In this document: in pieces, positions 1 through 64,000 of the stretch | Layout: the number at the start of each line of letters is the position of its first letter | How positions within the stretch are numbered: position 1 is the stretch's first letter | Source of the DNA: Cyclobacterium xiamenense | GTDB lineage: Bacteria > Bacteroidota > Bacteroidia > Cytophagales > Cyclobacteriaceae | Reading direction: 5' to 3' | Assembly: GCF_009467825.1 (NCBI RefSeq) | Contig: NZ_WIOK01000009.1 | Coordinates: 62,001-126,000, forward strand | Length of the DNA stretch: 64,000 nucleotides | The notes under the pieces: model-generated | Told to the model about the DNA's origin: nothing | The model's input: only the letters and a program-made list of their open reading frames with translations | Database searches by the model: none | Made by a program: the position numbers and the translations under genes

Positions 1-138
1 TTTCTCGGGCAATACGAACAGGAGTTGGATTCCTCAGGGTCTCCCTGGGTAAAAGTATCTGGGACGCACGAGGAGCGGCTGAAGTCTGCAGTACGGGCCA
101 TCGAAGGAATTCTCGGAAGAAGCCCGGCGGGATCCTGA
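1..138 (+). CDS. C-terminal fragment of a NadR-like ATPase / nicotinamide ribokinase-type protein
   Basis: Frame 1 is open from the window edge to a TGA at 136-138 and gives 45 residues; the start lies outside the window. The fragment contains LGQYEQELDSSGSPWVKVSG followed by HEERLKSAVRAIEGIL. This pattern (LYEEEL....P...ISG..EERL..A) is typical of the end of NadR-like P-loop ATPases (AAA_28 family), which phosphorylate nicotinamide riboside in NAD salvage. No catalytic motif lies in the visible part, so the identification rests on the tail alone. The downstream symporter genes begin 136 bp later and need not be linked. Confidence 0.45.
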   Translation, partial: FLGQYEQELDSSGSPWVKVSGTHEERLKSAVRAIEGILGRSPAGS

Positions 139-274
139 GGGTAAGAACCAATTATCTTGCTCTTTCGCCGAATCTGGGATAATTTGCAGGGATTCCCTGA
201 ATCATGCTGTTGGTTACGGAATTTTTGAATATTTTCAGGATTATTCTCCAACAATAAACCAAACATACCGCTAC

Positions 275-538
275 ATGCCTACCCACAAGGAACAAATGAA
301 AAAGTACTGGAAACGCAACATCCGCACGGTATTGATACTGCTGTCGGTATGGTTTGTCGTCTCTTTTGGTTTTGGTATCCTCCTGGCTGAGCCGCTGAAT
401 GCCATTAAGATTGGCGGGTACCAACTGGGCTTTTGGTTTGCCCAACAAGGCTCTATATTCACCTTTGTAATTTTAATTTTTGTTTATGTATACCGCATGA
501 ACAAACTGGATGAAGAATTTGATGTCAACGAAAAATAA
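275..538 (+). CDS. DUF4212 small subunit of a sodium/substrate symporter
   Basis: This 87-residue membrane protein has a basic N-terminus and two hydrophobic segments, near residues 19-38 and 58-74. It matches the DUF4212 family, which is always encoded just before a large sodium:solute symporter subunit, as here (24 bp before the next gene). It is thought to be an accessory subunit of that permease in the inner membrane. The start at 275 has no clear ribosome binding site. An ATG at 296 with AAGGAAC just upstream is an alternative that would remove seven residues. Family assignment is firm; the molecular role of the small subunit is not known in detail. Confidence 0.85.
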   Translation: MPTHKEQMKKYWKRNIRTVLILLSVWFVVSFGFGILLAEPLNAIKIGGYQLGFWFAQQGSIFTFVILIFVYVYRMNKLDEEFDVNEK

Positions 539-562
539 CCCTATAAACCTACTGACCCAGCT

Positions 563-2248
563 ATGGATATTTTAACCTGGACCTATATTTTGGTAGGCTT
601 GTCTTTTGCCCTGTACATAGGCATTGCCATTTACACGCGCGCAGGGTCCACGAAAGAATTTTATACCGCAGGCGGCGGTGTCTCACCATTGGCCAACGGA
701 ATGGCTACAGCGGCCGACTGGATGTCGGCGGCATCTTTTATTTCGATGGCGGGGATCATTGCTTTCTCCGGCTACGATGGCTCCGTGTACCTGATGGGCT
801 GGACCGGTGGCTACGTTTTATTGGCCCTTTTGCTGGCTCCCTACCTGCGCAAGTTCGGAAAATTTACGGTCCCGGACTTTGTAGGCGATCGGTATTACAG
901 CAACAAAGCCCGCGTCGTGGCGGTGTTTTGCGCCTTGTTTATCTCGTTTACCTATGTGGCGGGACAAATGCGCGGGGTCGGAATTGTATTTTCCAGGTAC
1001 CTGGAAGTAGACATCGAAAAGGGCGTGATCATCGGGATGACCATCGTGTTTTTCTATGCGGTATTGGGGGGCATGAAGGGCATCACGTATACCCAGGTGG
1101 CACAATACTGCGTATTGATTTTTGCCTTTATGGTCCCTGCCATTTTTATTTCCATTCAGCTCACGGGAAATCCCGTGCCGCAGCTTGGTCTTGGAGGAAC
1201 GGTGCAGGACGGCAGCTACCTGCTGGATAAGCTGGATGGTATCTTGGTGGATTTGGGTTTTCACCAGTACACAGCGGGGAGAAAGTCGGTAGTGGATATT
1301 TTTGCGATCACTCTCGCGCTGATGGTCGGTACGGCCGGATTGCCTCACGTCATCGTTCGGTTTTTTACCGTGCCCCGGGTAAAGGATGCGCGGCTTTCGG
1401 CGGGTTATGCGTTGGTTTTCATTGCCATTCTGTACACGACGGCCCCAGCAGTGGCCGCCTTCGGGATTTACAATGCCATCGATACAGTAGCCGGGCAACC
1501 GGTGGATCAATTACCGGATTGGGTGGGAAATTGGCAAAAGACAAACCTGATTGTGGTGGATGACGTGAATCAGGACGGGGTGGTACAATACCTGGCCGAT
1601 CCCGAAAAGAACGAACTTACCGTGGACAAAGATATCATGGTCCTGGCGGCCCCGGAAATCGCCGAGTTGCCCAATTGGGTGGTGGGGCTGGTGGCGGCCG
1701 GAGGCATGGCTGCGGCCTTATCCACGGCAGCAGGATTGCTTCTGGTTATTTCTACTTCCGTTTCCCGTGATTTGTTTCGAACGTTTGTTCCTCAGATGAC
1801 GGAAAAAACGGAATTGATTATTGCCCGGGTATCTGCTGCAGTGGCAGTGGTCATCGCTGGTTATTTTGGCATCAATCCCCCCGGATTTGTGGCGGAGGTA
1901 GTGGCGTTTGCTTTTGGGCTGGCAGCGGCTTCGTTTTTTCCAGTAATCATCATGGGTATTTTCTCTACCCGAATGAACAAGGAAGGAGCCATTGCGGGAA
2001 TGGTGACAGGACTGGTTTTTACGCTGGCTTACATCATTTATTTCAAATTTATTCATCCTGAAGCCAACACGCCCGAAAACTGGTGGTTCGGCATTTCTCC
2101 GGAGGGCATAGGTACGGTTGGGATGTTGATCAATTTTGTCTCCTGTTTTCTGGTGTCCAAATTTACCCCGCCCCCACCGGAAGACGTGCAGGAAATGATT
2201 CAGGATATCCGCATTCCGAGGGGCGCAGGAAAGGCCCATGACCACTAA
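563..2248 (+). CDS. Sodium:solute symporter large subunit (ActP-like, VC_2705 type)
   Basis: The 561-residue protein is an inner-membrane transporter of the SSS family with about 13 hydrophobic segments. Early landmarks are TAGGGVSPLANGMATAADWM and SAASFISMAG, typical of ActP-like acetate/monocarboxylate permeases. An extended polar stretch around residues 315-375 is usual for the VC_2705 subgroup that pairs with DUF4212. The C-terminus is short, cytoplasmic and His/Lys rich. It sits between its small subunit and acetyl-CoA synthetase, so acetate or a similar short carboxylate is the likely substrate. Substrate is inferred from context; the family is clear. The ATG at 563 fits the start of the first membrane segment. 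Confidence 0.88.
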   Translation: MDILTWTYILVGLSFALYIGIAIYTRAGSTKEFYTAGGGVSPLANGMATAADWMSAASFISMAGIIAFSGYDGSVYLMGWTGGYVLLALLLAPYLRKFGKFTVPDFVGDRYYSNKARVVAVFCALFISFTYVAGQMRGVGIVFSRYLEVDIEKGVIIGMTIVFFYAVLGGMKGITYTQVAQYCVLIFAFMVPAIFISIQLTGNPVPQLGLGGTVQDGSYLLDKLDGILVDLGFHQYTAGRKSVVDIFAITLALMVGTAGLPHVIVRFFTVPRVKDARLSAGYALVFIAILYTTAPAVAAFGIYNAIDTVAGQPVDQLPDWVGNWQKTNLIVVDDVNQDGVVQYLADPEKNELTVDKDIMVLAAPEIAELPNWVVGLVAAGGMAAALSTAAGLLLVISTSVSRDLFRTFVPQMTEKTELIIARVSAAVAVVIAGYFGINPPGFVAEVVAFAFGLAAASFFPVIIMGIFSTRMNKEGAIAGMVTGLVFTLAYIIYFKFIHPEANTPENWWFGISPEGIGTVGMLINFVSCFLVSKFTPPPPEDVQEMIQDIRIPRGAGKAHDH

Positions 2249-2297
2249 ACAGCGGGTATTATGCAGGGAAATGGGTGCATAGCGAATATATTTACGT

Positions 2298-2305
2298 TAA
2301 TTTTA
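2298..2305 (+). promoter_or_regulatory. Possible -7 promoter element before acetyl-CoA synthetase
   Basis: TAATTTTA lies 31 bp before the acs start in an AT-rich 87-bp gap. It matches seven of eight positions of the Bacteroidota -7 consensus TAnnTTTG. No good -33 element was recognised, so this is tentative. Confidence 0.28.
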
Positions 2306-2335
2306 TAAAACTATTAAAACCTAAACTATCAGACG

Positions 2336-4234
2336 ATGAGTGATAGAATTCATACCTTAAGCGGCTATTTTCACGAATACCAGAAAAGTGTAGCAGATCC
2401 GGAAAATTTCTGGGCTCGTGTCGCGGATTCGTTTCATTGGAAAAAACGCTGGGATAACGTACTGGACTGGAATTTTGAGGGACCGGATGTGAAATGGTTC
2501 GTCAACGGCAAATTAAACATCACCGAAAACATTCTGGAAAGGCACCTGTTCACCATTGGCGATCGGCCGGCCATTGTTTGGGAGCCCAACGACCCTACAG
2601 AGGAAGGGCGTACCCTTACCTACAGGCAATTGCATGCGGAAGTATGCCGGTTTTCCAACGTGCTTCACGAGAAGGGCGTGCAAAAAGGAGATAAAGTGAT
2701 CATCTACATGCCGATGGTACCCGAGGCTGCGGTAGCCATGCTCGCCTGTGCCCGCGTGGGTGCCATTCACTCTGTGGTTTTTGCAGGATTTTCCAGCAAT
2801 GCCCTTGCGGACCGCATCAACGATTGCGAGGCAAAGGTGGTTCTCACCTCGGATGGAAATTTTCGTGGAAAGAAAAAAATTCCCGTAAAGGGAGTAGTAG
2901 ACGAAGCCCTGGACAACTCCTCTTCGGTAGAAACCGTGATCGTCTACCAGCGAACAAAGCAGGAAGTTACCATGAAGGAGGGCCGGGATTTCTGGTGGCA
3001 CGACGTTATTTCCGGGGTAGCTACCGAGCATCAGGCCGTGGAAACGGACAGCGAAGACACCCTATTTATTCTGTATACTTCCGGCTCTACCGGTAAGCCC
3101 AAAGGGGTGGTGCATACCTGTGGCGGCTACATGGTCTATGCCAAGTATACCTTCGAAAACGTATTTCAATACAACCCGGGAGACGTGTACTGGTGTACGG
3201 CGGATATCGGATGGATTACGGGGCATTCGTATATTGTCTACGGTCCCTTGTTGTCCGGAGCGACATCCATTATGTTTGAAGGGGTGCCTACCTTCCCGGA
3301 TGCGGGAAGGTTTTGGGCCATTGTTGATAAATACAAGGTCAATCAGTTCTATACGGCACCAACCGCCATTCGTGCCTTGCAGGCCTATGGTACGGAGCCC
3401 ATTGCGCCCTACTCGCTTGATTCCTTGAAAGTACTTGGTTCCGTGGGAGAGCCCATCAACGAGGAGGCCTGGCACTGGTACCATACCCATATCGGAAAAA
3501 CAAAATGCCCCATTGTCGATACCTGGTGGCAGACGGAAACCGGTGGGATCATGGTATCCCCGCTGGCGGGGATTACCCCCACAAAGCCCGCTTACGCCAC
3601 CCTGCCCCTACCCGGTATACAGCTGGCAATCATGGATACGGAAGGAAAAGAGTTGACCGGTAATTCGGTGGAGGGCAACCTCTGTGTGAAATTTCCCTGG
3701 CCGGGAATGATTCGCACAACCTATGGAGACCACGACCGCTGCAAGCAGACCTATTTCTCGGCCTACAAAGGCATGTATTTTACAGGGGATGGTGTAAAAC
3801 GGGACCACGACGGGTATTACCGGATCCTTGGCAGGGTCGATGACGTGATCAACGTTTCGGGCCACCGAATGGGTACCGCAGAAGTGGAAAATGCAATAAA
3901 CGAACACCCGCTGGTCGTCGAGTCGGCTGTAGTCGGGTATCCCCATCAGGTGAAAGGGCAGGGAATCTATGCCTACGTTATCTGCGACATGACAAACCGT
4001 ACCGAGCAAAATTTGGTTAACGAAATCAAGGACACGGTAACGAAAATTATTGGGCCCATCGCCAAACCGGATAAAATACAGATCGTTCCGGGCCTTCCCA
4101 AAACGCGGTCCGGCAAAATCATGCGGCGTATCCTTCGAAAAGTAGCCGAAGGCAGCATGGACAATTTGGGCGACACCTCTACCCTGTTGGATCCGGAAGT
4201 GGTCGATCGTATCATCGAAGGACGAATTGAATGA
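2336..4234 (+). CDS. acs: Acetyl-CoA synthetase (AMP-forming)
   Basis: The enzyme makes acetyl-CoA from acetate, CoA and ATP through an acetyl-AMP intermediate in the cytoplasm. The 632-residue length is normal. Visible motifs are the P-loop-like YTSGSTGKPKG at 247-257, the WWQTETGG adenylate-binding motif at 397-404, the hinge region GRVDDVINVSGHRM, and the C-terminal PKTRSGKIMRR, whose lysine 594 is the catalytic lysine controlled by acetylation in this family. It follows the symporter by 87 bp and precedes the CNB-CBS-DUF294 gene by 82 bp, forming an uptake-and-activation block for acetate. Propionate use cannot be excluded from sequence alone. Confidence 0.96.
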   Translation: MSDRIHTLSGYFHEYQKSVADPENFWARVADSFHWKKRWDNVLDWNFEGPDVKWFVNGKLNITENILERHLFTIGDRPAIVWEPNDPTEEGRTLTYRQLHAEVCRFSNVLHEKGVQKGDKVIIYMPMVPEAAVAMLACARVGAIHSVVFAGFSSNALADRINDCEAKVVLTSDGNFRGKKKIPVKGVVDEALDNSSSVETVIVYQRTKQEVTMKEGRDFWWHDVISGVATEHQAVETDSEDTLFILYTSGSTGKPKGVVHTCGGYMVYAKYTFENVFQYNPGDVYWCTADIGWITGHSYIVYGPLLSGATSIMFEGVPTFPDAGRFWAIVDKYKVNQFYTAPTAIRALQAYGTEPIAPYSLDSLKVLGSVGEPINEEAWHWYHTHIGKTKCPIVDTWWQTETGGIMVSPLAGITPTKPAYATLPLPGIQLAIMDTEGKELTGNSVEGNLCVKFPWPGMIRTTYGDHDRCKQTYFSAYKGMYFTGDGVKRDHDGYYRILGRVDDVINVSGHRMGTAEVENAINEHPLVVESAVVGYPHQVKGQGIYAYVICDMTNRTEQNLVNEIKDTVTKIIGPIAKPDKIQIVPGLPKTRSGKIMRRILRKVAEGSMDNLGDTSTLLDPEVVDRIIEGRIE

Positions 4235-4316
4235 GGTAATTTTCATTCCCGACCCATGTCGTTGAAGCGCGCGGCGGAATCCGTGCGCGTTCCTTTACTT
4301 CCTAGCTACCCGTTCC

Positions 4317-6263
4317 ATGGCCAATGTCATCGTCAATCGGATCATTGATTTCCTAAAGAACTACCCGCCCTTCAGCTTTCTTTCGGAAGAATTGCTGGGC
4401 CAGGTAGCCCGGGAAGTGGATTTGCTGTACTTTGAGACGGATGAGTTGTTGTTTCAAAAAGGCGAGCCCGCTAAAAGCTATTTTTTTGTAGTCAAAGAAG
4501 GGGCGATCAAGCTGACGGAACAAGTTGCCGAAAAAGAGGAGACCGTCGAGTTTTGTGACGAAGGGGATGTTTTTGGGGTACTGGCGCTTCTGGGAAAGCG
4601 GCCGTACATACTCAATGCCCGAGCGAACGAACCCAGTCTGGTAATCGCTGTACCGGTGGGGATTTTTGAAACAATCCTGAAGGAAAACAGTCAGGTCAGC
4701 CTTTACTTTGCCTCTGGCTTCGCCGCGGGGCAGGTAGTCGTACGGTCCAGTCTGTCGCAAACGCAGAAGGTCCGGGCGCTTTTTGGAACAAGGCGAAATG
4801 AAAACGGGCTGATGTTGTTTTCCGGGCAACGGACCATCCGGTACTCCGATCCGGTGATTCACTGCCCCCTGGGCGCGACCGTTGCCGAAGCAGTGGCAGA
4901 AATGGCCAGGGCCAAAGTGGGATCCATACTGGTCGTGGACGGTAACCAGCATCCCCGCGGGATCATCACGGATAAAGACCTCCGAAACCGGCTTATCGCT
5001 CCCGGGTTGCCGTACGATACACCGGTAGATCGGATCATGAGCCATCCGGTGATCACCGCTAAAACGGACCTGGAATTTTCTCAGGTGTACCTAACCATGA
5101 TCAAGCACCGCCTGCACCATTTGGTATTTACCGAAGACGGAAGCCCGGATTCCGCGCTGCAGGGAATCATTTCGGACCACGACATTCTCCTCTCCCAGGG
5201 CAATAGCCCCGCCGTCTTGATCAAAGCACTACAGGAAAGTGACGATGTGCACGAGTTGGCCAAGCTAAGAAACCAGGCAGAGGAAATGCTGCGGTACTAC
5301 CTGGAAAATGAATTGGCTATTGATTTTATCGCCGGAATTCTCACAGAAATCAACGACACGATCATACGAAAAGCCATCGAAATGGCGAAAAAAAGGCTGG
5401 AGCCCCGCTTTCCCGAACTTCAGGAGCTGGAATTTTCCTTTCTGGTATTGGGTTCCGAAGGCCGAGGCGAACAATTGCTTCGAACGGACCTGGACAACGC
5501 GTTGGTCTACCAGGACGTATCCGAAAATCGCAGGGAGCAGACGGAAAATTTTATGCAACTCCTGGCTCGGGATGTGATGGAAGTCTTGTTTTCCTGTGGC
5601 TTCCACTCCTGCCCTGCCGAAATGATGGCTACGAATCCGCGATGGTGCCAGCCGCTTTCGCAATGGAAGCGTTATTTTAGCCAGTGGATTCGGGAGCCCG
5701 ATCCGCAATCCCTGATGATGGCCAGTATTTTTTTTGATTTTCGGTCGGCTGGAGGCAAGCAGGCACTGGCGGATGCATTGACCCAACACGTATACGATGA
5801 AATCGATCAGGGGAACGTTTTTCTTAATTTCCTGGCAAAAAATGCCTTGTTGAACCCACCTCCGCTAGGCTTTTTCAGGAATTTTATGATAGAGAAATCT
5901 GGCAAGCACGCAGAGAAATTCGATATCAAACTGCGGGCGATGATGCCCCTTGCCGATGCCGCACGGGTGTTGGTACTAAGCCATCGCGTGGTGGGCATCA
6001 ACAATACCTTCAAACGATACGAAAAACTGGCCGAGTTGGAGCCCAATCAGGCTACGCTGTTCCGGGATGCGGGAAAAGCCTATGAGATTTTTATGCGTAT
6101 CCGCGCGCTTGAAGGCCTGGCCTCTGAATCGTCCGGACGCTTTATTCAACCAAACAGCCTTGGAAAGTTGCAGCGGCAGCTACTGAAAAACGCCTTTTTT
6201 CCCATCGATGAAATCCAGAAGATCTTGAGGGTTCGCTTTCAACTTGATTATTTTGGCAGCTGA
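4317..6263 (+). CDS. CNB-CBS-DUF294 putative nucleotidyltransferase regulator
   Basis: The 648-residue protein has a cyclic-nucleotide-binding-like domain (about 18-130), two CBS domains (about 170-300), a DUF294 nucleotidyltransferase-like domain, and a DUF294 C-terminal domain (about 500-640). The nucleotidyltransferase core shows GSEGRGEQ at 379-386 and LRTDLDNAL with D391 and D393, the expected metal-binding acidic pair (GS...D.D). Proteins of this build resemble the sensor and uridylyltransferase-like parts of GlnD and are often found beside ActP-type symporters and acetyl-CoA synthetase, as here. A role in sensing nucleotides and modifying or controlling acetate metabolism is an inference; the target is unknown. 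The 3' end is nearly joined to the exonuclease gene. Confidence 0.88.
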   Translation: MANVIVNRIIDFLKNYPPFSFLSEELLGQVAREVDLLYFETDELLFQKGEPAKSYFFVVKEGAIKLTEQVAEKEETVEFCDEGDVFGVLALLGKRPYILNARANEPSLVIAVPVGIFETILKENSQVSLYFASGFAAGQVVVRSSLSQTQKVRALFGTRRNENGLMLFSGQRTIRYSDPVIHCPLGATVAEAVAEMARAKVGSILVVDGNQHPRGIITDKDLRNRLIAPGLPYDTPVDRIMSHPVITAKTDLEFSQVYLTMIKHRLHHLVFTEDGSPDSALQGIISDHDILLSQGNSPAVLIKALQESDDVHELAKLRNQAEEMLRYYLENELAIDFIAGILTEINDTIIRKAIEMAKKRLEPRFPELQELEFSFLVLGSEGRGEQLLRTDLDNALVYQDVSENRREQTENFMQLLARDVMEVLFSCGFHSCPAEMMATNPRWCQPLSQWKRYFSQWIREPDPQSLMMASIFFDFRSAGGKQALADALTQHVYDEIDQGNVFLNFLAKNALLNPPPLGFFRNFMIEKSGKHAEKFDIKLRAMMPLADAARVLVLSHRVVGINNTFKRYEKLAELEPNQATLFRDAGKAYEIFMRIRALEGLASESSGRFIQPNSLGKLQRQLLKNAFFPIDEIQKILRVRFQLDYFGS

Positions 6264-6264
6264 T

Positions 6265-6939
6265 ATGAATTGGAAAGCCCTATTTGGTTCCTCACCCCTG
6301 CCCAGCCCGGCGTATATCAAGAGCTACGAGAAATCGCTAGTGCGAAAAATTGCAAAAAGTAAACCCTTGTCTGAATTGGAGTTTCTGGTAGTGGATACAG
6401 AAACCACCGGACTGGATACCAAAAAGGACCAGGTGCTTTCCTATGGCGCCGTGCAGGTAATTAACAACCGAATTCGCGTGTCGACCTCCAGGGAATTTTA
6501 CCTCAAGCCCAAGATAAGAAACCGGGAAGCGATTAAAGTTCACGGACTGGTGCAGGAGCGGCCTTTTGTAAGCAGGGAATTATTGATTCGGTCTTTTCTT
6601 GAAGATGCAGCCCAGAAAATACTCGTGGGGCACCACTTGGGTTTTGACCTGGCCATGCTCGAGCGAGCGGGTAGATCGCTGGGCTTGCGAAAAATAAAAA
6701 ACCCCGGGCTTGACACCTACGATCTGGCGGTTCGCCTGGATCGAGGCCGGTATTACGACCCCCGGACCATTCCCAGTCGTGAGTATTCGCTGGACCGGCT
6801 TTGCGAGCGCTACGGGATCTCTCTGGATGACCGGCATACCGCAGCCGGCGACGCCTTTCTCACGGCACAACTGCTGATCAAACTATTAAAAGTAGCTGCA
6901 GCAAAGGGTATCCGGAGCTATGGAGAATTGATGGTATAG
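6265..6939 (+). CDS. 3'-5' exonuclease, DnaQ/PolC-epsilon-like
   Basis: The 224-residue protein belongs to the DEDD exonuclease family. ExoI is VVDTETTGLD (D44, E46), ExoII is HHLGFDLAML, and ExoIII is HTAAGDAFLTAQ, giving the DEDDh type with the HxxxxD end motif. The ATG at 6265 begins one base after the stop of the preceding gene; an upstream TTG at 6244 would overlap that gene and is less likely. Close coupling with the CNB-CBS-DUF294 gene is a recurrent arrangement, so the two products probably work together. It is too short to be a polymerase subunit with extra domains, and its substrate, DNA or a nucleotide, is not evident. Confidence 0.88.
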   Translation: MNWKALFGSSPLPSPAYIKSYEKSLVRKIAKSKPLSELEFLVVDTETTGLDTKKDQVLSYGAVQVINNRIRVSTSREFYLKPKIRNREAIKVHGLVQERPFVSRELLIRSFLEDAAQKILVGHHLGFDLAMLERAGRSLGLRKIKNPGLDTYDLAVRLDRGRYYDPRTIPSREYSLDRLCERYGISLDDRHTAAGDAFLTAQLLIKLLKVAAAKGIRSYGELMV

Positions 6940-6940
6940 G

Positions 6941-8332
6941 CTAGTCAAAAAACTGGGTCTCCAGCTGTCCGGTCGCTTGAACGTGAATCACCAAATCGGT
7001 CCGGGTAGGATAAATACCCGTGATACCGATTTTAGGATCTTCCAACAGTACCTGTGCTACGGGACTTTGCCATTCCCCAAATTGGGCCAGTAGCGTTTCT
7101 GCCTCGTTCAGGTAATCCTGTATGGGAAAAATGGCCCGCTTTTCCAGGTTTTTCCGAATTTTTCTGCGCTTGGACCAGTTGACGGTATTGGTTAGGAAAT
7201 TTTTGGTTTTCACTTTGAATTCAATATCGGTGAAGAAAATCTGTTGCTTTAGCTCGTCAAAAACGGGTTTGCCTGCCAGGTAAAACTGACCGGCTAAATC
7301 CTTCTTCCCTTCCCGTAATCCGATAAAATCCATGGAAACCAACAGCCGCTCCCCGAGGTGACTTACGGAAATCGTTCCCGGTCGCATGCGGGTCTTGCTG
7401 TTCAGGACGATAAGACTGTCCGCCAGGGTTTCGTTCAGCTGGCTGGCGATTTCCTCGAAACTCAGGCTTATGGGGATGGTGATTTTCAGGTTATTGCCGG
7501 TGACCTCCTCCAGTGTCAATGCTGGAAGCGGTGCCAGTTCGGTTGCCAGGGGCCGGTCTCTTTGGCTGACCATTTCGGCTGTAAGGCCGATACCGAGCTG
7601 GAGTTCCTGATCCGGGGTGAGTTTTTGGTGAATCCGCAAGCTTTCTGGCTGGGGATACACGTAATTTCCGGAAATGCCATTGGGAATGTACCGGGGTTTC
7701 CCGAAGCTGTCCCAAAAGTTTTCGGCCAGCCTTCGAAAATCCAGCGCCGCAAGGGCTCCGTCGCGCAACTGATTTTCCATGATGGTCACCACCTGCCGTT
7801 TGACCAGGGGTTCAAAATCAAACTGAAGTCCCAACACATCGAATGAAAGCGGTTTTCCTAGCGAACGTATTTCCAGATCCTGGATATCAAAACTCCAGTC
7901 CTTATTCAAAACGGGAAGAAAATCAATCTCGGGAGACAAAGCCTGTTCGAAAGGCAGCGCGGTGGACACGCGTTGTCCAAAGATGCGCTTTTCGAGTCGC
8001 AGGGTTCCGTCGGCTATCACGGGCATGCCCAATTGGAGCTTGCCTTGATCGGAGGCAGCCAGGGACAGGTTACCGGTTTTCTCCAGGTGGATGTCAGCGA
8101 CCAGGCCATCCCCTAATTCAAGCCCCTTTTCGTCTATCAGCTGTTGGCTTAATTGCCGATTGATCCGCTTAGCGATAGACGATAGCGGGATGTTTAGCTG
8201 AAGGTTTATTGCGGCGCCGGCGGCTGGAACCTCGGGTGGCGCTGGCGGATTGTCTACCCGAAGGCTGCGGCAGGCAGCGCCAGCCAGCAAGAGCAGTAAA
8301 AAGGGAAAGAAACGATAGCAGGGAAGGCTCAT
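6941..8332 (-). CDS. DUF4403 family lipoprotein
   Basis: The 463-residue protein starts MSLPCYRFFPFLLLLLAGAA with a cysteine at 21, a lipoprotein signal, so it is likely anchored to the outer or inner membrane. The rest is a beta-rich DUF4403 protein made of two similar halves, each with an I.ipls.i...IN..L pattern (around 25-40 and 290-310); function is not known. The frame is open up to 8398, but the start at 8332 is chosen because it places the signal peptide at the N-terminus and because a promoter element lies at 8396-8403, inside the longer version. It is convergent with the exonuclease gene, with only one base between the stops. Confidence 0.82.
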   Translation of the reverse strand: MSLPCYRFFPFLLLLLAGAACRSLRVDNPPAPPEVPAAGAAINLQLNIPLSSIAKRINRQLSQQLIDEKGLELGDGLVADIHLEKTGNLSLAASDQGKLQLGMPVIADGTLRLEKRIFGQRVSTALPFEQALSPEIDFLPVLNKDWSFDIQDLEIRSLGKPLSFDVLGLQFDFEPLVKRQVVTIMENQLRDGALAALDFRRLAENFWDSFGKPRYIPNGISGNYVYPQPESLRIHQKLTPDQELQLGIGLTAEMVSQRDRPLATELAPLPALTLEEVTGNNLKITIPISLSFEEIASQLNETLADSLIVLNSKTRMRPGTISVSHLGERLLVSMDFIGLREGKKDLAGQFYLAGKPVFDELKQQIFFTDIEFKVKTKNFLTNTVNWSKRRKIRKNLEKRAIFPIQDYLNEAETLLAQFGEWQSPVAQVLLEDPKIGITGIYPTRTDLVIHVQATGQLETQFFD

Positions 8333-8395
8333 GGTAGTAGAACGCAGGAAATGAATAAATCGGTTGCCGCCGGGTAATAAATTACGTAAGCGGCA

Positions 8396-8403
8396 CAAAG
8401 ATA
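8396..8403 (-). promoter_or_regulatory. -7 promoter element of the DUF4403 gene
   Basis: The minus strand reads TATCTTTG, an exact match to the Bacteroidota consensus TAnnTTTG. A GTTGC element about 20 bases upstream (toward 8425) could be the -33 box. It would give a leader of roughly 60 bases before the start at 8332. Confidence 0.42.
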
Positions 8404-8485
8404 GGACTATTCCAAAATTTTGTGCAACCGTTGAACTTTAAAGCCCGCAAATTCGGTTATTAAAATCGTAAATCAATCGAGGCAT

Positions 8486-8824
8486 ATGAGCTGGAAAAAA
8501 CTAGCTAGTTTATCGCAACTAGATCAATTAAAGGAAGAAAGCAAAGAGAAACCGGTGGTGATTTTTAAGCATTCAACCCGCTGCTCGATCAGTAGCATGG
8601 CCTGGAATCGGATGGAGCGCAGTTGGAAAGCAGAAGACAGTGAGCGCTTGTCCCCGTACTTTTTGGACTTAATTGCTCACAGGGACATTTCTAACGCCAT
8701 TGCCGAGGAGTTTGCCGTGGCCCATGCTTCCCCACAGGTCATTGTAATTAGAGACGGAAAAGCCGTTTACAACAACAGCCACATGGGAATCAATTACCGG
8801 GAAATCGTTTCCGTCGAGGGGTAG
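8486..8824 (+). CDS. ytxJ: Monothiol bacilliredoxin, YtxJ/BrxC family
   Basis: The 112-residue thioredoxin-fold protein matches the YtxJ family (bacillithiol system redox-active protein). The active-site motif is TRCSIS with a single cysteine in place of the more usual TCPIS; the following helix SSMAWNRMERSW and the late SPQVIVIRDGK, which carries the cis-proline region, also fit. It probably removes or transfers bacillithiol from S-bacillithiolated proteins in the cytoplasm. Its presence suggests that the organism uses bacillithiol. The gene stands alone, divergent from the DUF4403 gene, with 140 bp before the next gene. Confidence 0.88.
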   Translation: MSWKKLASLSQLDQLKEESKEKPVVIFKHSTRCSISSMAWNRMERSWKAEDSERLSPYFLDLIAHRDISNAIAEEFAVAHASPQVIVIRDGKAVYNNSHMGINYREIVSVEG

Positions 8825-8964
8825 GTTTCGGGAAAGGTTTATTGCTGTCCCGGATTTTAGCCGTTAAATCCCATATTTTGCCCTCTATACTTTTTACCAA
8901 CAGGCATTAAACCGCGGGGAACTTCGGCAGTCTAATCCTCATACACGTTAACCAAACGAATACG

Positions 8965-11823
8965 ATGAGGATTTTTACGCTTAGTTTCTTTTTTCTGGCT
9001 ATTTCCCTGGCGGGAAGCAGCCTACAGGCCCGACAGGATCGCCCCAGTCCCCCGCAGATTCGAGGGCAGATAGTGGAGCAAGGCAGTCAGGACCCCATGA
9101 TTGGCGCCAATGTGGTGCTCAAGACCCAGGGAGATAGCCTGATTACTTCCACTACGACGGGGCCAGACGGCAAGTTCAGCATCGCCTATCCCCGGTTGCC
9201 CGTATTCAAATTAGAAATAACCTACGTGGGCTTTGAGAAAGTGACGCGGGAATTTTCCCGTGGAATGCCTCTTGATTTGGGCGTGATCGGCATCCGGGAG
9301 GACAGTCAGCTTTTGGGCGAAGTGGTGATAGAGGGCGAGACCAGCGTGGGCGAAATGAAGGGCGACACAGCGGTTTTCAACGCCAGCGCCTTTAAGACCC
9401 GGGAAAACGCCATGGCCGAGGACCTAATCGGAAAGCTGCCGGGCATTACCATCGAAAACGGCCAGGTACAGGCGCAAGGCGAACAGGTGCAGAAAGTGTT
9501 GGTGGATGGAAGGGAATTTTTTGGAAGTGATCCATCCATTGCCCTGAGAAATTTGCCGGCGGATGCCATCTCCAGCGTGGAGGTGCTGGACCAACGCTCC
9601 GACCAATCCCGCCTTACCGGCCTGGACGATGGGAATTACGCGAAGACCATCAATATCATCACCAAAGGAAACATGCGCAACAGCTATTTTGGCCGCGTGT
9701 ATGGGGGCTATGGCACCGACAATACCTACTCGGTCGGAGGAAATATCAATTTTTTTAACGGAAACCGACGGATCTCGATCATCGGCATGTCAAATAACGT
9801 AAACCAGCAAAACTTTGCATCCGACGATTTACTCGGCGTAAGTGGTGGCCTGGGTGGCGGCGGGCGCAGGGGCGGCCGAAGAGGCGGCCCCGGAGGGGGA
9901 GGCAATAGTTTCGGCGTACCTTCGAATAATGGGATTATTACCACCAATTCCCTGGGGCTGAACTACAGTGACAAATGGGGTGAGAAAATTAATTTTACCG
10001 GAAGCTACTTTTTTAATGCCACGGACAACACCGTTTTTGAAAACACCAATCGGGAGACGGTTATTACCGAAGATCAGCGACAGGTGTATCAGGAAAATCA
10101 GCTTAGTACGATTACGAATAACAACCACCGGATGAACGCACGGATGGAGTACGATATCAACGAAAAGAATGCGTTGATCATCAGTCCCAGCATTAATTTC
10201 CAGGATAATTTCCGGTACAGCAACCTGGAAGGGCTAAACCTGGACCAGTCCCTGGACTCCCTAAGTGATACCCGAAACCTGACCGAAAACGAAACCCAGG
10301 GCTATTCCATTTCCAATAACCTTACCTACCGCTACAAATTTGATAAAGTAGGCCGGACGATTTCTGCCGATTTGTTTACATCCTGGAATCAACGGGACCA
10401 GTTGACGGACTTGATTTCTTCCAACAAGGACTACGTTCGAAACGCATTCGATACGCTGGTGCAGGAAACCACCGCTCTTTCGGATGGGTTCAACTACCGG
10501 ACAAACCTAACCTACACCGAACCCATCAGCGAAAAATCCGTGGCGACCCTTTCGTACCAGATCGGAAACAACAAGAGTGCTGCCGACCAAAAGACCTTTC
10601 AGCTAGCCAACGAGCAGGGCATCATGGTCTTGGATACAGCTTTAAGCAATGAGTTTGACAACAAATTCCTTACCCAACGAGCTGGATTGGGATATCGGTA
10701 CAACAACAAGGGACTGAATATCAACATGAACCTGGATTACCAGTATGCAGTATTGGACAATCAGAGTGAGTTTCCAACGGTGGGCACCTTTTATCGGGAT
10801 TTTAAAAACCTCATGCCTACGGTTACCATGAATTACCGTACCGAGGGAGGTACCAGCTATCGGTTTCGTTACCGTACCCGTACCGATGAGCCCAGTGTCA
10901 ACCAGCTGCAAAACGTGATTAATAATAGCAATCCGTTGAACCTGTCGGTCGGAAACCCCTCCCTTGGTCAAAGTTACAATCACTCCATGTTCGTGAACAT
11001 GTCTCGGTTTAATATGGAGACCAATAAAACGTTCTTTGCGTTTCTATTCACAAATTTCAATACCAATTTTATAGGCACCAATACTTTCGTGGCTCCTCAG
11101 GATACCCTGATTAACAACGAGGTTCTACTCAGGCGAGGCGGGCAAATCACCAGCCCGGTCAATCTAAACGGGCAAATGAATGCCCGGCTATTCCTAAGCT
11201 ACGGTACCAGCATCCCCAAATGGAAAACCAAGGTCAATTTGAACCCTGGACTTAGCTATGGCCGAACCCCGGGAATTATCAATGGACAAACCAATACCAA
11301 CGAGAATATAGACATTCGGCAGGGGGTTACGTTTGCCAGTAATATCAGTAAAGATGTGGATTTTACGCTGTCCACTACGGCTACCTATACCCTTGTCAAC
11401 AGCAGCCTCCAATCAAATCTGGACCAGAATTATTACATCCAAAACAGCAACCTGCGGTTTTATTATTCTCCAAATGACGGGAAGACCTTTATTGCCAATA
11501 ATGTGAACAACATGCTGTACCGGGGCCTTTCGGAAGGGCTGGACCAGTCCGTTTGGTTATGGAATATTGAAGCAGGATACCGTTTTCTTAAAAACAATAA
11601 GGGAGAGTTGAAAGTGTATGTCTTTGACCTATTGAAACAAAACAATAGCATCTCCAGAAGCATCTCCGATGTGGCGGTTACCGATACTTTCTCAAACGTA
11701 CTTACCCGTTACGGCATGATCTCTTTTACCTATATTATCGGTAACTTCAAAAAGTCCGATTTGCCGGATCAGGAGCAGCGACCGGGAGGATATTCGGGTG
11801 GAAGAGGTGCCCGAAGCTGGTAA
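8965..11823 (+). CDS. Outer-membrane beta-barrel protein with CarboxypepD_reg and plug domains
   Basis: The 952-residue protein has a signal peptide (about 1-22), a CarboxypepD_reg-like beta sandwich (about 30-110, IRGQIVEQGSQDPMIGANV), a TonB plug-like region (about 135-220, IGKLPGITIENGQVQAQGE and KVLVDGREFFG) and a long barrel of the OMP_b-brl_3 type to the end. It is a TonB-dependent-receptor-like protein but not a SusC, and no SusD gene is near. Unusual is a Gly/Arg-rich run from about residue 292 to 312 in an early loop, echoed by the C-terminal end GGYSGGRGARSW. The ligand is unknown. It precedes the ModE-like gene by 38 bp, but a shared role with molybdate is not supported by anything in the sequence. 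Confidence 0.88.
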   Translation: MRIFTLSFFFLAISLAGSSLQARQDRPSPPQIRGQIVEQGSQDPMIGANVVLKTQGDSLITSTTTGPDGKFSIAYPRLPVFKLEITYVGFEKVTREFSRGMPLDLGVIGIREDSQLLGEVVIEGETSVGEMKGDTAVFNASAFKTRENAMAEDLIGKLPGITIENGQVQAQGEQVQKVLVDGREFFGSDPSIALRNLPADAISSVEVLDQRSDQSRLTGLDDGNYAKTINIITKGNMRNSYFGRVYGGYGTDNTYSVGGNINFFNGNRRISIIGMSNNVNQQNFASDDLLGVSGGLGGGGRRGGRRGGPGGGGNSFGVPSNNGIITTNSLGLNYSDKWGEKINFTGSYFFNATDNTVFENTNRETVITEDQRQVYQENQLSTITNNNHRMNARMEYDINEKNALIISPSINFQDNFRYSNLEGLNLDQSLDSLSDTRNLTENETQGYSISNNLTYRYKFDKVGRTISADLFTSWNQRDQLTDLISSNKDYVRNAFDTLVQETTALSDGFNYRTNLTYTEPISEKSVATLSYQIGNNKSAADQKTFQLANEQGIMVLDTALSNEFDNKFLTQRAGLGYRYNNKGLNINMNLDYQYAVLDNQSEFPTVGTFYRDFKNLMPTVTMNYRTEGGTSYRFRYRTRTDEPSVNQLQNVINNSNPLNLSVGNPSLGQSYNHSMFVNMSRFNMETNKTFFAFLFTNFNTNFIGTNTFVAPQDTLINNEVLLRRGGQITSPVNLNGQMNARLFLSYGTSIPKWKTKVNLNPGLSYGRTPGIINGQTNTNENIDIRQGVTFASNISKDVDFTLSTTATYTLVNSSLQSNLDQNYYIQNSNLRFYYSPNDGKTFIANNVNNMLYRGLSEGLDQSVWLWNIEAGYRFLKNNKGELKVYVFDLLKQNNSISRSISDVAVTDTFSNVLTRYGMISFTYIIGNFKKSDLPDQEQRPGGYSGGRGARSW

Positions 11824-11861
11824 ATTATCCGTATATTGATCAAGACCTATACGAAAATGCC

Positions 11862-12200
11862 ATGACGAAGGAAATCAGGCTCAGGTGCTGGATTACCATT
11901 GGAGGAGAGAAATTTTTCGGACCGGGCCGGGTAGAATTACTCGAACGCATCCAATCGGAGGGCTCGCTTTCCAAAGCGGCCAGGCAAATGGGCATGTCCT
12001 ATAAAAAGGCCTGGGATATGGTCAATGACCTAAATAGCCGGGGGAGCGAGCCCTTCGTACGCCTAAAGAAAGGGGGCGAAAAAGGCGGTGGAGCTGAACT
12101 CACGGAACACGCCCAAAACTTGATTTTCAGGTTTGAGAAATTGTCCGAAAAATTGAAAAAAATTACCGAAGAAGAAGCCGAAATCCTAGATAAGATCTAA
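11862..12200 (+). CDS. ModE-like molybdate-type transcriptional regulator (winged helix only)
   Basis: The 112-residue protein is the N-terminal LysR-type winged-helix domain of ModE: LLERIQSEGSLSKAARQMGM then SYKKAWDMVNDLN is the helix-turn-helix. The two molybdate-binding Mop domains of E. coli ModE are missing, so metal sensing either uses another mechanism or the protein acts as a constitutive DNA binder. It lies 126 bp upstream of modA in the same direction, and a ModE-type operator sits in that gap. Regulation of modABC by this protein is a strong inference from context. Confidence 0.85.
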   Translation: MTKEIRLRCWITIGGEKFFGPGRVELLERIQSEGSLSKAARQMGMSYKKAWDMVNDLNSRGSEPFVRLKKGGEKGGGAELTEHAQNLIFRFEKLSEKLKKITEEEAEILDKI

Positions 12201-12278
12201 CGGCTTCTATTTTTTTCATCCCATATCTAATATGGTCAAAACTGCCAAGAAGGGGATTTTTTTGGATTTAGGTAAAAT

Positions 12279-12302
12279 CGATATATATTTATAAATATAT
12301 CG
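12279..12302. promoter_or_regulatory. ModE-type operator before modA
   Basis: A 24-bp inverted repeat with arms CGATATAT and ATATATCG around the 8-bp spacer ATTTATAA. Arm length, spacer length and the TATAT core resemble the known enterobacterial ModE box. It ends 24 bp before the modA start, where it would block or overlap the promoter. Confidence 0.72.
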
Positions 12303-12326
12303 AATTACATTCTATAGGCGGATTGT

Positions 12327-13100
12327 ATGAAATGCAATGGTAAGGCATTTTTATTGTTTTTGGGGTTAATGCTCTTTTATCGGTTGATATGGGCTCAGAC
12401 GGAACGCCCGATTTTGGTCGCTGCTGCTTCGGATCTAAAATTTGCCCTGGATTCAATTATCTTGGTTTTTAACCATGAAAAGCAAATCACCGTTAAGCCC
12501 ATTTATGGTTCCTCCGGAAAATTATACGAACAGCTTTCCAATCGGGCACCTTTTCATATTTTCATGTCGGCAGATGTGCGCTACCCGGAATTATTAGCCG
12601 AAAAGGGCCTGACGGCATCTGAAATTTATGCATACGGAGTAGGCAGGTTGGTGCTATGGAGTAGAAAGTATGATGTAAAGGAACTTGGGATGGAGGCTTT
12701 TCAGCAGCCCTGGGTAAAGAAGGTAGCGATCGCCAATCCCGATCACGCTCCCTATGGAAAACGGGCGGTGGAGTCGCTGGCCTTTTATGGCTGGAATGAA
12801 AAGCTGGCCCCCTCATTGGTAAAAGGAGAAAACATTTCTCAGGCCGCTCAATTTGTCGCTACGGGAGCGGCAGATTTGGGAATGATTGCGTTATCTTTGG
12901 CCCTTTCACCCACCATGAAAAAGTATCAGAGGTCTTACTTTCTTATCCCGGAATCAAGTCATTCCCCCCTGGTCCAGGGCGCGGTCGTTACCAGGCATGG
13001 GGAAAATAGTCCGGAATCGTATGCCTTTATGGCGTTTTTGAAAGGGGAAAAGGCACTCGGTATTCTCCGCTATTTTGGTTTTTCCCAACCTTCAAACTGA
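12327..13100 (+). CDS. modA: Molybdate ABC transporter substrate-binding protein
   Basis: The 257-residue periplasmic protein binds molybdate or tungstate and delivers it to the ModBC importer. It has a signal peptide ending around WAQ (residue 24), then the family opening ILVAAASDLKFAL and the ligand-contact segment YGSSGKLYEQL. The late segment FVATGAADLGMIALSLALS is the second conserved ligand region. The stop overlaps the modB start by one base (TGATG), so translation is coupled. The operator at 12279-12302 places the operon under molybdate-type control. A sulfate-binding role is unlikely because the neighbours are all molybdate type. Confidence 0.92.
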   Translation: MKCNGKAFLLFLGLMLFYRLIWAQTERPILVAAASDLKFALDSIILVFNHEKQITVKPIYGSSGKLYEQLSNRAPFHIFMSADVRYPELLAEKGLTASEIYAYGVGRLVLWSRKYDVKELGMEAFQQPWVKKVAIANPDHAPYGKRAVESLAFYGWNEKLAPSLVKGENISQAAQFVATGAADLGMIALSLALSPTMKKYQRSYFLIPESSHSPLVQGAVVTRHGENSPESYAFMAFLKGEKALGILRYFGFSQPSN

Positions 13101-13774
13101 TGGATTTTAGCCCCTTCTTTTTGACCCTGAGGCTGGCGCTGTTTACCACGCTAATTCTTTTTCTGATAGGTATCCCATTGGCTTATTGGCTGGCATTTAG
13201 CAAGTTCCGGATTAAGTATATGGTAGAAGCAATTGTCAGTTTGCCCCTGGTATTGCCTCCCACGGTTTTGGGATTTTACTTGTTGTTGTTTTTTAGTCCG
13301 GAGAATCCGATAGGGGGCTTCCTGGATCGTTATTTTGACCTGCGTCTGGTATTTACCTTTCCGGGGCTGGTGCTGGCTTCGGTTATTTACAGTTTGCCAT
13401 TTATGGTTCAGCCCTTGCGTTCCGGTTTTACCGGGATCCCAAAGGCCTGGATAGATACCACCCAAACCCTGGGAAAAGGGCGGTGGGTTACGTTGACACG
13501 GGTGATGCTGCCCAATATGAAAAGTGCACTGCTTACAGCGGGTGTCTTGTCTTTTGCCCATACCGTGGGAGAGTTTGGAGTGGTATTGATGGTAGGAGGC
13601 AATATTCCCGATGAAACACGAGTGATTGCAGTCGCCATCTATAACGAGGTGGAAGCCATGAATTATGGGCAGGCCAATACCTATAGTCTGATTCTCATTG
13701 GATTTTCCTTTCTGGTCTTGCTCATTACCTATTGGCTGAATCGCGATAAAAGCAGGGTTTTGAGCTATGATTGA
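13100..13774 (+). CDS. modB: Molybdate ABC transporter permease
   Basis: The 224-residue inner-membrane protein has about five to six hydrophobic segments and belongs to the binding-protein-dependent transport permease family. The cytoplasmic EAA-type loop that contacts the ATPase is visible as TTQTLGKGRWVTLTRVMLPN. VLPPTVLGFYLLLF near residue 50-65 is characteristic of ModB. The start overlaps the modA stop and the end overlaps modC by eight bases, so the three genes are one translationally coupled operon. Length is normal for ModB. Confidence 0.93.
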   Translation: MDFSPFFLTLRLALFTTLILFLIGIPLAYWLAFSKFRIKYMVEAIVSLPLVLPPTVLGFYLLLFFSPENPIGGFLDRYFDLRLVFTFPGLVLASVIYSLPFMVQPLRSGFTGIPKAWIDTTQTLGKGRWVTLTRVMLPNMKSALLTAGVLSFAHTVGEFGVVLMVGGNIPDETRVIAVAIYNEVEAMNYGQANTYSLILIGFSFLVLLITYWLNRDKSRVLSYD

Positions 13775-14441
13775 GTTGGCACTGGAAAAATCATTATTTG
13801 GGCCGGATGGGAAGTTCACCGTACGGGTTTCCTGTCACCTGAATCCGGGGGAGATGGTCGGCCTCTACGGCCCCTCCGGCGTAGGAAAGTCGAGTGTGTT
13901 GCGGATGATTTCGGGATTGATGAAACCAGAAACAGGCCAATTGAAAGTAGCTGGTGAGGTATGGTTTTCCAGCGAGCAACAAATAAACCTGAGACCCAAC
14001 AAACGAAATATAGGTATGGTATTTCAGGAGCATTCGCTTTTTCCAAACATGACCATCCGGCAAAATCTGGAGTTTGCCCTGGAAAACGGGCAGCAGGCAG
14101 CCATTGTGGGGGAATTGCTCGAGCGGGTGGAGTTGACGAAACTGGCGGATAAAAAACCAGCTGTGCTTTCCGGTGGTCAGAAGCAGCGGGTAGCCCTGGC
14201 GAGAGCCATGGTACGCAAGCCTGCGGTACTCTTGCTAGATGAACCATTTTCGGCCCTGGATATGAAGATGCGGGCAAACTTGCAGGAATACCTCATGCAG
14301 TTTCATAAAGAGTACGGGCTCACTACGCTTCTGGTGAGCCACGATGCCTCGGAAATCAGCCGAATGGCCAGGCGGGTGTTGGTGATGGAACACGGAACCT
14401 TTAGTTTCGACGGACCCCCTTATCAGTTTTTTTCCCAGTAG
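13767..14441 (+). CDS. modC: Molybdate ABC transporter ATP-binding protein (short form)
   Basis: The 224-residue ATPase powers molybdate import. Walker A is GPSGVGKSS, the ABC signature LSGGQKQRVALARA, and Walker B LLLDEPFSALD followed by the switch histidine in LVSHD. At 224 residues it lacks the C-terminal Mop (molybdate-binding) domain found in the roughly 350-residue E. coli ModC. Together with the Mop-less ModE-like protein, this means that no Mop domain is encoded in the whole locus. The gene overlaps modB by eight bases. Confidence 0.92.
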   Translation: MIELALEKSLFGPDGKFTVRVSCHLNPGEMVGLYGPSGVGKSSVLRMISGLMKPETGQLKVAGEVWFSSEQQINLRPNKRNIGMVFQEHSLFPNMTIRQNLEFALENGQQAAIVGELLERVELTKLADKKPAVLSGGQKQRVALARAMVRKPAVLLLDEPFSALDMKMRANLQEYLMQFHKEYGLTTLLVSHDASEISRMARRVLVMEHGTFSFDGPPYQFFSQ

Positions 14442-14584
14442 AATTTTCCTCTATTTCTTTACTCGTTGGTGTTTTTTTGGAAGGGAATTGCTATTTTTCT
14501 TTCAATTTCCTTTAAAAAAAATAGCAGAACATGGACGTCTGGCTTTTATTCGGCCATTGTTCTTAAAATCTGCCTCCCGAATCT

Positions 14585-15277
14585 ATGCAAGACGTTTCGA
14601 CCTTATTATTACGCATGAACGAACGCGTGAATGGCTGGAGAGGTGTCGGCGACCAGCGGCACGTTTTTCTCGGCTGTTACACCTTGATGAGTCAGGCCAT
14701 GCACGAGGCCATTGAGGAAGGGCAATTTACCAATGCCCCCTGGGTTTCCAGGTTGCTGCTTCGATTTTCGGAGTATTATTTTGAGGCCCTTTCCCGATAC
14801 GATCAAGATCCCGATCGCTCGCCGCTGGTGTGGCGTCAGGTTCACGATGCCTGCTTGAATCCGGAAATCAACGTCACCCAGCATTTATTATTGGGAGTAA
14901 ATGCGCACATCAACTACGACCTACCCCTTGCGCTCCACGATTGCCTGGCCGAGAACTGGTTGCAGTTGCCCGAAAAGGAAAAGGAATCGCTGCGGACCGA
15001 TCACGAACTAGTAAACGAGATAATCGCCCGCACCATTGACACCGTGCAAGACAGCATCGTTAACCCATCTTCCTGGACCATGGAAGCCCTGGATGTATTC
15101 ATGGGTCGCCTGGACGAGTGGTTGCTTTCAAAACTCATCAGCTCCTGGAGAAACGATGTTTGGGAGGTAAACCTGCACCTGTTGGCAAGCGCTACGGAGG
15201 AGCAACGCGCGTACATCCGAAAAGAACAGGAAGCGCTGGTCCTGAAAAGGGCCCGTCAGTTTATGCGCTACCTGTAG
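14585..15277 (+). CDS. DUF5995 family protein
   Basis: The 230-residue protein is soluble and mostly helical, with no signal peptide or membrane segment. It matches DUF5995, recognised by the segment QHLLLGVNAHINYDLPLALH near residues 98-117, where the His and Asn/Asp residues could bind a ligand or metal. Function is not known. It has its own 143-bp upstream gap and is convergent with the DEAD-box helicase gene, with 21 bp between the stops. Confidence 0.75.
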   Translation: MQDVSTLLLRMNERVNGWRGVGDQRHVFLGCYTLMSQAMHEAIEEGQFTNAPWVSRLLLRFSEYYFEALSRYDQDPDRSPLVWRQVHDACLNPEINVTQHLLLGVNAHINYDLPLALHDCLAENWLQLPEKEKESLRTDHELVNEIIARTIDTVQDSIVNPSSWTMEALDVFMGRLDEWLLSKLISSWRNDVWEVNLHLLASATEEQRAYIRKEQEALVLKRARQFMRYL

Positions 15278-15298
15278 TGTAGCCGTTTTTCAAATTCC

Positions 15299-16531
15299 CT
15301 ACCTGGAGTTTCGACGATTGGCAAAAAAGGCTTGTTTTTTTCGTTGCTTTTCCTTGTTGTGCTCTTTCTTTTCCTGCGCCGTCATGGGTTTGTCGGTTTG
15401 TGGAAACGGATTGTTGTCTTCCACGTTAATTTTTTGACGGATAAGGTTTTCGATGGCGCGTACGTCTCCGTTTTCTTCCGGCTCGCACAGGGAAATGGCC
15501 GTGCCGGATTCTCCCGCCCTTCCGGATCTCCCGATCCGGTGCACGTAGGTTTCGGGGTCTTCCGGAATGTCGTAATTGATGACGTACTGGAGCTTGTCGA
15601 TATCAATGCCCCTGGCAGCAATGTCCGTGGCCACGAGTACCCGAATGGAGCCATCCTTGAATTGGCTGAGGACTTTCTGCCGGTGATTCTGTGCCTTGTT
15701 ACCATGAATGGCAGCCGCCTCTATGCCGGCCCCTTTCAGATTTTTTGTGATTTTATCGGCTCCGTGTTTGGTTCGCGAAAACAGCAAGACCTGGTCAATC
15801 TTTTTATCTTTCAGAATATGAAAAAGCAAGTCTTTTTTGGTGGACTTGTTGGTATAATATACCTTTTGTTGCAGGGTTTCGGCGGCCGAAGAGACGGGGC
15901 TCACCTCAATTTTGATCGGGTCGGTCAATATTTCATTGGCAAGTCCTACGATGTTGTCCGGCATGGTGGCAGAGAAAAAGAGGGATTGCCGTTTTGCGGG
16001 TAGTAATTTCAGCAACTTTTTGATGTCGTTGATAAACCCCATGTCCAGCATTCGGTCGGCTTCGTCCAGAACAAAAATCTTAATTTGATCCAGCTTGATG
16101 TATCCCTGATTGATCAGGTCCAGGAGCCTTCCCGGGGTGGCCACCAGGACATCTACCCCCCGGTTTAGGGCACTCACTTGTGAGCCTTGCTTTACCCCAC
16201 CGAAAATGACCGCATGCTTCAGTCGGGTATATTTTCCATAAAACTCCAGGTTTTCGTGGATTTGAATGGCTAATTCCCGGGTAGGGGTAACAATGAGCGA
16301 TTTGATCCGTACCCGGCCTTTCTCTACCGACGAATCGGTATGTAGCAGCTGAATGATGGGTAAGGCAAAAGCGGCTGTTTTGCCGGTACCAGTTTGAGCA
16401 CTACCCAAAATGTCTCTTTTGGCCAATACCTGTGGAATGGCCTTTTTTTGAATGGCTGTTGGCTCTACGTAATTCTTTTCCTGAAGTGCTTTCAGTAAGG
16501 GTTCTATTAAATTTAGTTCTTTAAATGTCAT
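15299..16531 (-). CDS. rhlE: DEAD-box RNA helicase, RhlE type
   Basis: The 410-residue ATP-dependent RNA helicase shows the Q motif (FKELNLIEPLLKAL then PTAIQ), motif I AQTGTGKT at 45-52, PTRELAIQ, GG, TPGR, the DEAD box at 156-159, SAT and the C-terminal ARGIDI and HRIGRSGRAG motifs. A short Lys/Arg-rich tail ending FFANRRNSR follows, as in RhlE proteins that help ribosome assembly or RNA decay in the cold. It stands alone. A TAATTTTA element on the minus strand (16572-16565), 34 bases upstream, may be its -7 promoter box. Confidence 0.9.
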   Translation of the reverse strand: MTFKELNLIEPLLKALQEKNYVEPTAIQKKAIPQVLAKRDILGSAQTGTGKTAAFALPIIQLLHTDSSVEKGRVRIKSLIVTPTRELAIQIHENLEFYGKYTRLKHAVIFGGVKQGSQVSALNRGVDVLVATPGRLLDLINQGYIKLDQIKIFVLDEADRMLDMGFINDIKKLLKLLPAKRQSLFFSATMPDNIVGLANEILTDPIKIEVSPVSSAAETLQQKVYYTNKSTKKDLLFHILKDKKIDQVLLFSRTKHGADKITKNLKGAGIEAAAIHGNKAQNHRQKVLSQFKDGSIRVLVATDIAARGIDIDKLQYVINYDIPEDPETYVHRIGRSGRAGESGTAISLCEPEENGDVRAIENLIRQKINVEDNNPFPQTDKPMTAQEKKEHNKEKQRKKQAFFANRRNSR

Positions 16532-17010
16532 GAAATCGTATGGTTCGAATGACCGAAATGGCCATAAAATTAGTATCTGATTAAATTTTTGTGGAGAAAT
16601 GATCGGTTGTTGGAAATTGCCGATGGGAATCGGTTACCTTTTCCAGCTGTTGTTCCTGCACCGTTAACGCATCTTGGGCGGCTTAAAAGGAAAATGTGAG
16701 CGGGCGGAAAAACGCATTTTTTTCGCAGGGCAACGGCTGATTTTAGCAGTCGTTTCGTTTATTCCGGGTAAAGGTAGTCAGATTTATTGAAAGGAATGCG
16801 GGATATGGCCTGAAATATTTGTTTCTAACAACTCGCGCTTGCCTTGTAAACGAAGGGTTTTGGGCGTTTGGTTCCATTCTTACCCGGCAAACCACTCCGG
16901 GTACCCGTTGGGGGCCCTGTCGGAAGGTACCGGGATTTGTGCCTCCCATGGGGAAACGGGTAGAACTTTCGGCGGCCGGGCTGGGTTTATAGATGAGGTG
17001 TTTTACAGGC
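16532..17010. other. Long divergent intergenic region with no gene recognised
   Basis: This 479-bp stretch separates the divergent helicase and MFS genes. The only sizeable open frames read like shadows: a minus frame over 16743-17123 runs into the MFS gene, and a plus frame over 16839-17054 overlaps it. Neither shows family motifs. It presumably holds the two promoters. No strong hairpin or repeat was seen. Confidence 0.5.
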
Positions 17011-18249
17011 ATGAAAAAAGAAAAACTTTTACTCTGGACGCTGGCAGCGGTTAATTTTACCCATATCGTGGATTTTATGATCATGATGCCGCTGGGGCCG
17101 CAATTGATGCGGGTCTTTGCCATCTCACCCCAACAATTTGGCTTGTTGGTATCTTCCTATACCTTTAGTGCAGGTATTAGTAGCTTTATTGGGGCCTTTG
17201 TGCTGGATAAATACGACCGACGAAGCATATTTCTTTGGGTGTTTGTGGGTTTTCTGGTTGGGACGCTGGCCTGTGCGCTGTCGCCCAATTATGGATTTTT
17301 GCTTGCGGCACGTATCGTTTCGGGATTGTTTGGAGGGCTTACTTCGGCCCTGATTTTCGCCGTTATTGGGGATGCGGTTCCGGACGGTAGGCGTGGAAGG
17401 GCCATGGGACTGGTCATGGGGGCGTTTTCCGTTGCATCGGTTTTCGGGGTTCCTTTTGGCCTGTTTATCGCCAGTCTTTCCAGTTGGCACGCACCTTTTT
17501 TCTTTTTGGCGGTATTGGCTTTGGTGATTCTTTGGTTGATTTACCGGTACGTGCCCTCCATCACGGCACACCTGCTGCAGCAGGGGGATGCCCGGCCCAA
17601 TCCCCTGCAAGTCATCCGCCGGGTTACGGGCAATGCCAATCAGATGCGGGCCATATCCCTTACGGTGCTGATGATGCTGGGTCAGTTCATGATCATTCCT
17701 TTTTTGAGTCCGTTTATGGTGTCCAATGTGGGTTTTTCGGAATTGGAATTGACCTATATTTACATGGCAGGGGGATTTTTTACGGTATTTACTTCCCCTT
17801 GGGTAGGTAGGTTGACGGATACGTACGGCAAGGTCCGGGTTTTTTCTGTATTTATGACCTTGAACGTGATTCCAATTGGGATTATAACCCATCTGGGTAT
17901 TACCCCCCTGTTCGTTGCGCTGCTCGTTTCTACGGTTTTTTTCATTACCTCCAATGGCCGGATGGTTCCCGCTGCTGCACTGATTACCGGTACCGCCAAA
18001 CCGGAAAACCGGGGGAGTTTTCTTAGTTTCAATGCTGCCGTGCAACAATTGAGCGCAGGCCTGGCGTCTTTCCTGGCAGGCATGGTGCTGGTGGAAGGCG
18101 TAGATGGTCAATTGTTGCATTTTGAATGGGTGGGATATGCAGCGATTCTTCTCAGTTTGTCTTGCATTCCCTTAATCCGGAAAATTAAAGTGGTAGACAC
18201 AGAGGCGGTGCTGGAGAAAGTGCCGGCTGCCACTGCTGTAGAAAAATAG
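17011..18249 (+). CDS. MFS transporter (DHA1-like drug or sugar efflux type)
   Basis: The protein (412 residues from 17011) has 12 hydrophobic segments. The N-terminal pattern FTHIVDFMIMMPLGPQLMR and the loop LDKYDRRSIFL (motif A-like) are typical of DHA1-type efflux proteins; GRLTDTYGKVRVF is the second-half copy of motif A. The ATG at 17011 (MKKEKLLLW) is chosen over one at 16993 because family members begin this way and the extra six residues are not conserved. The exported compound is unknown. The alpha/beta hydrolase gene follows after four bases and may be co-transcribed. Confidence 0.85.
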   Translation: MKKEKLLLWTLAAVNFTHIVDFMIMMPLGPQLMRVFAISPQQFGLLVSSYTFSAGISSFIGAFVLDKYDRRSIFLWVFVGFLVGTLACALSPNYGFLLAARIVSGLFGGLTSALIFAVIGDAVPDGRRGRAMGLVMGAFSVASVFGVPFGLFIASLSSWHAPFFFLAVLALVILWLIYRYVPSITAHLLQQGDARPNPLQVIRRVTGNANQMRAISLTVLMMLGQFMIIPFLSPFMVSNVGFSELELTYIYMAGGFFTVFTSPWVGRLTDTYGKVRVFSVFMTLNVIPIGIITHLGITPLFVALLVSTVFFITSNGRMVPAAALITGTAKPENRGSFLSFNAAVQQLSAGLASFLAGMVLVEGVDGQLLHFEWVGYAAILLSLSCIPLIRKIKVVDTEAVLEKVPAATAVEK

Positions 18250-18253
18250 AACG

Positions 18254-19123
18254 GTGCGTGCCTTGGCCTACCGAAATTTTATGCCTGGAGATATGTTCTA
18301 CCGATTGTTTGGATTTTTCTTGAATGGCCTCGCCCGTTTGGCTCCGAAGCAGGCGGGAAAGCTGGCCTTCTACCTGTTTTGCAGGCCGAAACGCCGGGGA
18401 ATTAACGGCGAAGAGCGGGCGTTTCTCAAGGCCGGGAGTTTCAAAAAAATGGATGTAAATGGGCAGGTTATTCACCTGTATGGATGGGGAAGCGGCCCCA
18501 AAAAGGTACTTTTTTTACACGGTTGGCAAAGCAATTCTGCTCGTTGGCAACCGTATGTCGACGCACTGGAGGGGTCAGGCTTCCGTGTACTGGCCTACGA
18601 TGCACCCGGACACGGTTTGAGTGGAGGCAATCGGTTTACCATTCCCGAAAATGCTGAGCTGATCCAGCGAATCACGAACGCAGTGGGTGGAGTTGATGCC
18701 GTGGTGGGCCATTCGCTAGGTGGCTATTCTTACCTATATGCGCGATCCATACATGCACTTCCAGCGGTAAAGCGGCTGGTAATCCTGGCTTCCCCGGTGA
18801 CGATTGGGGCGTTGGTTGAGGTTTTTAGCAAGGCCCTTGGCCTGTATCCGAAAACGGTGGCTTGCATGATGGAGGAAATGGAAGTCAGGACGCCCGGAGG
18901 CCTGCAGCTTTTCGGGTTAAGCAAGCTGGCGGGTACGCTATGCCTGCCGGGACTAATCATTCACGACCAACAAGATGAACGAATCCCTTTTTGTCATGCG
19001 GAACAGCTCGCCGCCGTCTACCCCGAGGCAAAACTAATCGCCACCCGTGGTCTGGGTCACCGATTGCGTTCCGATGAAGTGGTTCAACTGGTTGTCGGAT
19101 TTGTTAATGGGAGGTGTGAGTGA
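18254..19123 (+). CDS. Alpha/beta hydrolase
   Basis: The protein has the alpha/beta-hydrolase fold: oxyanion region LFLHGWQSNSARW, nucleophile elbow VVGHSLGGYS with the catalytic serine, acid in HDQQDERIPF and histidine in TRGLGHRL. The frame is 289 residues from a GTG at 18254; ATGs at 18281 or 18293 are also possible and would remove 9 or 13 residues. No signal peptide is evident, so it is probably cytoplasmic. Its substrate cannot be told. It is tightly coupled to the MFS gene, so both may act on the same class of small molecule, which is an inference. Confidence 0.8.
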   Translation: MRALAYRNFMPGDMFYRLFGFFLNGLARLAPKQAGKLAFYLFCRPKRRGINGEERAFLKAGSFKKMDVNGQVIHLYGWGSGPKKVLFLHGWQSNSARWQPYVDALEGSGFRVLAYDAPGHGLSGGNRFTIPENAELIQRITNAVGGVDAVVGHSLGGYSYLYARSIHALPAVKRLVILASPVTIGALVEVFSKALGLYPKTVACMMEEMEVRTPGGLQLFGLSKLAGTLCLPGLIIHDQQDERIPFCHAEQLAAVYPEAKLIATRGLGHRLRSDEVVQLVVGFVNGRCE

Positions 19124-19149
19124 GACATCTAGAATCGAAATTCCTTTTT

Positions 19150-19170
19150 ATCCAAGATGGCACCTTGGAT
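19150..19170. repeat. 21-bp inverted repeat before the surface-protein unit
   Basis: Arms ATCCAAG and CTTGGAT are separated by ATGGCAC. It lies 13 bp before a TAGCTTTG -7 element and covers the expected -33 zone, so it could be an operator. It lies only 26 bp after the hydrolase stop, so a weak terminator is the alternative; the T run starts eight bases beyond the repeat, which is far for that role. Confidence 0.45.
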
Positions 19171-19183
19171 TGAAGAAATTTTT

Positions 19184-19191
19184 TAGCTTTG
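19184..19191 (+). promoter_or_regulatory. -7 promoter element for the beta-helix / type IX-secreted pair
   Basis: TAGCTTTG matches TAnnTTTG exactly. The TTGG at 19165-19168 is a candidate -33 box with somewhat short spacing. It implies a leader of about 170 bases before the start at 19365. Confidence 0.42.
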
Positions 19192-19364
19192 TTTAAATAC
19201 AAAAATTTGTCTTTTGAAATCTAAAATGATACTTTTATTATTAGTTAACAGAATAGCTTTGGTTGAAACAACTAGCTTTCTTGTCAATCAACCTAGAATC
19301 GGAGCGTAGTAAAAACCAGGGAGTTCTGAAATTTTGGTCAATGATCACCTTAACAAATTTTACT

Positions 19365-20366
19365 ATGAAATACTTTTGGCATTTGATAGCGCTCTTTCTA
19401 GTTTTTGGGACTAGCCACTTACCTTGTAGTGCAGGGATTTGGCGCATTAATAATCAATTGGAAACGGATAAGTCGCAACGTGTTTTTTCGCAACTGGCAC
19501 CTTTAAATGATGATGCGGATGTTTTGCCCGGTGATACCATTCACCTGGAAGGCTCACCCGTGAGGTACAGTAACTTTACCTGTACCAAGAGGTTGGTCAT
19601 CATCGGGCCCGGATATTTTCTCACCGAAAATCCGGAAACCCAGGCCCGGGCAGAAGAAGCCGTTATTTCCACCATTAGATTTAATACCGGTTCCGAAGGT
19701 TCTATGGTAATGGGTGTGGTGTTTGACTATACCAGTAGCAGCGGGATTTTTGTTGCTACCAACAATATCACTATTCAGCGTTGCTACATGAGGGGTGGTG
19801 TAACCATCACTGATCAGACCGGTATTCGGATATTTCAGAATTATATGCTTGGAGACGTTGGTGGCTATACTTCAAGTACCGTTTTCAGTGATGTAGTGGT
19901 CCGCAACAATCTCTTTATTGGAGGTTCGTTTAATACGCGAAGGGGAAGTTTTTCGATTTGTGAGAATAATGTTTTTACAGGCAATAACATCACCATTAGT
20001 GCTGCCTCCTTCCGTAACAATATTATTACAAATGTAAATGCGGCTGTCACTATCACCTCCGGAAACCTGCAAAATAACCTGGCGGCAAATGGACAATTTG
20101 GAACTGAAAATGGTAACCGGAATGTGGACATAAGCAATGTCTTTGTGGAAGAAGGAAGTTCGGATGGTCAGTACCAATTGGCTCAAAATTCCCCAGCCAA
20201 GGGCGCAGGATATGAGGGGGTAGATGCCGGTGCTTTCGGTGGCGAGGGTGGCTACAGGCTTTCCGGTTTGGCACCGATTCCCCTGATTTACGATTTAAGA
20301 GTGGATGATGCGGGAAATGTAGAAAGTGGTGTGGGCATTCAAATTAAGGTGAAATCCAACCAGTAG
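19365..20366 (+). CDS. Secreted right-handed beta-helix-like protein
   Basis: The 333-residue protein starts with a signal peptide (MKYFWHLIALFLVF, cleavage near residue 22). The open frame extends upstream only through a TTG, so the ATG at 19365 is used. The body repeats short strands with Asn-rich turns (NNITIQRCYMRGGVTI, VVRNNLFIGG, NNVFTGNNITI), which is the pattern of parallel beta-helix proteins. The ending LSGLAPIPLIYDLRVDDAG then IQIKVKSNQ is a common tail in Bacteroidota surface beta-helix proteins. No catalytic residues of a lyase were recognised. The large type IX-secreted protein starts four bases after its stop, so the two are one operon and probably act together at the cell surface. 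Confidence 0.72.
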   Translation: MKYFWHLIALFLVFGTSHLPCSAGIWRINNQLETDKSQRVFSQLAPLNDDADVLPGDTIHLEGSPVRYSNFTCTKRLVIIGPGYFLTENPETQARAEEAVISTIRFNTGSEGSMVMGVVFDYTSSSGIFVATNNITIQRCYMRGGVTITDQTGIRIFQNYMLGDVGGYTSSTVFSDVVVRNNLFIGGSFNTRRGSFSICENNVFTGNNITISAASFRNNIITNVNAAVTITSGNLQNNLAANGQFGTENGNRNVDISNVFVEEGSSDGQYQLAQNSPAKGAGYEGVDAGAFGGEGGYRLSGLAPIPLIYDLRVDDAGNVESGVGIQIKVKSNQ

Positions 20367-20370
20367 CACC

Positions 20371-23300
20371 ATGTTGAAACGGTACCTGGTATTTATTTTT
20401 TGTTTTTTGGTCGTCTATATATCCAAGGCACAAGAAATCCAACGTTTGGAGTACTTTTTCAATACGGATCCGGGTTTTGGAGCGGGCAGCCCCTTTACTT
20501 TTTCGGAAGGTGAAAAAGTAGAATCCGATTTTACGGTTCCCTTGACAGGCTTGGAAACGGGGATGCATGAAGTATTTGTCCGTGCGATGGATACAGAGGG
20601 AAACTGGTCGCACACCGCTTCTCAGATTTTTTTTGTCGATCCTATTCCGGCTAGCGATGTGAATCTACAATACCTGGAGTATTTTGTAGACACCGACCCC
20701 GGTTTTGGAAAAGGTGTCCGTGTGAGTTTACAGGAAAACCAATCCATTTCACTGGACATTACGGCAGTTCTTTCAGACAAAGACCTGTCTTTTGGTTTTC
20801 ACGAACTTTATTTTAGAGCACTGGATAATAATGGAAGGTGGTCGCATACCACCAAACGGATTTTCTACCTTCAACCGGGTACGCCAAGCTTGAGTAAAAT
20901 TACCCGGTTGGAGTACTACCTGAGTGATGGAGAATATATCTCTCCTCTTCAAACCCATGTGATTCCCGAACCTTCCACTTCCGTGGAATTGGATTTTCAG
21001 GCAGACCTTTCCTTTCTTCCCGATGAAAACAAGCAATACCAACTGTCCATTTACGCCGTCAATGAGTATGGGGTGCGAAGCCTGGTAGAAACGAGACCCC
21101 TAAGTGTATGTAATGGAGAACCGGCCAAGGCAGGATTTGACTTTGCTATTAATGAAGGGAGAGTAGATTTGACCAATACCTCCACATCGGCCGACACCTT
21201 TCAATGGATTATCGGTGAAGAAATTGTGGATCAAAAAGGTTACTTTTTTGAGTACGACGCTCCGGGTTGGTATCCGGTCTCATTGGTAGCAGGCAATATC
21301 TGTAATCAGGACACCTTGAACCAGGTGGTAGAAGTACCGGGAATACAGAATATTTATCCCAATTCAGGAAGCATTCAACAAACGGAAGCCAACCTGACCA
21401 TTGCGGGCTTTGGCTTGGACTCCCTGCCGCAGGTTATTTTAAAGGCGACTGAAGGCGATGTCTATGGGCCGGTTAGCCTGATACGAGCAGATTCTATCCG
21501 CCTTCGGGTGCAGTATGATTTTTCACAAATGCCGATAGGCTCTTACACCCTACAAGTCATAAATGAAGAAGGGGCCGATACCCTCAGCTTGGAAAAGCCC
21601 TTCACCTTGTTGGAAGGCGGGACCATGCCTTATGACCAATGGGTAGAATTTGAGCTGGCACCGGACAGTACCTTCCACGAATCTGTCCTGATTCCTGAAT
21701 CCGATAAGATGCTGGTCACCATGAAAAAGGCTGATCGTATCGGATATTCGGGAACATGGAGAGGGGAAATGTCTCTGTTTCTGGGTGAGGAACTCGTTGG
21801 GAAAACGGAAGGTACTTCCGATTTTGACCTGGAAGTAGAAAAGCCCTTATCCACGCTTTACAACGTAGAAATTCCCAATAATACCTCCCGGCCGATTACT
21901 GGCAAGGTAAAGGTATCTTTTGCACCAGATTGGCTTCCACCAAACGAATGGACCACAGGAGAGATTCTCAGGCCCTATGGATATGACTGGAAGTATGTGG
22001 ATATAGGCTCCAATGTGGACACCTTGTTTTTTGAAACGGAGGGCTATGGATTATGGAGCACCATAGAGGTGTTTCAGGAAAGCATTACAGAACCCATTGA
22101 ATCCTGGACCTTTAGCAATATGGGTGCAGGGTATGCTATAAAAGGGCATATTTTATCCCCGGAATCCGGCAGGTACTATATCCGTTACAAGGATTCCGCC
22201 GTGTTGCAAAGGACTGAAAATGGAAATCAGGTAAGGGATTACTTGATTTATGCGGGAGTTAGCAGTGCCAACGGTATTGATGTAGAAAATCGCTCCATTG
22301 AAGCGTTATCTCAATACGAAATGGGCCAGGGGAAAAATACCGTTGAATTGACCGGCCGTGGTTTCAGCGAACAGGATTCCATCATTTTGATGAATCGGGA
22401 AGATTCTACCTATTATGGCATGCATGCGGTCTTCCAATCAGGTAACAAACTGGTAGCCCATCAGGATTTTGGTCTCTTGCCGGCTGGGGAATATTTGCTG
22501 GGCATTTACGGCGGTCCGATCCAATTTCATGAGCAACCGCTATTTATACAGCAGGAGGTAAAACAGGAAGTTAAAGTGGAACTGATTGCCAGAGATCAGT
22601 TTAGAATCGGGCGTTATCAAAAATTCGTAGTGCGACTCACCAATCTCGGAAATGTGGATAAAAACTTTCTTTCCCTGTTTGTTTCCGGAATTCCGCCAGC
22701 AGCAAAAATCCGTTTTGATTCGGAAATCAGTACGATTGACGATAGCATTTATCCACTGGACTCGCTATCCCAATATGAGATTGTAGATGAGGAAATGGTC
22801 GTTCCCCTGTTTGTGAATAATTTACCTGCCGGAGAATCCCTGGATATAGAAATGAGCATTTACTTGTCCGAAATGCAGGATTTCGAGTTGCAGGTAGCCG
22901 TGGATGAGCTGTTTGAAGAAAAGCTGGATGCCTTGGGAAATGACGCGCTTGGTGAATATATCCGCTTGGTTTATGAACTGGATTCACTTTTTGAGGTGGT
23001 GCGGGACTTGCAAAGTCTAAGTGCTTCAAGCAGAAGAAACGATCTAATTGCTGACGAGCTTTTGGAGAAAACCAAAAAAAGTTATGAGCGGATTTTCGAA
23101 AAGATAAATAAGATTTCCGAGTTACCAATATCAAATGAGTGTTCCAGAGAGTTAGGTAAGGCATTCGGTGCAATAATCGGGGTGGCTGCAAACCAAACTA
23201 TTGAAGAAGCTATTTATAATTACCTTTTTGGGGATTGGGATGATTGTATCTCCAAAACGGTGAGTACATTAAAGAACGATATTTGGGATCCGATTTCCAA

Positions 23301-25134
23301 GAACAGAGGAACAGGAATTTGGAACACCACTAAAAAAGTTTTTTTTCTAGCAGATTTAGCAATCAATATTGCTGATGCAACCGTAAGTTGTGGAATTGCA
23401 GTTATATCAACCGACCCTAGAGGAAAAGCTTTTGTATCGAAAGTAAAAAAATTATCAAAAGTTCTTCCAAAAACATTTTATCGTATGACTGTTCTACGTA
23501 AAAAATTAGATAACCAATTAAAAGGAGATTTAATAACGCTTTCTTTGGCCAATAGTGCTATTGAGACATTGAATATGGCAGATGTCTATTTTTTCCCATC
23601 TTTTGACGAAATTCTTGAAGCAGGTGTAGGAATTGGTCTTGGATGTAAGCAAGATGTATTAAGGGCAAAAAAATATATCCTGGGAATCTCCTCCGTCACT
23701 CCGGAAGACAAATATGGGCCTACCGGGTTTGACCAGGAAACGGATGGTGATCTGGCCAATAGAAAACGGTTCATTCCCCAAGGACAGCTTTTTGAATACA
23801 AGATCGATTATTGGAACAAAGAAGATGCGACCGCACCGGCAGCGGAAGTATTTATCCGGGATACCCTGGACATTAATTTTGATATCGGTACCGTTAACTT
23901 TACCGAGATTGGTTTTCTGGGCTGGAAAGTGCCGCTTGAAGGCGGACAGTATTTTAATGTAACCGTTGATATGCGGCCGGAAAAGGAATTGCTGGTGAAT
24001 GTAGAGGGAACCGTAAATCCCGAATCCCGGGAGATTTACTGGGTGCACCGTTCCCTGGACCCGGAAACCATGGAACTTCCGGAGGACCCCACGGCCGGGT
24101 ACCTTCCTCCCATTGATTCTACGGGATACAATATTGGCTGGGTGATGTTTACCGTAGAAGGACTAGACAGCCTTGGCCACAACAGCACCTTTCAAAACCA
24201 GGCACATGTCAATTTTGATGGGGTAGGTCCCTGGGGACCCGCTCCTCCGTATGGCCCGTATACCAATACCATTGACCAGCTGGCTCCGGATAGTCATGTG
24301 ATGTCCTTGCCGGAACGGTCGGGAAGGGAATTTAATGTCAAGTGGGTTGGAACGGACGAGGGAGGAGGAATCGGTAGCTACGATATCTTTGTACGAGAAG
24401 ACGATGGTGATTTTGAGCCCTGGTTGCAAGCTACCTCTCTGCAAGACGCTGACTTTACCGGAGAAATGGGTCGTCAATACGCCTTTTTTAGTGTAGCCAC
24501 TGACCATACCGGTAATCAGGAAGTGAAGACCGATACGATTGAGGCTGTTACTTACGTTCCGGAATTGCCGGAGATTGCTCGCTTGGTTTCACCTCTGGAG
24601 TACGTGGTATCCGCCGATAAATTTTCCTGGACAGCTGCCGAAGAAGCGGATGCCTACACCCTTCAGGTTGCTGCCGACTCCCTATTTGAAGATTTGCTTC
24701 ACGAGGAAGTAGTGGCCGATACTACCTGGACTACCGGACAAATGGAAGAGGGAAAGCTGTATTTCTGGAGAGTGATGGCATCAAATGTTTCCGGAGATGG
24801 AGAATGGTCTGAAGTCGGGACGTTCGAAGTGGATATTGTAACCGGTCTGGAATCGATTGGAAACTACCCGGAAACCTATTCTTTTGGTAAAGTGTATCCC
24901 AACCCAACGGATGGAGCACTTTTCTTTGAATTTTCTGTACCGGAACAAATAGATGTACGCATTGAACTATATAGTGCCACCGGGCAAGCCAGGAGATTGG
25001 TCCTGGATCGGAAACTGGATCAGGGAAGCTATCAGGTGCAAATGGATGTTCAGACAGAACCTTCCGGCCTGTATATTATTCAGATGCGTGCCGGGAATTT
25101 TAATGAGTCACATCGGTTTATCATTAACAAATAA
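20371..25134 (+). CDS. Large secreted multidomain protein with type IX sorting domain
   Basis: The 1587-residue protein has a signal peptide (about 1-21, ending SKAQ). Residues about 24-245 hold three related units of about 75 residues; the first two contain LEYFFNTDPGFGAG and LEYFVDTDPGFGKG and the third is diverged. A PKD-like domain follows (about 249-325), then an IPT-like domain (about 326-410), further beta domains, a helical low-GC module (about 890-1110), a DUF11-like segment ending in HVNFDGVGPWGPAPPYG, fibronectin-like domains (about 1300-1500) and a C-terminal type IX sorting domain (VYPNPTDGALFFEFSVPE to the end). It should be exported and attached to the surface. No catalytic domain was recognised; adhesion or a structural role with the beta-helix partner is an inference. 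Confidence 0.85.
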   Translation: MLKRYLVFIFCFLVVYISKAQEIQRLEYFFNTDPGFGAGSPFTFSEGEKVESDFTVPLTGLETGMHEVFVRAMDTEGNWSHTASQIFFVDPIPASDVNLQYLEYFVDTDPGFGKGVRVSLQENQSISLDITAVLSDKDLSFGFHELYFRALDNNGRWSHTTKRIFYLQPGTPSLSKITRLEYYLSDGEYISPLQTHVIPEPSTSVELDFQADLSFLPDENKQYQLSIYAVNEYGVRSLVETRPLSVCNGEPAKAGFDFAINEGRVDLTNTSTSADTFQWIIGEEIVDQKGYFFEYDAPGWYPVSLVAGNICNQDTLNQVVEVPGIQNIYPNSGSIQQTEANLTIAGFGLDSLPQVILKATEGDVYGPVSLIRADSIRLRVQYDFSQMPIGSYTLQVINEEGADTLSLEKPFTLLEGGTMPYDQWVEFELAPDSTFHESVLIPESDKMLVTMKKADRIGYSGTWRGEMSLFLGEELVGKTEGTSDFDLEVEKPLSTLYNVEIPNNTSRPITGKVKVSFAPDWLPPNEWTTGEILRPYGYDWKYVDIGSNVDTLFFETEGYGLWSTIEVFQESITEPIESWTFSNMGAGYAIKGHILSPESGRYYIRYKDSAVLQRTENGNQVRDYLIYAGVSSANGIDVENRSIEALSQYEMGQGKNTVELTGRGFSEQDSIILMNREDSTYYGMHAVFQSGNKLVAHQDFGLLPAGEYLLGIYGGPIQFHEQPLFIQQEVKQEVKVELIARDQFRIGRYQKFVVRLTNLGNVDKNFLSLFVSGIPPAAKIRFDSEISTIDDSIYPLDSLSQYEIVDEEMVVPLFVNNLPAGESLDIEMSIYLSEMQDFELQVAVDELFEEKLDALGNDALGEYIRLVYELDSLFEVVRDLQSLSASSRRNDLIADELLEKTKKSYERIFEKINKISELPISNECSRELGKAFGAIIGVAANQTIEEAIYNYLFGDWDDCISKTVSTLKNDIWDPISKNRGTGIWNTTKKVFFLADLAINIADATVSCGIAVISTDPRGKAFVSKVKKLSKVLPKTFYRMTVLRKKLDNQLKGDLITLSLANSAIETLNMADVYFFPSFDEILEAGVGIGLGCKQDVLRAKKYILGISSVTPEDKYGPTGFDQETDGDLANRKRFIPQGQLFEYKIDYWNKEDATAPAAEVFIRDTLDINFDIGTVNFTEIGFLGWKVPLEGGQYFNVTVDMRPEKELLVNVEGTVNPESREIYWVHRSLDPETMELPEDPTAGYLPPIDSTGYNIGWVMFTVEGLDSLGHNSTFQNQAHVNFDGVGPWGPAPPYGPYTNTIDQLAPDSHVMSLPERSGREFNVKWVGTDEGGGIGSYDIFVREDDGDFEPWLQATSLQDADFTGEMGRQYAFFSVATDHTGNQEVKTDTIEAVTYVPELPEIARLVSPLEYVVSADKFSWTAAEEADAYTLQVAADSLFEDLLHEEVVADTTWTTGQMEEGKLYFWRVMASNVSGDGEWSEVGTFEVDIVTGLESIGNYPETYSFGKVYPNPTDGALFFEFSVPEQIDVRIELYSATGQARRLVLDRKLDQGSYQVQMDVQTEPSGLYIIQMRAGNFNESHRFIINK

Positions 25135-25316
25135 TCAGTTTGTGATGGTTTTTACCCGTTAGCTTTTCTGATACAGATATCTTACACTGATTTTGGAAAG
25201 GGCTACAAATTAAATCGCTCGTTGTTTATTTGACTCAAGCAAATTGATTGAGCCTTTGATGCATTCATTTAGGTTTTAGTAACTGAGATTTTATTGAAGA
25301 AAACATTGACCTAGCA

Positions 25317-26471
25317 TTAATACCTAAAAATTCCCGCTAATCCGGTATCCGTAGGCATGGTATCCGGGGGCATCACGATCACGTTGCCGCCCATCTTTAA
25401 GACCAACTCGCTCATATCATCCAAAAGATCATCCACCCGGGGATTGTCCATGTCTTTTTTCTGGGTGTTGCCCGTTACTAAATTGGTGATGCGGGCGGCG
25501 ATGATTCTGTCCGCTTCTACAAGCAAGGTGCCGATCCTTCCCTCCACCGCAGCTACGGCCAGTTCTTTATAGTCGTCTGTTCCTTTGCCAGCTGCTTTGG
25601 CCTCCTCATATTGCCCGGCATGATTTTTTAGGTTCTCCAGGTAGGCAGGCTCCATGACTTCCCAGGCCATTTTAGCCAATTTTTCTTTTGGCACAGCCGA
25701 AGGGTTTACCTGTATTCCTTCGGGTAATAGCGCGGAGTTTTTGTTCACTTGCTGAAAAAGGTGGTGGTGTTCCGGTAGGGCAGCTAGAATAAGGGGAATT
25801 CCGAGTGGTTTAGAGAAATTTTCTTCCACTTTTTTGGATACCACCCGAAAAAACCGCTCTGCATCCAAATCTACCTGGTCTTTTTTACCGCCATGGCCAT
25901 GGTGCATGGCGGTACTTTCTCCCGCAGCTCCTCCATAGGAGGCTACGGTGTGGTGCTCATCTGTAAGTTCTTTGCCCAGGGCATCCTCCAGGGTGTTGGG
26001 TATGTCGTCGGAAAGTTGTATTTGTTGCAATGAATGCCTGTTTCCTTCGTATAAAGTGAATTCGTCCAGGCTCAAGCCCAAAAGGTGATAGCGGTCGGTG
26101 GACTGTAAATACTTCCGAAGTGGTTTGGTATGAAAACTATCGGCCACAATGGCCAGGCTTTCGACGGCTATGGGCAAGTTCACCACCTTGACAAAGTCGG
26201 GGGAACTAAATACCGCCAGGCCATCGAGACTGGTATTCCAAAAGGCATCGTCGCTGGATATTTTCTCCAGGGGAGCCAAAACAGTCCGGGTTTCATCGGC
26301 GCTGTATTTTTTGCGCAAGGACTCTTCCATTTCTTTCAACAGGTTTTTAAACCGAATCGGGTCTTGCCGGTTATCCGGATGGTTGCGGTAAGTTGGCATG
26401 TACAGCGAAAGGCAAGGTGCGCTCTCTGCTAGCAGTAAGTCGTGTATAAGTTTTTCGGATACTAATTGCAT
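25317..26471 (-). CDS. Bacterial archaeo-eukaryotic release factor family protein (baeRF)
   Basis: The 384-residue cytoplasmic protein opens with CLSLYMPTYRNHPDNRQDPI, the typical start of the baeRF family, distant relatives of eRF1/Pelota-type release factors. A central segment around AAGESTAMHHGHGGKKDQVD is followed by DAERFFRVVSKKVEE, where the family usually has its loop and RF-like domain. A role at stalled or hibernating ribosomes has been proposed from sequence analysis of the family but is not established. It stands alone, convergent with the type IX-secreted gene, with 182 bp between the stops and no strong terminator in that gap. Confidence 0.78.
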   Translation of the reverse strand: MQLVSEKLIHDLLLAESAPCLSLYMPTYRNHPDNRQDPIRFKNLLKEMEESLRKKYSADETRTVLAPLEKISSDDAFWNTSLDGLAVFSSPDFVKVVNLPIAVESLAIVADSFHTKPLRKYLQSTDRYHLLGLSLDEFTLYEGNRHSLQQIQLSDDIPNTLEDALGKELTDEHHTVASYGGAAGESTAMHHGHGGKKDQVDLDAERFFRVVSKKVEENFSKPLGIPLILAALPEHHHLFQQVNKNSALLPEGIQVNPSAVPKEKLAKMAWEVMEPAYLENLKNHAGQYEEAKAAGKGTDDYKELAVAAVEGRIGTLLVEADRIIAARITNLVTGNTQKKDMDNPRVDDLLDDMSELVLKMGGNVIVMPPDTMPTDTGLAGIFRY

Positions 26472-26641
26472 GGCAGGGAATGAATAGGGTGTAAAATTAA
26501 AATAACAGCTTAATAAAAAGCATTGGCTGAAAAAGGTGCAATCGCTATGCCAGAGTAGCGTTGGATTCCCAATTGTTTGTGAACAGGGCTTGGGGGCATT
26601 GAACGCAGAAAAATCACAGCGGAACCCAGACGATGGCTAAA

Positions 26642-29026
26642 TTAATTGGCAGGGGCTTTTGGCAAGGTAAAATGAAATTGGCTGCCCTCTCCGGGCGTAG
26701 AGGTTACCCAGATATCACCGCCATGATTGGTTACGATTTTTTTGCAAGTTGCCAGGCCCAGGCCGGTTCCGGCAAAGGTTTGCTTGTTGTGAAGTCGATT
26801 GAAGGGTTGGAATAACTGCGGGAGGTTCTCCGGGTCGATCCCAATGCCGTTGTCCTCCACGGTGAAATGGTATTTTTCGGGATCCTGCCTCACATGGATG
26901 CGAACCCGCGGTTGGGTGTCTTCGGGTATAAATTTCAAGGCATTGGATACCAGATTCAAAAATAACCGATAGATGGAGTTTTGGTGGCCGGAGAGCTGCA
27001 GGTCCTGGGAGGGAAATACCATCCTGGCTTCTTTTTCGGCAATTCTCTTTTTTAGGTCGCTTCGCACAAGATCGAGCACTTCTGTCAACGAAAAAGTGCC
27101 CATGGAGGTCAGTTCCTTTCCCGCTTTGGAGTATTCCAGAATATCCTGGATCATTTGCTGCATACGAATAGAGCCATCCATGGCATAGTGTATGTATTGA
27201 AGCCCTTTTTCGTCGAGTTTTTTTTCGTATTTTTTCTTTAGCAAGGAGGTAAACCCGGAAACCATGCGCAGGGGTTCTTGTAAGTCGTGGGCCGTAATGG
27301 ACGCAAATTGTTCGAGTTCCCGGTTACTCTTCTCCAGAAGTTCATTCAGTTCCTGGAGTTGTTGTTCGGTCTTTTTGGTTTCGGTAATGTCGATGATGAT
27401 GGCAACCAGGGCAGGCTGCCCTTCGTACCGCATTTTTTGCAGGTGTACTTCTACCGGGTAGCGTGAGCCGTCTTTTCGCTCGTGGACGGTAACAAAAATC
27501 AACTTTTCCTGCGCTTCGGAGACCAACGGTTCTATGAACGATCGAAATTCCGCTTCCCCAAATTCGGGTTTGATATCGTAGGGAGTCAGTTTTTGAAGCT
27601 CCTCCATTCGATAACCGATATTTAACAAGGCACCCCGGTTTGCGTAGGAGAAATGGAGGCTTTTTGTATCAAAAATGTAGATCTCATTTAGGCTGTTTTC
27701 CATGATATTCGCCAATTGGGATTTCAGGGAAAGGGTTTGCAACTGCTCCGTCTGATCATGTAGAATGGCCATCATGCATTTTCTGCCGTTGTACACCAGT
27801 TCGTGAAGCAATAACTCCCCCTGTATCAGTTCGCCGTTCTTTTTGCGATGAATGGAGGGGTTCAGCTTGCCTGGCTCTCCTTTTCCCAGGAAGTGCTGAA
27901 TTGACTCATAAAAAACACCGATTTCTTCTTCCCGAAGAAGGATTCCCATGCTATACCCCAGGATTTCGTGGCGTTCGTAGCCGTAACTGCGCAATGCAGC
28001 CCGATTGATCTCTAAAATCTCCAAGGTATCCACATCCAAGAGTATTTTGGGAAGAGGGCTGAAATCGAATAGCATCCGGTAATTGGCTTCCGATTCTTTG
28101 ATTTTGATCTCGGCTAATTTTCGCTCGGTAATGGTTCTGGCGAAGAATGCGGCGCCCGTTATTTTTCCATGCTGCAGAATTGGATGGGCACTTAGCTCGA
28201 TCCAAATCTCCATGCCGGATTCCAACTTTTCAGCCCGGCAATAGCTTTCGGTAAAGGATTCTCCAGCAAGTGCACGGGTAAAAAAGCTGCTAAAGGTTTG
28301 GTGCATGTCTGCCGGGATCTTTTCCGGGAAAAGGGCCGGGGAGCCGGGGTAGATCTTGGAACCAAGCAGTAGTTCCATTTTTTTAGCAAAGGCGTCATTA
28401 AAAGCAACAAGACGAAGGTTCGTATCGATGCTCCAAATGTCGTCGGTAGTGGTATTGATCAGGGCATCGCTATTCACTCGATCCAGCGCGCGCTGCTTTT
28501 CCATCTCGCGGTGGAGTCGGTAGCTTTGCTGCAAAACCCGCTGCTTTTTCCGCCCTTCCAATAAGGTGGTAACCTGGCCTGACAGTAATTTAAGGCTGCG
28601 CTTCTGCTGTTGGTCCAATACGGACGGTTCGGTACCAAGTAGGCATAAAAATCCCAACAAAAACCCATTGGGAGAGACCACCGGAAAACCTGCAAAAAAG
28701 TGGTATTCGGCATGGCCATTAAACAATTCAAGTGCTGTTTTGCGAGAATCCGAAATCACGATGGGCACATGGGCTTGTTTCCTGCCGAAGCCAGGGGGCA
28801 GTACGATCTCAGCAAGGCCATGTTGGGTAAATCCAAACGAGGATTTGGTAAAGGAAATGTCTTTTCCCAGAAAGGTGAGCATAGAGACGGGCGTTTTACC
28901 TATCCCTGCCGCCAACTCGGTAAGCGCATCGTATTCTCCCTCGGGTGGGCTGTCCAGAATATCGTACGAATGCAGTACTGCCAACCGCTCCCCTTCATCC
29001 GTGTCTGTAAAAGTGGATTTTTTCAT
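26642..29026 (-). CDS. Soluble GAF-PAS sensor histidine kinase
   Basis: The 794-residue kinase has an N-terminal GAF domain (about 25-175), three PAS domains (about 190-320, 325-440 and 445-560), a short coiled coil (QQLQELNELLEKSNRELEQF), a HisKA domain with the phospho-acceptor H580 in ITAHDLQEPLRMV, and a HATPase_c domain (about 680-794) with N (LNLVSNALKF), G1 (VEDNGIGID) and G2 (GTGLGLA) boxes. No membrane segment is present, so it senses a cytoplasmic signal. No response regulator is next to it; the lone receiver protein encoded at 45209 is 16 kb away. Signal and output are unknown. Confidence 0.9.
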   Translation of the reverse strand: MKKSTFTDTDEGERLAVLHSYDILDSPPEGEYDALTELAAGIGKTPVSMLTFLGKDISFTKSSFGFTQHGLAEIVLPPGFGRKQAHVPIVISDSRKTALELFNGHAEYHFFAGFPVVSPNGFLLGFLCLLGTEPSVLDQQQKRSLKLLSGQVTTLLEGRKKQRVLQQSYRLHREMEKQRALDRVNSDALINTTTDDIWSIDTNLRLVAFNDAFAKKMELLLGSKIYPGSPALFPEKIPADMHQTFSSFFTRALAGESFTESYCRAEKLESGMEIWIELSAHPILQHGKITGAAFFARTITERKLAEIKIKESEANYRMLFDFSPLPKILLDVDTLEILEINRAALRSYGYERHEILGYSMGILLREEEIGVFYESIQHFLGKGEPGKLNPSIHRKKNGELIQGELLLHELVYNGRKCMMAILHDQTEQLQTLSLKSQLANIMENSLNEIYIFDTKSLHFSYANRGALLNIGYRMEELQKLTPYDIKPEFGEAEFRSFIEPLVSEAQEKLIFVTVHERKDGSRYPVEVHLQKMRYEGQPALVAIIIDITETKKTEQQLQELNELLEKSNRELEQFASITAHDLQEPLRMVSGFTSLLKKKYEKKLDEKGLQYIHYAMDGSIRMQQMIQDILEYSKAGKELTSMGTFSLTEVLDLVRSDLKKRIAEKEARMVFPSQDLQLSGHQNSIYRLFLNLVSNALKFIPEDTQPRVRIHVRQDPEKYHFTVEDNGIGIDPENLPQLFQPFNRLHNKQTFAGTGLGLATCKKIVTNHGGDIWVTSTPGEGSQFHFTLPKAPAN

Positions 29027-29125
29027 GAAAAAAAATTCCGAAGTACAAATTTGGGTAGAACCTTAAATAAGGATTACCACTACAAGTAAATTTAATGGAA
29101 TTTTTCCGAAAAAACACAAAGCGGC

Positions 29126-29171
29126 AAAAAATGTCCCCGGCAAAAAGAAACGAATTTTCAGTCTGCCGGGG
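29126..29171 (-). terminator. Terminator after the M56 peptidase gene
   Basis: On the minus strand, 8-bp arms (CCCCGGCA at 29171-29164 and TGCCGGGG at 29142-29135) with a 21-base loop are followed three bases later by six T residues. It starts 24 bases after the stop of the M56 gene. Confidence 0.6.
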
Positions 29172-29195
29172 AAGGTCTACCAATATACCATTGGG

Positions 29196-30440
29196 TTAAT
29201 TCAATTTAAACCGGATGGGAACCCGCATTTTTACCGGAACTTCTACCCCTCTCTGTTTTCCGGGTGACCAGGAAGGAGCCGCTTTCAAAACCCGGAGTGC
29301 CTCATTGTCCAACCGCGAATCGACGCCTCGGAGCAGTTCCACTTGGTTGATGCCCCCTTCCGTGTCGACGATAAATTCCGCATATACGGTTCCTTCGACG
29401 CCTTCGCTGCGGGCTGTTTCCGGATACGTCAGATTTTTCCGAAGGAAGTCATTCCAGCCCTCCATGCCGCCGGCAGGTACGGGCATTTCTTCCACTACAT
29501 CAAATATTTCTCCCCGCATCACCCGCTCGGATATCTGTTCCGGGCCGTTTTGATCCAGAACAGGTTGTTCTTCTGAGGATTCGCAGGCGAAGAATACCAG
29601 CAAAACGGCAAGTAAGGGTAGGGAGAGGGCGTAACCAAATCGGGCCAGCCGGGAGGAATTAGGTCGATACATCATCTTTAATCGTTTTTTGAGTTGAAAT
29701 TGATTGAAATTATTCACTAAGGTGTGCTGAGGAACTGGTCGGATAAGGTGTAAGAGTAGCTCCACGTATGCGTCTTTGGCGTGTTTTTGGGTCATCTGCC
29801 GGTCCACCTGGTACTCGTGTACCTCCAGGAGTGCCTTTTCGAAAAACCGAAGGAAGGGATTGAACCAGAACGTGATCTTCAGGAGTTGAAACAAAACCAG
29901 GTCCAGGCTGTGCAGGCGGTGGGCATGGGCCGCTTCGTGGGCAAGGATCCAGTCTCTATCTGCCGGTTCGGCATTTCGGGGAGGCAAAAATATCCAATGA
30001 AAAAAGGAGGAGGGTTCGAATTCCGCGTGCTCCAAAAGGGTAAACCTGCCCCAGGTAGCCCTTGTAGCCCGGCTTGCCCTTCGGTAAAGCAATAAAAGAC
30101 CCAAGCCCAGTCGCGCCAGAAAAAAAGCAACCCCGAACCAGTAGGTACCAATAAGGAGAGGTTGCAGGCCCATCCAGGCAGAGGCAGGTGCTACCTGGGA
30201 TTCGTTTGCATTGAAGTCGAAAGCGGGCATGGCAAGTACCAGTGTATCCTTGAATGCAGCGCTTTGATCGGTCAGTGGGAGATGTAGTGCTGGAATTAGC
30301 CAGGCCAAAAAAAAGCTGCCCAATAAATAGGCCCGATTCCAGGCAAAAAAGGTGGTTTCTGCGAGACAGAATCGATAAAAGAGGCCGAAGACAGCCAGGC
30401 AAACGGTTGCTTCCAATAGGTAGTTGAGTAGCGGATTCAT
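29196..30440 (-). CDS. BlaR1-like M56 family metallopeptidase with TonB C-terminal domain
   Basis: The 414-residue membrane protein has four likely membrane segments (near 5-22, 36-55, 92-118 and 270-285) and a cytoplasmic zinc peptidase site HEAAH at 168-172 (H168, E169, H172). After the last segment comes a lipobox-like FFACES and a periplasmic TonB C-terminal domain (about 325-414, NLTYPETARSEGVEGTVYAE). There is no penicillin-binding sensor domain, so it is not a beta-lactam sensor of the classical type. In this family the peptidase cleaves the partner BlaI-type repressor. The start overlaps the BlaI-like gene by four bases, which supports this pairing. The signal is unknown. Confidence 0.85.
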   Translation of the reverse strand: MNPLLNYLLEATVCLAVFGLFYRFCLAETTFFAWNRAYLLGSFFLAWLIPALHLPLTDQSAAFKDTLVLAMPAFDFNANESQVAPASAWMGLQPLLIGTYWFGVAFFLARLGLGLLLLYRRASRATRATWGRFTLLEHAEFEPSSFFHWIFLPPRNAEPADRDWILAHEAAHAHRLHSLDLVLFQLLKITFWFNPFLRFFEKALLEVHEYQVDRQMTQKHAKDAYVELLLHLIRPVPQHTLVNNFNQFQLKKRLKMMYRPNSSRLARFGYALSLPLLAVLLVFFACESSEEQPVLDQNGPEQISERVMRGEIFDVVEEMPVPAGGMEGWNDFLRKNLTYPETARSEGVEGTVYAEFIVDTEGGINQVELLRGVDSRLDNEALRVLKAAPSWSPGKQRGVEVPVKMRVPIRFKLN

Positions 30441-30811
30441 GAGGTATGCTGGTTTTTTAATGTCTCAACCAATTTTTCCAAATCCTCCAGATCTTTTCCG
30501 GACAGCTTTTTCTCTTTTACCATAAAGGACAGTACATTTTTGGCAGACCCTTCAAAATAGTTGGTGACCAATTGATTGAAACTTCGGTTTTGGTAGGCTG
30601 TCTTGCTGACCAAGGGGAAGTATTCGTGTGTGGTTCCGTAGGTACGATGGTCCAGAAATCCCTTTTTTTCCAATTGTTTCATGATCGAGGCTAGGGTGGT
30701 ATAGGGCGGCTTTGGGGCTGGGTAGACGTTCAAAACGTCCCGCACCAGCGCTTTTTCCAGGCTCCAAATGATCGCCATTACCTGTTCTTCGTTTGTCGTT
30801 AATGATTCCAT
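30437..30811 (-). CDS. BlaI/MecI/CopY family repressor
   Basis: The 124-residue winged-helix repressor shows the family opening LTTNEEQVMAIIWSLEKALV, the recognition region PKPPYTTLASIMKQLEKKGF and the turn RTYGTTHEYFPLVSK. Its C-terminal half dimerises, and the region around FEGSAKNVLSFMVKEKK is where the partner peptidase cuts in related proteins. It is translationally coupled to the M56 gene (four-base overlap). Two operator-like dyads lie 34-68 bases upstream of its start, so autoregulation is likely. Besides its own operon, the divergent molybdenum hydroxylase gene pair could be controlled from the same site. Confidence 0.9.
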   Translation of the reverse strand: MESLTTNEEQVMAIIWSLEKALVRDVLNVYPAPKPPYTTLASIMKQLEKKGFLDHRTYGTTHEYFPLVSKTAYQNRSFNQLVTNYFEGSAKNVLSFMVKEKKLSGKDLEDLEKLVETLKNQHTS

Positions 30812-30844
30812 GAATCAAATAAACAAAAAATAAATTAGTTTTCC

Positions 30845-30879
30845 TACGAAGATATCGTAAATATACGAATATTTCGTAT
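30845..30879. promoter_or_regulatory. Twin BlaI-type operators in a divergent promoter region
   Basis: Dyad 1 (30845-30859) is TACGA-AGATA-TCGTA. Dyad 2 (30863-30879) is ATACGA-ATATT-TCGTAT. Their centres are 19 bp apart, about two helical turns, which suits cooperative binding of repressor dimers. They lie between the BlaI-like gene (start 30811, minus) and the molybdoenzyme small-subunit gene (start 31001, plus). Confidence 0.68.
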
Positions 30880-31000
30880 TTGAGGCTGTGGAGGCCGATT
30901 TTTTCATTAAATCATCGCTAAACCAAGGAATATCTTCGGGATGATTGGAGGTAGTTGGGACTTTTCGTATATTCATTGGCTGTACACAAAATCACGCGTC

Positions 31001-31459
31001 ATGGAAAAATACCGTCTTTCAGTCAATGGAAAAATGCAGGAGGTTACTGCCCCCGCCGACATGCCCTTGCTTTGGGTAATTCGGGACCTGCTCTCACTCA
31101 AAGGGACCAAGTTTGGTTGTGGGCAAGCGCTTTGTGGCGCCTGCACGGTCCATGTCGACGGTGTAGCCACACGTTCCTGTAGTCTGCCGGTTTCGGCAGT
31201 TGGAGACCGTGCCGTGACCACCATAGAAGGTCTGTCTCCGACCGGAGACCATCCCCTGCAGCAGGCCTGGGAGGCCCATGTAGTGCCCCAATGCGGTTAT
31301 TGCCAATCCGGGCAACTCATGAATGCCGCAGCGCTCCTGGCAGAAAACCCCCGCCCTAGCGAATCGGAAATAGAAGCAGCAATGGCCGGAAATTTATGCC
31401 GCTGCGGTACCTATAATCGCATAAAAGACGCAATCCTAACCGCATCATCCCAGTCCTAA
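31001..31459 (+). CDS. (2Fe-2S)-binding subunit of a molybdenum hydroxylase (IorA type)
   Basis: The 152-residue protein carries two [2Fe-2S] clusters that pass electrons from the molybdenum site. The plant-ferredoxin-type cluster ligands are C40, C45, C48 and C60 ([16 protein letters not shown]). The second cluster uses C98, C101, C133 and C135 (CGYCQSGQ and [12 protein letters not shown]). The frame extends to 30941, but the ATG at 31001 matches the family start [11 protein letters not shown]. It is followed after 12 bases by the large subunit gene, and there is no FAD-subunit gene, which is the arrangement of isoquinoline 1-oxidoreductase-like enzymes that use an external electron acceptor. 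Confidence 0.9.
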
Positions 31460-31471
31460 CCGCCACCGCTC

Positions 31472-33763
31472 ATGATACCGAAACTCCCGTTTTTCTCGAA
31501 AAAAGAACCGATTGATAAAAGTAGGGTATACCTGCCCGACAGAAGGGAATTTTTGAAAATCAGCTCCCTGATCGGCGGCGGCTTTTTGCTTGGAGTGAAT
31601 TTCCAATGTGCCGGACCCAAAGGGGAAACCCGCACGTTTGCACCGAATGCCTACCTGAGAATCGCCTCCGATAATACGGTTACCATCATCGCGCACCGTT
31701 CGGAAATGGGGACCGGTATTCGTACCACGCTCCCCATGGTACTGGCCGATGAGTTGGGTGCGGACTGGAAAGCCGTCCGCATCGAACAGGCCGTGGGTGA
31801 TGAAGCCACCTATGGGGATCAGAATACCGATGGATCCTACTCGATACGCATGTTTTTTGAACCAATGCGTCGGGCCGGGGCCACCGCCCGTCACATGCTC
31901 AGGCAGGCAGCTGCCGAGCAATGGGACCTGGACGTTTCGGGCTGCGATACCCGCGACGGCATGGTAATACACGAAAGCAGCGGTCAACAAATCCCCTTTG
32001 GAGATTTGGTGGAACGCCTGCAGCAACTGTCCATTCCGGAAGAAGAAAGCCTGACGCTGCGGTCCCTATCGGATTACACATTGGTGGGAAAAGACGTTCC
32101 GATTTACGATATACAGGAAATTACCCAAGGTAAGGCGCGGTTTGGCGCGGACCTGGATCTTCCCGGTCAGCAAATAGCGGTAATTTTGCGCAGTCCCGTC
32201 GTCGGGGCAACGATTCGTTCCTACAACGAGGAAAAAGCCCTGCAGGTACCCGGAGTAACCCAGGTGATTAAAATCGCTGGCAATGGCTTGCACCCGGGGC
32301 TAAACAAGCCTTTGGAGGGCCTGGCTGTGCTGGCAGACCATACCTGGGCGGCGATGAAAGGAAGGGAAGCCCTGGAAGTAGATTGGGACCTGGGAGATAA
32401 CTGGGATTACCAGTGCGCCACCCAGATGGAGGCCATGATTGCCAGTACCCAGCAGGAGGGCCGCCTGCGAAGGGAAAAGGGATCCGTCAAAACGGCCTTT
32501 GCTGGAGGTGGAAAGGCCTTCGAAAACACCTACCGGGCGCCGTACTATGCCCATGCCACCATCGAACCTCCGGCTGCCCTTGCGGATTATAAAGACGACG
32601 GAAGCATCGTAATCTGGGCACCCACCCAACATCCCCAATGGGCAAGGGATTCGGTAGCCGAAGCCCTGGATATGGATGTCTCCCGGGTAACGGTTCACGT
32701 GACACTGCTTGGCGGAGGCTTTGGAAGAAAGTCCAAGCCGGATTTCGTGGTAGAGGCGGCCCTCCTATCGAAAGCCATTCAAAAGCCGGTGCGGGTTCAG
32801 TGGACCCGGGAAGACGATCTCCACCACGATTTTTATCATTCCCATAGCGCGCAGCGAATCAAAGCGCAGCTAGATGGCAGCGGGAAATTGGTCGCATGGA
32901 ACCACCATACCGTTTTCCCGGCAATTGGAGGCACCTCCAATGCCGAGGAACTGCATCCTTCGGACGGAGAAATGGGCTTGGGTTGCACCGACTTTCCCTA
33001 CGATGTCCCGAATATACGCATCGAATCTCACGAGGCGCGGGCTCATACCCGGGTAGGTTGGCTGCGCTCGGTCAGCAACATTCACCATGCCTTTGCCATT
33101 TGTACCATGTTGGATGAAATCGCCGAAGATCAGAGGATGGACCCGGTAGACTACGTACTCTCCCTGCTTGGAGAAGACCGAAAACTCTCCTTTGCTGAAG
33201 AAATGAAAGGATCGTACCCAAACTACGGAGAGGCCATAGAGGAGTACCCCTGGGATACTGCCCGAATGAAGGCTGTAATTCGTAGGGTAGCAGCAGAAGC
33301 CGGATGGGAAGAGGCGATAAACCAAGGCAAAACCTTGGGATTTGCAGCACACAAGAGCTTTCTTACCTATGTGGCCTGCATAGTAGAGGTGGCCGAAGAC
33401 GCGTCCGGAAACCTGATCATCCCGGAAGTCCACTACGCCGTGGATTGCGGAATTCCGGTAAATACCGACCGCATCCGCTCGCAGTTTGAAGGAGGGGCGC
33501 AATTCGCCACCAGCCTGGCCCTTTCCTCTGCCATTCGGTTTGAAAATGGGCAGGTAATCCAAAATAATTTTGATGGCTACCAAATCATTCGCATGCCAGA
33601 GGCTCCGAAAAAGATTTACACGCACATCATCGAAAGCACCGAAAAACCGACCGGTGTGGGTGAACCTCCCGTACCTCCCTTTATCCCGGCCTTGTGTAAC
33701 GCCTTGTACAAATTGAAAGGGAAACGGATTTATGAATTGCCCATCAAGGAGGGGTTTGCCTGA
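31472..33763 (+). CDS. Molybdopterin-binding subunit of a molybdenum hydroxylase (IorB type)
   Basis: The 763-residue protein has a twin-arginine-type signal near residue 24 (DRREFLKISSLIGGGFLLGV), so the folded enzyme is likely moved across the inner membrane. Molybdopterin-binding motifs include GSYSIR early on, LLGGGFGRKSKPDFVVEA in the middle, and GVGEPPVPP near the end, where E731 is the expected catalytic glutamate. The partner small subunit has no signal of its own and would be exported as a passenger. Substrate cannot be told: IorB-like proteins act on N-heterocycles and aldehydes. It depends on molybdenum cofactor and so on molybdate uptake such as by the modABC genes at 12.3-14.4 kb. 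Confidence 0.9.
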   Translation: MIPKLPFFSKKEPIDKSRVYLPDRREFLKISSLIGGGFLLGVNFQCAGPKGETRTFAPNAYLRIASDNTVTIIAHRSEMGTGIRTTLPMVLADELGADWKAVRIEQAVGDEATYGDQNTDGSYSIRMFFEPMRRAGATARHMLRQAAAEQWDLDVSGCDTRDGMVIHESSGQQIPFGDLVERLQQLSIPEEESLTLRSLSDYTLVGKDVPIYDIQEITQGKARFGADLDLPGQQIAVILRSPVVGATIRSYNEEKALQVPGVTQVIKIAGNGLHPGLNKPLEGLAVLADHTWAAMKGREALEVDWDLGDNWDYQCATQMEAMIASTQQEGRLRREKGSVKTAFAGGGKAFENTYRAPYYAHATIEPPAALADYKDDGSIVIWAPTQHPQWARDSVAEALDMDVSRVTVHVTLLGGGFGRKSKPDFVVEAALLSKAIQKPVRVQWTREDDLHHDFYHSHSAQRIKAQLDGSGKLVAWNHHTVFPAIGGTSNAEELHPSDGEMGLGCTDFPYDVPNIRIESHEARAHTRVGWLRSVSNIHHAFAICTMLDEIAEDQRMDPVDYVLSLLGEDRKLSFAEEMKGSYPNYGEAIEEYPWDTARMKAVIRRVAAEAGWEEAINQGKTLGFAAHKSFLTYVACIVEVAEDASGNLIIPEVHYAVDCGIPVNTDRIRSQFEGGAQFATSLALSSAIRFENGQVIQNNFDGYQIIRMPEAPKKIYTHIIESTEKPTGVGEPPVPPFIPALCNALYKLKGKRIYELPIKEGFA

Positions 33764-33921
33764 AAAACGTACAACAAAAATGCGTTAGTAGCCAGTATCC
33801 AGACATAGCCGTATTGGATAAAACGTGCATCGAGCGAGACCAGAAAGGAGTTGGGAATGTCATGCCAAGATCCTAAAATAGGGCGCAGGAGCTGCCATAT
33901 CTCGTTGGTCCTGTAGGGCGT
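33730..33921 (-). pseudogene. Minus-strand remnant of a membrane-protein C-terminus
   Basis: An open minus frame of 63 codons runs from a TAG (33924-33922) to a TAA at 33732-33730, overlapping the 3' end of the molybdenum hydroxylase gene. It has no ATG near its beginning. It reads IWQLLRPILGSWHDIP, then SLDARFIQYGYVWILATNAF and LLYVFQ, which looks like the last membrane helix of a real protein. No upstream coding continues in frame. It may be the tail of a gene whose front part has been lost. The family was not recognised. Confidence 0.3.
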
Positions 33922-34594
33922 CTATTGTTATTGAATGAATAAATCAGCCACTAGTGTCGTTTATAGGTATGCGGTAGCAACCCTCGCAGTGTTCGTAGAG
34001 AGGATTGGGACAAACCCATTGTGCCCGGTGCTGTTTCTACAGGCGTAAGGATTGCCGAAAAAAGTAGCACCTGCTGCGAGGCCTAAGCCCATGGGAGTAT
34101 GGAACACATCTTATTTTGGGTGCATTTCTGAGGTTTCATTCGAAGCTGTTGGATTTCTTTCAACCTGTCCGTTTATTCTTCAATTGCTTTGGTAATCGTT
34201 TTGACAACCAAGGGTTGTGAGAAATTGATTTGATTCGAAATCAGGATCCTACCTTTCTAAACCTTCTTCCCTACTTTTTAGAAGCGTATCCCGTCAAGCC
34301 AGCTTCTGATGCGCGGCATTTTTAATCAGGAGAATCAGGCTAGACCAAAACAGAACCCAAATTATCGTTTGCAAAACCAAGGGAAACAGGGTGGTAAAAA
34401 AATATCTACTGAGGGAAAGGTTTGGTCTGATAAATGCGCCGTGTCACAAATTTCCCACTTTTTCTCGCCCCGCCTCATAAAGCGTATCTGTAGAAGAAAA
34501 GGTGCCCCTGAGATCGGTTTTCCAGTGATCGAACTTTTGGCTTAATCTTTGGCTGCCTTAAGGTAAATTCTATAATACCCCAAAATAATACAAG
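33764..34594. other. 831-bp gap with gene-like fragments and no intact gene
   Basis: Besides the remnant ending at 33730, two other minus-strand pieces look protein-like. One (33961-34092) starts MGLGLAAGATFFGNPYACRN and has 43 residues. The other (34294-34443) contains LVLQTIIWVLFWSSLILLIK, a membrane-helix-like stretch, but lacks a start codon. A plus-strand frame at 34309-34545 (78 codons) is polar and repeat-free and is probably the shadow of the latter. Together they suggest one or more decayed genes on the minus strand. The last 60 bp probably hold the promoter of the SDR gene. Confidence 0.4.
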
Positions 34595-35335
34595 ATGGAT
34601 TTAAAAAACAAAGTAGTGATCATAACAGGAGCGTCAAGCGGGATAGGAAAAGCAACGGCAGTCAAATTGGCGAAGGGAGGTGCCGCTGTTGTATTGTGCG
34701 CGCGAAATGAAGACGAGCTAATTAAGCTAAAAGACACAATTGAATCCAGTGGAGGTAGGGCACTGGTGGTGAAAACGGACGTTACAAAACCTGCTGAACT
34801 TGAGAATGCGGTAGCTAAAACGCTAGCTGAGTACGGTTCTATCGATGTTTTGATCAATAATGCGGGACTGATGCCCCTATCGTTCGTCGAAAAACTCAAG
34901 ACCGATGAGTGGGAGAAGATGGTAGATGTCAACATCAAAGGTGTACTCAACGGGGTGGCAGCGGTGTTGCCAACCATGCGTACGAATAAAAGTGGTCACA
35001 TTATCAACATATCCTCTTCGGCTGCACACAATTATTTCCCAGGCGGGGCCATCTACTGTGCCACCAAAGTAGCAGTAAAAATGTTTTCGGAGGGGTTGAG
35101 AAAGGAGTTGGCACCCCTGTATGGAATAAATGTGACCTCCATAGAGCCGGGGGCCGTGAATACAAGTCTGTTTGAAACCATCACGGACGATGACATTAAG
35201 GAAAAATTGAAAGGAATGTCGGAGATGACCACGCTTGAGGCGGAAGATATCGCCAATGCCATTTTCTTTGCCCTAAATCAGCCCGACAGAGTCAATATCA
35301 ACGATGTGTACCTGATGCCAACAGCGCAAGGATAA
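34595..35335 (+). CDS. Short-chain dehydrogenase/reductase
   Basis: The 246-residue oxidoreductase has the classical SDR motifs: cofactor-binding TGASSGIG at 11-18, NNAG at 88-91, catalytic serine around 140-142 (INISSSAAH), and Y154/K158 in YCATK. R38 after the second beta strand (LCARNED) suggests NADP(H) preference. The pattern is that of the YdfG/clavulanate-dehydrogenase-like group acting on small hydroxy or keto compounds. An aldehyde dehydrogenase gene follows after 18 bases, so the pair could oxidise an alcohol to an acid in two steps, which is an inference. Confidence 0.9.
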   Translation: MDLKNKVVIITGASSGIGKATAVKLAKGGAAVVLCARNEDELIKLKDTIESSGGRALVVKTDVTKPAELENAVAKTLAEYGSIDVLINNAGLMPLSFVEKLKTDEWEKMVDVNIKGVLNGVAAVLPTMRTNKSGHIINISSSAAHNYFPGGAIYCATKVAVKMFSEGLRKELAPLYGINVTSIEPGAVNTSLFETITDDDIKEKLKGMSEMTTLEAEDIANAIFFALNQPDRVNINDVYLMPTAQG

Positions 35336-35353
35336 ACCCTTTAAACCAAAAAA

Positions 35354-36751
35354 ATGCGAAATACGATGCGTGAACGAACAACCATAGAAACCATTAATCC
35401 AGCAACAGGTGAAGTGCTCGATCACCACGAATACATGAGCAACGCAGAGGTTGAGGCGGCCATTTCAAAATGCCACCAAGCCTTCCTAACGTGGAGGGAT
35501 GTCCCCGTTGAAGAACGTGCTGAACGGATAGTAGCGATCGGTAAAGCCCTGCTCGGTGCCAAGGAAGAGTTGGCGCAATTGATGACCGATGAGATGGGGA
35601 AGACGCTAATACAAAGCCGGCAAGAAGTGGATTTATGCGCTTCCATTTGCCAGTATACGGCTGAGATTGGACCAAATTCGCTGAAAACCCAGGAGCGTGA
35701 CATGGTCAATGGAAGCAAGGGACGCGTTTCATATGCCCCTATCGGGGTGGTATACGGCATTCAGCCCTGGAATTATCCAAGTTACCAGGTGGTCCGGTAC
35801 TCAATAGCAAGCCTGATGGCAGGAAATGCTGTGTTATTGAAGCACGCTTCAAACGTAACCGGGTCGGGTAAATTGCTGGAGCGGCTATACAAAAGCGCGG
35901 ACATCCCGGAAGGCCTATTTACCACGTTAGTGATCAATCACGATCAGTCGGAGGCGGTGATAAAAAATAACTGGGTGCGAGGCGTAACCCTCACAGGTAG
36001 TCCCGGTGCAGGACGAAAGATCGGGCAAACAGCTACCGCTGCGTTGAAAAAAACGGTGTTGGAATTGGGTAGCAACGATGCCTACCTGGTCTTTGACGAT
36101 GCCGATATCGACCTGGCGGTAAAGGCCTGCGTGAAAGGCCGTATTTACAATAACGGCGAAACCTGTATTGCGGCGAAGCGCTTTATTGTAACGGCAAAGG
36201 TGTATGAGGAATTCCGTGAAAAATTCGTGAAAGCCATGAGTGAAGTAAAAACAGGTGATCCGAATGAGGAGAGCACCCAATTGGGCCCCATGGCACGCCA
36301 GGATCTCCGCCAAGAGCTGCATGAACAAGTGGTGAATAGCGTTGAGAAGGGAGCTTGGATAGCCTGTGGAGGGAAAATTCCCGATGGAGTCGGATTCTTC
36401 TATCCCGCCACCGTGTTGGAAAATGTCCAGCCAGGCCAGCCAGCTTACGAGGATGAACTTTTTGGCCCGGTAGCCGCATTGATCAAAGCCAGTGATAACG
36501 AAGATGCCATGCGCATTGCCAACGACAGCCGCTTCGGATTAGGTGGAGGTATTTTCTCCAAAGATGAAGACGCGGCCATCGAAATGGCAGAGAAACACTT
36601 TGATACGGGAATGGTGTTTATCAATACCTTTGGATTGGCGGATCCTGCCATGCCATTCGGTGGGGTTAAAAATTCGGGCTATGGCCGGGAGCACGGTGGA
36701 TTCGGACTAAAGGAATTCGTAAACATCAAAGCCGTTATGAGAGGGCAGTGA
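35354..36751 (+). CDS. NAD(P)-dependent aldehyde dehydrogenase (succinate-semialdehyde dehydrogenase type)
   Basis: The 465-residue enzyme belongs to the short succinate-semialdehyde dehydrogenase (Sad/YneI-like) branch of the ALDH family. The catalytic cysteine is C271 in NNGETCIAAKRF and the general base is E237 in VLELGSND. The segment PWNYPSYQVVRYS near 138 binds the cofactor. The opening TINPATGEVL is typical. It oxidises an aldehyde to its acid in the cytoplasm; the exact substrate cannot be fixed. The start at 35354 is used; an ATG four codons later is equally possible. It forms an operon with the SDR and is convergent with the AlkB-like gene, with seven bases between the stops. Confidence 0.9.
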   Translation: MRNTMRERTTIETINPATGEVLDHHEYMSNAEVEAAISKCHQAFLTWRDVPVEERAERIVAIGKALLGAKEELAQLMTDEMGKTLIQSRQEVDLCASICQYTAEIGPNSLKTQERDMVNGSKGRVSYAPIGVVYGIQPWNYPSYQVVRYSIASLMAGNAVLLKHASNVTGSGKLLERLYKSADIPEGLFTTLVINHDQSEAVIKNNWVRGVTLTGSPGAGRKIGQTATAALKKTVLELGSNDAYLVFDDADIDLAVKACVKGRIYNNGETCIAAKRFIVTAKVYEEFREKFVKAMSEVKTGDPNEESTQLGPMARQDLRQELHEQVVNSVEKGAWIACGGKIPDGVGFFYPATVLENVQPGQPAYEDELFGPVAALIKASDNEDAMRIANDSRFGLGGGIFSKDEDAAIEMAEKHFDTGMVFINTFGLADPAMPFGGVKNSGYGREHGGFGLKEFVNIKAVMRGQ

Positions 36752-36758
36752 ATGGTTG

Positions 36759-37367
36759 CTATTGACTAATGTACCTAAAGGTGAGGTTGATCCTTGGATC
36801 CAGCACCTTTTTGGTAGGTGGCAGGCGATGAAGCCAATGGTCCTGGGTAATACCTTTCATCAGCAAAAGGCTGCCATGTTCAAGGTAAAGCGAGACGGTA
36901 TTCTTACGTTTCTTGTGTTTAAATGCAAATTTGCGCTCGGCTCCCAGGCTCAGGGAGGCAATGGCACCGTGTTTTTTCAGGTCTTTTTCTCCATCACTGT
37001 GCCAGGCCATTCCTTCTTCTCCGGAATGATAAAGGTTTAGCAGGCAGGAATTGTATGTTTCGCCGGTATGCTTCTCGGCAATCGTTTTGATCTCTAACAG
37101 CTCCCTGGTCCAGGGAAGGGCTCTTTTCGTGCTATTGGAATAGGTGTATTCAAATTCCTGATCCCCGTACCAGGCTACTTTTCGTTTGGTGACTATTTTT
37201 TTTCCAAAAATGACCGCCTCATCATTTTTCCAGGCGATGGTATCCCACAAAGACTTAAAGTAATCATCGGCTTTCGTTCCGGGGATCACCTTGCCATGAT
37301 AGTACACCTGCCCGTCTTGCGGTAATACGTTTTTGGAAGGAAATGCTGGATTGTCAAAAAGATTCAT
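36759..37367 (-). CDS. alkB: AlkB-like 2-oxoglutarate/Fe(II) dioxygenase
   Basis: The 202-residue protein resembles ALKBH2/3-type bacterial AlkB enzymes that remove alkyl groups from DNA or RNA bases. Visible are LLNLYHSGEEGMAWHSDGEK with the iron-binding HxD (WHSD), LSLGAERKFAFKHK, the distal iron histidine in HWLHRLPP, and the 2-oxoglutarate-binding arginines in DPRINLTFR. The frame is open upstream to 37589, but the ATG at 37367 (MNLFDNPAFP) matches the family length. It is divergent from the TetR gene, and a perfect palindromic operator sits between them, closer to TetR. Confidence 0.88.
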   Translation of the reverse strand: MNLFDNPAFPSKNVLPQDGQVYYHGKVIPGTKADDYFKSLWDTIAWKNDEAVIFGKKIVTKRKVAWYGDQEFEYTYSNSTKRALPWTRELLEIKTIAEKHTGETYNSCLLNLYHSGEEGMAWHSDGEKDLKKHGAIASLSLGAERKFAFKHKKRKNTVSLYLEHGSLLLMKGITQDHWLHRLPPTKKVLDPRINLTFRYISQ

Positions 37368-37543
37368 GCGGGCAAAGTACGGAAATTTCCGCCTACGCTT
37401 CAATCCCCTACGGTACAAGTAAGAAATGCGTGTCAAGTAAACCGGTATAGATTCCATTTGGAAGCGAGGGGATGCGCTGAAAACAACCCCTCGCGAAATG
37501 GAAATTGGCGGATAGTCATTACTCCTCCAAAATTGTGTAGTTA

Positions 37544-37569
37544 AGTTTTGGAATGGCCATTCCAAAACT
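37544..37569. promoter_or_regulatory. Perfect 26-bp palindrome, probable TetR operator
   Basis: The left half is AGTTTTGGAATGG and the right half CCATTCCAAAACT, an exact inverted repeat without spacer. It is followed immediately by TATATTTA at 37571-37578, a likely -7 element of the TetR gene, so a bound repressor would cover the -33 zone. The length and form are typical of TetR-family operators. Confidence 0.75.
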
Positions 37570-37609
37570 ATATATTTATGGGCTATCACTCATTATTTCA
37601 AATTTCCCA

Positions 37610-38185
37610 ATGGCCAGGAACAAGTCTTTCGATGAAACCGAAATCTTAAACAAAGCGATGGAGCTGTTTTGGAAAAAAGGCTACCATTCTACCTCTGTGC
37701 AGGATCTGGTCGATCACCTGGGAATCAACCGCGCCAGCCTATACGATACCTATAAAGGGAAAAAAGACTTGTTTATGAGGGCGTTTGAAAACTACCGAGA
37801 GACCACCAAAAAAGCCTACTACGAGTTATTGTACGCCCAGCCAAACGTTCTTGAGGGTTTTCGAAAACTTTTTGAATACGTGGTTCGTGAAAACACGGAT
37901 CGTAGGGGTTGCTTCTTAGTGAACATCACGACCGAATTGGTGCCGGAAGATGGAGATTTGAAAGACATGCTTCGGGAAAATCAAATTCAATTCGAAAAGC
38001 TGTTTTTTGACTACCTGAAATCCGGCGAGGCAATGGGCGAAATTTCCAGAGGGAAGGACCTTAAGGCCTTCGCCAACCTGTTATTTACCCTTTACAATGG
38101 GGTGCAGGTCATCTCCAAAATAGAATCCGCCCCCTCCAGGCAATTGGCAGCGGTGGAGGTGGTGTTACAGTTTTTGGAGGAATAA
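37610..38185 (+). CDS. TetR/AcrR family transcriptional regulator
   Basis: The 191-residue regulator has an N-terminal helix-turn-helix domain (about 8-55): ILNKAMELFWKKGYHSTSVQ, then DLVDHLGINRASLYDTYKGK, followed by KDLFMRAFENY. The C-terminal ligand domain includes RRGCFLVNITTELVP, seen in AcrR-like proteins responding to small organic compounds. The open frame begins at 37553 inside the palindromic operator, but the ATG at 37610 (MARNKSFDETE) is the natural start. It probably represses itself and perhaps the divergent alkB-like gene through the operator at 37544-37569. Confidence 0.9.
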   Translation: MARNKSFDETEILNKAMELFWKKGYHSTSVQDLVDHLGINRASLYDTYKGKKDLFMRAFENYRETTKKAYYELLYAQPNVLEGFRKLFEYVVRENTDRRGCFLVNITTELVPEDGDLKDMLRENQIQFEKLFFDYLKSGEAMGEISRGKDLKAFANLLFTLYNGVQVISKIESAPSRQLAAVEVVLQFLEE

Positions 38186-38195
38186 GAGATCATTT

Positions 38196-38693
38196 TTATC
38201 TCAAAAATTCATCTAATTGTTTCTTGAATAGATGCCTTATACCAATTTGGGCACCACCCAATTCGGAAAGGAAATCGCCTTCCATAAAAAATGTAGCGAT
38301 TGTATTTTTCTCTTGATAACCAAAACGCTTCCATAATTGGTTTTCTTCAATAAACAAGCCATCCGGATCATGTATAAAGGGATAGGGAAACTCATATTCC
38401 CTCAGTCTCTGAATAATTTCATCCTTATCTTCGCTGGTAATTACAATAATCACTGGCATTTCCTTATCATATTCCTCTAAAATATCCATAAAGGGAATGG
38501 AAAAAACATATAGGCCTTTGGAAACCACCACCAATTTTTTTTCAGCACTGAACCAGTCAGGGTCAAAAGCAAGGCTGTCTGTTACCGGATAGGTTTTCAA
38601 GTTCTCCGGAAAAACTATTTTAGGATCAACAGGGCCACAGCCAACGAAAACGACAAGGATTAAAGACAGCAATAGGAGGGTATACGTACGCAT
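38196..38693 (-). CDS. Redoxin-like lipoprotein without active-site cysteines
   Basis: The 165-residue protein has a lipoprotein signal (MRTYTLLLLSLILVVFVGC, Cys19). The mature part has a thioredoxin/AhpC-like order: a strand with LVVVSKGLYVFSIPFMDILE, then MPVIIVITSEDKDEIIQRLR, FPYPFIHDPDGLF and TIATFFMEGDFLSELGGAQI. The usual CxxC after the first strand is missing, so it cannot act as a normal disulfide oxidoreductase. The start at 38693 is preferred over the upstream one because the lipobox then falls at the right distance. It lies 62 bases downstream of the propeller lipoprotein gene in the same direction, so the two probably form an operon. Confidence 0.65.
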   Translation of the reverse strand: MRTYTLLLLSLILVVFVGCGPVDPKIVFPENLKTYPVTDSLAFDPDWFSAEKKLVVVSKGLYVFSIPFMDILEEYDKEMPVIIVITSEDKDEIIQRLREYEFPYPFIHDPDGLFIEENQLWKRFGYQEKNTIATFFMEGDFLSELGGAQIGIRHLFKKQLDEFLR

Positions 38694-38755
38694 ACGTTTG
38701 ATAGGGATTCCAGAGTGAAAATAGCCACATGTTACGAACAACTAATCCGGGAGGC

Positions 38756-39853
38756 TCAAAATTTAACGAATAACAAAACCGGGTTATCTCCTTCCTGAAC
38801 CATCGGGCTGTTGTCCGGCAATTGATCTGCTTCAAGCTTTAGGTAATCCGGAGCTTGTGCGATGAATACGAGAAGCTCATCGAATACCCCAACGGGATGG
38901 TAGAAGGCAGTCAAATCCGTGGTAGAAGTAATCCTTTTACCGGCCTCCATGTTGCCCTTGTCCAAAATGACTTGATGGTTTTTTCGCTCCCCGTTCACTT
39001 GTACATCAATTCCAAAAAAAGCCTTCTGCTTGCTTTCCCAATACTGGGAAATGGTGGCAAAACCTTGTTGGTTGAGCATTTCGAAACCGGCCATCCAATC
39101 CATATCAAAAAACCGTTCGGGAATACGGTATTTTCCGAAATCGAATTGATATTGGGGCACCAATTGGTCTTCCGTAACCTGATAGGTTTGGGTATTATAG
39201 ATTTCATGGAAAAAAACAGCCTCATCAATGGTGGAGAAATTCTTTTCCTGTGCGGGCAGAATTTCATGTTTATTGGCTAGAAATTCCATTACCGTTTCCC
39301 CTTCCTCATTAATGATTGCCAGTCGGTTTTCAACCAGGGGAAGATTATAACTTCCGGAAGCCACATAGTGTCCACCGGGCAATTTCGCAATGGAAGTAGC
39401 AAAGTATTCAAGACCAACTTGTCCAATAATTTCTCCATTATTATCAAACTGGATAACTTCTGCCTGATCTCCCAGGGTACTGAGGATTTCCATCCCTTCT
39501 GCGGTGGGGATAAAATCAGTGATCCTGGCAACCATGCCCGGCCCCTGCCCTGTTTCCACGGTCCTGCCCTGATAGTTACCGTTGCGGTCAAAGCTATGGA
39601 TGACATCCCTGGCATTTTCATCAAAAATAAAAAGGGCATTTTCAGTAAATTTTAAAGTCAAATGGTCGCCCAGAAGGTTATTTTGATTGGTTTCCAAAGG
39701 AATCACTTTAACAATAGCGTAGGGTGTATTCAGCAATTCGATGCCTTCTAATTCCATTAAGGGCAACCCATCTTTGGTTTTGATTTCTTTTTGGCAGGAA
39801 GCCAGAAGCAGCAGTACTACTAAATATGAAAGGTGAATCGGACGGTATTTCAT
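38756..39853 (-). CDS. 6-bladed beta-propeller lipoprotein
   Basis: The 365-residue protein has a lipoprotein signal (SYLVVLLLLASC, Cys20). The mature part has repeated propeller strands of the NHL-like 6-bladed family found in Bacteroidota: IFDENARDVIHSFDRNGNYQ, TVETGQGPGMVARI and VIQFDNNGEIIGQVG. Such proteins are anchored outside the inner membrane and their functions are mostly unknown. It precedes the redoxin-like lipoprotein gene. It is divergent from the SNF2 gene with a 109-bp gap. Confidence 0.82.
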   Translation of the reverse strand: MKYRPIHLSYLVVLLLLASCQKEIKTKDGLPLMELEGIELLNTPYAIVKVIPLETNQNNLLGDHLTLKFTENALFIFDENARDVIHSFDRNGNYQGRTVETGQGPGMVARITDFIPTAEGMEILSTLGDQAEVIQFDNNGEIIGQVGLEYFATSIAKLPGGHYVASGSYNLPLVENRLAIINEEGETVMEFLANKHEILPAQEKNFSTIDEAVFFHEIYNTQTYQVTEDQLVPQYQFDFGKYRIPERFFDMDWMAGFEMLNQQGFATISQYWESKQKAFFGIDVQVNGERKNHQVILDKGNMEAGKRITSTTDLTAFYHPVGVFDELLVFIAQAPDYLKLEADQLPDNSPMVQEGDNPVLLFVKF

Positions 39854-39939
39854 AAATAAATTTTCTTCAAACTAAGAAATTATGTTTTATTATCCAAGGT
39901 TTTTCCCATGAGATATTTTTTACACCTGCAAAAGAAATT

Positions 39940-39947
39940 TAATTTTG
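39940..39947 (+). promoter_or_regulatory. -7 promoter element of the SNF2 helicase gene
   Basis: TAATTTTG matches TAnnTTTG exactly and lies 16 bases before the start at 39963, so the leader would be very short. The upstream TTTTTT around 39917-39922 is a weak -33 candidate. Confidence 0.42.
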
Positions 39948-39962
39948 ACTTTCTTTTAGCGT

Positions 39963-42900
39963 ATGAGTCTACCATTTCTACACAAAAGTCAGCTTGACAA
40001 ACTAAAGTCGTTCGTTAATCCGGTTTTACTCAACAGAGGGTACACCCTTTTTTCGGATAAAAAAGTGGAATTCGTCTATTATAGCCCTGCGGACGAAACG
40101 TATTTTTTTGAAGTGGAGGGAAATTTGGAACCCTATTATTCGGTACGTATCTGTCTTGAGTATACGATGCTCAACGAATTTTTTTCCAGCAAGAGTGATA
40201 ACCCATTTTCTGGTAATGTTGACCAAAATCCTGTGGATTGTATTTGTCCCTATTTTTCAGAAAATCGTCAGTGTAAACATGTTGCAGCGGCAATTTATTT
40301 TCTAGCCTTGACCAAAGGAGTTGAATACAGGAAAGATAGACCTGACGGATTAGAAATCCCGGAACCGAATCCGTTTGTGAAAACGAAGCGGGAGAAAGAG
40401 GACTTATCTTTTCCCATAAAAATTGCTTGTTCGGAAAACGAAATACCCCAATTGGGAAAAAAAATCGATAGCGAACCGGGCAAATTTATTTATGAAAACC
40501 TGTACAGAGCCGATCTGTCAGATAGTGAAATTTCCTACGTCGTTGATATCAATGGGCAGCGTCATTTGTTACGTGTTGGCTATGATGGGCAACAGGTCAT
40601 TATTGATGGCGATTATCAGCGAAAATTTCTGGTTCGTACGGGGTTGGAATGGCTCAAAAAACGGTTCAGTCAGCCAAATCTGGGGGACCTGCAGTACCTG
40701 ACCCAGGGGCAACGAAGGAGAGCGGCTGAGGAGCAATTGGCCAAATGGGGATTACAGAATCAACTAGCCGACCCAATCAGCGCATTTGCGTTCTCGTTTT
40801 GGGAGGGGGAATTGCGCATGTTTCCGGCAGGACCGATTCGGGGACTTTACAGCATCGATGGCCTTTCCGACTGGTTTAAAAAAGAAGGAATTTGGCCTCC
40901 AAAAACAGCAGATCAATTCTTGCCGGAGATCAACGATTCCGAATTGGGCCAATACAATCCGGGAATGGCCGTTGTTTTAACCCAGGATGGTACTATTCAC
41001 AGTGTATTTGCCTTCATGGCCAAAGGAAGTAAAAACAGGCCCGCGGAATTATCGGTAAAATTCACCAAAATAACGGATCCTTTTGATCCCAGACTAGCGA
41101 ATACCGAAGGAATGGACCGCGTGCTGATCGCGACAGACAAAATAAATCAAGCGATCGCGCAGAAGAAAACCGATAAATTGGGTACGCTTTTCAAGGAATT
41201 TCTGGACGTGATTGAGGGCTATTCCCTATTCAACTACCGGGCTCCGGTCTACGAGTATCAAAAAGGCAAGCTCAAAAAGAAGTACTTTGGAGCACCGTTG
41301 CAGGTAAGCGCTGCAAGGCTAAAGATAAGGATTCGCAGAACCGGGACGATCTATGAGCTCGCACCCATTATTCAGACGGAAGCGAACAGCATTGAATTAG
41401 AAGCGGAAAAACACAAAGTAATCATCACTCCGGCTTTTGTCCTGTGGGAGGAACGCCAATTATTGGTAGTACAGAACCAGAAGGCTCTGGAAACCATCGG
41501 TTTTTTGGCCGATTACCCGGTCTTCCATTTTTTGGAACAGGATGTGGAAGAATTCATCCACAGAATACTCGTACCCTTGTCGAAAAATAGTGAAATTATG
41601 GACGAATCTGGTCTTTTTAACGAAGCCGACGGTAGCCCTTTGCTACAAAAGCAATTGTATGTGTCAGAACTCAGCGGACTGGTGATTTTTCGCCCGGCTA
41701 TCAAATATGGTCCGCAGGCATTTTCGAATCCCCTGGAGGGGAATGCCATCATGGATCCCGAGAGCAAAACCCTTTACCTGAGAGACGAAGATGTGGAAGA
41801 TGATTTCGTGGTATTTCTCAGATCCTTGCATCCCAATTTTGGAAGAGGGGGTAACCAGGGGTTTTTTCACCTGACGCACGATAGCTTTATGGAAAACCTT
41901 TGGTTTATGAAAGCTTTTGAAACGTTGAAGGCCAATCAGGTGACGGTATTTGGCTTGGAAACTATAAAAATCAAAAAATATTCGCTTTTCGCCCCGAACG
42001 TAAACCTCGAATTCCGATCCAGACAGGATTGGTTTGAGCTAAAGGCGGTGGTCGCTTTCGGAAATAATAAGGTCAAATTAAAGGATATCAAAAGAGCCTT
42101 GGACCGGGATAGGAATTATGTAGAATTGACAGACGGGACCATTGGGATTTTGCCCGAAAAGTGGGTTCGGAAATTTAGCCGTCTATTTCGCAGCGGCGAA
42201 ACCGATAAAGACCAACTCAACATCTCTAAAACACAGTTTAATTTGATGGATGAGGTGGAAGAACTCATTAATTTTCCGGAGATACTGAAAGAGATTGAAG
42301 AAAAGAAGGAAAAGTTAAAGCAGTTTTCCAGCATCAAATCAACCCGCATTCCCAAGCAACTAAAGGCTGAGCTCAGGCCGTATCAGAAAGCCGGTCTCAA
42401 TTGGCTTAATTTCCTGCGAGAATACCAATGGGGAGGTATTCTCGCGGATGACATGGGCTTGGGGAAAACGCTCCAACTCATTACCCTGATCTGTAAGTTA
42501 ACTTCCAAAAAAGGGACGAAGGTGCTCGTGGTAGCCCCCACCACGCTGCTGTTTAATTGGAAGGATGAATTGGAAAAGTTTGCGCCTCATCTGGATTACT
42601 TCATCCACCATGGCAACCGCTACGATCAGGTCGAAGCGCTCCGGAAGCATCAGGTTTTGTTGACCAGTTATGGCCTGGTAATCAATGATTTGGAATTATT
42701 GCAACAGCTGGAATTTGATCTCATCATCGCAGATGAATCCCAGGCCATCAAGAATACCCAGTCCGCGCGCTACAAAGCCATCACCAAGCTCAGGGCTAAC
42801 TTTCGAATAGCCCTTACCGGAACCCCCATCGAAAACGGGCTGTCGGAGCTATATGCCCAAATGAATTTTGTGAATCCCGGATTTTTTCATTCGTTTACGT

Positions 42901-43748
42901 CTTTTAAGGAAAACTACCTGGATCCCTTAAAAAAGGGCGATGGAGCGATTCTGGATGAATTGCGCAAAAAAATCGAACCCTTCGTCCTGAGAAGGACGAA
43001 ACGAGAAGTGCTCAAAGAGTTGCCGGATAAGACCGAAGAATACCTGTATTGTGAGATGGTCCCAATCCAGCGCAAAATATACGACGCCTACCGAAACGAA
43101 TACCGGGATTACCTATTGAAAAAGTTTGAGGAAGAAGGAGCCGCACAGTCAAAAATGTACGTCTTGGAAGGATTGACGCGTTTGCGCCAAGTATGCGATG
43201 CCACGAATCTGGTTTCCCATACCGAAGAAATGGAAGCCTCAGCGAAAATTGATTTACTTTTAGAGCACGTCAAAGAAAAAACAGGGGATCATAAGTTATT
43301 GGTATTTAGTCAATTTGTAAAGATGCTGGACATCGTTCAGGAAAGGCTAAACGAAAACCACATATCCTACACCTATTTGGATGGCAAAACCAGTTTGAAG
43401 GAGCGGGAGCTACGGGTAAATCAATTCCAGCAGGACCCCACAAAGCGGGTATTTTTGATCAGCCTAAAAGCGGGGGGAACAGGCCTTAACCTCACGGCTG
43501 CTGATTATGTGTATATTTTGGATCCCTGGTGGAATCCAGCCGTAGAAAACCAGGCCATCGACCGCTGCTATCGGATGGGACAGAAAAAAAACGTGATTGC
43601 TTACCGCATGATATGCAAAGACACCGTCGAGGAAAAGATCGTGAGACTCCAGGAATCAAAAAGCAAGTTGGCCGGGGAGGTTATCGCAGAGGGGGACAGT
43701 TTTTTGGGAGAACTGGACGGGGACACCATGCTGGCGCTATTTGATTAA
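39963..43748 (+). CDS. SNF2-family helicase with SWIM zinc finger
   Basis: The 1261-residue protein is a bacterial SWI2/SNF2 ATPase. An N-terminal SWIM zinc finger uses C93, C95, C104 and H106 (CICPYFSENRQCKH). A long middle region of about 650 residues follows the bacterial SNF2 layout. The ATPase part shows motif I DDMGLGKTLQ, motif II DESQ (in place of DEAH), motif III ALTGTPIEN and the C-terminal half with KAGGTGLNLTAADYV and QAIDRCYRMGQ. It probably moves along DNA and remodels protein-DNA complexes, perhaps to recycle RNA polymerase as for related bacterial proteins. It has no obvious partner gene; the next gene is convergent. Confidence 0.92.
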   Translation: MSLPFLHKSQLDKLKSFVNPVLLNRGYTLFSDKKVEFVYYSPADETYFFEVEGNLEPYYSVRICLEYTMLNEFFSSKSDNPFSGNVDQNPVDCICPYFSENRQCKHVAAAIYFLALTKGVEYRKDRPDGLEIPEPNPFVKTKREKEDLSFPIKIACSENEIPQLGKKIDSEPGKFIYENLYRADLSDSEISYVVDINGQRHLLRVGYDGQQVIIDGDYQRKFLVRTGLEWLKKRFSQPNLGDLQYLTQGQRRRAAEEQLAKWGLQNQLADPISAFAFSFWEGELRMFPAGPIRGLYSIDGLSDWFKKEGIWPPKTADQFLPEINDSELGQYNPGMAVVLTQDGTIHSVFAFMAKGSKNRPAELSVKFTKITDPFDPRLANTEGMDRVLIATDKINQAIAQKKTDKLGTLFKEFLDVIEGYSLFNYRAPVYEYQKGKLKKKYFGAPLQVSAARLKIRIRRTGTIYELAPIIQTEANSIELEAEKHKVIITPAFVLWEERQLLVVQNQKALETIGFLADYPVFHFLEQDVEEFIHRILVPLSKNSEIMDESGLFNEADGSPLLQKQLYVSELSGLVIFRPAIKYGPQAFSNPLEGNAIMDPESKTLYLRDEDVEDDFVVFLRSLHPNFGRGGNQGFFHLTHDSFMENLWFMKAFETLKANQVTVFGLETIKIKKYSLFAPNVNLEFRSRQDWFELKAVVAFGNNKVKLKDIKRALDRDRNYVELTDGTIGILPEKWVRKFSRLFRSGETDKDQLNISKTQFNLMDEVEELINFPEILKEIEEKKEKLKQFSSIKSTRIPKQLKAELRPYQKAGLNWLNFLREYQWGGILADDMGLGKTLQLITLICKLTSKKGTKVLVVAPTTLLFNWKDELEKFAPHLDYFIHHGNRYDQVEALRKHQVLLTSYGLVINDLELLQQLEFDLIIADESQAIKNTQSARYKAITKLRANFRIALTGTPIENGLSELYAQMNFVNPGFFHSFTSFKENYLDPLKKGDGAILDELRKKIEPFVLRRTKREVLKELPDKTEEYLYCEMVPIQRKIYDAYRNEYRDYLLKKFEEEGAAQSKMYVLEGLTRLRQVCDATNLVSHTEEMEASAKIDLLLEHVKEKTGDHKLLVFSQFVKMLDIVQERLNENHISYTYLDGKTSLKERELRVNQFQQDPTKRVFLISLKAGGTGLNLTAADYVYILDPWWNPAVENQAIDRCYRMGQKKNVIAYRMICKDTVEEKIVRLQESKSKLAGEVIAEGDSFLGELDGDTMLALFD

Positions 43749-43791
43749 GCATGCAGTCATTCTGCGGCTGGCAGCGGGTGAATTTTTCTTT

Positions 43792-44586
43792 CTAACCGTT
43801 GTCGGGGAACAGGCAATCCCAATGAAAAAACCGTAGCTGAAGGTTCCGTTGCGGGAAGGCCAGACTCAGGCGATAGGTCGGATCCATGGAAAAGCTTCTC
43901 ACCTGCCACTCCCGGTTTGGGCTTAGTGAGGGCAGCAGCATCTCCTGACTTCCGCTAAGTAAGGTGTATTCGTTCAAGTGATCCGTAATCCCCAGCCCAA
44001 TGCCTTTCAGCAAGGCCTCTTTGCGGGTCCAGATGGTATAAAAGGATTCGATCGGCCTGGGGGATTGCCTGATGTACGCAATCTCGCTTTCGGAAAAAAA
44101 GGTGGGAAGCAGTTCCTCAAACGTAAACCGCGGATCGATCCGCTCGATGTCAATTCCTACCTCGTTCCCGGAAAGGGCAATGACAACCCAGTCGCCCCCA
44201 TGGCTACTGTTGAAGTGAAATTCATCCCTACGGAGCAGAAAGGGTTTGTTGTACCTGTTTTTGCCAAATCGTAGAGAACCATTGTCTTCATTCAGATAGA
44301 CCTGTAATAGTTTCCTGAGAAATCCCCTACCCAGGATGTACCGGTTTCGATCCGCTTTTTGCGCAAATCGGTGCGCCTGTGCGCGTTCTTCATCGGACAA
44401 GAATCCGTTAATCGTTTCAAAGGATTGCTTGGATAAGGAAAGCGGAATACGCCATATATCCAGGAAAATACCGTTTTTGGAATGCTTTTTCTCCTTCCAG
44501 TCCGGAGGAGGTATTTCTTCACAAAAAACCTTGATTTGCACCACGTAAACGGATCGTTGTAGTAGGATTTCTGGAAATATAGCCAA
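43792..44586 (-). CDS. 4'-phosphopantetheinyl transferase (Sfp type)
   Basis: The 264-residue enzyme transfers 4'-phosphopantetheine from CoA to carrier proteins. Motifs are KPFLLRRDEFHFNSSH (residues 114-129), GIDIER with D146 and E148 binding magnesium, and WTRKEALLKGIG (186-197) with E190 and K194. It is of the larger Sfp/Gsp type, used for peptide or polyketide carrier proteins, not AcpS. No carrier-protein or synthase gene lies in this window, so its target is elsewhere. The stated ATG start is the longest; the first 15-20 residues are not conserved and the real start could be slightly downstream. Confidence 0.88.
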   Translation of the reverse strand: MAIFPEILLQRSVYVVQIKVFCEEIPPPDWKEKKHSKNGIFLDIWRIPLSLSKQSFETINGFLSDEERAQAHRFAQKADRNRYILGRGFLRKLLQVYLNEDNGSLRFGKNRYNKPFLLRRDEFHFNSSHGGDWVVIALSGNEVGIDIERIDPRFTFEELLPTFFSESEIAYIRQSPRPIESFYTIWTRKEALLKGIGLGITDHLNEYTLLSGSQEMLLPSLSPNREWQVRSFSMDPTYRLSLAFPQRNLQLRFFHWDCLFPDNG

Positions 44587-44601
44587 TTTTTTTTTATGTA
44601 G

Positions 44602-45087
44602 CTACCTCCTGGTGGGATCATTCGGAGCGCAGTCTAGTTCACCGGGAACCCCATCTCCGTCCCTGTCGGGGCTACTTCCACTGTCGGTAAAGAGCAACTG
44701 CCAGGATACGGGCAACTACGTACTCAGGATTTCGTTTTCGAATTCTTCGGTTGGGGAACAGCTAACCTGTGTGGCGATAAAGGAAAACCCCAAATCAGGA
44801 AAAACCTTTACATCGACCACAAACACGCCGGTAAAGTCCTGGGATCGCATCATCCGGGAGGCGAACGTTTGCTGCATGCCAGTGCCGGGCTGACTTCCGC
44901 TTCCGCTATTGGTACAAACAACGGCTACATTCTGGCCATTTCTACCAACAGTTTTGCCCGTCAATCGGCCCACCGATTTCTTCACAACCCCAGAGATTCT
45001 GGACCGATTCCGGTGGGGATTTGGAACAGCAGAAATGGCCTCTAAATTGGTAGTTGCTAAAAGACGCGCACAAAAAAACGAAGTTTC
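44602..45087 (-). pseudogene. Broken gene for a secreted protein with a calcium-type DxDGDG tail
   Basis: One minus frame runs 162 codons from after a TAA (45090-45088) to a TAG at 44604-44602 but contains an in-frame TAG at 44718-44716. The part before the break includes DFTGVFVVDVKVFPDLGFSF and VSCSPTEEFENEILST. The part after it reads VSWQLLFTDSGSSPDRDGDG, then ends in ELDCAPNDPTRR. The DRDGDG plus DCAPNDP ending is typical of thrombospondin-type-3-like calcium-binding segments in Bacteroidota secreted proteins. There is no ATG or signal peptide at the front. The locus is therefore a decayed gene, unless the TAG is a sequencing error. Confidence 0.45.
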
Positions 45088-45208
45088 TTACGTTAATTCT
45101 GTATTCTGTGTCATTATTTTGGAATATAATTTGGGATTAATTATTTTCAAACCGGCATTGAGCTGATGTATTGATTAATCTTTTTAATCGTTATTTAACG
45201 TGAGACGA

Positions 45209-45637
45209 ATGGAAAAACGAATTTTTGACCTGGGGGGAAAAAAACTATTGATCGTAGACGATGACCCCGTGGTTCGGCTACTTTTAAAAATAACGTTAAC
45301 TTCCTGGAAAAACACGCTTTTTGAGTTGGCGGCAGACGGGGCGGCTGCCCTAAAACGGGTAGCGACTACCGGATATGACTTGATATTGATGGATTTGCAG
45401 ATGCCGGTATTGGATGGCTTCGAGACAGCCAGGGCCATTCGCTCGGGTCAGGTTGGGATCTCCAATCAGAATATTCCCATAATCGCGATCTCTGCGGATC
45501 TTTCGGAGGGAGCCAAAGCAAAATGTTTGCATTTGGGGATCGACGAATTTCTACTCAAACCCCTGGATACTACGACCCTGTATGGAAGCATACAGTTTCA
45601 ATTAGGGGATCGCTTAAGGCCTGGCAAATTTGGCTGA
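45209..45637 (+). CDS. Single-domain response regulator
   Basis: The 142-residue protein is a receiver domain with no output domain. The acidic pocket is D17-D19 (LLIVDDDP), the phosphorylation site D62 (LILMDLQMPVLDG), the switch residue S95 (IIAISADLS) and the conserved lysine K117 (LLKPLD). The ATG at 45209 is preferred over a GTG at 45200. It has no kinase next to it and could serve as a partner of the orphan kinase encoded at 26642-29026 or as a phosphorelay intermediate; this is a guess. Confidence 0.9.
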   Translation: MEKRIFDLGGKKLLIVDDDPVVRLLLKITLTSWKNTLFELAADGAAALKRVATTGYDLILMDLQMPVLDGFETARAIRSGQVGISNQNIPIIAISADLSEGAKAKCLHLGIDEFLLKPLDTTTLYGSIQFQLGDRLRPGKFG

Positions 45638-45892
45638 TAGGAGTTTTTCCCAGGAAGCAAGCAGTGCCGGGATAGTAGTTCGTTATTAACCTTTAGTTCT
45701 CCCGCTGACTATCGGCAGTACCTTGTGGCTTTCCCACCAGCTAAAATCACGAAAATCCGGGCGATGCTATCCAGGGATCACGTATATTCGTGCCAGCGAA
45801 GCTTCGTTGGTATTCGCAGATTTACCGGCTGCAACCCGGCTTGTCGAAGCACAGTGAAGCCCCGAAAAAAGCGGTCGCTAATTCCTTTGCTC

Positions 45893-47461
45893 ATGAAAAA
45901 ACGCTATCAGTGGATTCTTCTCGTGCTCCTACTTGTATTTGATGGATGCCAAACCGACACAAAAAAAACGGCGGAAAAGCCAGCGAATCGTGAATCGCAG
46001 GAAAAAAACCGTTCCGCTCTTTTGGAGCAGCCAGCAAGTACCCTGGCCCGCAGCTACTGTACGGGCTGCCATTTGTTGCCAGATCCAGGATTGCTGGACC
46101 GGGCGACCTGGGAAACCATCCTTCCAAGAATGGGGCATTATTATGGGATTTACGCCAATGATACCATTCGGGACTGGCTTTTGGAAGGAGGAAGGGCTGG
46201 ACAAATCGTTGAGCAACAACAGGTGTTTCCCAAAACGCCGATTATCGATTCTCTTATTTTCGGGAAGATCAGCAGGTATTACCTGGAACAGGCTCCGGAG
46301 CAATTAACCCTGGAAAAAAGAGAACCCATCCGCAAGGGCCTTCCCCATTTTCGGCTGAAAAAACCAGGTAGCAAAACAAAAAACGCCATGACCCTCATGG
46401 TGAAAATCGATTCCCCAGACCGTTTTTTTATTAGCGATGCCGGTAGGTCCAGCTTGTCCATTATGGATGCCGATTTTCAGGTCATCAAAACAGCACGCAG
46501 TCCGGAGGGAACGGTCTGGATCCACACCGACGAGAAAGGGAGTCTGGCGCTGGTAATCGGTACCTTTAATCCGACGGACATGGACCTGGGTTTTGTCATG
46601 CAGCTTCCAGATGCACCCGGTCAGCCGACCCCCATTCTGGTTCAAAACCTGCAACGCCCTGTCCACCTGGATCGGGGAGACCTGGATGGAGATGGGCTGG
46701 ACGATTTGCTTATCTGTGAATACGGCAAGCAGACAGGTGGCCTTAGTTGGTGGAAGCAGAATCCCAATGGGCGCTTTCAAAAGTTTCCCCTGCGTAACAA
46801 ACCGGGCGCCACCAAGGCGTATATCCGGGACCTGAACGGTAACGGGAAAAAAGATATCATCGCACTTTTTGGACAGGGAGACGAGGGTATTTTTATTTAT
46901 CATAACCAAGGGGGAGGAGCGTTTGTGGAGGAGCCGGTTTTACGGTTTCCGCCCAGCTATGGCTCCAGTTTTTTTGACCTGGTCGATTTTAATGCCGACG
47001 GGCATCCGGACATCGTGTACACGGCCGGAGACAACGCAGATTACGACCCAATTACCAAACCCTACCACGGCATTCGCGTATTCCTCAACGATGGCCGCAA
47101 CCGGTTTGCGGAGGATTTCTTTTATCCGTTGCCCGGTGCATACAAAGCGGTTCCGGCTGATTTTGATGGGGATGGAGACCTGGACATTGCCGCAATTTCG
47201 TTCTTTCCCGATTTTGAAAATGCTCCGGAGGAGGGTTTTGTCTACCTGGAAAACAAAGGGGAGGGACGCTTTGAAGCCAGCACGTTTGCCGGATCCACTG
47301 GGGGTCGTTGGATGGCAATGGATGTAGGGGACATGGATGGAGACGGAGATTTGGACATTTTATTGGGATCCATGGTGTTTGGTACCGATTATACCCGCTA
47401 TTTCCAACAGTGGGTGGATGGAGACCTTCCCTTTCTGTGGTTGGAAAATACACTGCAATAG
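45893..47461 (+). CDS. FG-GAP/VCBS repeat lipoprotein with a CxxCH motif
   Basis: The 522-residue protein has a lipoprotein signal (ILLVLLLVFDGC, Cys19), then a single heme-c-type motif CTGCH at 56-60 within SYCTGCHLLPDPGLLDRATW, followed by FG-GAP/VCBS beta-propeller repeats. The repeats carry calcium-type DxDGDG loops (LDRGDLDGDGLDD, VPADFDGDGDLDIAA and VGDMDGDGDLDILL). It should sit outside the inner membrane, where a heme could be attached. The frame runs upstream to 45725, but the ATG at 45893 starts the signal. The role is unknown; related proteins occur widely in Bacteroidota. Confidence 0.82.
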   Translation: MKKRYQWILLVLLLVFDGCQTDTKKTAEKPANRESQEKNRSALLEQPASTLARSYCTGCHLLPDPGLLDRATWETILPRMGHYYGIYANDTIRDWLLEGGRAGQIVEQQQVFPKTPIIDSLIFGKISRYYLEQAPEQLTLEKREPIRKGLPHFRLKKPGSKTKNAMTLMVKIDSPDRFFISDAGRSSLSIMDADFQVIKTARSPEGTVWIHTDEKGSLALVIGTFNPTDMDLGFVMQLPDAPGQPTPILVQNLQRPVHLDRGDLDGDGLDDLLICEYGKQTGGLSWWKQNPNGRFQKFPLRNKPGATKAYIRDLNGNGKKDIIALFGQGDEGIFIYHNQGGGAFVEEPVLRFPPSYGSSFFDLVDFNADGHPDIVYTAGDNADYDPITKPYHGIRVFLNDGRNRFAEDFFYPLPGAYKAVPADFDGDGDLDIAAISFFPDFENAPEEGFVYLENKGEGRFEASTFAGSTGGRWMAMDVGDMDGDGDLDILLGSMVFGTDYTRYFQQWVDGDLPFLWLENTLQ

Positions 47462-47526
47462 CAAGGGGAAGTGGTACGGATACCATGGATTTCCCGAATA
47501 GCCCCTTCGTCGGGATGAATGCTACC

Positions 47527-48519
47527 TTAAAGCTTGGTTACCAGTTCTACCAGCCGATTGGAGTAGCCGGATTCGTTGTCGTACCAACCGACTACTTTGA
47601 CCAGGTTTCCCATAGAGGAGGTGAGTCCGGCGTCCAGAATGCAGGAATGGGGATTGCCTACGATGTCTATTGATACCAGGGGATCTTCGGAGTACTCGAT
47701 GATGCCCTTAAAATCGGTTTGGGACGCTTCGTAAAATGCCCGGTTGATGGTGGAGGCGTCGACTTCTTTTTCCAACAACACGATCAGGTCGGTAAGCGAG
47801 CCATCGGGTACGGGTACACGCATCGCGGAAGCCTCGATTTTCCCGCGCAATTCCGGTAAGACCACCTCCATTGCCCGTGCGGCATGGGTAGTGGTAGGAA
47901 TGATGGAGTAGGCAGCGGCTCTGGCCCTACGCAGGTCCCGGTGCGGAGCGTCGTGGAGGTTTTGGTCGTTGGTGTAGGAGTGTACCGTAGACACATAGCC
48001 CTTGACAATTCCAAAGGCCTTATCCAGTACTTTCACCATGGGAGCCAGGCAGTTGGTGGTGCAGGAAGCGTTGGAAACGATGGTCTCGTCCCCTTTCAGG
48101 ATGTCTTCGTTCACCCCCAGTACCACCATGGGCACTTCCGGACTTTTAGACGGAGCGGTGATGATGACTTTTCTGGCCCCTGCCTTTAGGTGCAATGCGG
48201 CACCCTCCAGACTGGTAAATTTACCGGTTGCTTCCAAAACCACGTCGATGTCCAGTGCTCCCCAGGGGATGTATTGGGGGTCTTTCTCGGCAAAGATCCG
48301 GATGATCTTGTCCCCAACCTGAATGTTGCCGTCTTTTTCGACCAATCGATGCGGGTATTTGCCGTGTACGGAGTCGTACTGCAGCAAATGGACCAGCGTC
48401 TTTGGATCGGTGAGGTCATTTACGGCCACCAAATCGAGGTCAGGTCTATCCAGGATCAGTTTAATGGTGAGGCGGCCGATCCTTCCACAGCCGTTGATAG
48501 CAATTCTTTTTTTCTTCAT
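47527..48519 (-). CDS. gap: Type I glyceraldehyde-3-phosphate dehydrogenase, divergent
   Basis: The 330-residue enzyme oxidises glyceraldehyde 3-phosphate with NAD in glycolysis or runs the reverse step. The catalytic pair is C153 (SNASCTTNCLAP) and H180 (VSTVHSYTNDQ). D35 in VAVNDLTD favours NAD over NADP. Differences from the usual sequence are NGCGRIGR at the cofactor loop, where F is usual for C11, and TTTHAARAMEVVLPEL, where TTTGAAKAV..VLPEL is usual. These suggest a second, specialised GAPDH paralogue, not the main enzyme. It stands alone, divergent from the upstream gap, and is convergent with the FG-GAP gene. Confidence 0.92.
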   Translation of the reverse strand: MKKKRIAINGCGRIGRLTIKLILDRPDLDLVAVNDLTDPKTLVHLLQYDSVHGKYPHRLVEKDGNIQVGDKIIRIFAEKDPQYIPWGALDIDVVLEATGKFTSLEGAALHLKAGARKVIITAPSKSPEVPMVVLGVNEDILKGDETIVSNASCTTNCLAPMVKVLDKAFGIVKGYVSTVHSYTNDQNLHDAPHRDLRRARAAAYSIIPTTTHAARAMEVVLPELRGKIEASAMRVPVPDGSLTDLIVLLEKEVDASTINRAFYEASQTDFKGIIEYSEDPLVSIDIVGNPHSCILDAGLTSSMGNLVKVVGWYDNESGYSNRLVELVTKL

Positions 48520-48660
48520 GAGTAAACTATCCGCCGAAATTAAGAAAGAATTTCAAAAACCCGCCCCAATCCTGATTAAATCGGCAAAAAATGGGTTCAT
48601 TTTCGGGGGATATGCATTGATGGGCGGGGCATTTCTTCGGCTGCAAGAGAGGCAAGAGAC

Positions 48661-48700
48661 GCTTTTTTCAGGGGTAGGAAACGGGTACCCCTCCAAAAGC
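48661..48700. repeat. Composite stem-loop between the VTT and GAPDH genes
   Basis: Outer arms GCTTTT (48661-48666) and AAAAGC (48695-48700) and inner arms GGGGTA (48671-48676) and TACCCC (48686-48691) can form a two-part stem with a nine-base loop. It lies 75 bases downstream of the VTT gene stop (minus) and 142 bases before the GAPDH start. No T run follows, so it is not a plain terminator. Confidence 0.35.
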
Positions 48701-48774
48701 AAAGCGCCTTAAACACCCCGAGCTGCTTGTTTATTCCGAACCGCCATCAGTATCCAGGGGAAGTGCACAGCGGG

Positions 48775-49359
48775 TTACAAACCCGCTATACCCGTTAAGA
48801 TCGATGCATACACAAAGTACCGAAGAATCCGGAATAGGCTAAGCAAAAGGTAGGTTCTCGGGTGCAATCCGCCCACGCCGGACAGCAGGGAAATCGCAGA
48901 GAAGGGCAAGGGCGTAATGGAGGCGACGACTACCAAATAGCCGCCATATTTTTCAAACAGGCGCATGTACCTTCGCAAGCGGGGAAATCGTGTGCGGCTG
49001 ATCCAGTCTTTGTCCCGCACCCACCTCCCGAGAGTAAAGTTTAGAAAACCCGCGCCGTAGGAAATCACGGACAGGATGCCAATACTCAGGAAATAGGGAC
49101 CGATACTCGCCGTTTCCAGCGACCAGAGCATAAAGACCTCCGGAGGAATGATGCCGAAGAGAATCTCGGACAAAACGAACATCCCCATGACCAGGACGGT
49201 ATTGTCGTAAATGCTTCCAAACCAGGCATAGCGCTGCTCTTCCGTGCTGAAATGCCGAAATAGTAGAAAAAGACCCACCAACAGTGCCAGGTAAAAAAAG
49301 CTTTTTAGCAAGTTTAGCAGCAAAAATTTTGCCCTTTCCCGGGTTTTTCTAGTAGCCAT
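48775..49359 (-). CDS. VTT-domain (DedA/SNARE-associated) membrane protein
   Basis: The 194-residue inner-membrane protein has about five hydrophobic segments, near 15-35, 50-75, 85-110, 130-160 and 168-190. It matches the VTT/YqaA group: the segment LSEILFGIIPPEVFMLW is the first re-entrant-type region and YLVVVASITPLPFSAISLLS the second, with LGRWVRDKDWI between them. Proteins of this fold act in lipid or undecaprenyl-phosphate transport across the membrane or have unknown roles. The start ATG is followed by a basic stretch. The lipocalin-like gene ends 39 bases upstream in the same direction, so co-transcription is possible. Confidence 0.82.
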   Translation of the reverse strand: MATRKTRERAKFLLLNLLKSFFYLALLVGLFLLFRHFSTEEQRYAWFGSIYDNTVLVMGMFVLSEILFGIIPPEVFMLWSLETASIGPYFLSIGILSVISYGAGFLNFTLGRWVRDKDWISRTRFPRLRRYMRLFEKYGGYLVVVASITPLPFSAISLLSGVGGLHPRTYLLLSLFRILRYFVYASILTGIAGL

Positions 49360-49398
49360 ACGTGGAAAAAAAACGATGGAATATGGGAACTGTCAATT

Positions 49399-50136
49399 TT
49401 ACGGGCGGTAGGCCTCCTCATAGGGAGACCAGACTTCGTAAATGGGATTTCCGGTGCTGCTCAAGCCACTGTGGTGCCATTTGCCATCGATGATCTCGTA
49501 GTCAAAATTAAGTTCCGCCCCTACCCGGCTGTCGTCTCTGGAAAAAAAAGTGATCGTTTCGGTGTACTTACCATCCCTTGCCTCATAGGTACCTCCACCG
49601 GTTCCGCTAAATTCCTTCGTTTCCGAATTAAAGGCAATCCACTGAAAACGGCCACCGCTCAGGATTTTTACGGTTCGTCGGGCTCCGGGAGTCATTTCGG
49701 ATAGTTTTCCATCCCGTTTTCTGCCGGTAATCACCCAATTTCGGGTAAGATCGTCCTTGTCAGCGGATACCTTTTCCCAGATTTCAATCAGGTCTTCCCC
49801 TTTTATTCTCGTGGAAATGACCATGCGGTTGTTGGCGAAATCAAGCGTATACCGATTGGTAGTACCAACCTGTTCGGGATCCAGGGTCAGGAAATCCAGC
49901 TGCTCCGTATACGTAGTTTGATCCAAATCAAATGGCCCTCCGCCCGCATACAGAAACTTATTGCCAGCGATTTCCTTGGCTCCGAATGCAAAATACCCGT
50001 CCTGGTAAATTTTGATATACTCCCTGTCGGTAATTGCTTCCCCGTTTTGATGGGTAAGTTTCCAGGCGCCTTCCAGGTTTTGCGCTTGCAGTTGGGAATA
50101 ACAGGCCAGTACTGCGATCAATAGGATTAATTTCAT
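49399..50136 (-). CDS. Secreted lipocalin-like protein with internal duplication
   Basis: The 245-residue protein has a signal peptide (MKLILLIAVLACYSQLQAQ) and then two related halves of about 105 residues. The first half has YIKIYQDGYFAFGAKE, LYAGGGPFDLDQTTYTEQLD and VGTTNRYTLDFANNRMVIS. The second has VKILSGGRFQWIAFN, SGTGGGTYEARDGKYTETIT and VGAELNFDYEIIDGKWHHSG. Each half has the order of a small lipocalin-type beta barrel. Function is unknown. Its upstream gap shows TTGTG and TAAATTTA (minus strand) as possible -33 and -7 elements. The gene is divergent from the outer-membrane protein gene. Confidence 0.75.
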   Translation of the reverse strand: MKLILLIAVLACYSQLQAQNLEGAWKLTHQNGEAITDREYIKIYQDGYFAFGAKEIAGNKFLYAGGGPFDLDQTTYTEQLDFLTLDPEQVGTTNRYTLDFANNRMVISTRIKGEDLIEIWEKVSADKDDLTRNWVITGRKRDGKLSEMTPGARRTVKILSGGRFQWIAFNSETKEFSGTGGGTYEARDGKYTETITFFSRDDSRVGAELNFDYEIIDGKWHHSGLSSTGNPIYEVWSPYEEAYRP

Positions 50137-50319
50137 GGTTTGTTGGCATTTGTAGACAGGTTAAATTTACTTATTAATTTGTGTTTCACAAGACAACGGT
50201 CGTTTAAATCCCGAATAGGTTACCCAGGGCATTTTCCATACAAGAGGCACCAAATTGATTGCTTCTATTTGGGTAGTTGGCTGGTTTTTTGAGGGGTGCG
50301 TCAACCAGTTTGATTCCCT

Positions 50320-50937
50320 ATGCAAAAGACAGTATTCATAGCCCTTTTCCTGCTGCTGATCGAAGGGACCTTCCCGGGTATTTCCTTCGGACAGTCCTAT
50401 GGTACCGCCCTCGGCTTGCGTTTTGGCAACAACAATTCTTACCGCACACTTGGACTCAGTCTGCAACAGCTCATTGCCAAAGGTCTCACGGTCGAAGCAA
50501 TACTTCAGTCCGACTTGGATGTAAATACGACCGTGCATGCCGTTGTCCAAAAGCACCGACCCCTGCTTTCAAGGCGATTCAACTATTATTACGGTGGAGG
50601 GATATCCCTGGGTATCGGGGAAAGCCGGGAGCGCGTTCCCGAAACAAGGCAACTGATTGCTACTTACGGGAACCCGAGCCTGGGCTTGGATTTCATCGCT
50701 GGCGTAGAAATGACTTTGATGGGGATTACCTTTTCCGTAGATTATAAGCCAAATCTGAACCTGGTTGGAAGACAGCCCTGGTACGTTGGACAGGTAGGGA
50801 TATCCCTCCGATCCGTAGTCGTAAATAGTTCTCGCCAGAATAAAAAAAGGAGGCAAAAAGCCCGGGAAAAAAGAAGAAAGGATTCCCAGACTTTTTTTCA
50901 AAAGATACGTAAACCCTTACTTAACAAAGAACCATGA
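50320..50937 (+). CDS. Small outer-membrane beta-barrel-like protein
   Basis: The 205-residue protein has a signal peptide (about 1-24, ending SFGQ) and alternating strands with Gly-rich turns (YYYGGGISLGIGESRERV and SLGLDFIAGVEMTLMGITFS), the look of an eight-stranded outer-membrane barrel. The last 40 residues are very basic (SRQNKKRRQKAREKRRKDSQ), which is unusual for such a protein. The stop overlaps the next gene by four bases (ATGA), so it is translationally coupled to the exported Gfo/Idh/MocA enzyme. Function is unknown. Confidence 0.7.
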   Translation: MQKTVFIALFLLLIEGTFPGISFGQSYGTALGLRFGNNNSYRTLGLSLQQLIAKGLTVEAILQSDLDVNTTVHAVVQKHRPLLSRRFNYYYGGGISLGIGESRERVPETRQLIATYGNPSLGLDFIAGVEMTLMGITFSVDYKPNLNLVGRQPWYVGQVGISLRSVVVNSSRQNKKRRQKAREKRRKDSQTFFQKIRKPLLNKEP

Positions 50938-52025
50938 AAATTCTTTTTAGCATACTAGTTGGCATCCTCGCCGGATTCCATTCGGTTTTGGCGCAATCGC
51001 CGGTAAAAATCGCCGTGGTGGGACTTACTCATTCGCATGTACACTGGATTTTGGGCCGGGAGGACATCGGAGACGTGGAGATTGTCGGCATAGTTGAGTC
51101 GAACGAAGACCTTGCCCGCAGGTTTACTGCCAGGCACGGCTTGTCCATGGATTTGGTTTATCCAAGCATGGAAGCCCTTTTTTCAGCGGTCAGCCCGGAA
51201 GCCGTGACGGCTTTCGGCTCCATTTACGAACACCTGGAAGTAGTGCAGGCCTGTGCGCCTCGGGGAATTCACGTGATGGTAGAAAAACCACTCGCTGTGA
51301 GTAATGCCCATGCCCGCGAAATGGCTGCACTGGCCAGGAAACACGGCATTCACCTGCTGACCAACTACGAGACTACCTGGTATGCCAGCAATCACGAAGT
51401 TAAGAAGCAGGTTTCCGATCCGGCTGTCATCGGTCCTTTGAGGCGGGTGGTCATCAACGACGGCCACGAAGGCCCCATGGAAATAGGCGTGAATCAGGAG
51501 TTTCTGGATTGGCTAACCGATCCGGTGCTGAATGGAGGCGGCGCAGTCATCGATTTCGGCTGCTACGGAGCGAATCTGATGACCTGGCTTATGAACGGGC
51601 AGAAACCTTTGTCGGTGACTGCGGAGTTGAAACAGATAAAGCCGGATATCTACCCAAAAGTCGATGACGAGGCCACGATTTTACTGGAATATCCCGAGAC
51701 CCAGGGAGTCATTCAGGCCTCCTGGAACTGGCCCTTCAGCAGAAAGGACATGGAGGTGTACGGAAAAACGGGCTATTTCCTGGCAAAAAACAACACACAG
51801 CTGGTAAGCAGAACAGCTGGAGAGCGTTCTGAGTCGATTCGCCAGCTACCGGAAAGGCCCTATCCTTTTGACGACCCATTTTCCTACCTGGCAGCGGTAG
51901 TTCGGGGCAAGGTGGAAGTAAAACCCACTGATTTGTCCTCTCTGGAGAATAACCTGGTAGTGGTAGAAATCCTCGAAGCCGCAAAGGAAAGTGCAGCAAA
52001 AGGGCAGCGGATCTATTTGAAATAG
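50934..52025 (+). CDS. Exported Gfo/Idh/MocA family oxidoreductase
   Basis: The 363-residue protein has a Sec-type signal (MKILFSILVGILAGFHSVLAQ) before a Rossmann fold that starts KIAVVGLTHSHVHWILGR. The usual GxGxxG loop is replaced by GLTHSH, as in the histidine-rich subgroup of this family. The EKP motif in HVMVEKPLAVSNAHA carries the catalytic lysine. The C-terminal domain includes VIDFGCYGANLMTWLM. It would use NAD(P) to change a sugar or cyclitol. A cofactor-dependent enzyme with an ordinary signal peptide raises the question of where NAD(P) comes from. The gene overlaps the barrel-like gene by four bases. Confidence 0.85.
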   Translation: MKILFSILVGILAGFHSVLAQSPVKIAVVGLTHSHVHWILGREDIGDVEIVGIVESNEDLARRFTARHGLSMDLVYPSMEALFSAVSPEAVTAFGSIYEHLEVVQACAPRGIHVMVEKPLAVSNAHAREMAALARKHGIHLLTNYETTWYASNHEVKKQVSDPAVIGPLRRVVINDGHEGPMEIGVNQEFLDWLTDPVLNGGGAVIDFGCYGANLMTWLMNGQKPLSVTAELKQIKPDIYPKVDDEATILLEYPETQGVIQASWNWPFSRKDMEVYGKTGYFLAKNNTQLVSRTAGERSESIRQLPERPYPFDDPFSYLAAVVRGKVEVKPTDLSSLENNLVVVEILEAAKESAAKGQRIYLK

Positions 52026-52028
52026 GGG

Positions 52029-52787
52029 TCAGCTAGCGGGGCTCTTTTCTGCAAAATAGCGCAAGCGGTAGGCTTGGATGGCGGTTTTCCCCAGTTGTTC
52101 GGTAAGTTTGAAATTGGCCACTGCGCCCACGCCGGCTCCAATTACCGGGATTAGTTGGGCCAGTTTGGCCAGATCCATGTAATCCCGGTATTCCAATTGG
52201 AAGCTACGCCAGTCGAATCCGTCAAAATTATCCGGCAGTTTTTCGGCTGTTTCCGTCCAGTTTTCCAACAGTAAAACCGTTGTGTTTCTGGTTTTTTGGC
52301 TGGAAAAGGTGAGTTTGAAGATGGTCAGTATAAAGACGCGCTCTTTAAAATCCCGCACGTCGTGGCCATAGGCCGCCGCTAGATCAAAGAGCATTTTCAT
52401 TTTGATGGCCAGGAAGGCTGGGAGATCAGCAAATCCCATCAAGATTCCGCCTGCCCCAGTAATGGCTCCTTCCACGGAGGCTGTTCGCTTGTACAAACGA
52501 ATGGCTTGTCTGGCTTTGTATTCCTTCAGGCGTAGCAATTCCACGAGGTAGGGTTTTGGTCTCACGAATTCGTTGCCAATCAACACACCTTTTACGATTT
52601 TCTCAATGGCGAAGGTGATTGCCTGATGGATTTTTTCCGGGATTAGGTTATTGATAGACCGTTGCGTGCCACTGGTAAAGCGGTTTACCAGGGAGGGTTT
52701 TTTTTTGGTTTGTTGCAACCAAATGCGAAGTTCCTCCCGGGCGAGTTTTTCGTACAGGGCTTCGGCAAGATTTCCGGGCTCGGGCAT
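52029..52787 (-). CDS. EcsC family protein
   Basis: The 252-residue protein matches the EcsC family, recognised by the Gly-rich segment GAITGAGGILMGFADLPAFL near residues 105-125 and by LIPVIGAGVGAVANFKLTEQ near the end. Both are hydrophobic and could lie in or on the membrane. EcsC is of unknown biochemical function, named for a gene beside the Bacillus Ecs transporter. The frame extends to 52916 into the DinB gene; the ATG at 52787 (MPEPGNLAEAL) is chosen because it avoids that overlap. It is convergent with the Gfo/Idh/MocA gene, with three bases between the stops. Confidence 0.8.
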   Translation of the reverse strand: MPEPGNLAEALYEKLAREELRIWLQQTKKKPSLVNRFTSGTQRSINNLIPEKIHQAITFAIEKIVKGVLIGNEFVRPKPYLVELLRLKEYKARQAIRLYKRTASVEGAITGAGGILMGFADLPAFLAIKMKMLFDLAAAYGHDVRDFKERVFILTIFKLTFSSQKTRNTTVLLLENWTETAEKLPDNFDGFDWRSFQLEYRDYMDLAKLAQLIPVIGAGVGAVANFKLTEQLGKTAIQAYRLRYFAEKSPAS

Positions 52788-52846
52788 GGCCGTCAGCGTT
52801 TGTTTTTTGATTGGTACTATTTTTTCGTAGCCCAGGTTTGGCTTTC

Positions 52847-53365
52847 TTACGGCTTCGGGTCGTATGTTTCCGACTGTCCTTTGGGGATGCTTAGGCTTTT
52901 CCAGGTACCGGCACAAAGCATTTTACCCAAATAGATCAACTGGCCCACATGGGAGGCATAATGGGTCAATTGCCGGTTGATGGCGTCGATAAGGCTGTGC
53001 GGCTCTTTTCGAATGAAGATGGTTTTGTCAAAATCTTCCGGTGTTATGGGTTCAAGAGCATCGAACAACACCTTCCAGCCGGCTTCCCATACCTGCATCA
53101 TTTCCTTTCTGCTGCGGATGTCGTTTTCAAACTCTGCGTCTCGTTTTCTCCAGGGTTTCTCTCCATCGGAATGCAGGAAAACCGTCCAACGGGAATGCAT
53201 GTTGCCCGCCATGTGTTTGACGATTGTTGCGATGCTGTTGCTGTCGGGATTGAATTGCCAGAAGAGTTTCTCCTCCGGAACCTGTTCCATGGCTTTTTCG
53301 CCCAGGCTTTTGTAAGACCGAAAGAGGTGAAGGCTGCTTTCGAGGTAGTTTGTGGTAGGGTTCAT
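52847..53365 (-). CDS. DinB-like (DUF1572-type) protein
   Basis: The 172-residue protein is a four-helix bundle of the DinB/YfiT superfamily, DUF1572 group. Potential metal-binding histidines are in IVKHMAGNMHSRW (around 50-58) and HYASHVGQLIYLGK (around 137-150). Members may use metal to transfer thiol groups (bacillithiol S-transferase is one branch), which would fit the presence of a bacilliredoxin gene in this window, but activity here is not known. The EcsC gene follows 59 bases downstream in the same direction. Confidence 0.82.
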   Translation of the reverse strand: MNPTTNYLESSLHLFRSYKSLGEKAMEQVPEEKLFWQFNPDSNSIATIVKHMAGNMHSRWTVFLHSDGEKPWRKRDAEFENDIRSRKEMMQVWEAGWKVLFDALEPITPEDFDKTIFIRKEPHSLIDAINRQLTHYASHVGQLIYLGKMLCAGTWKSLSIPKGQSETYDPKP

Positions 53366-53431
53366 GTCTTTCTAGATTTGACGGCTTAGGGAGCCGCTGG
53401 TTTATTGACTAAGATACCTGAATTAAGGCAT

Positions 53432-53456
53432 AAAAAAAAGCTGCCCGGCGGCAGCT
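53432..53456 (-). terminator. Rho-independent terminator after metK
   Basis: On the minus strand, stem AGCTGCC/GGCAGCT with a four-base loop is followed by eight T residues. It begins 12 bases after the metK stop. Confidence 0.85.
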
Positions 53457-53468
53457 CTGAAGAATAGG

Positions 53469-54725
53469 TTAGCGCAATCCAAACGCCTGTTTGATGGCAG
53501 CTACCTGATCCAGCTTTTCCCAGGTAAACAATTCCACGTCCAGGGTGATGGAGGCTTTGTCCGGGGAAAAGAAGGTTTTGGTCACCACTTCGCTTTCTCT
53601 ACCCATGTGTCCATATGCGGCCGTTTCCTCGTAGATCGGGTTGCGCAGTTTGAGTCGGTTTTCAATGGCAAAAGGCCGCATGTCAAACAAGGCCTCTACT
53701 CGCTTTGCGATCTCTCCGTCCAATAAGCTCACCTTGGAAGTGCCATAGGTGTTGACAAAGAGGCCCATGGGTTTGGCCACGCCGATGGCGTAGGAAACCT
53801 GCACCAGTACTTCGTCTGCAACGCCTGCAGCCACCAGATTTTTGGCAATATGTCGGGTCGCATACGCAGCGGACCGGTCTACTTTAGAAGGATCTTTTCC
53901 GGAAAATGCACCACCACCGTGCGCGCCTTTGCCGCCGTAGGTGTCGACGATAATTTTTCTCCCGGTAAGTCCCGTATCTCCATGTGGACCGCCAATCACA
54001 AATTTTCCCGTGGGATTAATGTGGTAGATGATATCATCGGTAAATAGCTGCTGTAGCGAGGGGGGCAATTGGGCCTTTACCCGTGGAATCAAAATTTCGA
54101 TAATGTCTTTCTTGATTTTTCGGAGCATGGCAGCTTCGTCAGCAAAATCGTCGTGTTGGGTGGAAACCACGATGGTATTGATTTTTTCCGGCGTATGGTC
54201 GTCACCATATTGAATGGTTACCTGTGCTTTGGAATCGGGTCTAAGATACTTGATTTGGTCGTTTTCCCGACGAAGGACTGCCAATTCCCGAAGCAAACGG
54301 TGGGACAGGTCCAGCCCCAGGGGGATGTAATTATCGGTCTCGTTGGTGGCATAGCCAAACATCATGCCCTGATCGCCGGCGCCCTGCTCTTCGGGGTCGC
54401 TTCGATCTACCCCTTGATTGATGTCGGGCGATTGCTCGTGGATGGCGGACAATACCCCGCAGGAACTGCCGTCAAACATGTATTCACTCTTGGTATAGCC
54501 GATCCTATTGATCACGTCCCTGGCAATTTTTTGAACATCCAGATACGTGTTGGATTTGACCTCTCCTGCCAGGACCACCTGACCGGTGGTTACCAGGGTC
54601 TCACAAGCTACTTTGGAGTTGGGGTCAAAAGCCAAAAAATGATCGATAATGGCATCTGAAATCTGATCGGAAATTTTATCAGGGTGTCCTTCGGATACGG
54701 ACTCCGAAGTAAATAAATAGGACAT
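53469..54725 (-). CDS. metK: S-adenosylmethionine synthetase
   Basis: The 418-residue enzyme makes S-adenosylmethionine from methionine and ATP. Signature motifs are [18 protein letters not shown] at the N-terminus, the hexapeptide [16 protein letters not shown] in the middle, and [19 protein letters not shown], which forms the phosphate-binding loop. Length is somewhat above the E. coli enzyme (384 residues), as is usual in Bacteroidota. It has its own terminator at 53432-53456. The 79-bp upstream gap is too short for the known SAM riboswitch classes to fit comfortably, and none was seen. TAAATTTA on the minus strand in that gap is a possible -7 box. Confidence 0.97.
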
Positions 54726-54804
54726 ACAATGCGTTTTTAAAATGAGCAGGTAAATTTACAGCTTACAGCTAAAATTAAAAACTATATTTTCACCTGCCTT
54801 CCCT

Positions 54805-55473
54805 TTAATAGCTGTAACGTCTGTTAAAAATCAACGGGGCGTAGAACGAAAGCCCCAGCGTGAGGTACATAATAGCGCCAAAAAACTGCACCCATTGAAA
54901 TACCTGACCCATTCCATAGCTCCCAAACGAGGGAATGTAATAGGTTAAAATAAAAAAAATATAACTCTCTCCAAAAGAAAAAAGAACCAGGGAGGCCATC
55001 CAAAAGTAAGGCAGTGACAGGAGATTCACGTCCTTGTAGCGGCTCTGCTGGAGCAGGTCTTTGAAAAAAATAATGCTATAAAACAGCACCATTCCGTGGC
55101 CAAGCAAGTACGCATAGGACTGTATGCCCGTGAAAGGCGATTGAAAAAAAACACTGATCGGTACGACTAACAGCAGGAAGACAAGTAATGTGGGCAATAC
55201 TCTCTTCTGAAGATGACACGAGTACGGCAATTGGCTAAAAAGCAGTAGCATGAGTGTTGGCCTCAGGTACACGTAGAGGGCATTAAACAATAGAAAGGAA
55301 TCGCTGCTGCCGCTATACTTCCAAATGGATTCGGAAAGGAGGCCGGTAATCAAAATCAGTAAAACCAGGCTTGTGGTTCGTTTGTATTCTTTCAGGTTAT
55401 TTCCAAAAGCGAGATAGGTTCCTGAAGACACAATTCCTACCAGCAGTGCGACGCAATAAAAAGAAACGAGCAT
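54805..55473 (-). CDS. Seven-helix membrane protein of unknown function
   Basis: The 222-residue protein is almost entirely hydrophobic, with about seven membrane segments (near 3-22, 35-50, 63-80, 92-110, 122-138, 155-175 and 190-212). There is a short polar loop SSDSFLLFNALYVYLRP and a short basic tail. No family was recognised; the layout resembles 7TM sensor or chaperone-like membrane proteins. It may be co-transcribed with metK, 79 bases downstream, or end before it; no terminator was seen between them. Confidence 0.6.
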   Translation of the reverse strand: MLVSFYCVALLVGIVSSGTYLAFGNNLKEYKRTTSLVLLILITGLLSESIWKYSGSSDSFLLFNALYVYLRPTLMLLLFSQLPYSCHLQKRVLPTLLVFLLLVVPISVFFQSPFTGIQSYAYLLGHGMVLFYSIIFFKDLLQQSRYKDVNLLSLPYFWMASLVLFSFGESYIFFILTYYIPSFGSYGMGQVFQWVQFFGAIMYLTLGLSFYAPLIFNRRYSY

Positions 55474-55560
55474 ACAAGAGTAGATTTATTGGCTGCAAGT
55501 TATTCAAACAAACAACTTCGGTCAATACCCGGTTTGGGGTATTTTTTTTGCATTTTGTAC

Positions 55561-55595
55561 AAAAAAAAGAGCCGGTTCTCGATGAACCGGCTCTT
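55561..55595 (-). terminator. Rho-independent terminator after secDF
   Basis: On the minus strand, a perfect 12-bp stem (AAGAGCCGGTTC and GAACCGGCTCTT) with a five-base loop is followed by a run of T. It lies 56 bases after the secDF stop and closes the long minus-strand gene series. Confidence 0.88.
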
Positions 55596-55651
55596 CTAAT
55601 TGAAGTACGATCATTTTCCTGAATCAGAAGATGCAGAAAAAGGGATTCGAC

Positions 55652-58618
55652 TTAGGCTACTTTTTTTGGCGGGGTGCTGGCTTCACTGGCTATTTCGCGC
55701 TTCATCAAATCCACTACTACCGGAGTAGCAATGTAGATGGAGGAATAGGTACCAACCAACACCCCAATCAGCAACGCAAAGGAGAAGCCTCGCAACACCT
55801 CACCGCCGAAGATCAATAACACCAGCACCACGATCAGCGTAGTGGCAGAGGTAATGATGGTTCGCGCCAGGGTTTGGTTGATGGCGTCGTTAAACATCTG
55901 CACCAATTTTCCTGTGCCCCGGTTGGTAATATTTTCCCGGATTCGGTCAAAGACAATCACCGTATCGTTGATGGAATAACCGATGACAGTAAGAACGGCA
56001 GCAATGAATACCTGGTCGATCTCAAAGGTAGCTCCAAAAGTACTGGCTATGGCAAATGCGGCGATCACAAAGAAGGTATCGTGTATCAACGCAATAATGG
56101 AAGCCAGAGAGAACTGCCATTTACGGAATCGAAGTAAGATGTAAAGGAAAATTGCGACCAAAGAGAAAAACATCGCCTCCAGGGAGGAGTTTTTAATGTC
56201 GTCGGCGACCGTCGCGCCCACCTTGTTGGATCCCGTGATCGCAAAGGCCCCCTCAGTCATTTGGTTGGCATCCTCAATGAAACTAAACCCGGTGACCGTG
56301 GCTATTCCCTCACGAATTTTTGTCTCTACTTCGCGGTTTGCCTCCTCGTTATCCTCGTTTACCAAATAAGAAGTGGTGACTTTTAAGATGTTGTTGGCAC
56401 CGTAGGTTTTTACCTCAACGGCTCCATCAAATTCATTATCCAGCCCAACTTTCAACTCAGAGGCGGGGATGGGTTCGTTGAATTCTACGATGTAATACCT
56501 ACCGCCGGTAAAGTCCACACCGAATTTCAAGCCAGTGGTGAGTGCCAGGACCATTCCGACCACGATGATGGAGGTGGAAATCAAGTATGCAATTTTTCGC
56601 TTGCCCAGAAAATCTATGGACAGATCGGAAAGCAGATTGCGCGCGAAAGGCGTGGCAAAGGAAATGGTACTTTTGTCGCCTTTTTTGCTCATCCAGTGGA
56701 CAATGACCCGGGTAATAAATACGGCCGAGAAAAAGGAAGACGCAATACCAATCATCAATACAATGGCAAAACCTTTTACCGGTCCCTGCCCCAATGCATA
56801 CAATATCGCTCCTGTCAGAAAGGTGGTAACGTTGGAGTCAAGAATGGCACTAAACGCTTTGTCGTACCCGCTGCTAATCGCCTGAAGGATACCCGCTCCG
56901 TTGCGCAATTCCTCCTTTATACGCTCAAAGATCAGGACGTTTGCATCAATGGACATACCGATTGTCAGTACGATACCGGCGATTCCGGGTAGGGTAAGGG
57001 CAGCCCCCAGCTGCGCCAGAATTCCCAGGATAAAGAAAATATTGAACAGCAGGGCTGCAATGGCGACAAATCCTCCTTTGGAATAATAGGCGACCATGAA
57101 CAAAACCACCAGTACCAAACCGGCGATCATCGAATTGATCCCCTGGTTTCGGGCCTCAATGCCTAGCGTGGGACCTACAATGGCCTCTTCTACAATATTC
57201 GTAGGGGCAGGCAGGGTTCCTGATTTAAGGATATTGGCCAGGTCTTTGGCTTCCTCCATCGTAAAGTTTCCGGTGATTTCCGATTGGCCGGAAGGGATTT
57301 CTCCTTGTACGGTCGGTGCGGTATATACGTAATTATCCAATACGACGGCGATTCGGTTACCAATATTTTCCGCGGTGAGGCGCCTCCAGTTTCGTGCTCC
57401 TTCTGCGTTCATCTGCATGCTGACGGCAGGCCGTGAGGTTTGATCCAGAGACTGTCGGGCATCGGTAATTACGTCTCCTTCCAGGGGAGCCTGATCGGTT
57501 CCCCGAGGGGCTTTGATCGCATGCAGTTCCAACAGTTCCATACCCTCCTGTACCTGAGGCTTGACTGACCACATAAACCGAATATCCCGAGGAAGAAGGG
57601 ACTGAACGTCATCTCTTTTTAATATCCGATTGATGGCGATGGTATCGCGCAATTCGTAAACCAACCCATAATTGGCCTTGAGCAGGGAGAAAATGGGCGA
57701 TACATCCATGCCCAGGGAATCCTGATCCGAAGCGCCTTCCGCCAGTTGACGAGCCAGGTCACTTTCCAGGTCCGTGGTGTCCGATAAAGCCTCCATGTCT
57801 TCGGCGGTAGCCTGGGGCTGCTCGGAGCGGGCCTCCTCTACCAAAAAAGCATTCACTTGTTGCAAGGCATCGCCGAATTCATCGATTTCTGCGACTTCCC
57901 AAAACTGTAATTTTGCGACTCCCTGCAGCAGGTTCCGAACCCGCTCCACATTGTCTACTCCCGGAAGTTCAATCTGAATGCGGCCTGTATTCTGTATCCG
58001 TTGGATATTGGGTTGGGAGGTACCGAATCGGTCAATCCGTGTCCGCAAGATATTAAAGGAACGATCAATGGCGTTTTCAACTTCATCGTCAATGATATTC
58101 AGGATGTCGGTATCCGACGATTCCAGTGAAATACGCCCCCTGTTAGCGGCAGTGGCGAAAATGGTGTTCAATTGCCGGTCTCCGGCTTCTTCTTGCCATG
58201 CCTGGTAGAAGATGCTTACAAAACTCTCGTTGACGGTTTTGGATCGTTCGATGGCCAGGGAAATTGCCTGGTTAAACTCCGGATCCTTACTTCCGCCGGA
58301 AAGTCCTTTGACGATTTCAATGGGGGAAACTTCCAGGGTCACGTGCATGCCGCCTTGCAAATCCAAACCCAACCCCAATTCGGTATTTTTTACTTCTTGA
58401 TAGGTGAAGGGGATACCCAAAAAGCTGTAGACCGGCTCGCGCCAGACAGAATCCAGGTAGGATTGTCTTTTATCAAAGTCGATGTTGCCCGATTCGTCGG
58501 TAGCATAGGTAGTGGCTTTTTTCTGCACACTGTTGGAAACCAGTGTAAAGGATAGGTAGTACAAACACAACCCGGTAATGACCACCGTTAAAAAAACGAT
58601 AATGCCTTTATTTTTCAT
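55652..58618 (-). CDS. secDF: Protein translocase subunit SecDF (fused)
   Basis: The 988-residue inner-membrane protein uses the proton gradient to help pull proteins through SecYEG. SecD makes up about residues 1-620: first membrane segment at 5-28, GLGLDLQGGMHVTLEVSP, a large periplasmic P1 region and then a group of membrane segments beginning near GIEARNQGINSMIAG. SecF makes up about 650-970, with GVDFTGGRYYIVEF and the family signature in IGYSINDTVIVFDRIREN. Fusion of the two is normal in Bacteroidota. It comes after a small secreted-protein gene and has a strong terminator downstream. Confidence 0.96.
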   Translation of the reverse strand: MKNKGIIVFLTVVITGLCLYYLSFTLVSNSVQKKATTYATDESGNIDFDKRQSYLDSVWREPVYSFLGIPFTYQEVKNTELGLGLDLQGGMHVTLEVSPIEIVKGLSGGSKDPEFNQAISLAIERSKTVNESFVSIFYQAWQEEAGDRQLNTIFATAANRGRISLESSDTDILNIIDDEVENAIDRSFNILRTRIDRFGTSQPNIQRIQNTGRIQIELPGVDNVERVRNLLQGVAKLQFWEVAEIDEFGDALQQVNAFLVEEARSEQPQATAEDMEALSDTTDLESDLARQLAEGASDQDSLGMDVSPIFSLLKANYGLVYELRDTIAINRILKRDDVQSLLPRDIRFMWSVKPQVQEGMELLELHAIKAPRGTDQAPLEGDVITDARQSLDQTSRPAVSMQMNAEGARNWRRLTAENIGNRIAVVLDNYVYTAPTVQGEIPSGQSEITGNFTMEEAKDLANILKSGTLPAPTNIVEEAIVGPTLGIEARNQGINSMIAGLVLVVLFMVAYYSKGGFVAIAALLFNIFFILGILAQLGAALTLPGIAGIVLTIGMSIDANVLIFERIKEELRNGAGILQAISSGYDKAFSAILDSNVTTFLTGAILYALGQGPVKGFAIVLMIGIASSFFSAVFITRVIVHWMSKKGDKSTISFATPFARNLLSDLSIDFLGKRKIAYLISTSIIVVGMVLALTTGLKFGVDFTGGRYYIVEFNEPIPASELKVGLDNEFDGAVEVKTYGANNILKVTTSYLVNEDNEEANREVETKIREGIATVTGFSFIEDANQMTEGAFAITGSNKVGATVADDIKNSSLEAMFFSLVAIFLYILLRFRKWQFSLASIIALIHDTFFVIAAFAIASTFGATFEIDQVFIAAVLTVIGYSINDTVIVFDRIRENITNRGTGKLVQMFNDAINQTLARTIITSATTLIVVLVLLIFGGEVLRGFSFALLIGVLVGTYSSIYIATPVVVDLMKREIASEASTPPKKVA

Positions 58619-58665
58619 GATTCTATGTTAAATGAAGTTAGTTTTTGTTGACTAGGGGATGTATT

Positions 58666-58692
58666 GCCGGTAGCAAACCAATGTTTACCGGC
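58666..58692. repeat. Bulged stem-loop in the secDF leader
   Basis: Arms GCCGGT and ACCGGC with inner arms AAAC and GTTT can pair around a four-base loop, leaving a three-base bulge. It lies 47 bases before the secDF start (minus strand). It could be an end signal for the small upstream gene or a leader structure; no T run follows. Confidence 0.35.
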
Positions 58693-58723
58693 GAAAGGAA
58701 AGGAAAATCAGGAGGAACGGTGC

Positions 58724-59095
58724 TCAGGGAGCGTTTACCGAAATTATTTGTTCAAAAAGTATCTCAAACAGCTGGTTGAATGGGGGACCGCTACCGGCAT
58801 CGAAACCCAGCCGGAGGTTTCCGCCACCCGACACCTCGTATATGAGGTGATAGGCATGATCCACAACCACCAATGCAAAAGGAACCACGGCATCGATTGC
58901 TGCGTGAATAAAGGTCTTCTCCTCCCCTGCATCATTTTCGGCGGCGTCGTCATCCAGGTCGAACTGTAAATTTATCAGACTGCTGTCTGCATCCAACTGA
59001 ACGGTAAGTTCCGACACCGACACAAACGTACAAAACAGAAGTACCAGCAAAAGGCTGAGCCTTTGCCGTACGATTCCATTCGTTGTTTGATTCAT
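58724..59095 (-). CDS. Small secreted protein of unknown function
   Basis: The 123-residue protein has a signal-like hydrophobic stretch (RLSLLLVLLFCTFVSV, about 12-27). The rest is acidic: an FDLDDDAAENDAGEEK segment followed by FIHAAIDAVVPFALVVVDHA and YHLIYEVSGGGNLRLGF. No family was recognised. The start at 59095 (MNQTTNG) is preferred over the one at 59110. It is upstream of secDF by 105 bases in the same direction. It is probably periplasmic or surface exposed. Confidence 0.6.
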   Translation of the reverse strand: MNQTTNGIVRQRLSLLLVLLFCTFVSVSELTVQLDADSSLINLQFDLDDDAAENDAGEEKTFIHAAIDAVVPFALVVVDHAYHLIYEVSGGGNLRLGFDAGSGPPFNQLFEILFEQIISVNAP

Positions 59096-59246
59096 TGCCA
59101 TGGGGCGCAAATATAGAAAGAAATTTTTATATTCGCTCCTTTCTCGCGATAATTTTTGAACACAAAGCGCTTGTATACCAAGCTGTTACCTTACTTTTTC
59201 CCGTTGCCCTGTTTTTCGACACAAGCAGTGCCCGGGGAAGACGCTG

Positions 59247-59870
59247 TTAGGAGCGGGAAATCTTTACCTGGAGAAAAGTGCGAATTACCTCCAGCGCTTT
59301 GTCAAAACCATGGTTGTTGGGGACGATCAGGTCTGCATCGTGCTTAAATGGCGCAATGTATTTTTCATAGGTAGGCATCACGTGCTGTTCGTAGCGGTAC
59401 AGCACGTCGTCCAGGTCATAGCCACGCTCTACCTTATCCCGGACGATCCTGCGTTTAAGCTTGATGTGGTCCTTGGCATCGATGTAGACTTTGAGGTCCA
59501 GCAGGGCGGCAAGTTCCGGATAATACAAGACAAAGATTCCTTCTACCACGACCACCGGCGCTGGCTCAAACGTAAGCATCCGAGGCGTCTTGTTGGGATT
59601 GTTAAAGGTATATTCCTGTCGCTGCACCGGCTTGCCTTGCTGTAGGGCGCGGATATCGGTGGCATATTGCTCGAAATCGATGGAATGGGGCGTATCAAAA
59701 TTCGTTATGCCGCGTTCGTCCAGGGGCTGCAGGTTGCGGGGCTTGTAGTAGTTGTCCTGAGAGATAAGGCATACCTGCCCCGGATCGAAGGCGTGGAGCA
59801 AGCGATCCAGAAAATGGGTTTTTCCCGAAGCGCTTCCTCCGGTAATGCCGATAATAAAGGGATGGTTCAT
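59247..59870 (-). CDS. udk: Uridine kinase
   Basis: The 207-residue kinase phosphorylates uridine and cytidine in pyrimidine salvage. The P-loop is GGSASGKT near residues 10-17. Other family segments are LISQDNYYKP, NFDTPHSIDF and the lid-type DAKDHIKLKRRIVRDKVERG. Length is normal for a bacterial Udk. The gene follows rdgB by 19 bases in the same direction and is part of the compact minus-strand series. Confidence 0.93.
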   Translation of the reverse strand: MNHPFIIGITGGSASGKTHFLDRLLHAFDPGQVCLISQDNYYKPRNLQPLDERGITNFDTPHSIDFEQYATDIRALQQGKPVQRQEYTFNNPNKTPRMLTFEPAPVVVVEGIFVLYYPELAALLDLKVYIDAKDHIKLKRRIVRDKVERGYDLDDVLYRYEQHVMPTYEKYIAPFKHDADLIVPNNHGFDKALEVIRTFLQVKISRS

Positions 59871-59889
59871 GGAGCGGAATGCGTGTCTG

Positions 59890-60489
59890 TTAGGATGACT
59901 GATTTTTTCCCGCCGCGCCAGCTTTTAGGAAATCGGCTAACGTTCGAACGGCCCTTCCCCGATGGCTGATGGCGTTTTTTTCCTGCATGGATAGTTCCGC
60001 AAAGGTTTCCTTGTAGCCCTCTGGCCGGAATACAGGGTCGTATCCAAAACCCGCTTCTCCGGAACGCTTCCGCAAAATCTCACCGGAAACCTTCCCTTCG
60101 AAGGCATGCGAATCATTTCCCAAAAGCAAGGCAATGACCGTTCGGAAGGACGCTTTTCGGTTTGTTTTGTCCCGCATCCGTTCCAATAGCAGCGAAAGGT
60201 TCCGCTCGTCACTTCGGGGTTCCCCCGCAAACCTCCCGGAATACACCCCAGGTGCACCATCCAGGGCTTCTACTTCCAGGCCGGTGTCATCGGCGAAACA
60301 GTCGACCCCATAATGCGTTTTCACGTACTGTGCTTTTTGAAAGGCATTGTGCTCCAGGGTATCGCCCGTCTCCGGCAATTCTTCCGAACAGCCAATTTCG
60401 GCCAGTGATACTATTTCAAATTCCTTTCCCAGTGCAGCTTTTACTTCCTCCAGCTTTTTGGGATTATTGGTGGCAAAACAGATTTTCAT
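59890..60489 (-). CDS. rdgB: Non-canonical purine NTP pyrophosphatase (RdgB/HAM1)
   Basis: The 199-residue enzyme removes dITP, dXTP and ITP from the nucleotide pool by cutting off pyrophosphate. Family motifs are ATNNPKKLEEV at the start, FADDTGLEVEALDGAPGVYS in the middle, with the metal-binding acidic residues, and ISHRGRA near the end. The open frame reaches 60672 inside the next gene, but the ATG at 60489 (MKICFATNN) is the natural start. It follows the fRMsr gene by 19 bases. Confidence 0.94.
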   Translation of the reverse strand: MKICFATNNPKKLEEVKAALGKEFEIVSLAEIGCSEELPETGDTLEHNAFQKAQYVKTHYGVDCFADDTGLEVEALDGAPGVYSGRFAGEPRSDERNLSLLLERMRDKTNRKASFRTVIALLLGNDSHAFEGKVSGEILRKRSGEAGFGYDPVFRPEGYKETFAELSMQEKNAISHRGRAVRTLADFLKAGAAGKNQSS

Positions 60490-60508
60490 AGGATGAAAGT
60501 AAGGCAGA

Positions 60509-60991
60509 TTAGCCGGGAATGGAAATGAGCTGCACCATTTTTTCCAGGTACTGTTGGTCGGTGGCATCAAATTGGGCCAGATTCTCGGAGTCAATATCCA
60601 GTACTCCAACGACTTTTTCCGAAGAAAACAGCGGCACCACGATTTCGGAGCGGGAGGCACTGCTACAGGCAATATGTCCCGGAAAGGCGTCTACGTCCGG
60701 AACCACCTGCGTCTCTTCCGTTTCCCAGGCTTTTCCGCAGACGCCTTTTCCGTAGTCAATGCGGGTGCAGGCGATCGGCCCCTGAAAGGGTCCCAATACC
60801 AATTGATTATCTCGGACCAGGTAAAACCCCACCCACAAGAAATCAAAGGCCTCTTTCAAAACGGCAGCCGTATTGGCCAGGTTGGCGATCAGATCGGTTT
60901 CGCCGGCCAGCAGCGCCTCCAGCTGAGGCAGCAGGGCGCGATAACGATCGCGTTTTCCGGCGGCCGGCGGCAGATTTAATGCTTCATTCAT
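60509..60991 (-). CDS. Free methionine-(R)-sulfoxide reductase (GAF domain)
   Basis: The 160-residue GAF protein reduces free L-methionine-(R)-sulfoxide. The three cysteines of the family are present: C75 (GPIACTRIDYG), C85 (GVCGKAWE) and C109 (HIACSSASRSEIVVP). C109 corresponds to the catalytic cysteine and the others resolve the disulfide. The ATG at 60991 overlaps the end of ribD by eight bases, giving translational coupling. A longer frame to 61132 overlaps ribD and is not used. Confidence 0.9.
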   Translation of the reverse strand: MNEALNLPPAAGKRDRYRALLPQLEALLAGETDLIANLANTAAVLKEAFDFLWVGFYLVRDNQLVLGPFQGPIACTRIDYGKGVCGKAWETEETQVVPDVDAFPGHIACSSASRSEIVVPLFSSEKVVGVLDIDSENLAQFDATDQQYLEKMVQLISIPG

Positions 60992-62048
60992 GGTTGGTAT
61001 AGGTTTGCAACAAGTCCTGATCCAGTTTGATTTGTTCGGTTGGAAATCCGGGAAGGATGGGCGCAGGTATGCCGAGTCCAAAATGGGTATTTCCAGTAAA
61101 CACCCGTGCTTCGTCCCATAGCCCCTGCCCAATAAAATCCCGCAGCAAGGCGGCGCCTCCTTCCACCATCAGACTTTGGATGTTTCGTTGCTGCAAGTCG
61201 TCCAGTAGATGCTGCAGCCCAAAGTCTTCATTCAGGCGAACCCATTCGGTTTGGCCCGCCTGCTTCGCCTGCTTCTCATTGTAGATAAGTGTGGGCTGGG
61301 AGTCGTCAAACAGGTGCAATTCTTGGGATAGCCTCAACCTTCGGTCTATCACCAGTCGAAGGGGGTTTTTTCCGGTCCAGTCACGGACATTTAGCCGAGG
61401 ATTGTCGTAATGTGCGGTATGGGTACCCACCAGTATGGCGCTTTCTTCCGCGCGCCAGCGGTGGACGAGTTGCCGGCTCAGGGGATTACTGATCCACTTG
61501 CTGTCGTAATTGGTTCGGGCAATGAAGCCATCCCGGGTTTGTGCCCATTTGAGCAGGATAAACGGCCTTTTTTTCTCCATTTGGGTAAAAAACCGGCGGT
61601 TTTGGTAGCGAATTTCCGGTTCCAGAAGTCCCGTTACCACGGATATTCCGGCTTGCTCGATTCGCGCAATGCCTTTGCCTCCCACCAGCGGGTTGCTGTC
61701 TACTGCACCTACGACCACTCGACCGATTTGTTGGCGAACGATCAAATCGGCGCAGGGGGGCGTCTTGCCATGATGCGCACAAGGCTCCAGGGTTACGTAA
61801 AGGGTAGAGGCAGGCAAAAGCCCCTTATTTGCTACACTGGCAATGGCGTTGGGTTCTGCATGCGCCTGTCCAAAACGCTCGTGGTAGCCCTCGCCAATTA
61901 CCTGCCCCTTGTGCACGATGACACAGCCCACCAGGGGATTGGGGCTTACCTGCCCCAGACCGAGGGAGGCCAATTCCATAGCCCGGCGCATAAAGAACAG
62001 GTCCTGCGTGGTGTGGTCGGAGCCGTGTCGAGGAATATTCGTTTGCAT
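60984..62048 (-). CDS. ribD: Bifunctional riboflavin deaminase/reductase
   Basis: The 354-residue enzyme carries out the second and third steps of riboflavin synthesis. The N-terminal zinc deaminase domain (about 1-150) has HAEPNAIA and PCAHHGKTPPCADL, which supply the zinc ligands and catalytic glutamate. The C-terminal reductase domain (about 160-354) has FILLKWAQTRDGFIA and LMVEGGAALLRDFI. The start overlaps the DUF4382 stop by one base, and the stop overlaps the fRMsr start. No other riboflavin gene is in the window and no FMN riboswitch was seen before it. Confidence 0.95.
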   Translation of the reverse strand: MQTNIPRHGSDHTTQDLFFMRRAMELASLGLGQVSPNPLVGCVIVHKGQVIGEGYHERFGQAHAEPNAIASVANKGLLPASTLYVTLEPCAHHGKTPPCADLIVRQQIGRVVVGAVDSNPLVGGKGIARIEQAGISVVTGLLEPEIRYQNRRFFTQMEKKRPFILLKWAQTRDGFIARTNYDSKWISNPLSRQLVHRWRAEESAILVGTHTAHYDNPRLNVRDWTGKNPLRLVIDRRLRLSQELHLFDDSQPTLIYNEKQAKQAGQTEWVRLNEDFGLQHLLDDLQQRNIQSLMVEGGAALLRDFIGQGLWDEARVFTGNTHFGLGIPAPILPGFPTEQIKLDQDLLQTYTNHE

Positions 62049-62845
62049 CAGGGGTTTTCGATTCGTAGGTTGATGGTTGGCAGGGTTACCAGGCTGTCTG
62101 CTTGGGTGCTCACCAAAAGGGTCGTATCGGCATAGCCTGCGGGTGCATCCACAAACAGCCGGTAATCGGTAGGCGACAGGCCTTTGAAATGAAATCCCCC
62201 GGTATTCCCGGTCAACGTAGCCAGGGTATCGGTTGCGTTTATCGCAAAGACGTGTGGACGGATTCCCCGCGGCTGTATGGTCCCCCGGATGGCGGCGGTT
62301 TGTTCCGTAACGAAGGCCCTGACTTTCGGTATGAGCTGAAATGTTTCCCCCGGCCCCTGCCGGATGGATTGGGCCAGGTCAAAATCGATGTACAGGTCAT
62401 AGGAAAGCCCCGGCGCTACATCAAGGCGTACGTCCAGCTCCAGCAAAGCCTCCAGGTTGGGGGCTGGGCTCAGATCCGTTCGGGTTTCATCCCGAATCAG
62501 GTACATTTCATCGCCCAATCGAAGCCGGATACCAGAAATCGTCCCCGATTGGAGCTCTGTTCGGCCGACCAATAGTCGTTGGTCGTCGACCAGATCACTT
62601 ATGCGTACAGTATTGGTTGCTGCCTGGTAGGGTAGGCTTATCCAGTTGGCATTTTCGGCGCTGCCCCTGACCCCGGAAGGCAAGAGCTCCACGCCCAACA
62701 CCTCAATCCAAACCTGATCAAAATCCCCCGGAGCGTCCACCAGCAATACATTTACCAGCGAGCGGTTTTCCGACGAGGCATCCTCGCATGCGGCCAGAAA
62801 TCCCATAAGCATACTGAAGTAAACGATCCGTTTGATGGTAGCCAT
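62048..62845 (-). CDS. DUF4382 lipoprotein with a carboxypeptidase-regulatory-like domain
   Basis: The 265-residue protein has a lipoprotein signal (VYFSMLMGFLAAC, Cys20). A DUF4382 beta-sandwich follows (about 30-165; NVLLVDAPGDFDQVWIEVLG and GTISGIRLRLGDEMYLI). A small carboxypeptidase-regulatory-like domain completes it (about 180-262; IRGTIQPRGIRPHVFAINAT). It is a cell-envelope protein of unknown function. The start at 62845 gives the lipobox its normal place. Its coupling with ribD is positional, and no shared role is evident. Confidence 0.82.
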   Translation of the reverse strand: MATIKRIVYFSMLMGFLAACEDASSENRSLVNVLLVDAPGDFDQVWIEVLGVELLPSGVRGSAENANWISLPYQAATNTVRISDLVDDQRLLVGRTELQSGTISGIRLRLGDEMYLIRDETRTDLSPAPNLEALLELDVRLDVAPGLSYDLYIDFDLAQSIRQGPGETFQLIPKVRAFVTEQTAAIRGTIQPRGIRPHVFAINATDTLATLTGNTGGFHFKGLSPTDYRLFVDAPAGYADTTLLVSTQADSLVTLPTINLRIENP

Positions 62846-62911
62846 ACCGGTATATTTTGCGCCTAAAACCGCCATCTTATTGTTTTGGTTCCCGGTAACT
62901 AAGGTTTTGCA

Positions 62912-63979
62912 TCACATCTTCCATATTCTGCCGTCTTCGGTAATGTACCACCGCTGCGCCGCATTCACCCGGGAGGGGGAGGAAATTTTAAATCGCGTTG
63001 CGCTCACTTCAAAATGTAGTTCTTGTAAATCACTTTCGACCTGCAATGCTTCCAGGCTGCTTCCGTAACGGCTTTCCTCGGCGTACAGTTTTCGTTGGGC
63101 ATCGTAAAGCTTCCGTAAGGCGCGTTTTACGTTTTCGTCCGGATTGGGGATGAAGGTATCGGTGCCTGTTCCCACAGGAATATCTGAAAACTGCACAATG
63201 CCCCATCGGTCGGGCAGGTGCATGTTGACCAGCCCCATGGGGGACCACACCCAATTGTCCTCCGGAAAGGATTTCCCGGTAGCCGGATTGATTTTCTTTT
63301 TGTATCCGGTCTCATCCGGCTCAATTTGCCACTGTACCCGCGAAAAATTTATTTTCCATTGGCTTCCAGACTCCGGAGCCCGGTAGTTACCACCGGACTG
63401 GGAGAGGCTTTTCCAGGGGATGGCCATTTCTACCGACCAATACGCGTCCGTATCGGAGGGATCGTTCAGCGTGCCTTCCAGGTGCAGGGCATGCCGAAAG
63501 TCGTTGATGTTCCATCCGTTAATTGGTTTTCCGCCGTCCTTGTAGGGACGGGTAAGCATCAAGTCCCAGACGGTGCCCAGCGCGTTGATTTCCAGTTCGT
63601 AGTAATGGTGGGTATCGCCGTCCGGGTCAATAAAAACCTCAATGTCATTTTCCTGAAAAATCACCGATTCCCGTTCGGTATACGTGGCCCATAAATCGGT
63701 TTCTTCCAGGTGTACGCCTATGTACAGAAATTCCTTGTCCCAAAGCATTTTCATCCGGGTAGCCTGCCGGGGTGTTGGATGGTCGGCGCCCTGTATGTCC
63801 TGAAAAAATTCAGACCAAGGCGCTTGCTCCCAGGAATTTTCGGACAACTTTCCATCCATGGTAAGCGGTTCCGATACAAAATAAGCCAGGTAGTGCTTCG
63901 GATCGGGAAGGGACTGGGAAAGGGTTTCCCCAAACGAGGTACTCAGAATAAGAAGCGCGGTAGCGAACATTTTTTCCAT
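62912..63979 (-). CDS. Secreted CBM9-like (carbohydrate-binding family 9) protein
   Basis: The 355-residue protein has a signal peptide (about 1-22, FATALLILSTSFGETLSQ) and a CBM9-like beta-sandwich domain (about 35-235). Typical segments are MDGKLSENSWEQAPWSEFF, WDKEFLYIGVHLEETDLWA, NDIEVFIDPDGDTHHYYELE and WSVEMAIPWKSL. This domain binds sugars or reducing ends in xylanases, or stands alone as here. The C-terminal 80 residues are charged and helical. The start may be at 63979 or at an ATG three codons later. The gene is 66 bases upstream of the DUF4382 gene in the same direction. Confidence 0.85.
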   Translation of the reverse strand: MEKMFATALLILSTSFGETLSQSLPDPKHYLAYFVSEPLTMDGKLSENSWEQAPWSEFFQDIQGADHPTPRQATRMKMLWDKEFLYIGVHLEETDLWATYTERESVIFQENDIEVFIDPDGDTHHYYELEINALGTVWDLMLTRPYKDGGKPINGWNINDFRHALHLEGTLNDPSDTDAYWSVEMAIPWKSLSQSGGNYRAPESGSQWKINFSRVQWQIEPDETGYKKKINPATGKSFPEDNWVWSPMGLVNMHLPDRWGIVQFSDIPVGTGTDTFIPNPDENVKRALRKLYDAQRKLYAEESRYGSSLEALQVESDLQELHFEVSATRFKISSPSRVNAAQRWYITEDGRIWKM

Positions 63980-64000
63980 AAGAATTTTGGTGTTTGGTGG

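What the first reader, a model, noticed from the sequence alone, without database searches (positions are those of the whole stretch)
23041..23700. AT-rich module inside the 1587-residue type IX-secreted protein
Residues about 890-1110 are encoded by DNA of roughly one-third GC, while the flanks are near 50%. The stretch is helical and Lys-rich (SKVKKLSKVLPKTFYRMTVL) between beta domains, and has cysteines, unlike the flanks. It looks like an inserted or swapped segment of foreign origin, possibly a variable or effector-like module on a conserved surface scaffold.
Basis: seen in the sequence. Interest (0 to 1): 0.55.

Follow-up and report, generated by a model that had tools for sequence, protein, structure and literature searches.

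The report
Swappable module in a surface protein
A short AT-rich stretch in the middle of a large bacterial surface-protein gene is a probably helical segment that related bacteria have exchanged or replaced while keeping most of the rest of the gene, so it is a real domain swap whose biological job is still unknown.

Summary
In the 1587-residue T9SS cargo gene (20371-25134, +) residues 877-1104 have GC 0.36 and GC3 0.28, against 0.47 and 0.48 for the rest. None of 2184 windows of 220 codons from 159 other ORFs of this genome is as low as codons 891-1110.

Orthologues show a swap. The window and Cyclobacterium roseum share the scaffold (dS 0.04-0.10) but not the module (dS 1.78; sharp left edge at residue 876). 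C. roseum and C. plantarum share the module (dS 0.18) across diverged scaffolds (0.68-2.05). C. lianum has a different AT-rich block of 488 residues there: the first ~215 are diverged beta domains, the rest shows no relation. Pleomorphovibrio and a MAG keep a 25-31% identical module at normal GC.

The module is predicted helical (low confidence), has four Cys invariant in five sequences, and is under purifying selection. No family names it. No neighbour that tracks it was seen, so "effector" is not supported. My reading: an exposed, disulfide-stabilised recognition/binding module on a surface stalk, exchanged between species by recombination in conserved flanks. The exchange is shown; mechanism and function are inferred. 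Nearest precedent: domain/allele exchange in P. gingivalis surface proteins.

The parts
20371..25134 (+). 1587-aa secreted multidomain protein with a T9SS type A sorting domain; the scaffold that carries the module
   Evidence: PF18962 at residues 1508-1585, E 1.2e-10; TIGR04183 E 5.4e-11
22999..23682 (+). The exchanged AT-rich module, residues 877-1104
   Evidence: GC/GC3; codon-level edges; dS and 4-fold-site contrast
20371..22998 (+). Left scaffold (residues 1-876): signal-peptide-like start, N-terminal repeats, beta-type domains by reading; near-identical to C. roseum
23683..25134 (+). Right scaffold (residues 1105-1587); its first 197 residues are 98-99% identical to the window in the three other Cyclobacterium orthologues
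23779..23904 (+). DUF7619-like domain (residues 1137-1178 aligned; domain probably about 1106-1302) directly after the module
   Evidence: 24.6 bits, under the cut-off of 27; the C. lianum and Pleomorphovibrio orthologues pass it (28.9 and 32.5 bits), C. roseum does not (26.4)
24622..24822 (+). fn3-like domain (residues 1418-1484)
   Evidence: 23.2 bits, under the cut-off of 25
24892..25125 (+). T9SS C-terminal sorting domain (residues 1508-1585)
23140..23142 (+). Cys924 codon, first of four module cysteines invariant in five sequences, the window's included
23245..23247 (+). Cys959 codon
23389..23391 (+). Cys1007 codon
23644..23646 (+). Cys1092 codon
19263..20366 (+). Conserved upstream partner gene (my preferred start is the ATG at 19365); looks like a secreted right-handed beta-helix by reading only; 4 bp before the scaffold gene
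   Evidence: homologue just upstream in 4 of 4 orthologous loci compared with the window and in 12 of 12 N-terminal-relative loci examined
22255..23685 (+). Stretch whose counterpart in C. lianum is a different 488-aa AT-rich block (first ~215 aa a 28%-identical version of the beta domains, the rest without detectable relation)
   Evidence: WIN-G008 blastn aligns 19424-22256 and 23686-25135 only, within the gene; block GC 0.333, GC3 0.268; the block's first part matches the window at 28%, E 4e-15; its last 273 aa do not match the window genome

Best explanation
Residues 877-1104 are an autonomous, disulfide-stabilised, mainly helical module that sits in a slot between beta domains of a T9SS-exported, probably elongated surface protein. 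Shown: the module has moved between Cyclobacterium species separately from the scaffold, and in C. lianum the slot holds a sequence with no detectable relation to it. Inferred: the swap happens by homologous recombination in the strongly conserved sequence on either side, without a mobile element. The AT bias is explained if the Cyclobacterium alleles came from a lower-GC gene pool. Inferred function: the module is an exposed recognition or binding head (adhesin-like), and swapping it changes what the cell surface binds or is recognised by. It is under purifying selection within one allele class, so the swap, not point mutation, is the main source of variety.
For: Scaffold against module: WIN-C. 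roseum 4-fold-degenerate sites identical in 557/593 of the scaffold against 15/37 of the module; C. roseum-C. plantarum 67/80 in the module against 237/467 in the scaffold (summed). dS 0.04-0.10 against 1.78, and 0.68-2.05 against 0.18. The left edge is resolved to a codon at residues 876/877. Neighbouring genes are near saturation (WIN-C. roseum 0.35-0.49 in 6 of the 8 genes compared; the exceptions are the partner gene, 0.59, and the gene at 25317, 0.74), so even the scaffold was recently shared between species. C. lianum block. dN/dS 0.15 in the C. roseum-C. plantarum module. Four Cys invariant in five sequences, C2-C3 spacing 48 in all five. T9SS sorting domain. The adjacent DUF7619 family is listed as an intramolecular-isopeptide domain (PMC12617251, passages read). 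The operon is accessory: 4 of 12 Cyclobacterium genomes have the long gene and a partner gene of over 80% identity (two more have a 33-34% partner), and it is missing between syntenic flanks in the 4 genomes examined.
Against: Only four homologues of the module besides the window's own were found, so the exchange history rests on three Cyclobacterium alleles plus two outgroups. The AU test could not separate the module topologies (p 0.70, 0.41 and 0.14), so the direction of exchange is unknown and the claim rests on the synonymous-distance contrast. The helical fold is not established: pLDDT 35. The binding function has no direct evidence. Homologous recombination is inferred from conserved flanks and from the lack of repeats at the module's two edges (only short imperfect repeats elsewhere) and of tRNA genes in the window; it was not observed.
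Confidence: 0.6

Rival explanations
1. The slot carries polymorphic effectors or toxins: the T9SS scaffold displays or delivers interchangeable activities (a helical toxin here, perhaps a cysteine hydrolase in C. lianum).
For: Sequences without detectable relation occupy one slot in an accessory operon. The C. lianum block has, by reading, a GDIxF...HxGI...F/YE pattern and a later Cys resembling permuted NlpC/P60 (C92) enzymes; a local hhalign run places it on the right C92 motif (E 0.039). Polymorphic toxins in T9SS-bearing genomes are published (TANFOR, PMC7073777, section 5 part 1 and section 9 read).
Against: The C92 match is not significant: 8 of 300 shuffles score as high, the global run misses the motif, and Pfam gives no hit in the block. 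No neighbouring gene of 100 aa or more varies with the module in the five loci compared: the same partner gene precedes all five, and the four Cyclobacterium loci share the 25317-26642 neighbourhood downstream, with 25317 only a remnant in two (smaller ORFs and the MAG locus not compared). The variable part is internal. No PADLOC or NCBIfam match; best PHROGs E 0.1; no PDB match for the C. lianum block, and those of the helical module (best E 0.0002) are designed helical proteins.
Confidence: 0.2
2. No exchange: the module is simply a fast-evolving, relaxed, AT-drifting linker of one orthologous gene.
For: Within the genus the module is AT-rich in all three alleles; linkers often drift.
Against: C. 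roseum and C. plantarum modules are 92-98% identical per bin over more diverged scaffolds, which fast evolution cannot give. dN/dS is 0.15. Four Cys and several W, D, P residues are invariant. The C. lianum block ends sharply on the right.
Confidence: 0.04
3. The whole surface-protein operon recombines between species and the module differences reflect selection by phages or predators that use the protein as a receptor; the module is the phage-exposed epitope rather than a ligand-binding domain.
For: Scaffold dS between window and C. roseum (0.04-0.10) and 4-fold identity (0.94) stand out from 6 of 8 neighbouring genes (0.35-0.49), so the locus itself was exchanged recently; surface exposure is expected from the T9SS sorting domain.
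Against: No phage data; within an allele class the module is conserved rather than hypervariable.
Confidence: 0.16

Closest known systems
Domain rearrangement and allelic exchange in Porphyromonas gingivalis surface proteins (Kgp adhesin domains etc.; PMC5266723, abstract and 12 passages read)
   Same: Modular surface proteins, some of them T9SS-exported, whose domain variants form a mosaic unrelated to strain phylogeny, attributed to horizontal exchange.
   Different: There it is among strains of one species and among adhesin-domain or catalytic-domain types; here it is across species, at one internal slot, with an AT-rich four-Cys module and, in one species, a replacement without detectable relation.
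TANFOR polymorphic toxins of Bacteroidetes (PMC7073777, section 5 part 1 and section 9 read)
   Same: Large Bacteroidetes secreted proteins with a conserved part and a variable module; a T9SS link is proposed by the authors as speculation.
   Different: Toxin is C-terminal and often followed by an immunity gene; here the module is internal, no immunity gene was seen, and the protein itself has a T9SS sorting domain.
DUF7619 / CLIPPER-type isopeptide domains (PMC12617251, two passages read)
   Same: A DUF7619-like domain follows the module directly; Lys, Asp and Asn candidates for the bond are invariant in six orthologues.
   Different: In 25 of 30 DUF7619 loci that I could read (best-scoring ones) a beta domain by my reading, not a helical module, abuts DUF7619.

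Membership tests
T9SS type A cargo | C-terminal sorting domain | tested here: met
   PF18962 E 1.2e-10, 41.9 bits against cut-off 27; TIGR04183 42.3 bits against 23
T9SS type A cargo | Sec signal peptide | not tested
   The N-terminus reads as a signal peptide followed by AQ; no predictor was run
T9SS type A cargo | T9SS machinery in the genome | not tested
Domain/allele exchange of surface proteins (P. gingivalis type) | Module history differs from that of the scaffold and neighbouring genes | tested here: met
   dS and 4-fold contrasts; the AU topology test of the module was inconclusive
Domain/allele exchange of surface proteins (P. gingivalis type) | Module is an adhesin domain | not testable with these tools
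   No adhesin family match for the module
Polymorphic toxin | Variable toxin domain at the C-terminus | tested here: not met
   The variable part is internal (residues 877-1104 of 1587); the C-terminus is a sorting domain
Polymorphic toxin | Adjacent immunity gene that varies with the module | tested here: not met
   Gene content of five loci compared (window and four orthologues; ORFs of 100 aa or more); no such gene seen
Polymorphic toxin | Recognisable toxin domain in the module | tested here: not met
   No Pfam, NCBIfam or PADLOC match to the module; PHROGs best E 0.1, a virion protein family
TANFOR class | N-terminal TANFOR domain | tested here: inconclusive
   No hit in Pfam or NCBIfam, but whether either library holds a TANFOR model was not checked
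DUF7619 (PF24595) | Score over the curated cut-off | tested here: inconclusive
   Window 24.6 and C. roseum 26.4 bits (cut-off 27); C. lianum 28.9 and Pleomorphovibrio 32.5 bits
Peptidase C92 / permuted NlpC-P60 (C. lianum block only) | Profile similarity over the domain | tested here: not met
   local hhalign probability 1.3%, 36 columns; 8 of 300 shuffles score as high; no Pfam hit in the block
Helical four-Cys module before DPNE..GP of other Bacteroidia proteins (A6) | Detectable homology to the window module | tested here: not met
   hhalign probability 0.2%; the similarity is of position and character only

The most novel reading that the evidence does not exclude
Cyclobacteriaceae have an internal 'cartridge' slot in a T9SS-exported surface protein. 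Species trade functionally different cartridges (a four-Cys helical one, a possibly enzymatic one) by recombination in conserved edges: a polymorphic-effector or recognition system in which the variable part is held mid-stalk rather than at the C-terminus.
Probability: 0.25. Interest if true: 0.75.

Novelty: new variant of a known kind. Interest (0 to 1): 0.5.

Why it matters
It gives a clean natural experiment: near-identical surface scaffolds in two species that differ almost only in one internal module. That makes the function of such modules directly testable, and it shows that T9SS surface proteins outside the oral pathogens diversify by module exchange, here across species. If the slot proves to hold effectors, it would be a new layout for polymorphic effectors.

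Tried and rejected
Led nowhere: structure prediction of the helical module (pLDDT 35) and of the C. lianum block (pLDDT 41); Foldseek of the latter gave no hit at E <= 0.001. A profile of the helical module found only the window's own copy in a sample of 395 genomes of the phylum; phages, plasmids and viral contigs gave none, and a first scan of named genomes with the single sequence gave none. The last 273 residues of the C. lianum block had no relative in 295 family genomes other than its own, nor in plasmids; 243 of them gave none in viral contigs. The 485-residue query hit 9 of 395 class genomes: one is the window's own scaffold, six match the beta domains, and two I judged chance on reading.

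Considered and rejected: nested or antisense gene (antisense ORFs of up to 154 aa overlap the edges, none looks like a gene); repeats at the module edges or tRNA genes as insertion marks; homology of the window module to the helical Cys module of other Bacteroidia; C92 membership of the C. lianum block. Promoter and terminator scans of 19000-25500 gave nothing that I use.

Full report
Observation. The gene at 20371-25134 (+) encodes 1587 residues with a T9SS type A sorting domain at 1508-1585, an fn3-like domain and a DUF7619-like domain (both under their cut-offs). GC falls to 0.32 inside 23041-23700. Codons 891-1110 have GC 0.355 and GC3 0.282, against 0.467 and 0.479 for the rest. None of 2184 overlapping windows of 220 codons in 159 other ORFs is as low on either measure, and of 27 ORFs of at least 700 codons this has the largest internal drop. 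Lys is 10.5% against 3.1%, and four of seven Cys fall inside.

Orthologues. A whole-gene search of 59 genomes (the window's included) gave some match in 32, mostly to the N-terminal repeats, fn3-like or sorting domains, and long matches in three besides the window's: G003, G005 and G008. A search with the segment in 99 genomes gave, besides the window's, G003, G005 and G064 over nearly the whole query and only a 26-residue edge in G008. A search with the 197 residues after the module in 295 family genomes gave 14 with a match, six of them close (79-100%), and added G150. So five orthologues besides the window were compared.

The swap. In 40-residue bins window and C. roseum are 90-100% identical except for 881-1120, where identity is 30-72%. 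There C. roseum is 92-98% identical to C. plantarum, although those two are 38-98% identical in the other bins. Synonymous measures agree. Identical 4-fold sites: window-C. roseum 557/593 scaffold, 15/37 module; C. roseum-C. plantarum 237/467 scaffold, 67/80 module (summed). dS: 0.04-0.10 against 1.78, and 0.68-2.05 against 0.18. At codon level window equals C. roseum almost throughout up to residue 876, and C. roseum equals C. plantarum from 877; on the right the conserved stretch resumes at 1105. In C. lianum residues 630-1117 are a different block of GC 0.333. Its first ~215 residues are a 28%-identical version of the scaffold's beta domains (E 4e-15 against the window genome); its last 273 residues match nothing in the window genome. 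The sequence just after it is 99% identical to the window.

Results that limit this. An AU test rejected the alternative topologies for both scaffold parts but could not choose among the three for the module (p 0.41, 0.70, 0.14), probably because the outgroup modules are distant. Direction of exchange is therefore unknown. The set is small.

Wider exchange. Six of eight neighbouring genes compared between window and C. roseum have 4-fold identity of 0.35-0.49; the partner gene has 0.59 and the gene at 25317 has 0.74. The scaffold at 0.94 has thus itself been shared recently. The gene at 25317 is also conserved in species without the operon, so I do not count it in the exchanged block. The two-gene operon is accessory: 4 of 12 Cyclobacterium genomes have the partner gene at over 80% identity with the long gene, and two more have a 33-34% relative of the pair. 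In the four operon-less genomes examined the flanks are syntenic and the site holds other ORFs. No repeat marks the module edges and the window has no tRNA gene.

GC and origin. Module GC is 0.357 (window), 0.378 (C. roseum), 0.378 (C. plantarum), 0.458 (Pleomorphovibrio) and 0.437 (MAG). Low GC is therefore a trait of the Cyclobacterium alleles and of the C. lianum block, not of the module as such. An AT-rich donor pool is a fair inference; no donor was found.

What the module is. Five sequences, the window's included, align with 33 invariant positions, four of them Cys; the identity to the window is 47, 49, 31 and 25%, and C2-C3 spacing is 48 in all. The model is all-helix but of very low confidence. 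dN/dS between C. roseum and C. plantarum is 0.15, so it is constrained. No Pfam, NCBIfam or PADLOC family matches it, and the best PHROGs E is 0.1. PDB profile hits (7, best E 0.0002) are designed helical proteins and reflect helix-like composition. Other Bacteroidia proteins have a helical-looking, Cys-containing stretch just before a DPNE..GP motif, but homology to the window module was not detectable (hhalign 0.2%). In 25 of 30 loci that I could read among the best DUF7619 scorers a beta domain sits there by my reading.

C. lianum block. By reading it has a GDIVF...KHVGIL...YVFELY stretch and a later GHCGSFV. This recalls permuted NlpC/P60 enzymes. A local hhalign run against 11 C92 proteins (one only a 33-residue fragment) put it on the right motif with E 0.039 and probability 1.3%, while the global run did not, and 8 of 300 shuffles scored as high. 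It is a lead only.

Mechanism. Shown: module exchange and replacement. Inferred: homologous recombination in the conserved flanks; surface exposure through T9SS; a stiff stalk, since DUF7619 is listed among isopeptide domains (PMC12617251) and K, D and N candidates are invariant here; and a recognition or binding role. An effector role is a rival without positive evidence: no gene of 100 aa or more tracks the module in the five loci compared (the MAG locus was not compared).

Known relatives. P. gingivalis surface-domain exchange (PMC5266723, abstract and passages) is the closest in kind; TANFOR toxins (PMC7073777, section 5 part 1 and section 9) are the closest polymorphic system. Eight searches for a report of this case found none (only the open library held).

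Noticed in passing
19263-20366 and 20371-25134; loci L076-L087: A two-gene pair (small secreted beta-helix-like protein by reading, then a large cargo starting with EYFxDxDPGxG repeats and a variable remainder) recurs across the order: 12 of 12 loci examined, from 10 genomes (12 of the 16 N-terminal-relative loci). Pfam finds Ig, PKD, SprB and T9SS-type domains behind the shared N-terminus in the 10 scanned.
   Followed up: partly
L037 about 12707-13138 and L038 about 7559-7726: The gene at window 25317-26471 survives only as a C-terminal remnant beside the operon in C. plantarum (residues 239-384) and C. lianum (326-384), although it is full-length in six Cyclobacterium genomes, the window included.
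   Followed up: partly
L059, L061, L064, L065, L067: Open frames of about 3600-4440 aa in several Cyclobacteriaceae genera with a collagen-like Gly-Pro stretch, a Cys/Gly-rich hydrophobic module and a DUF7619-like domain; the Cys/Gly module also differs between them.
   Followed up: no
L145-L147, L062, L068: A helical-looking module with cysteines (four in most) precedes a DPNE..GP motif in other Bacteroidia proteins (alignment A4). Its Pfam scan failed on coordinates and was not repeated; PDB sequences gave no match.
   Followed up: partly
23707-24300: The DUF7619-like domain keeps Lys, Asp and Asn candidates for an intramolecular isopeptide bond, invariant in six orthologues; the exact triad is my inference.
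   Followed up: partly
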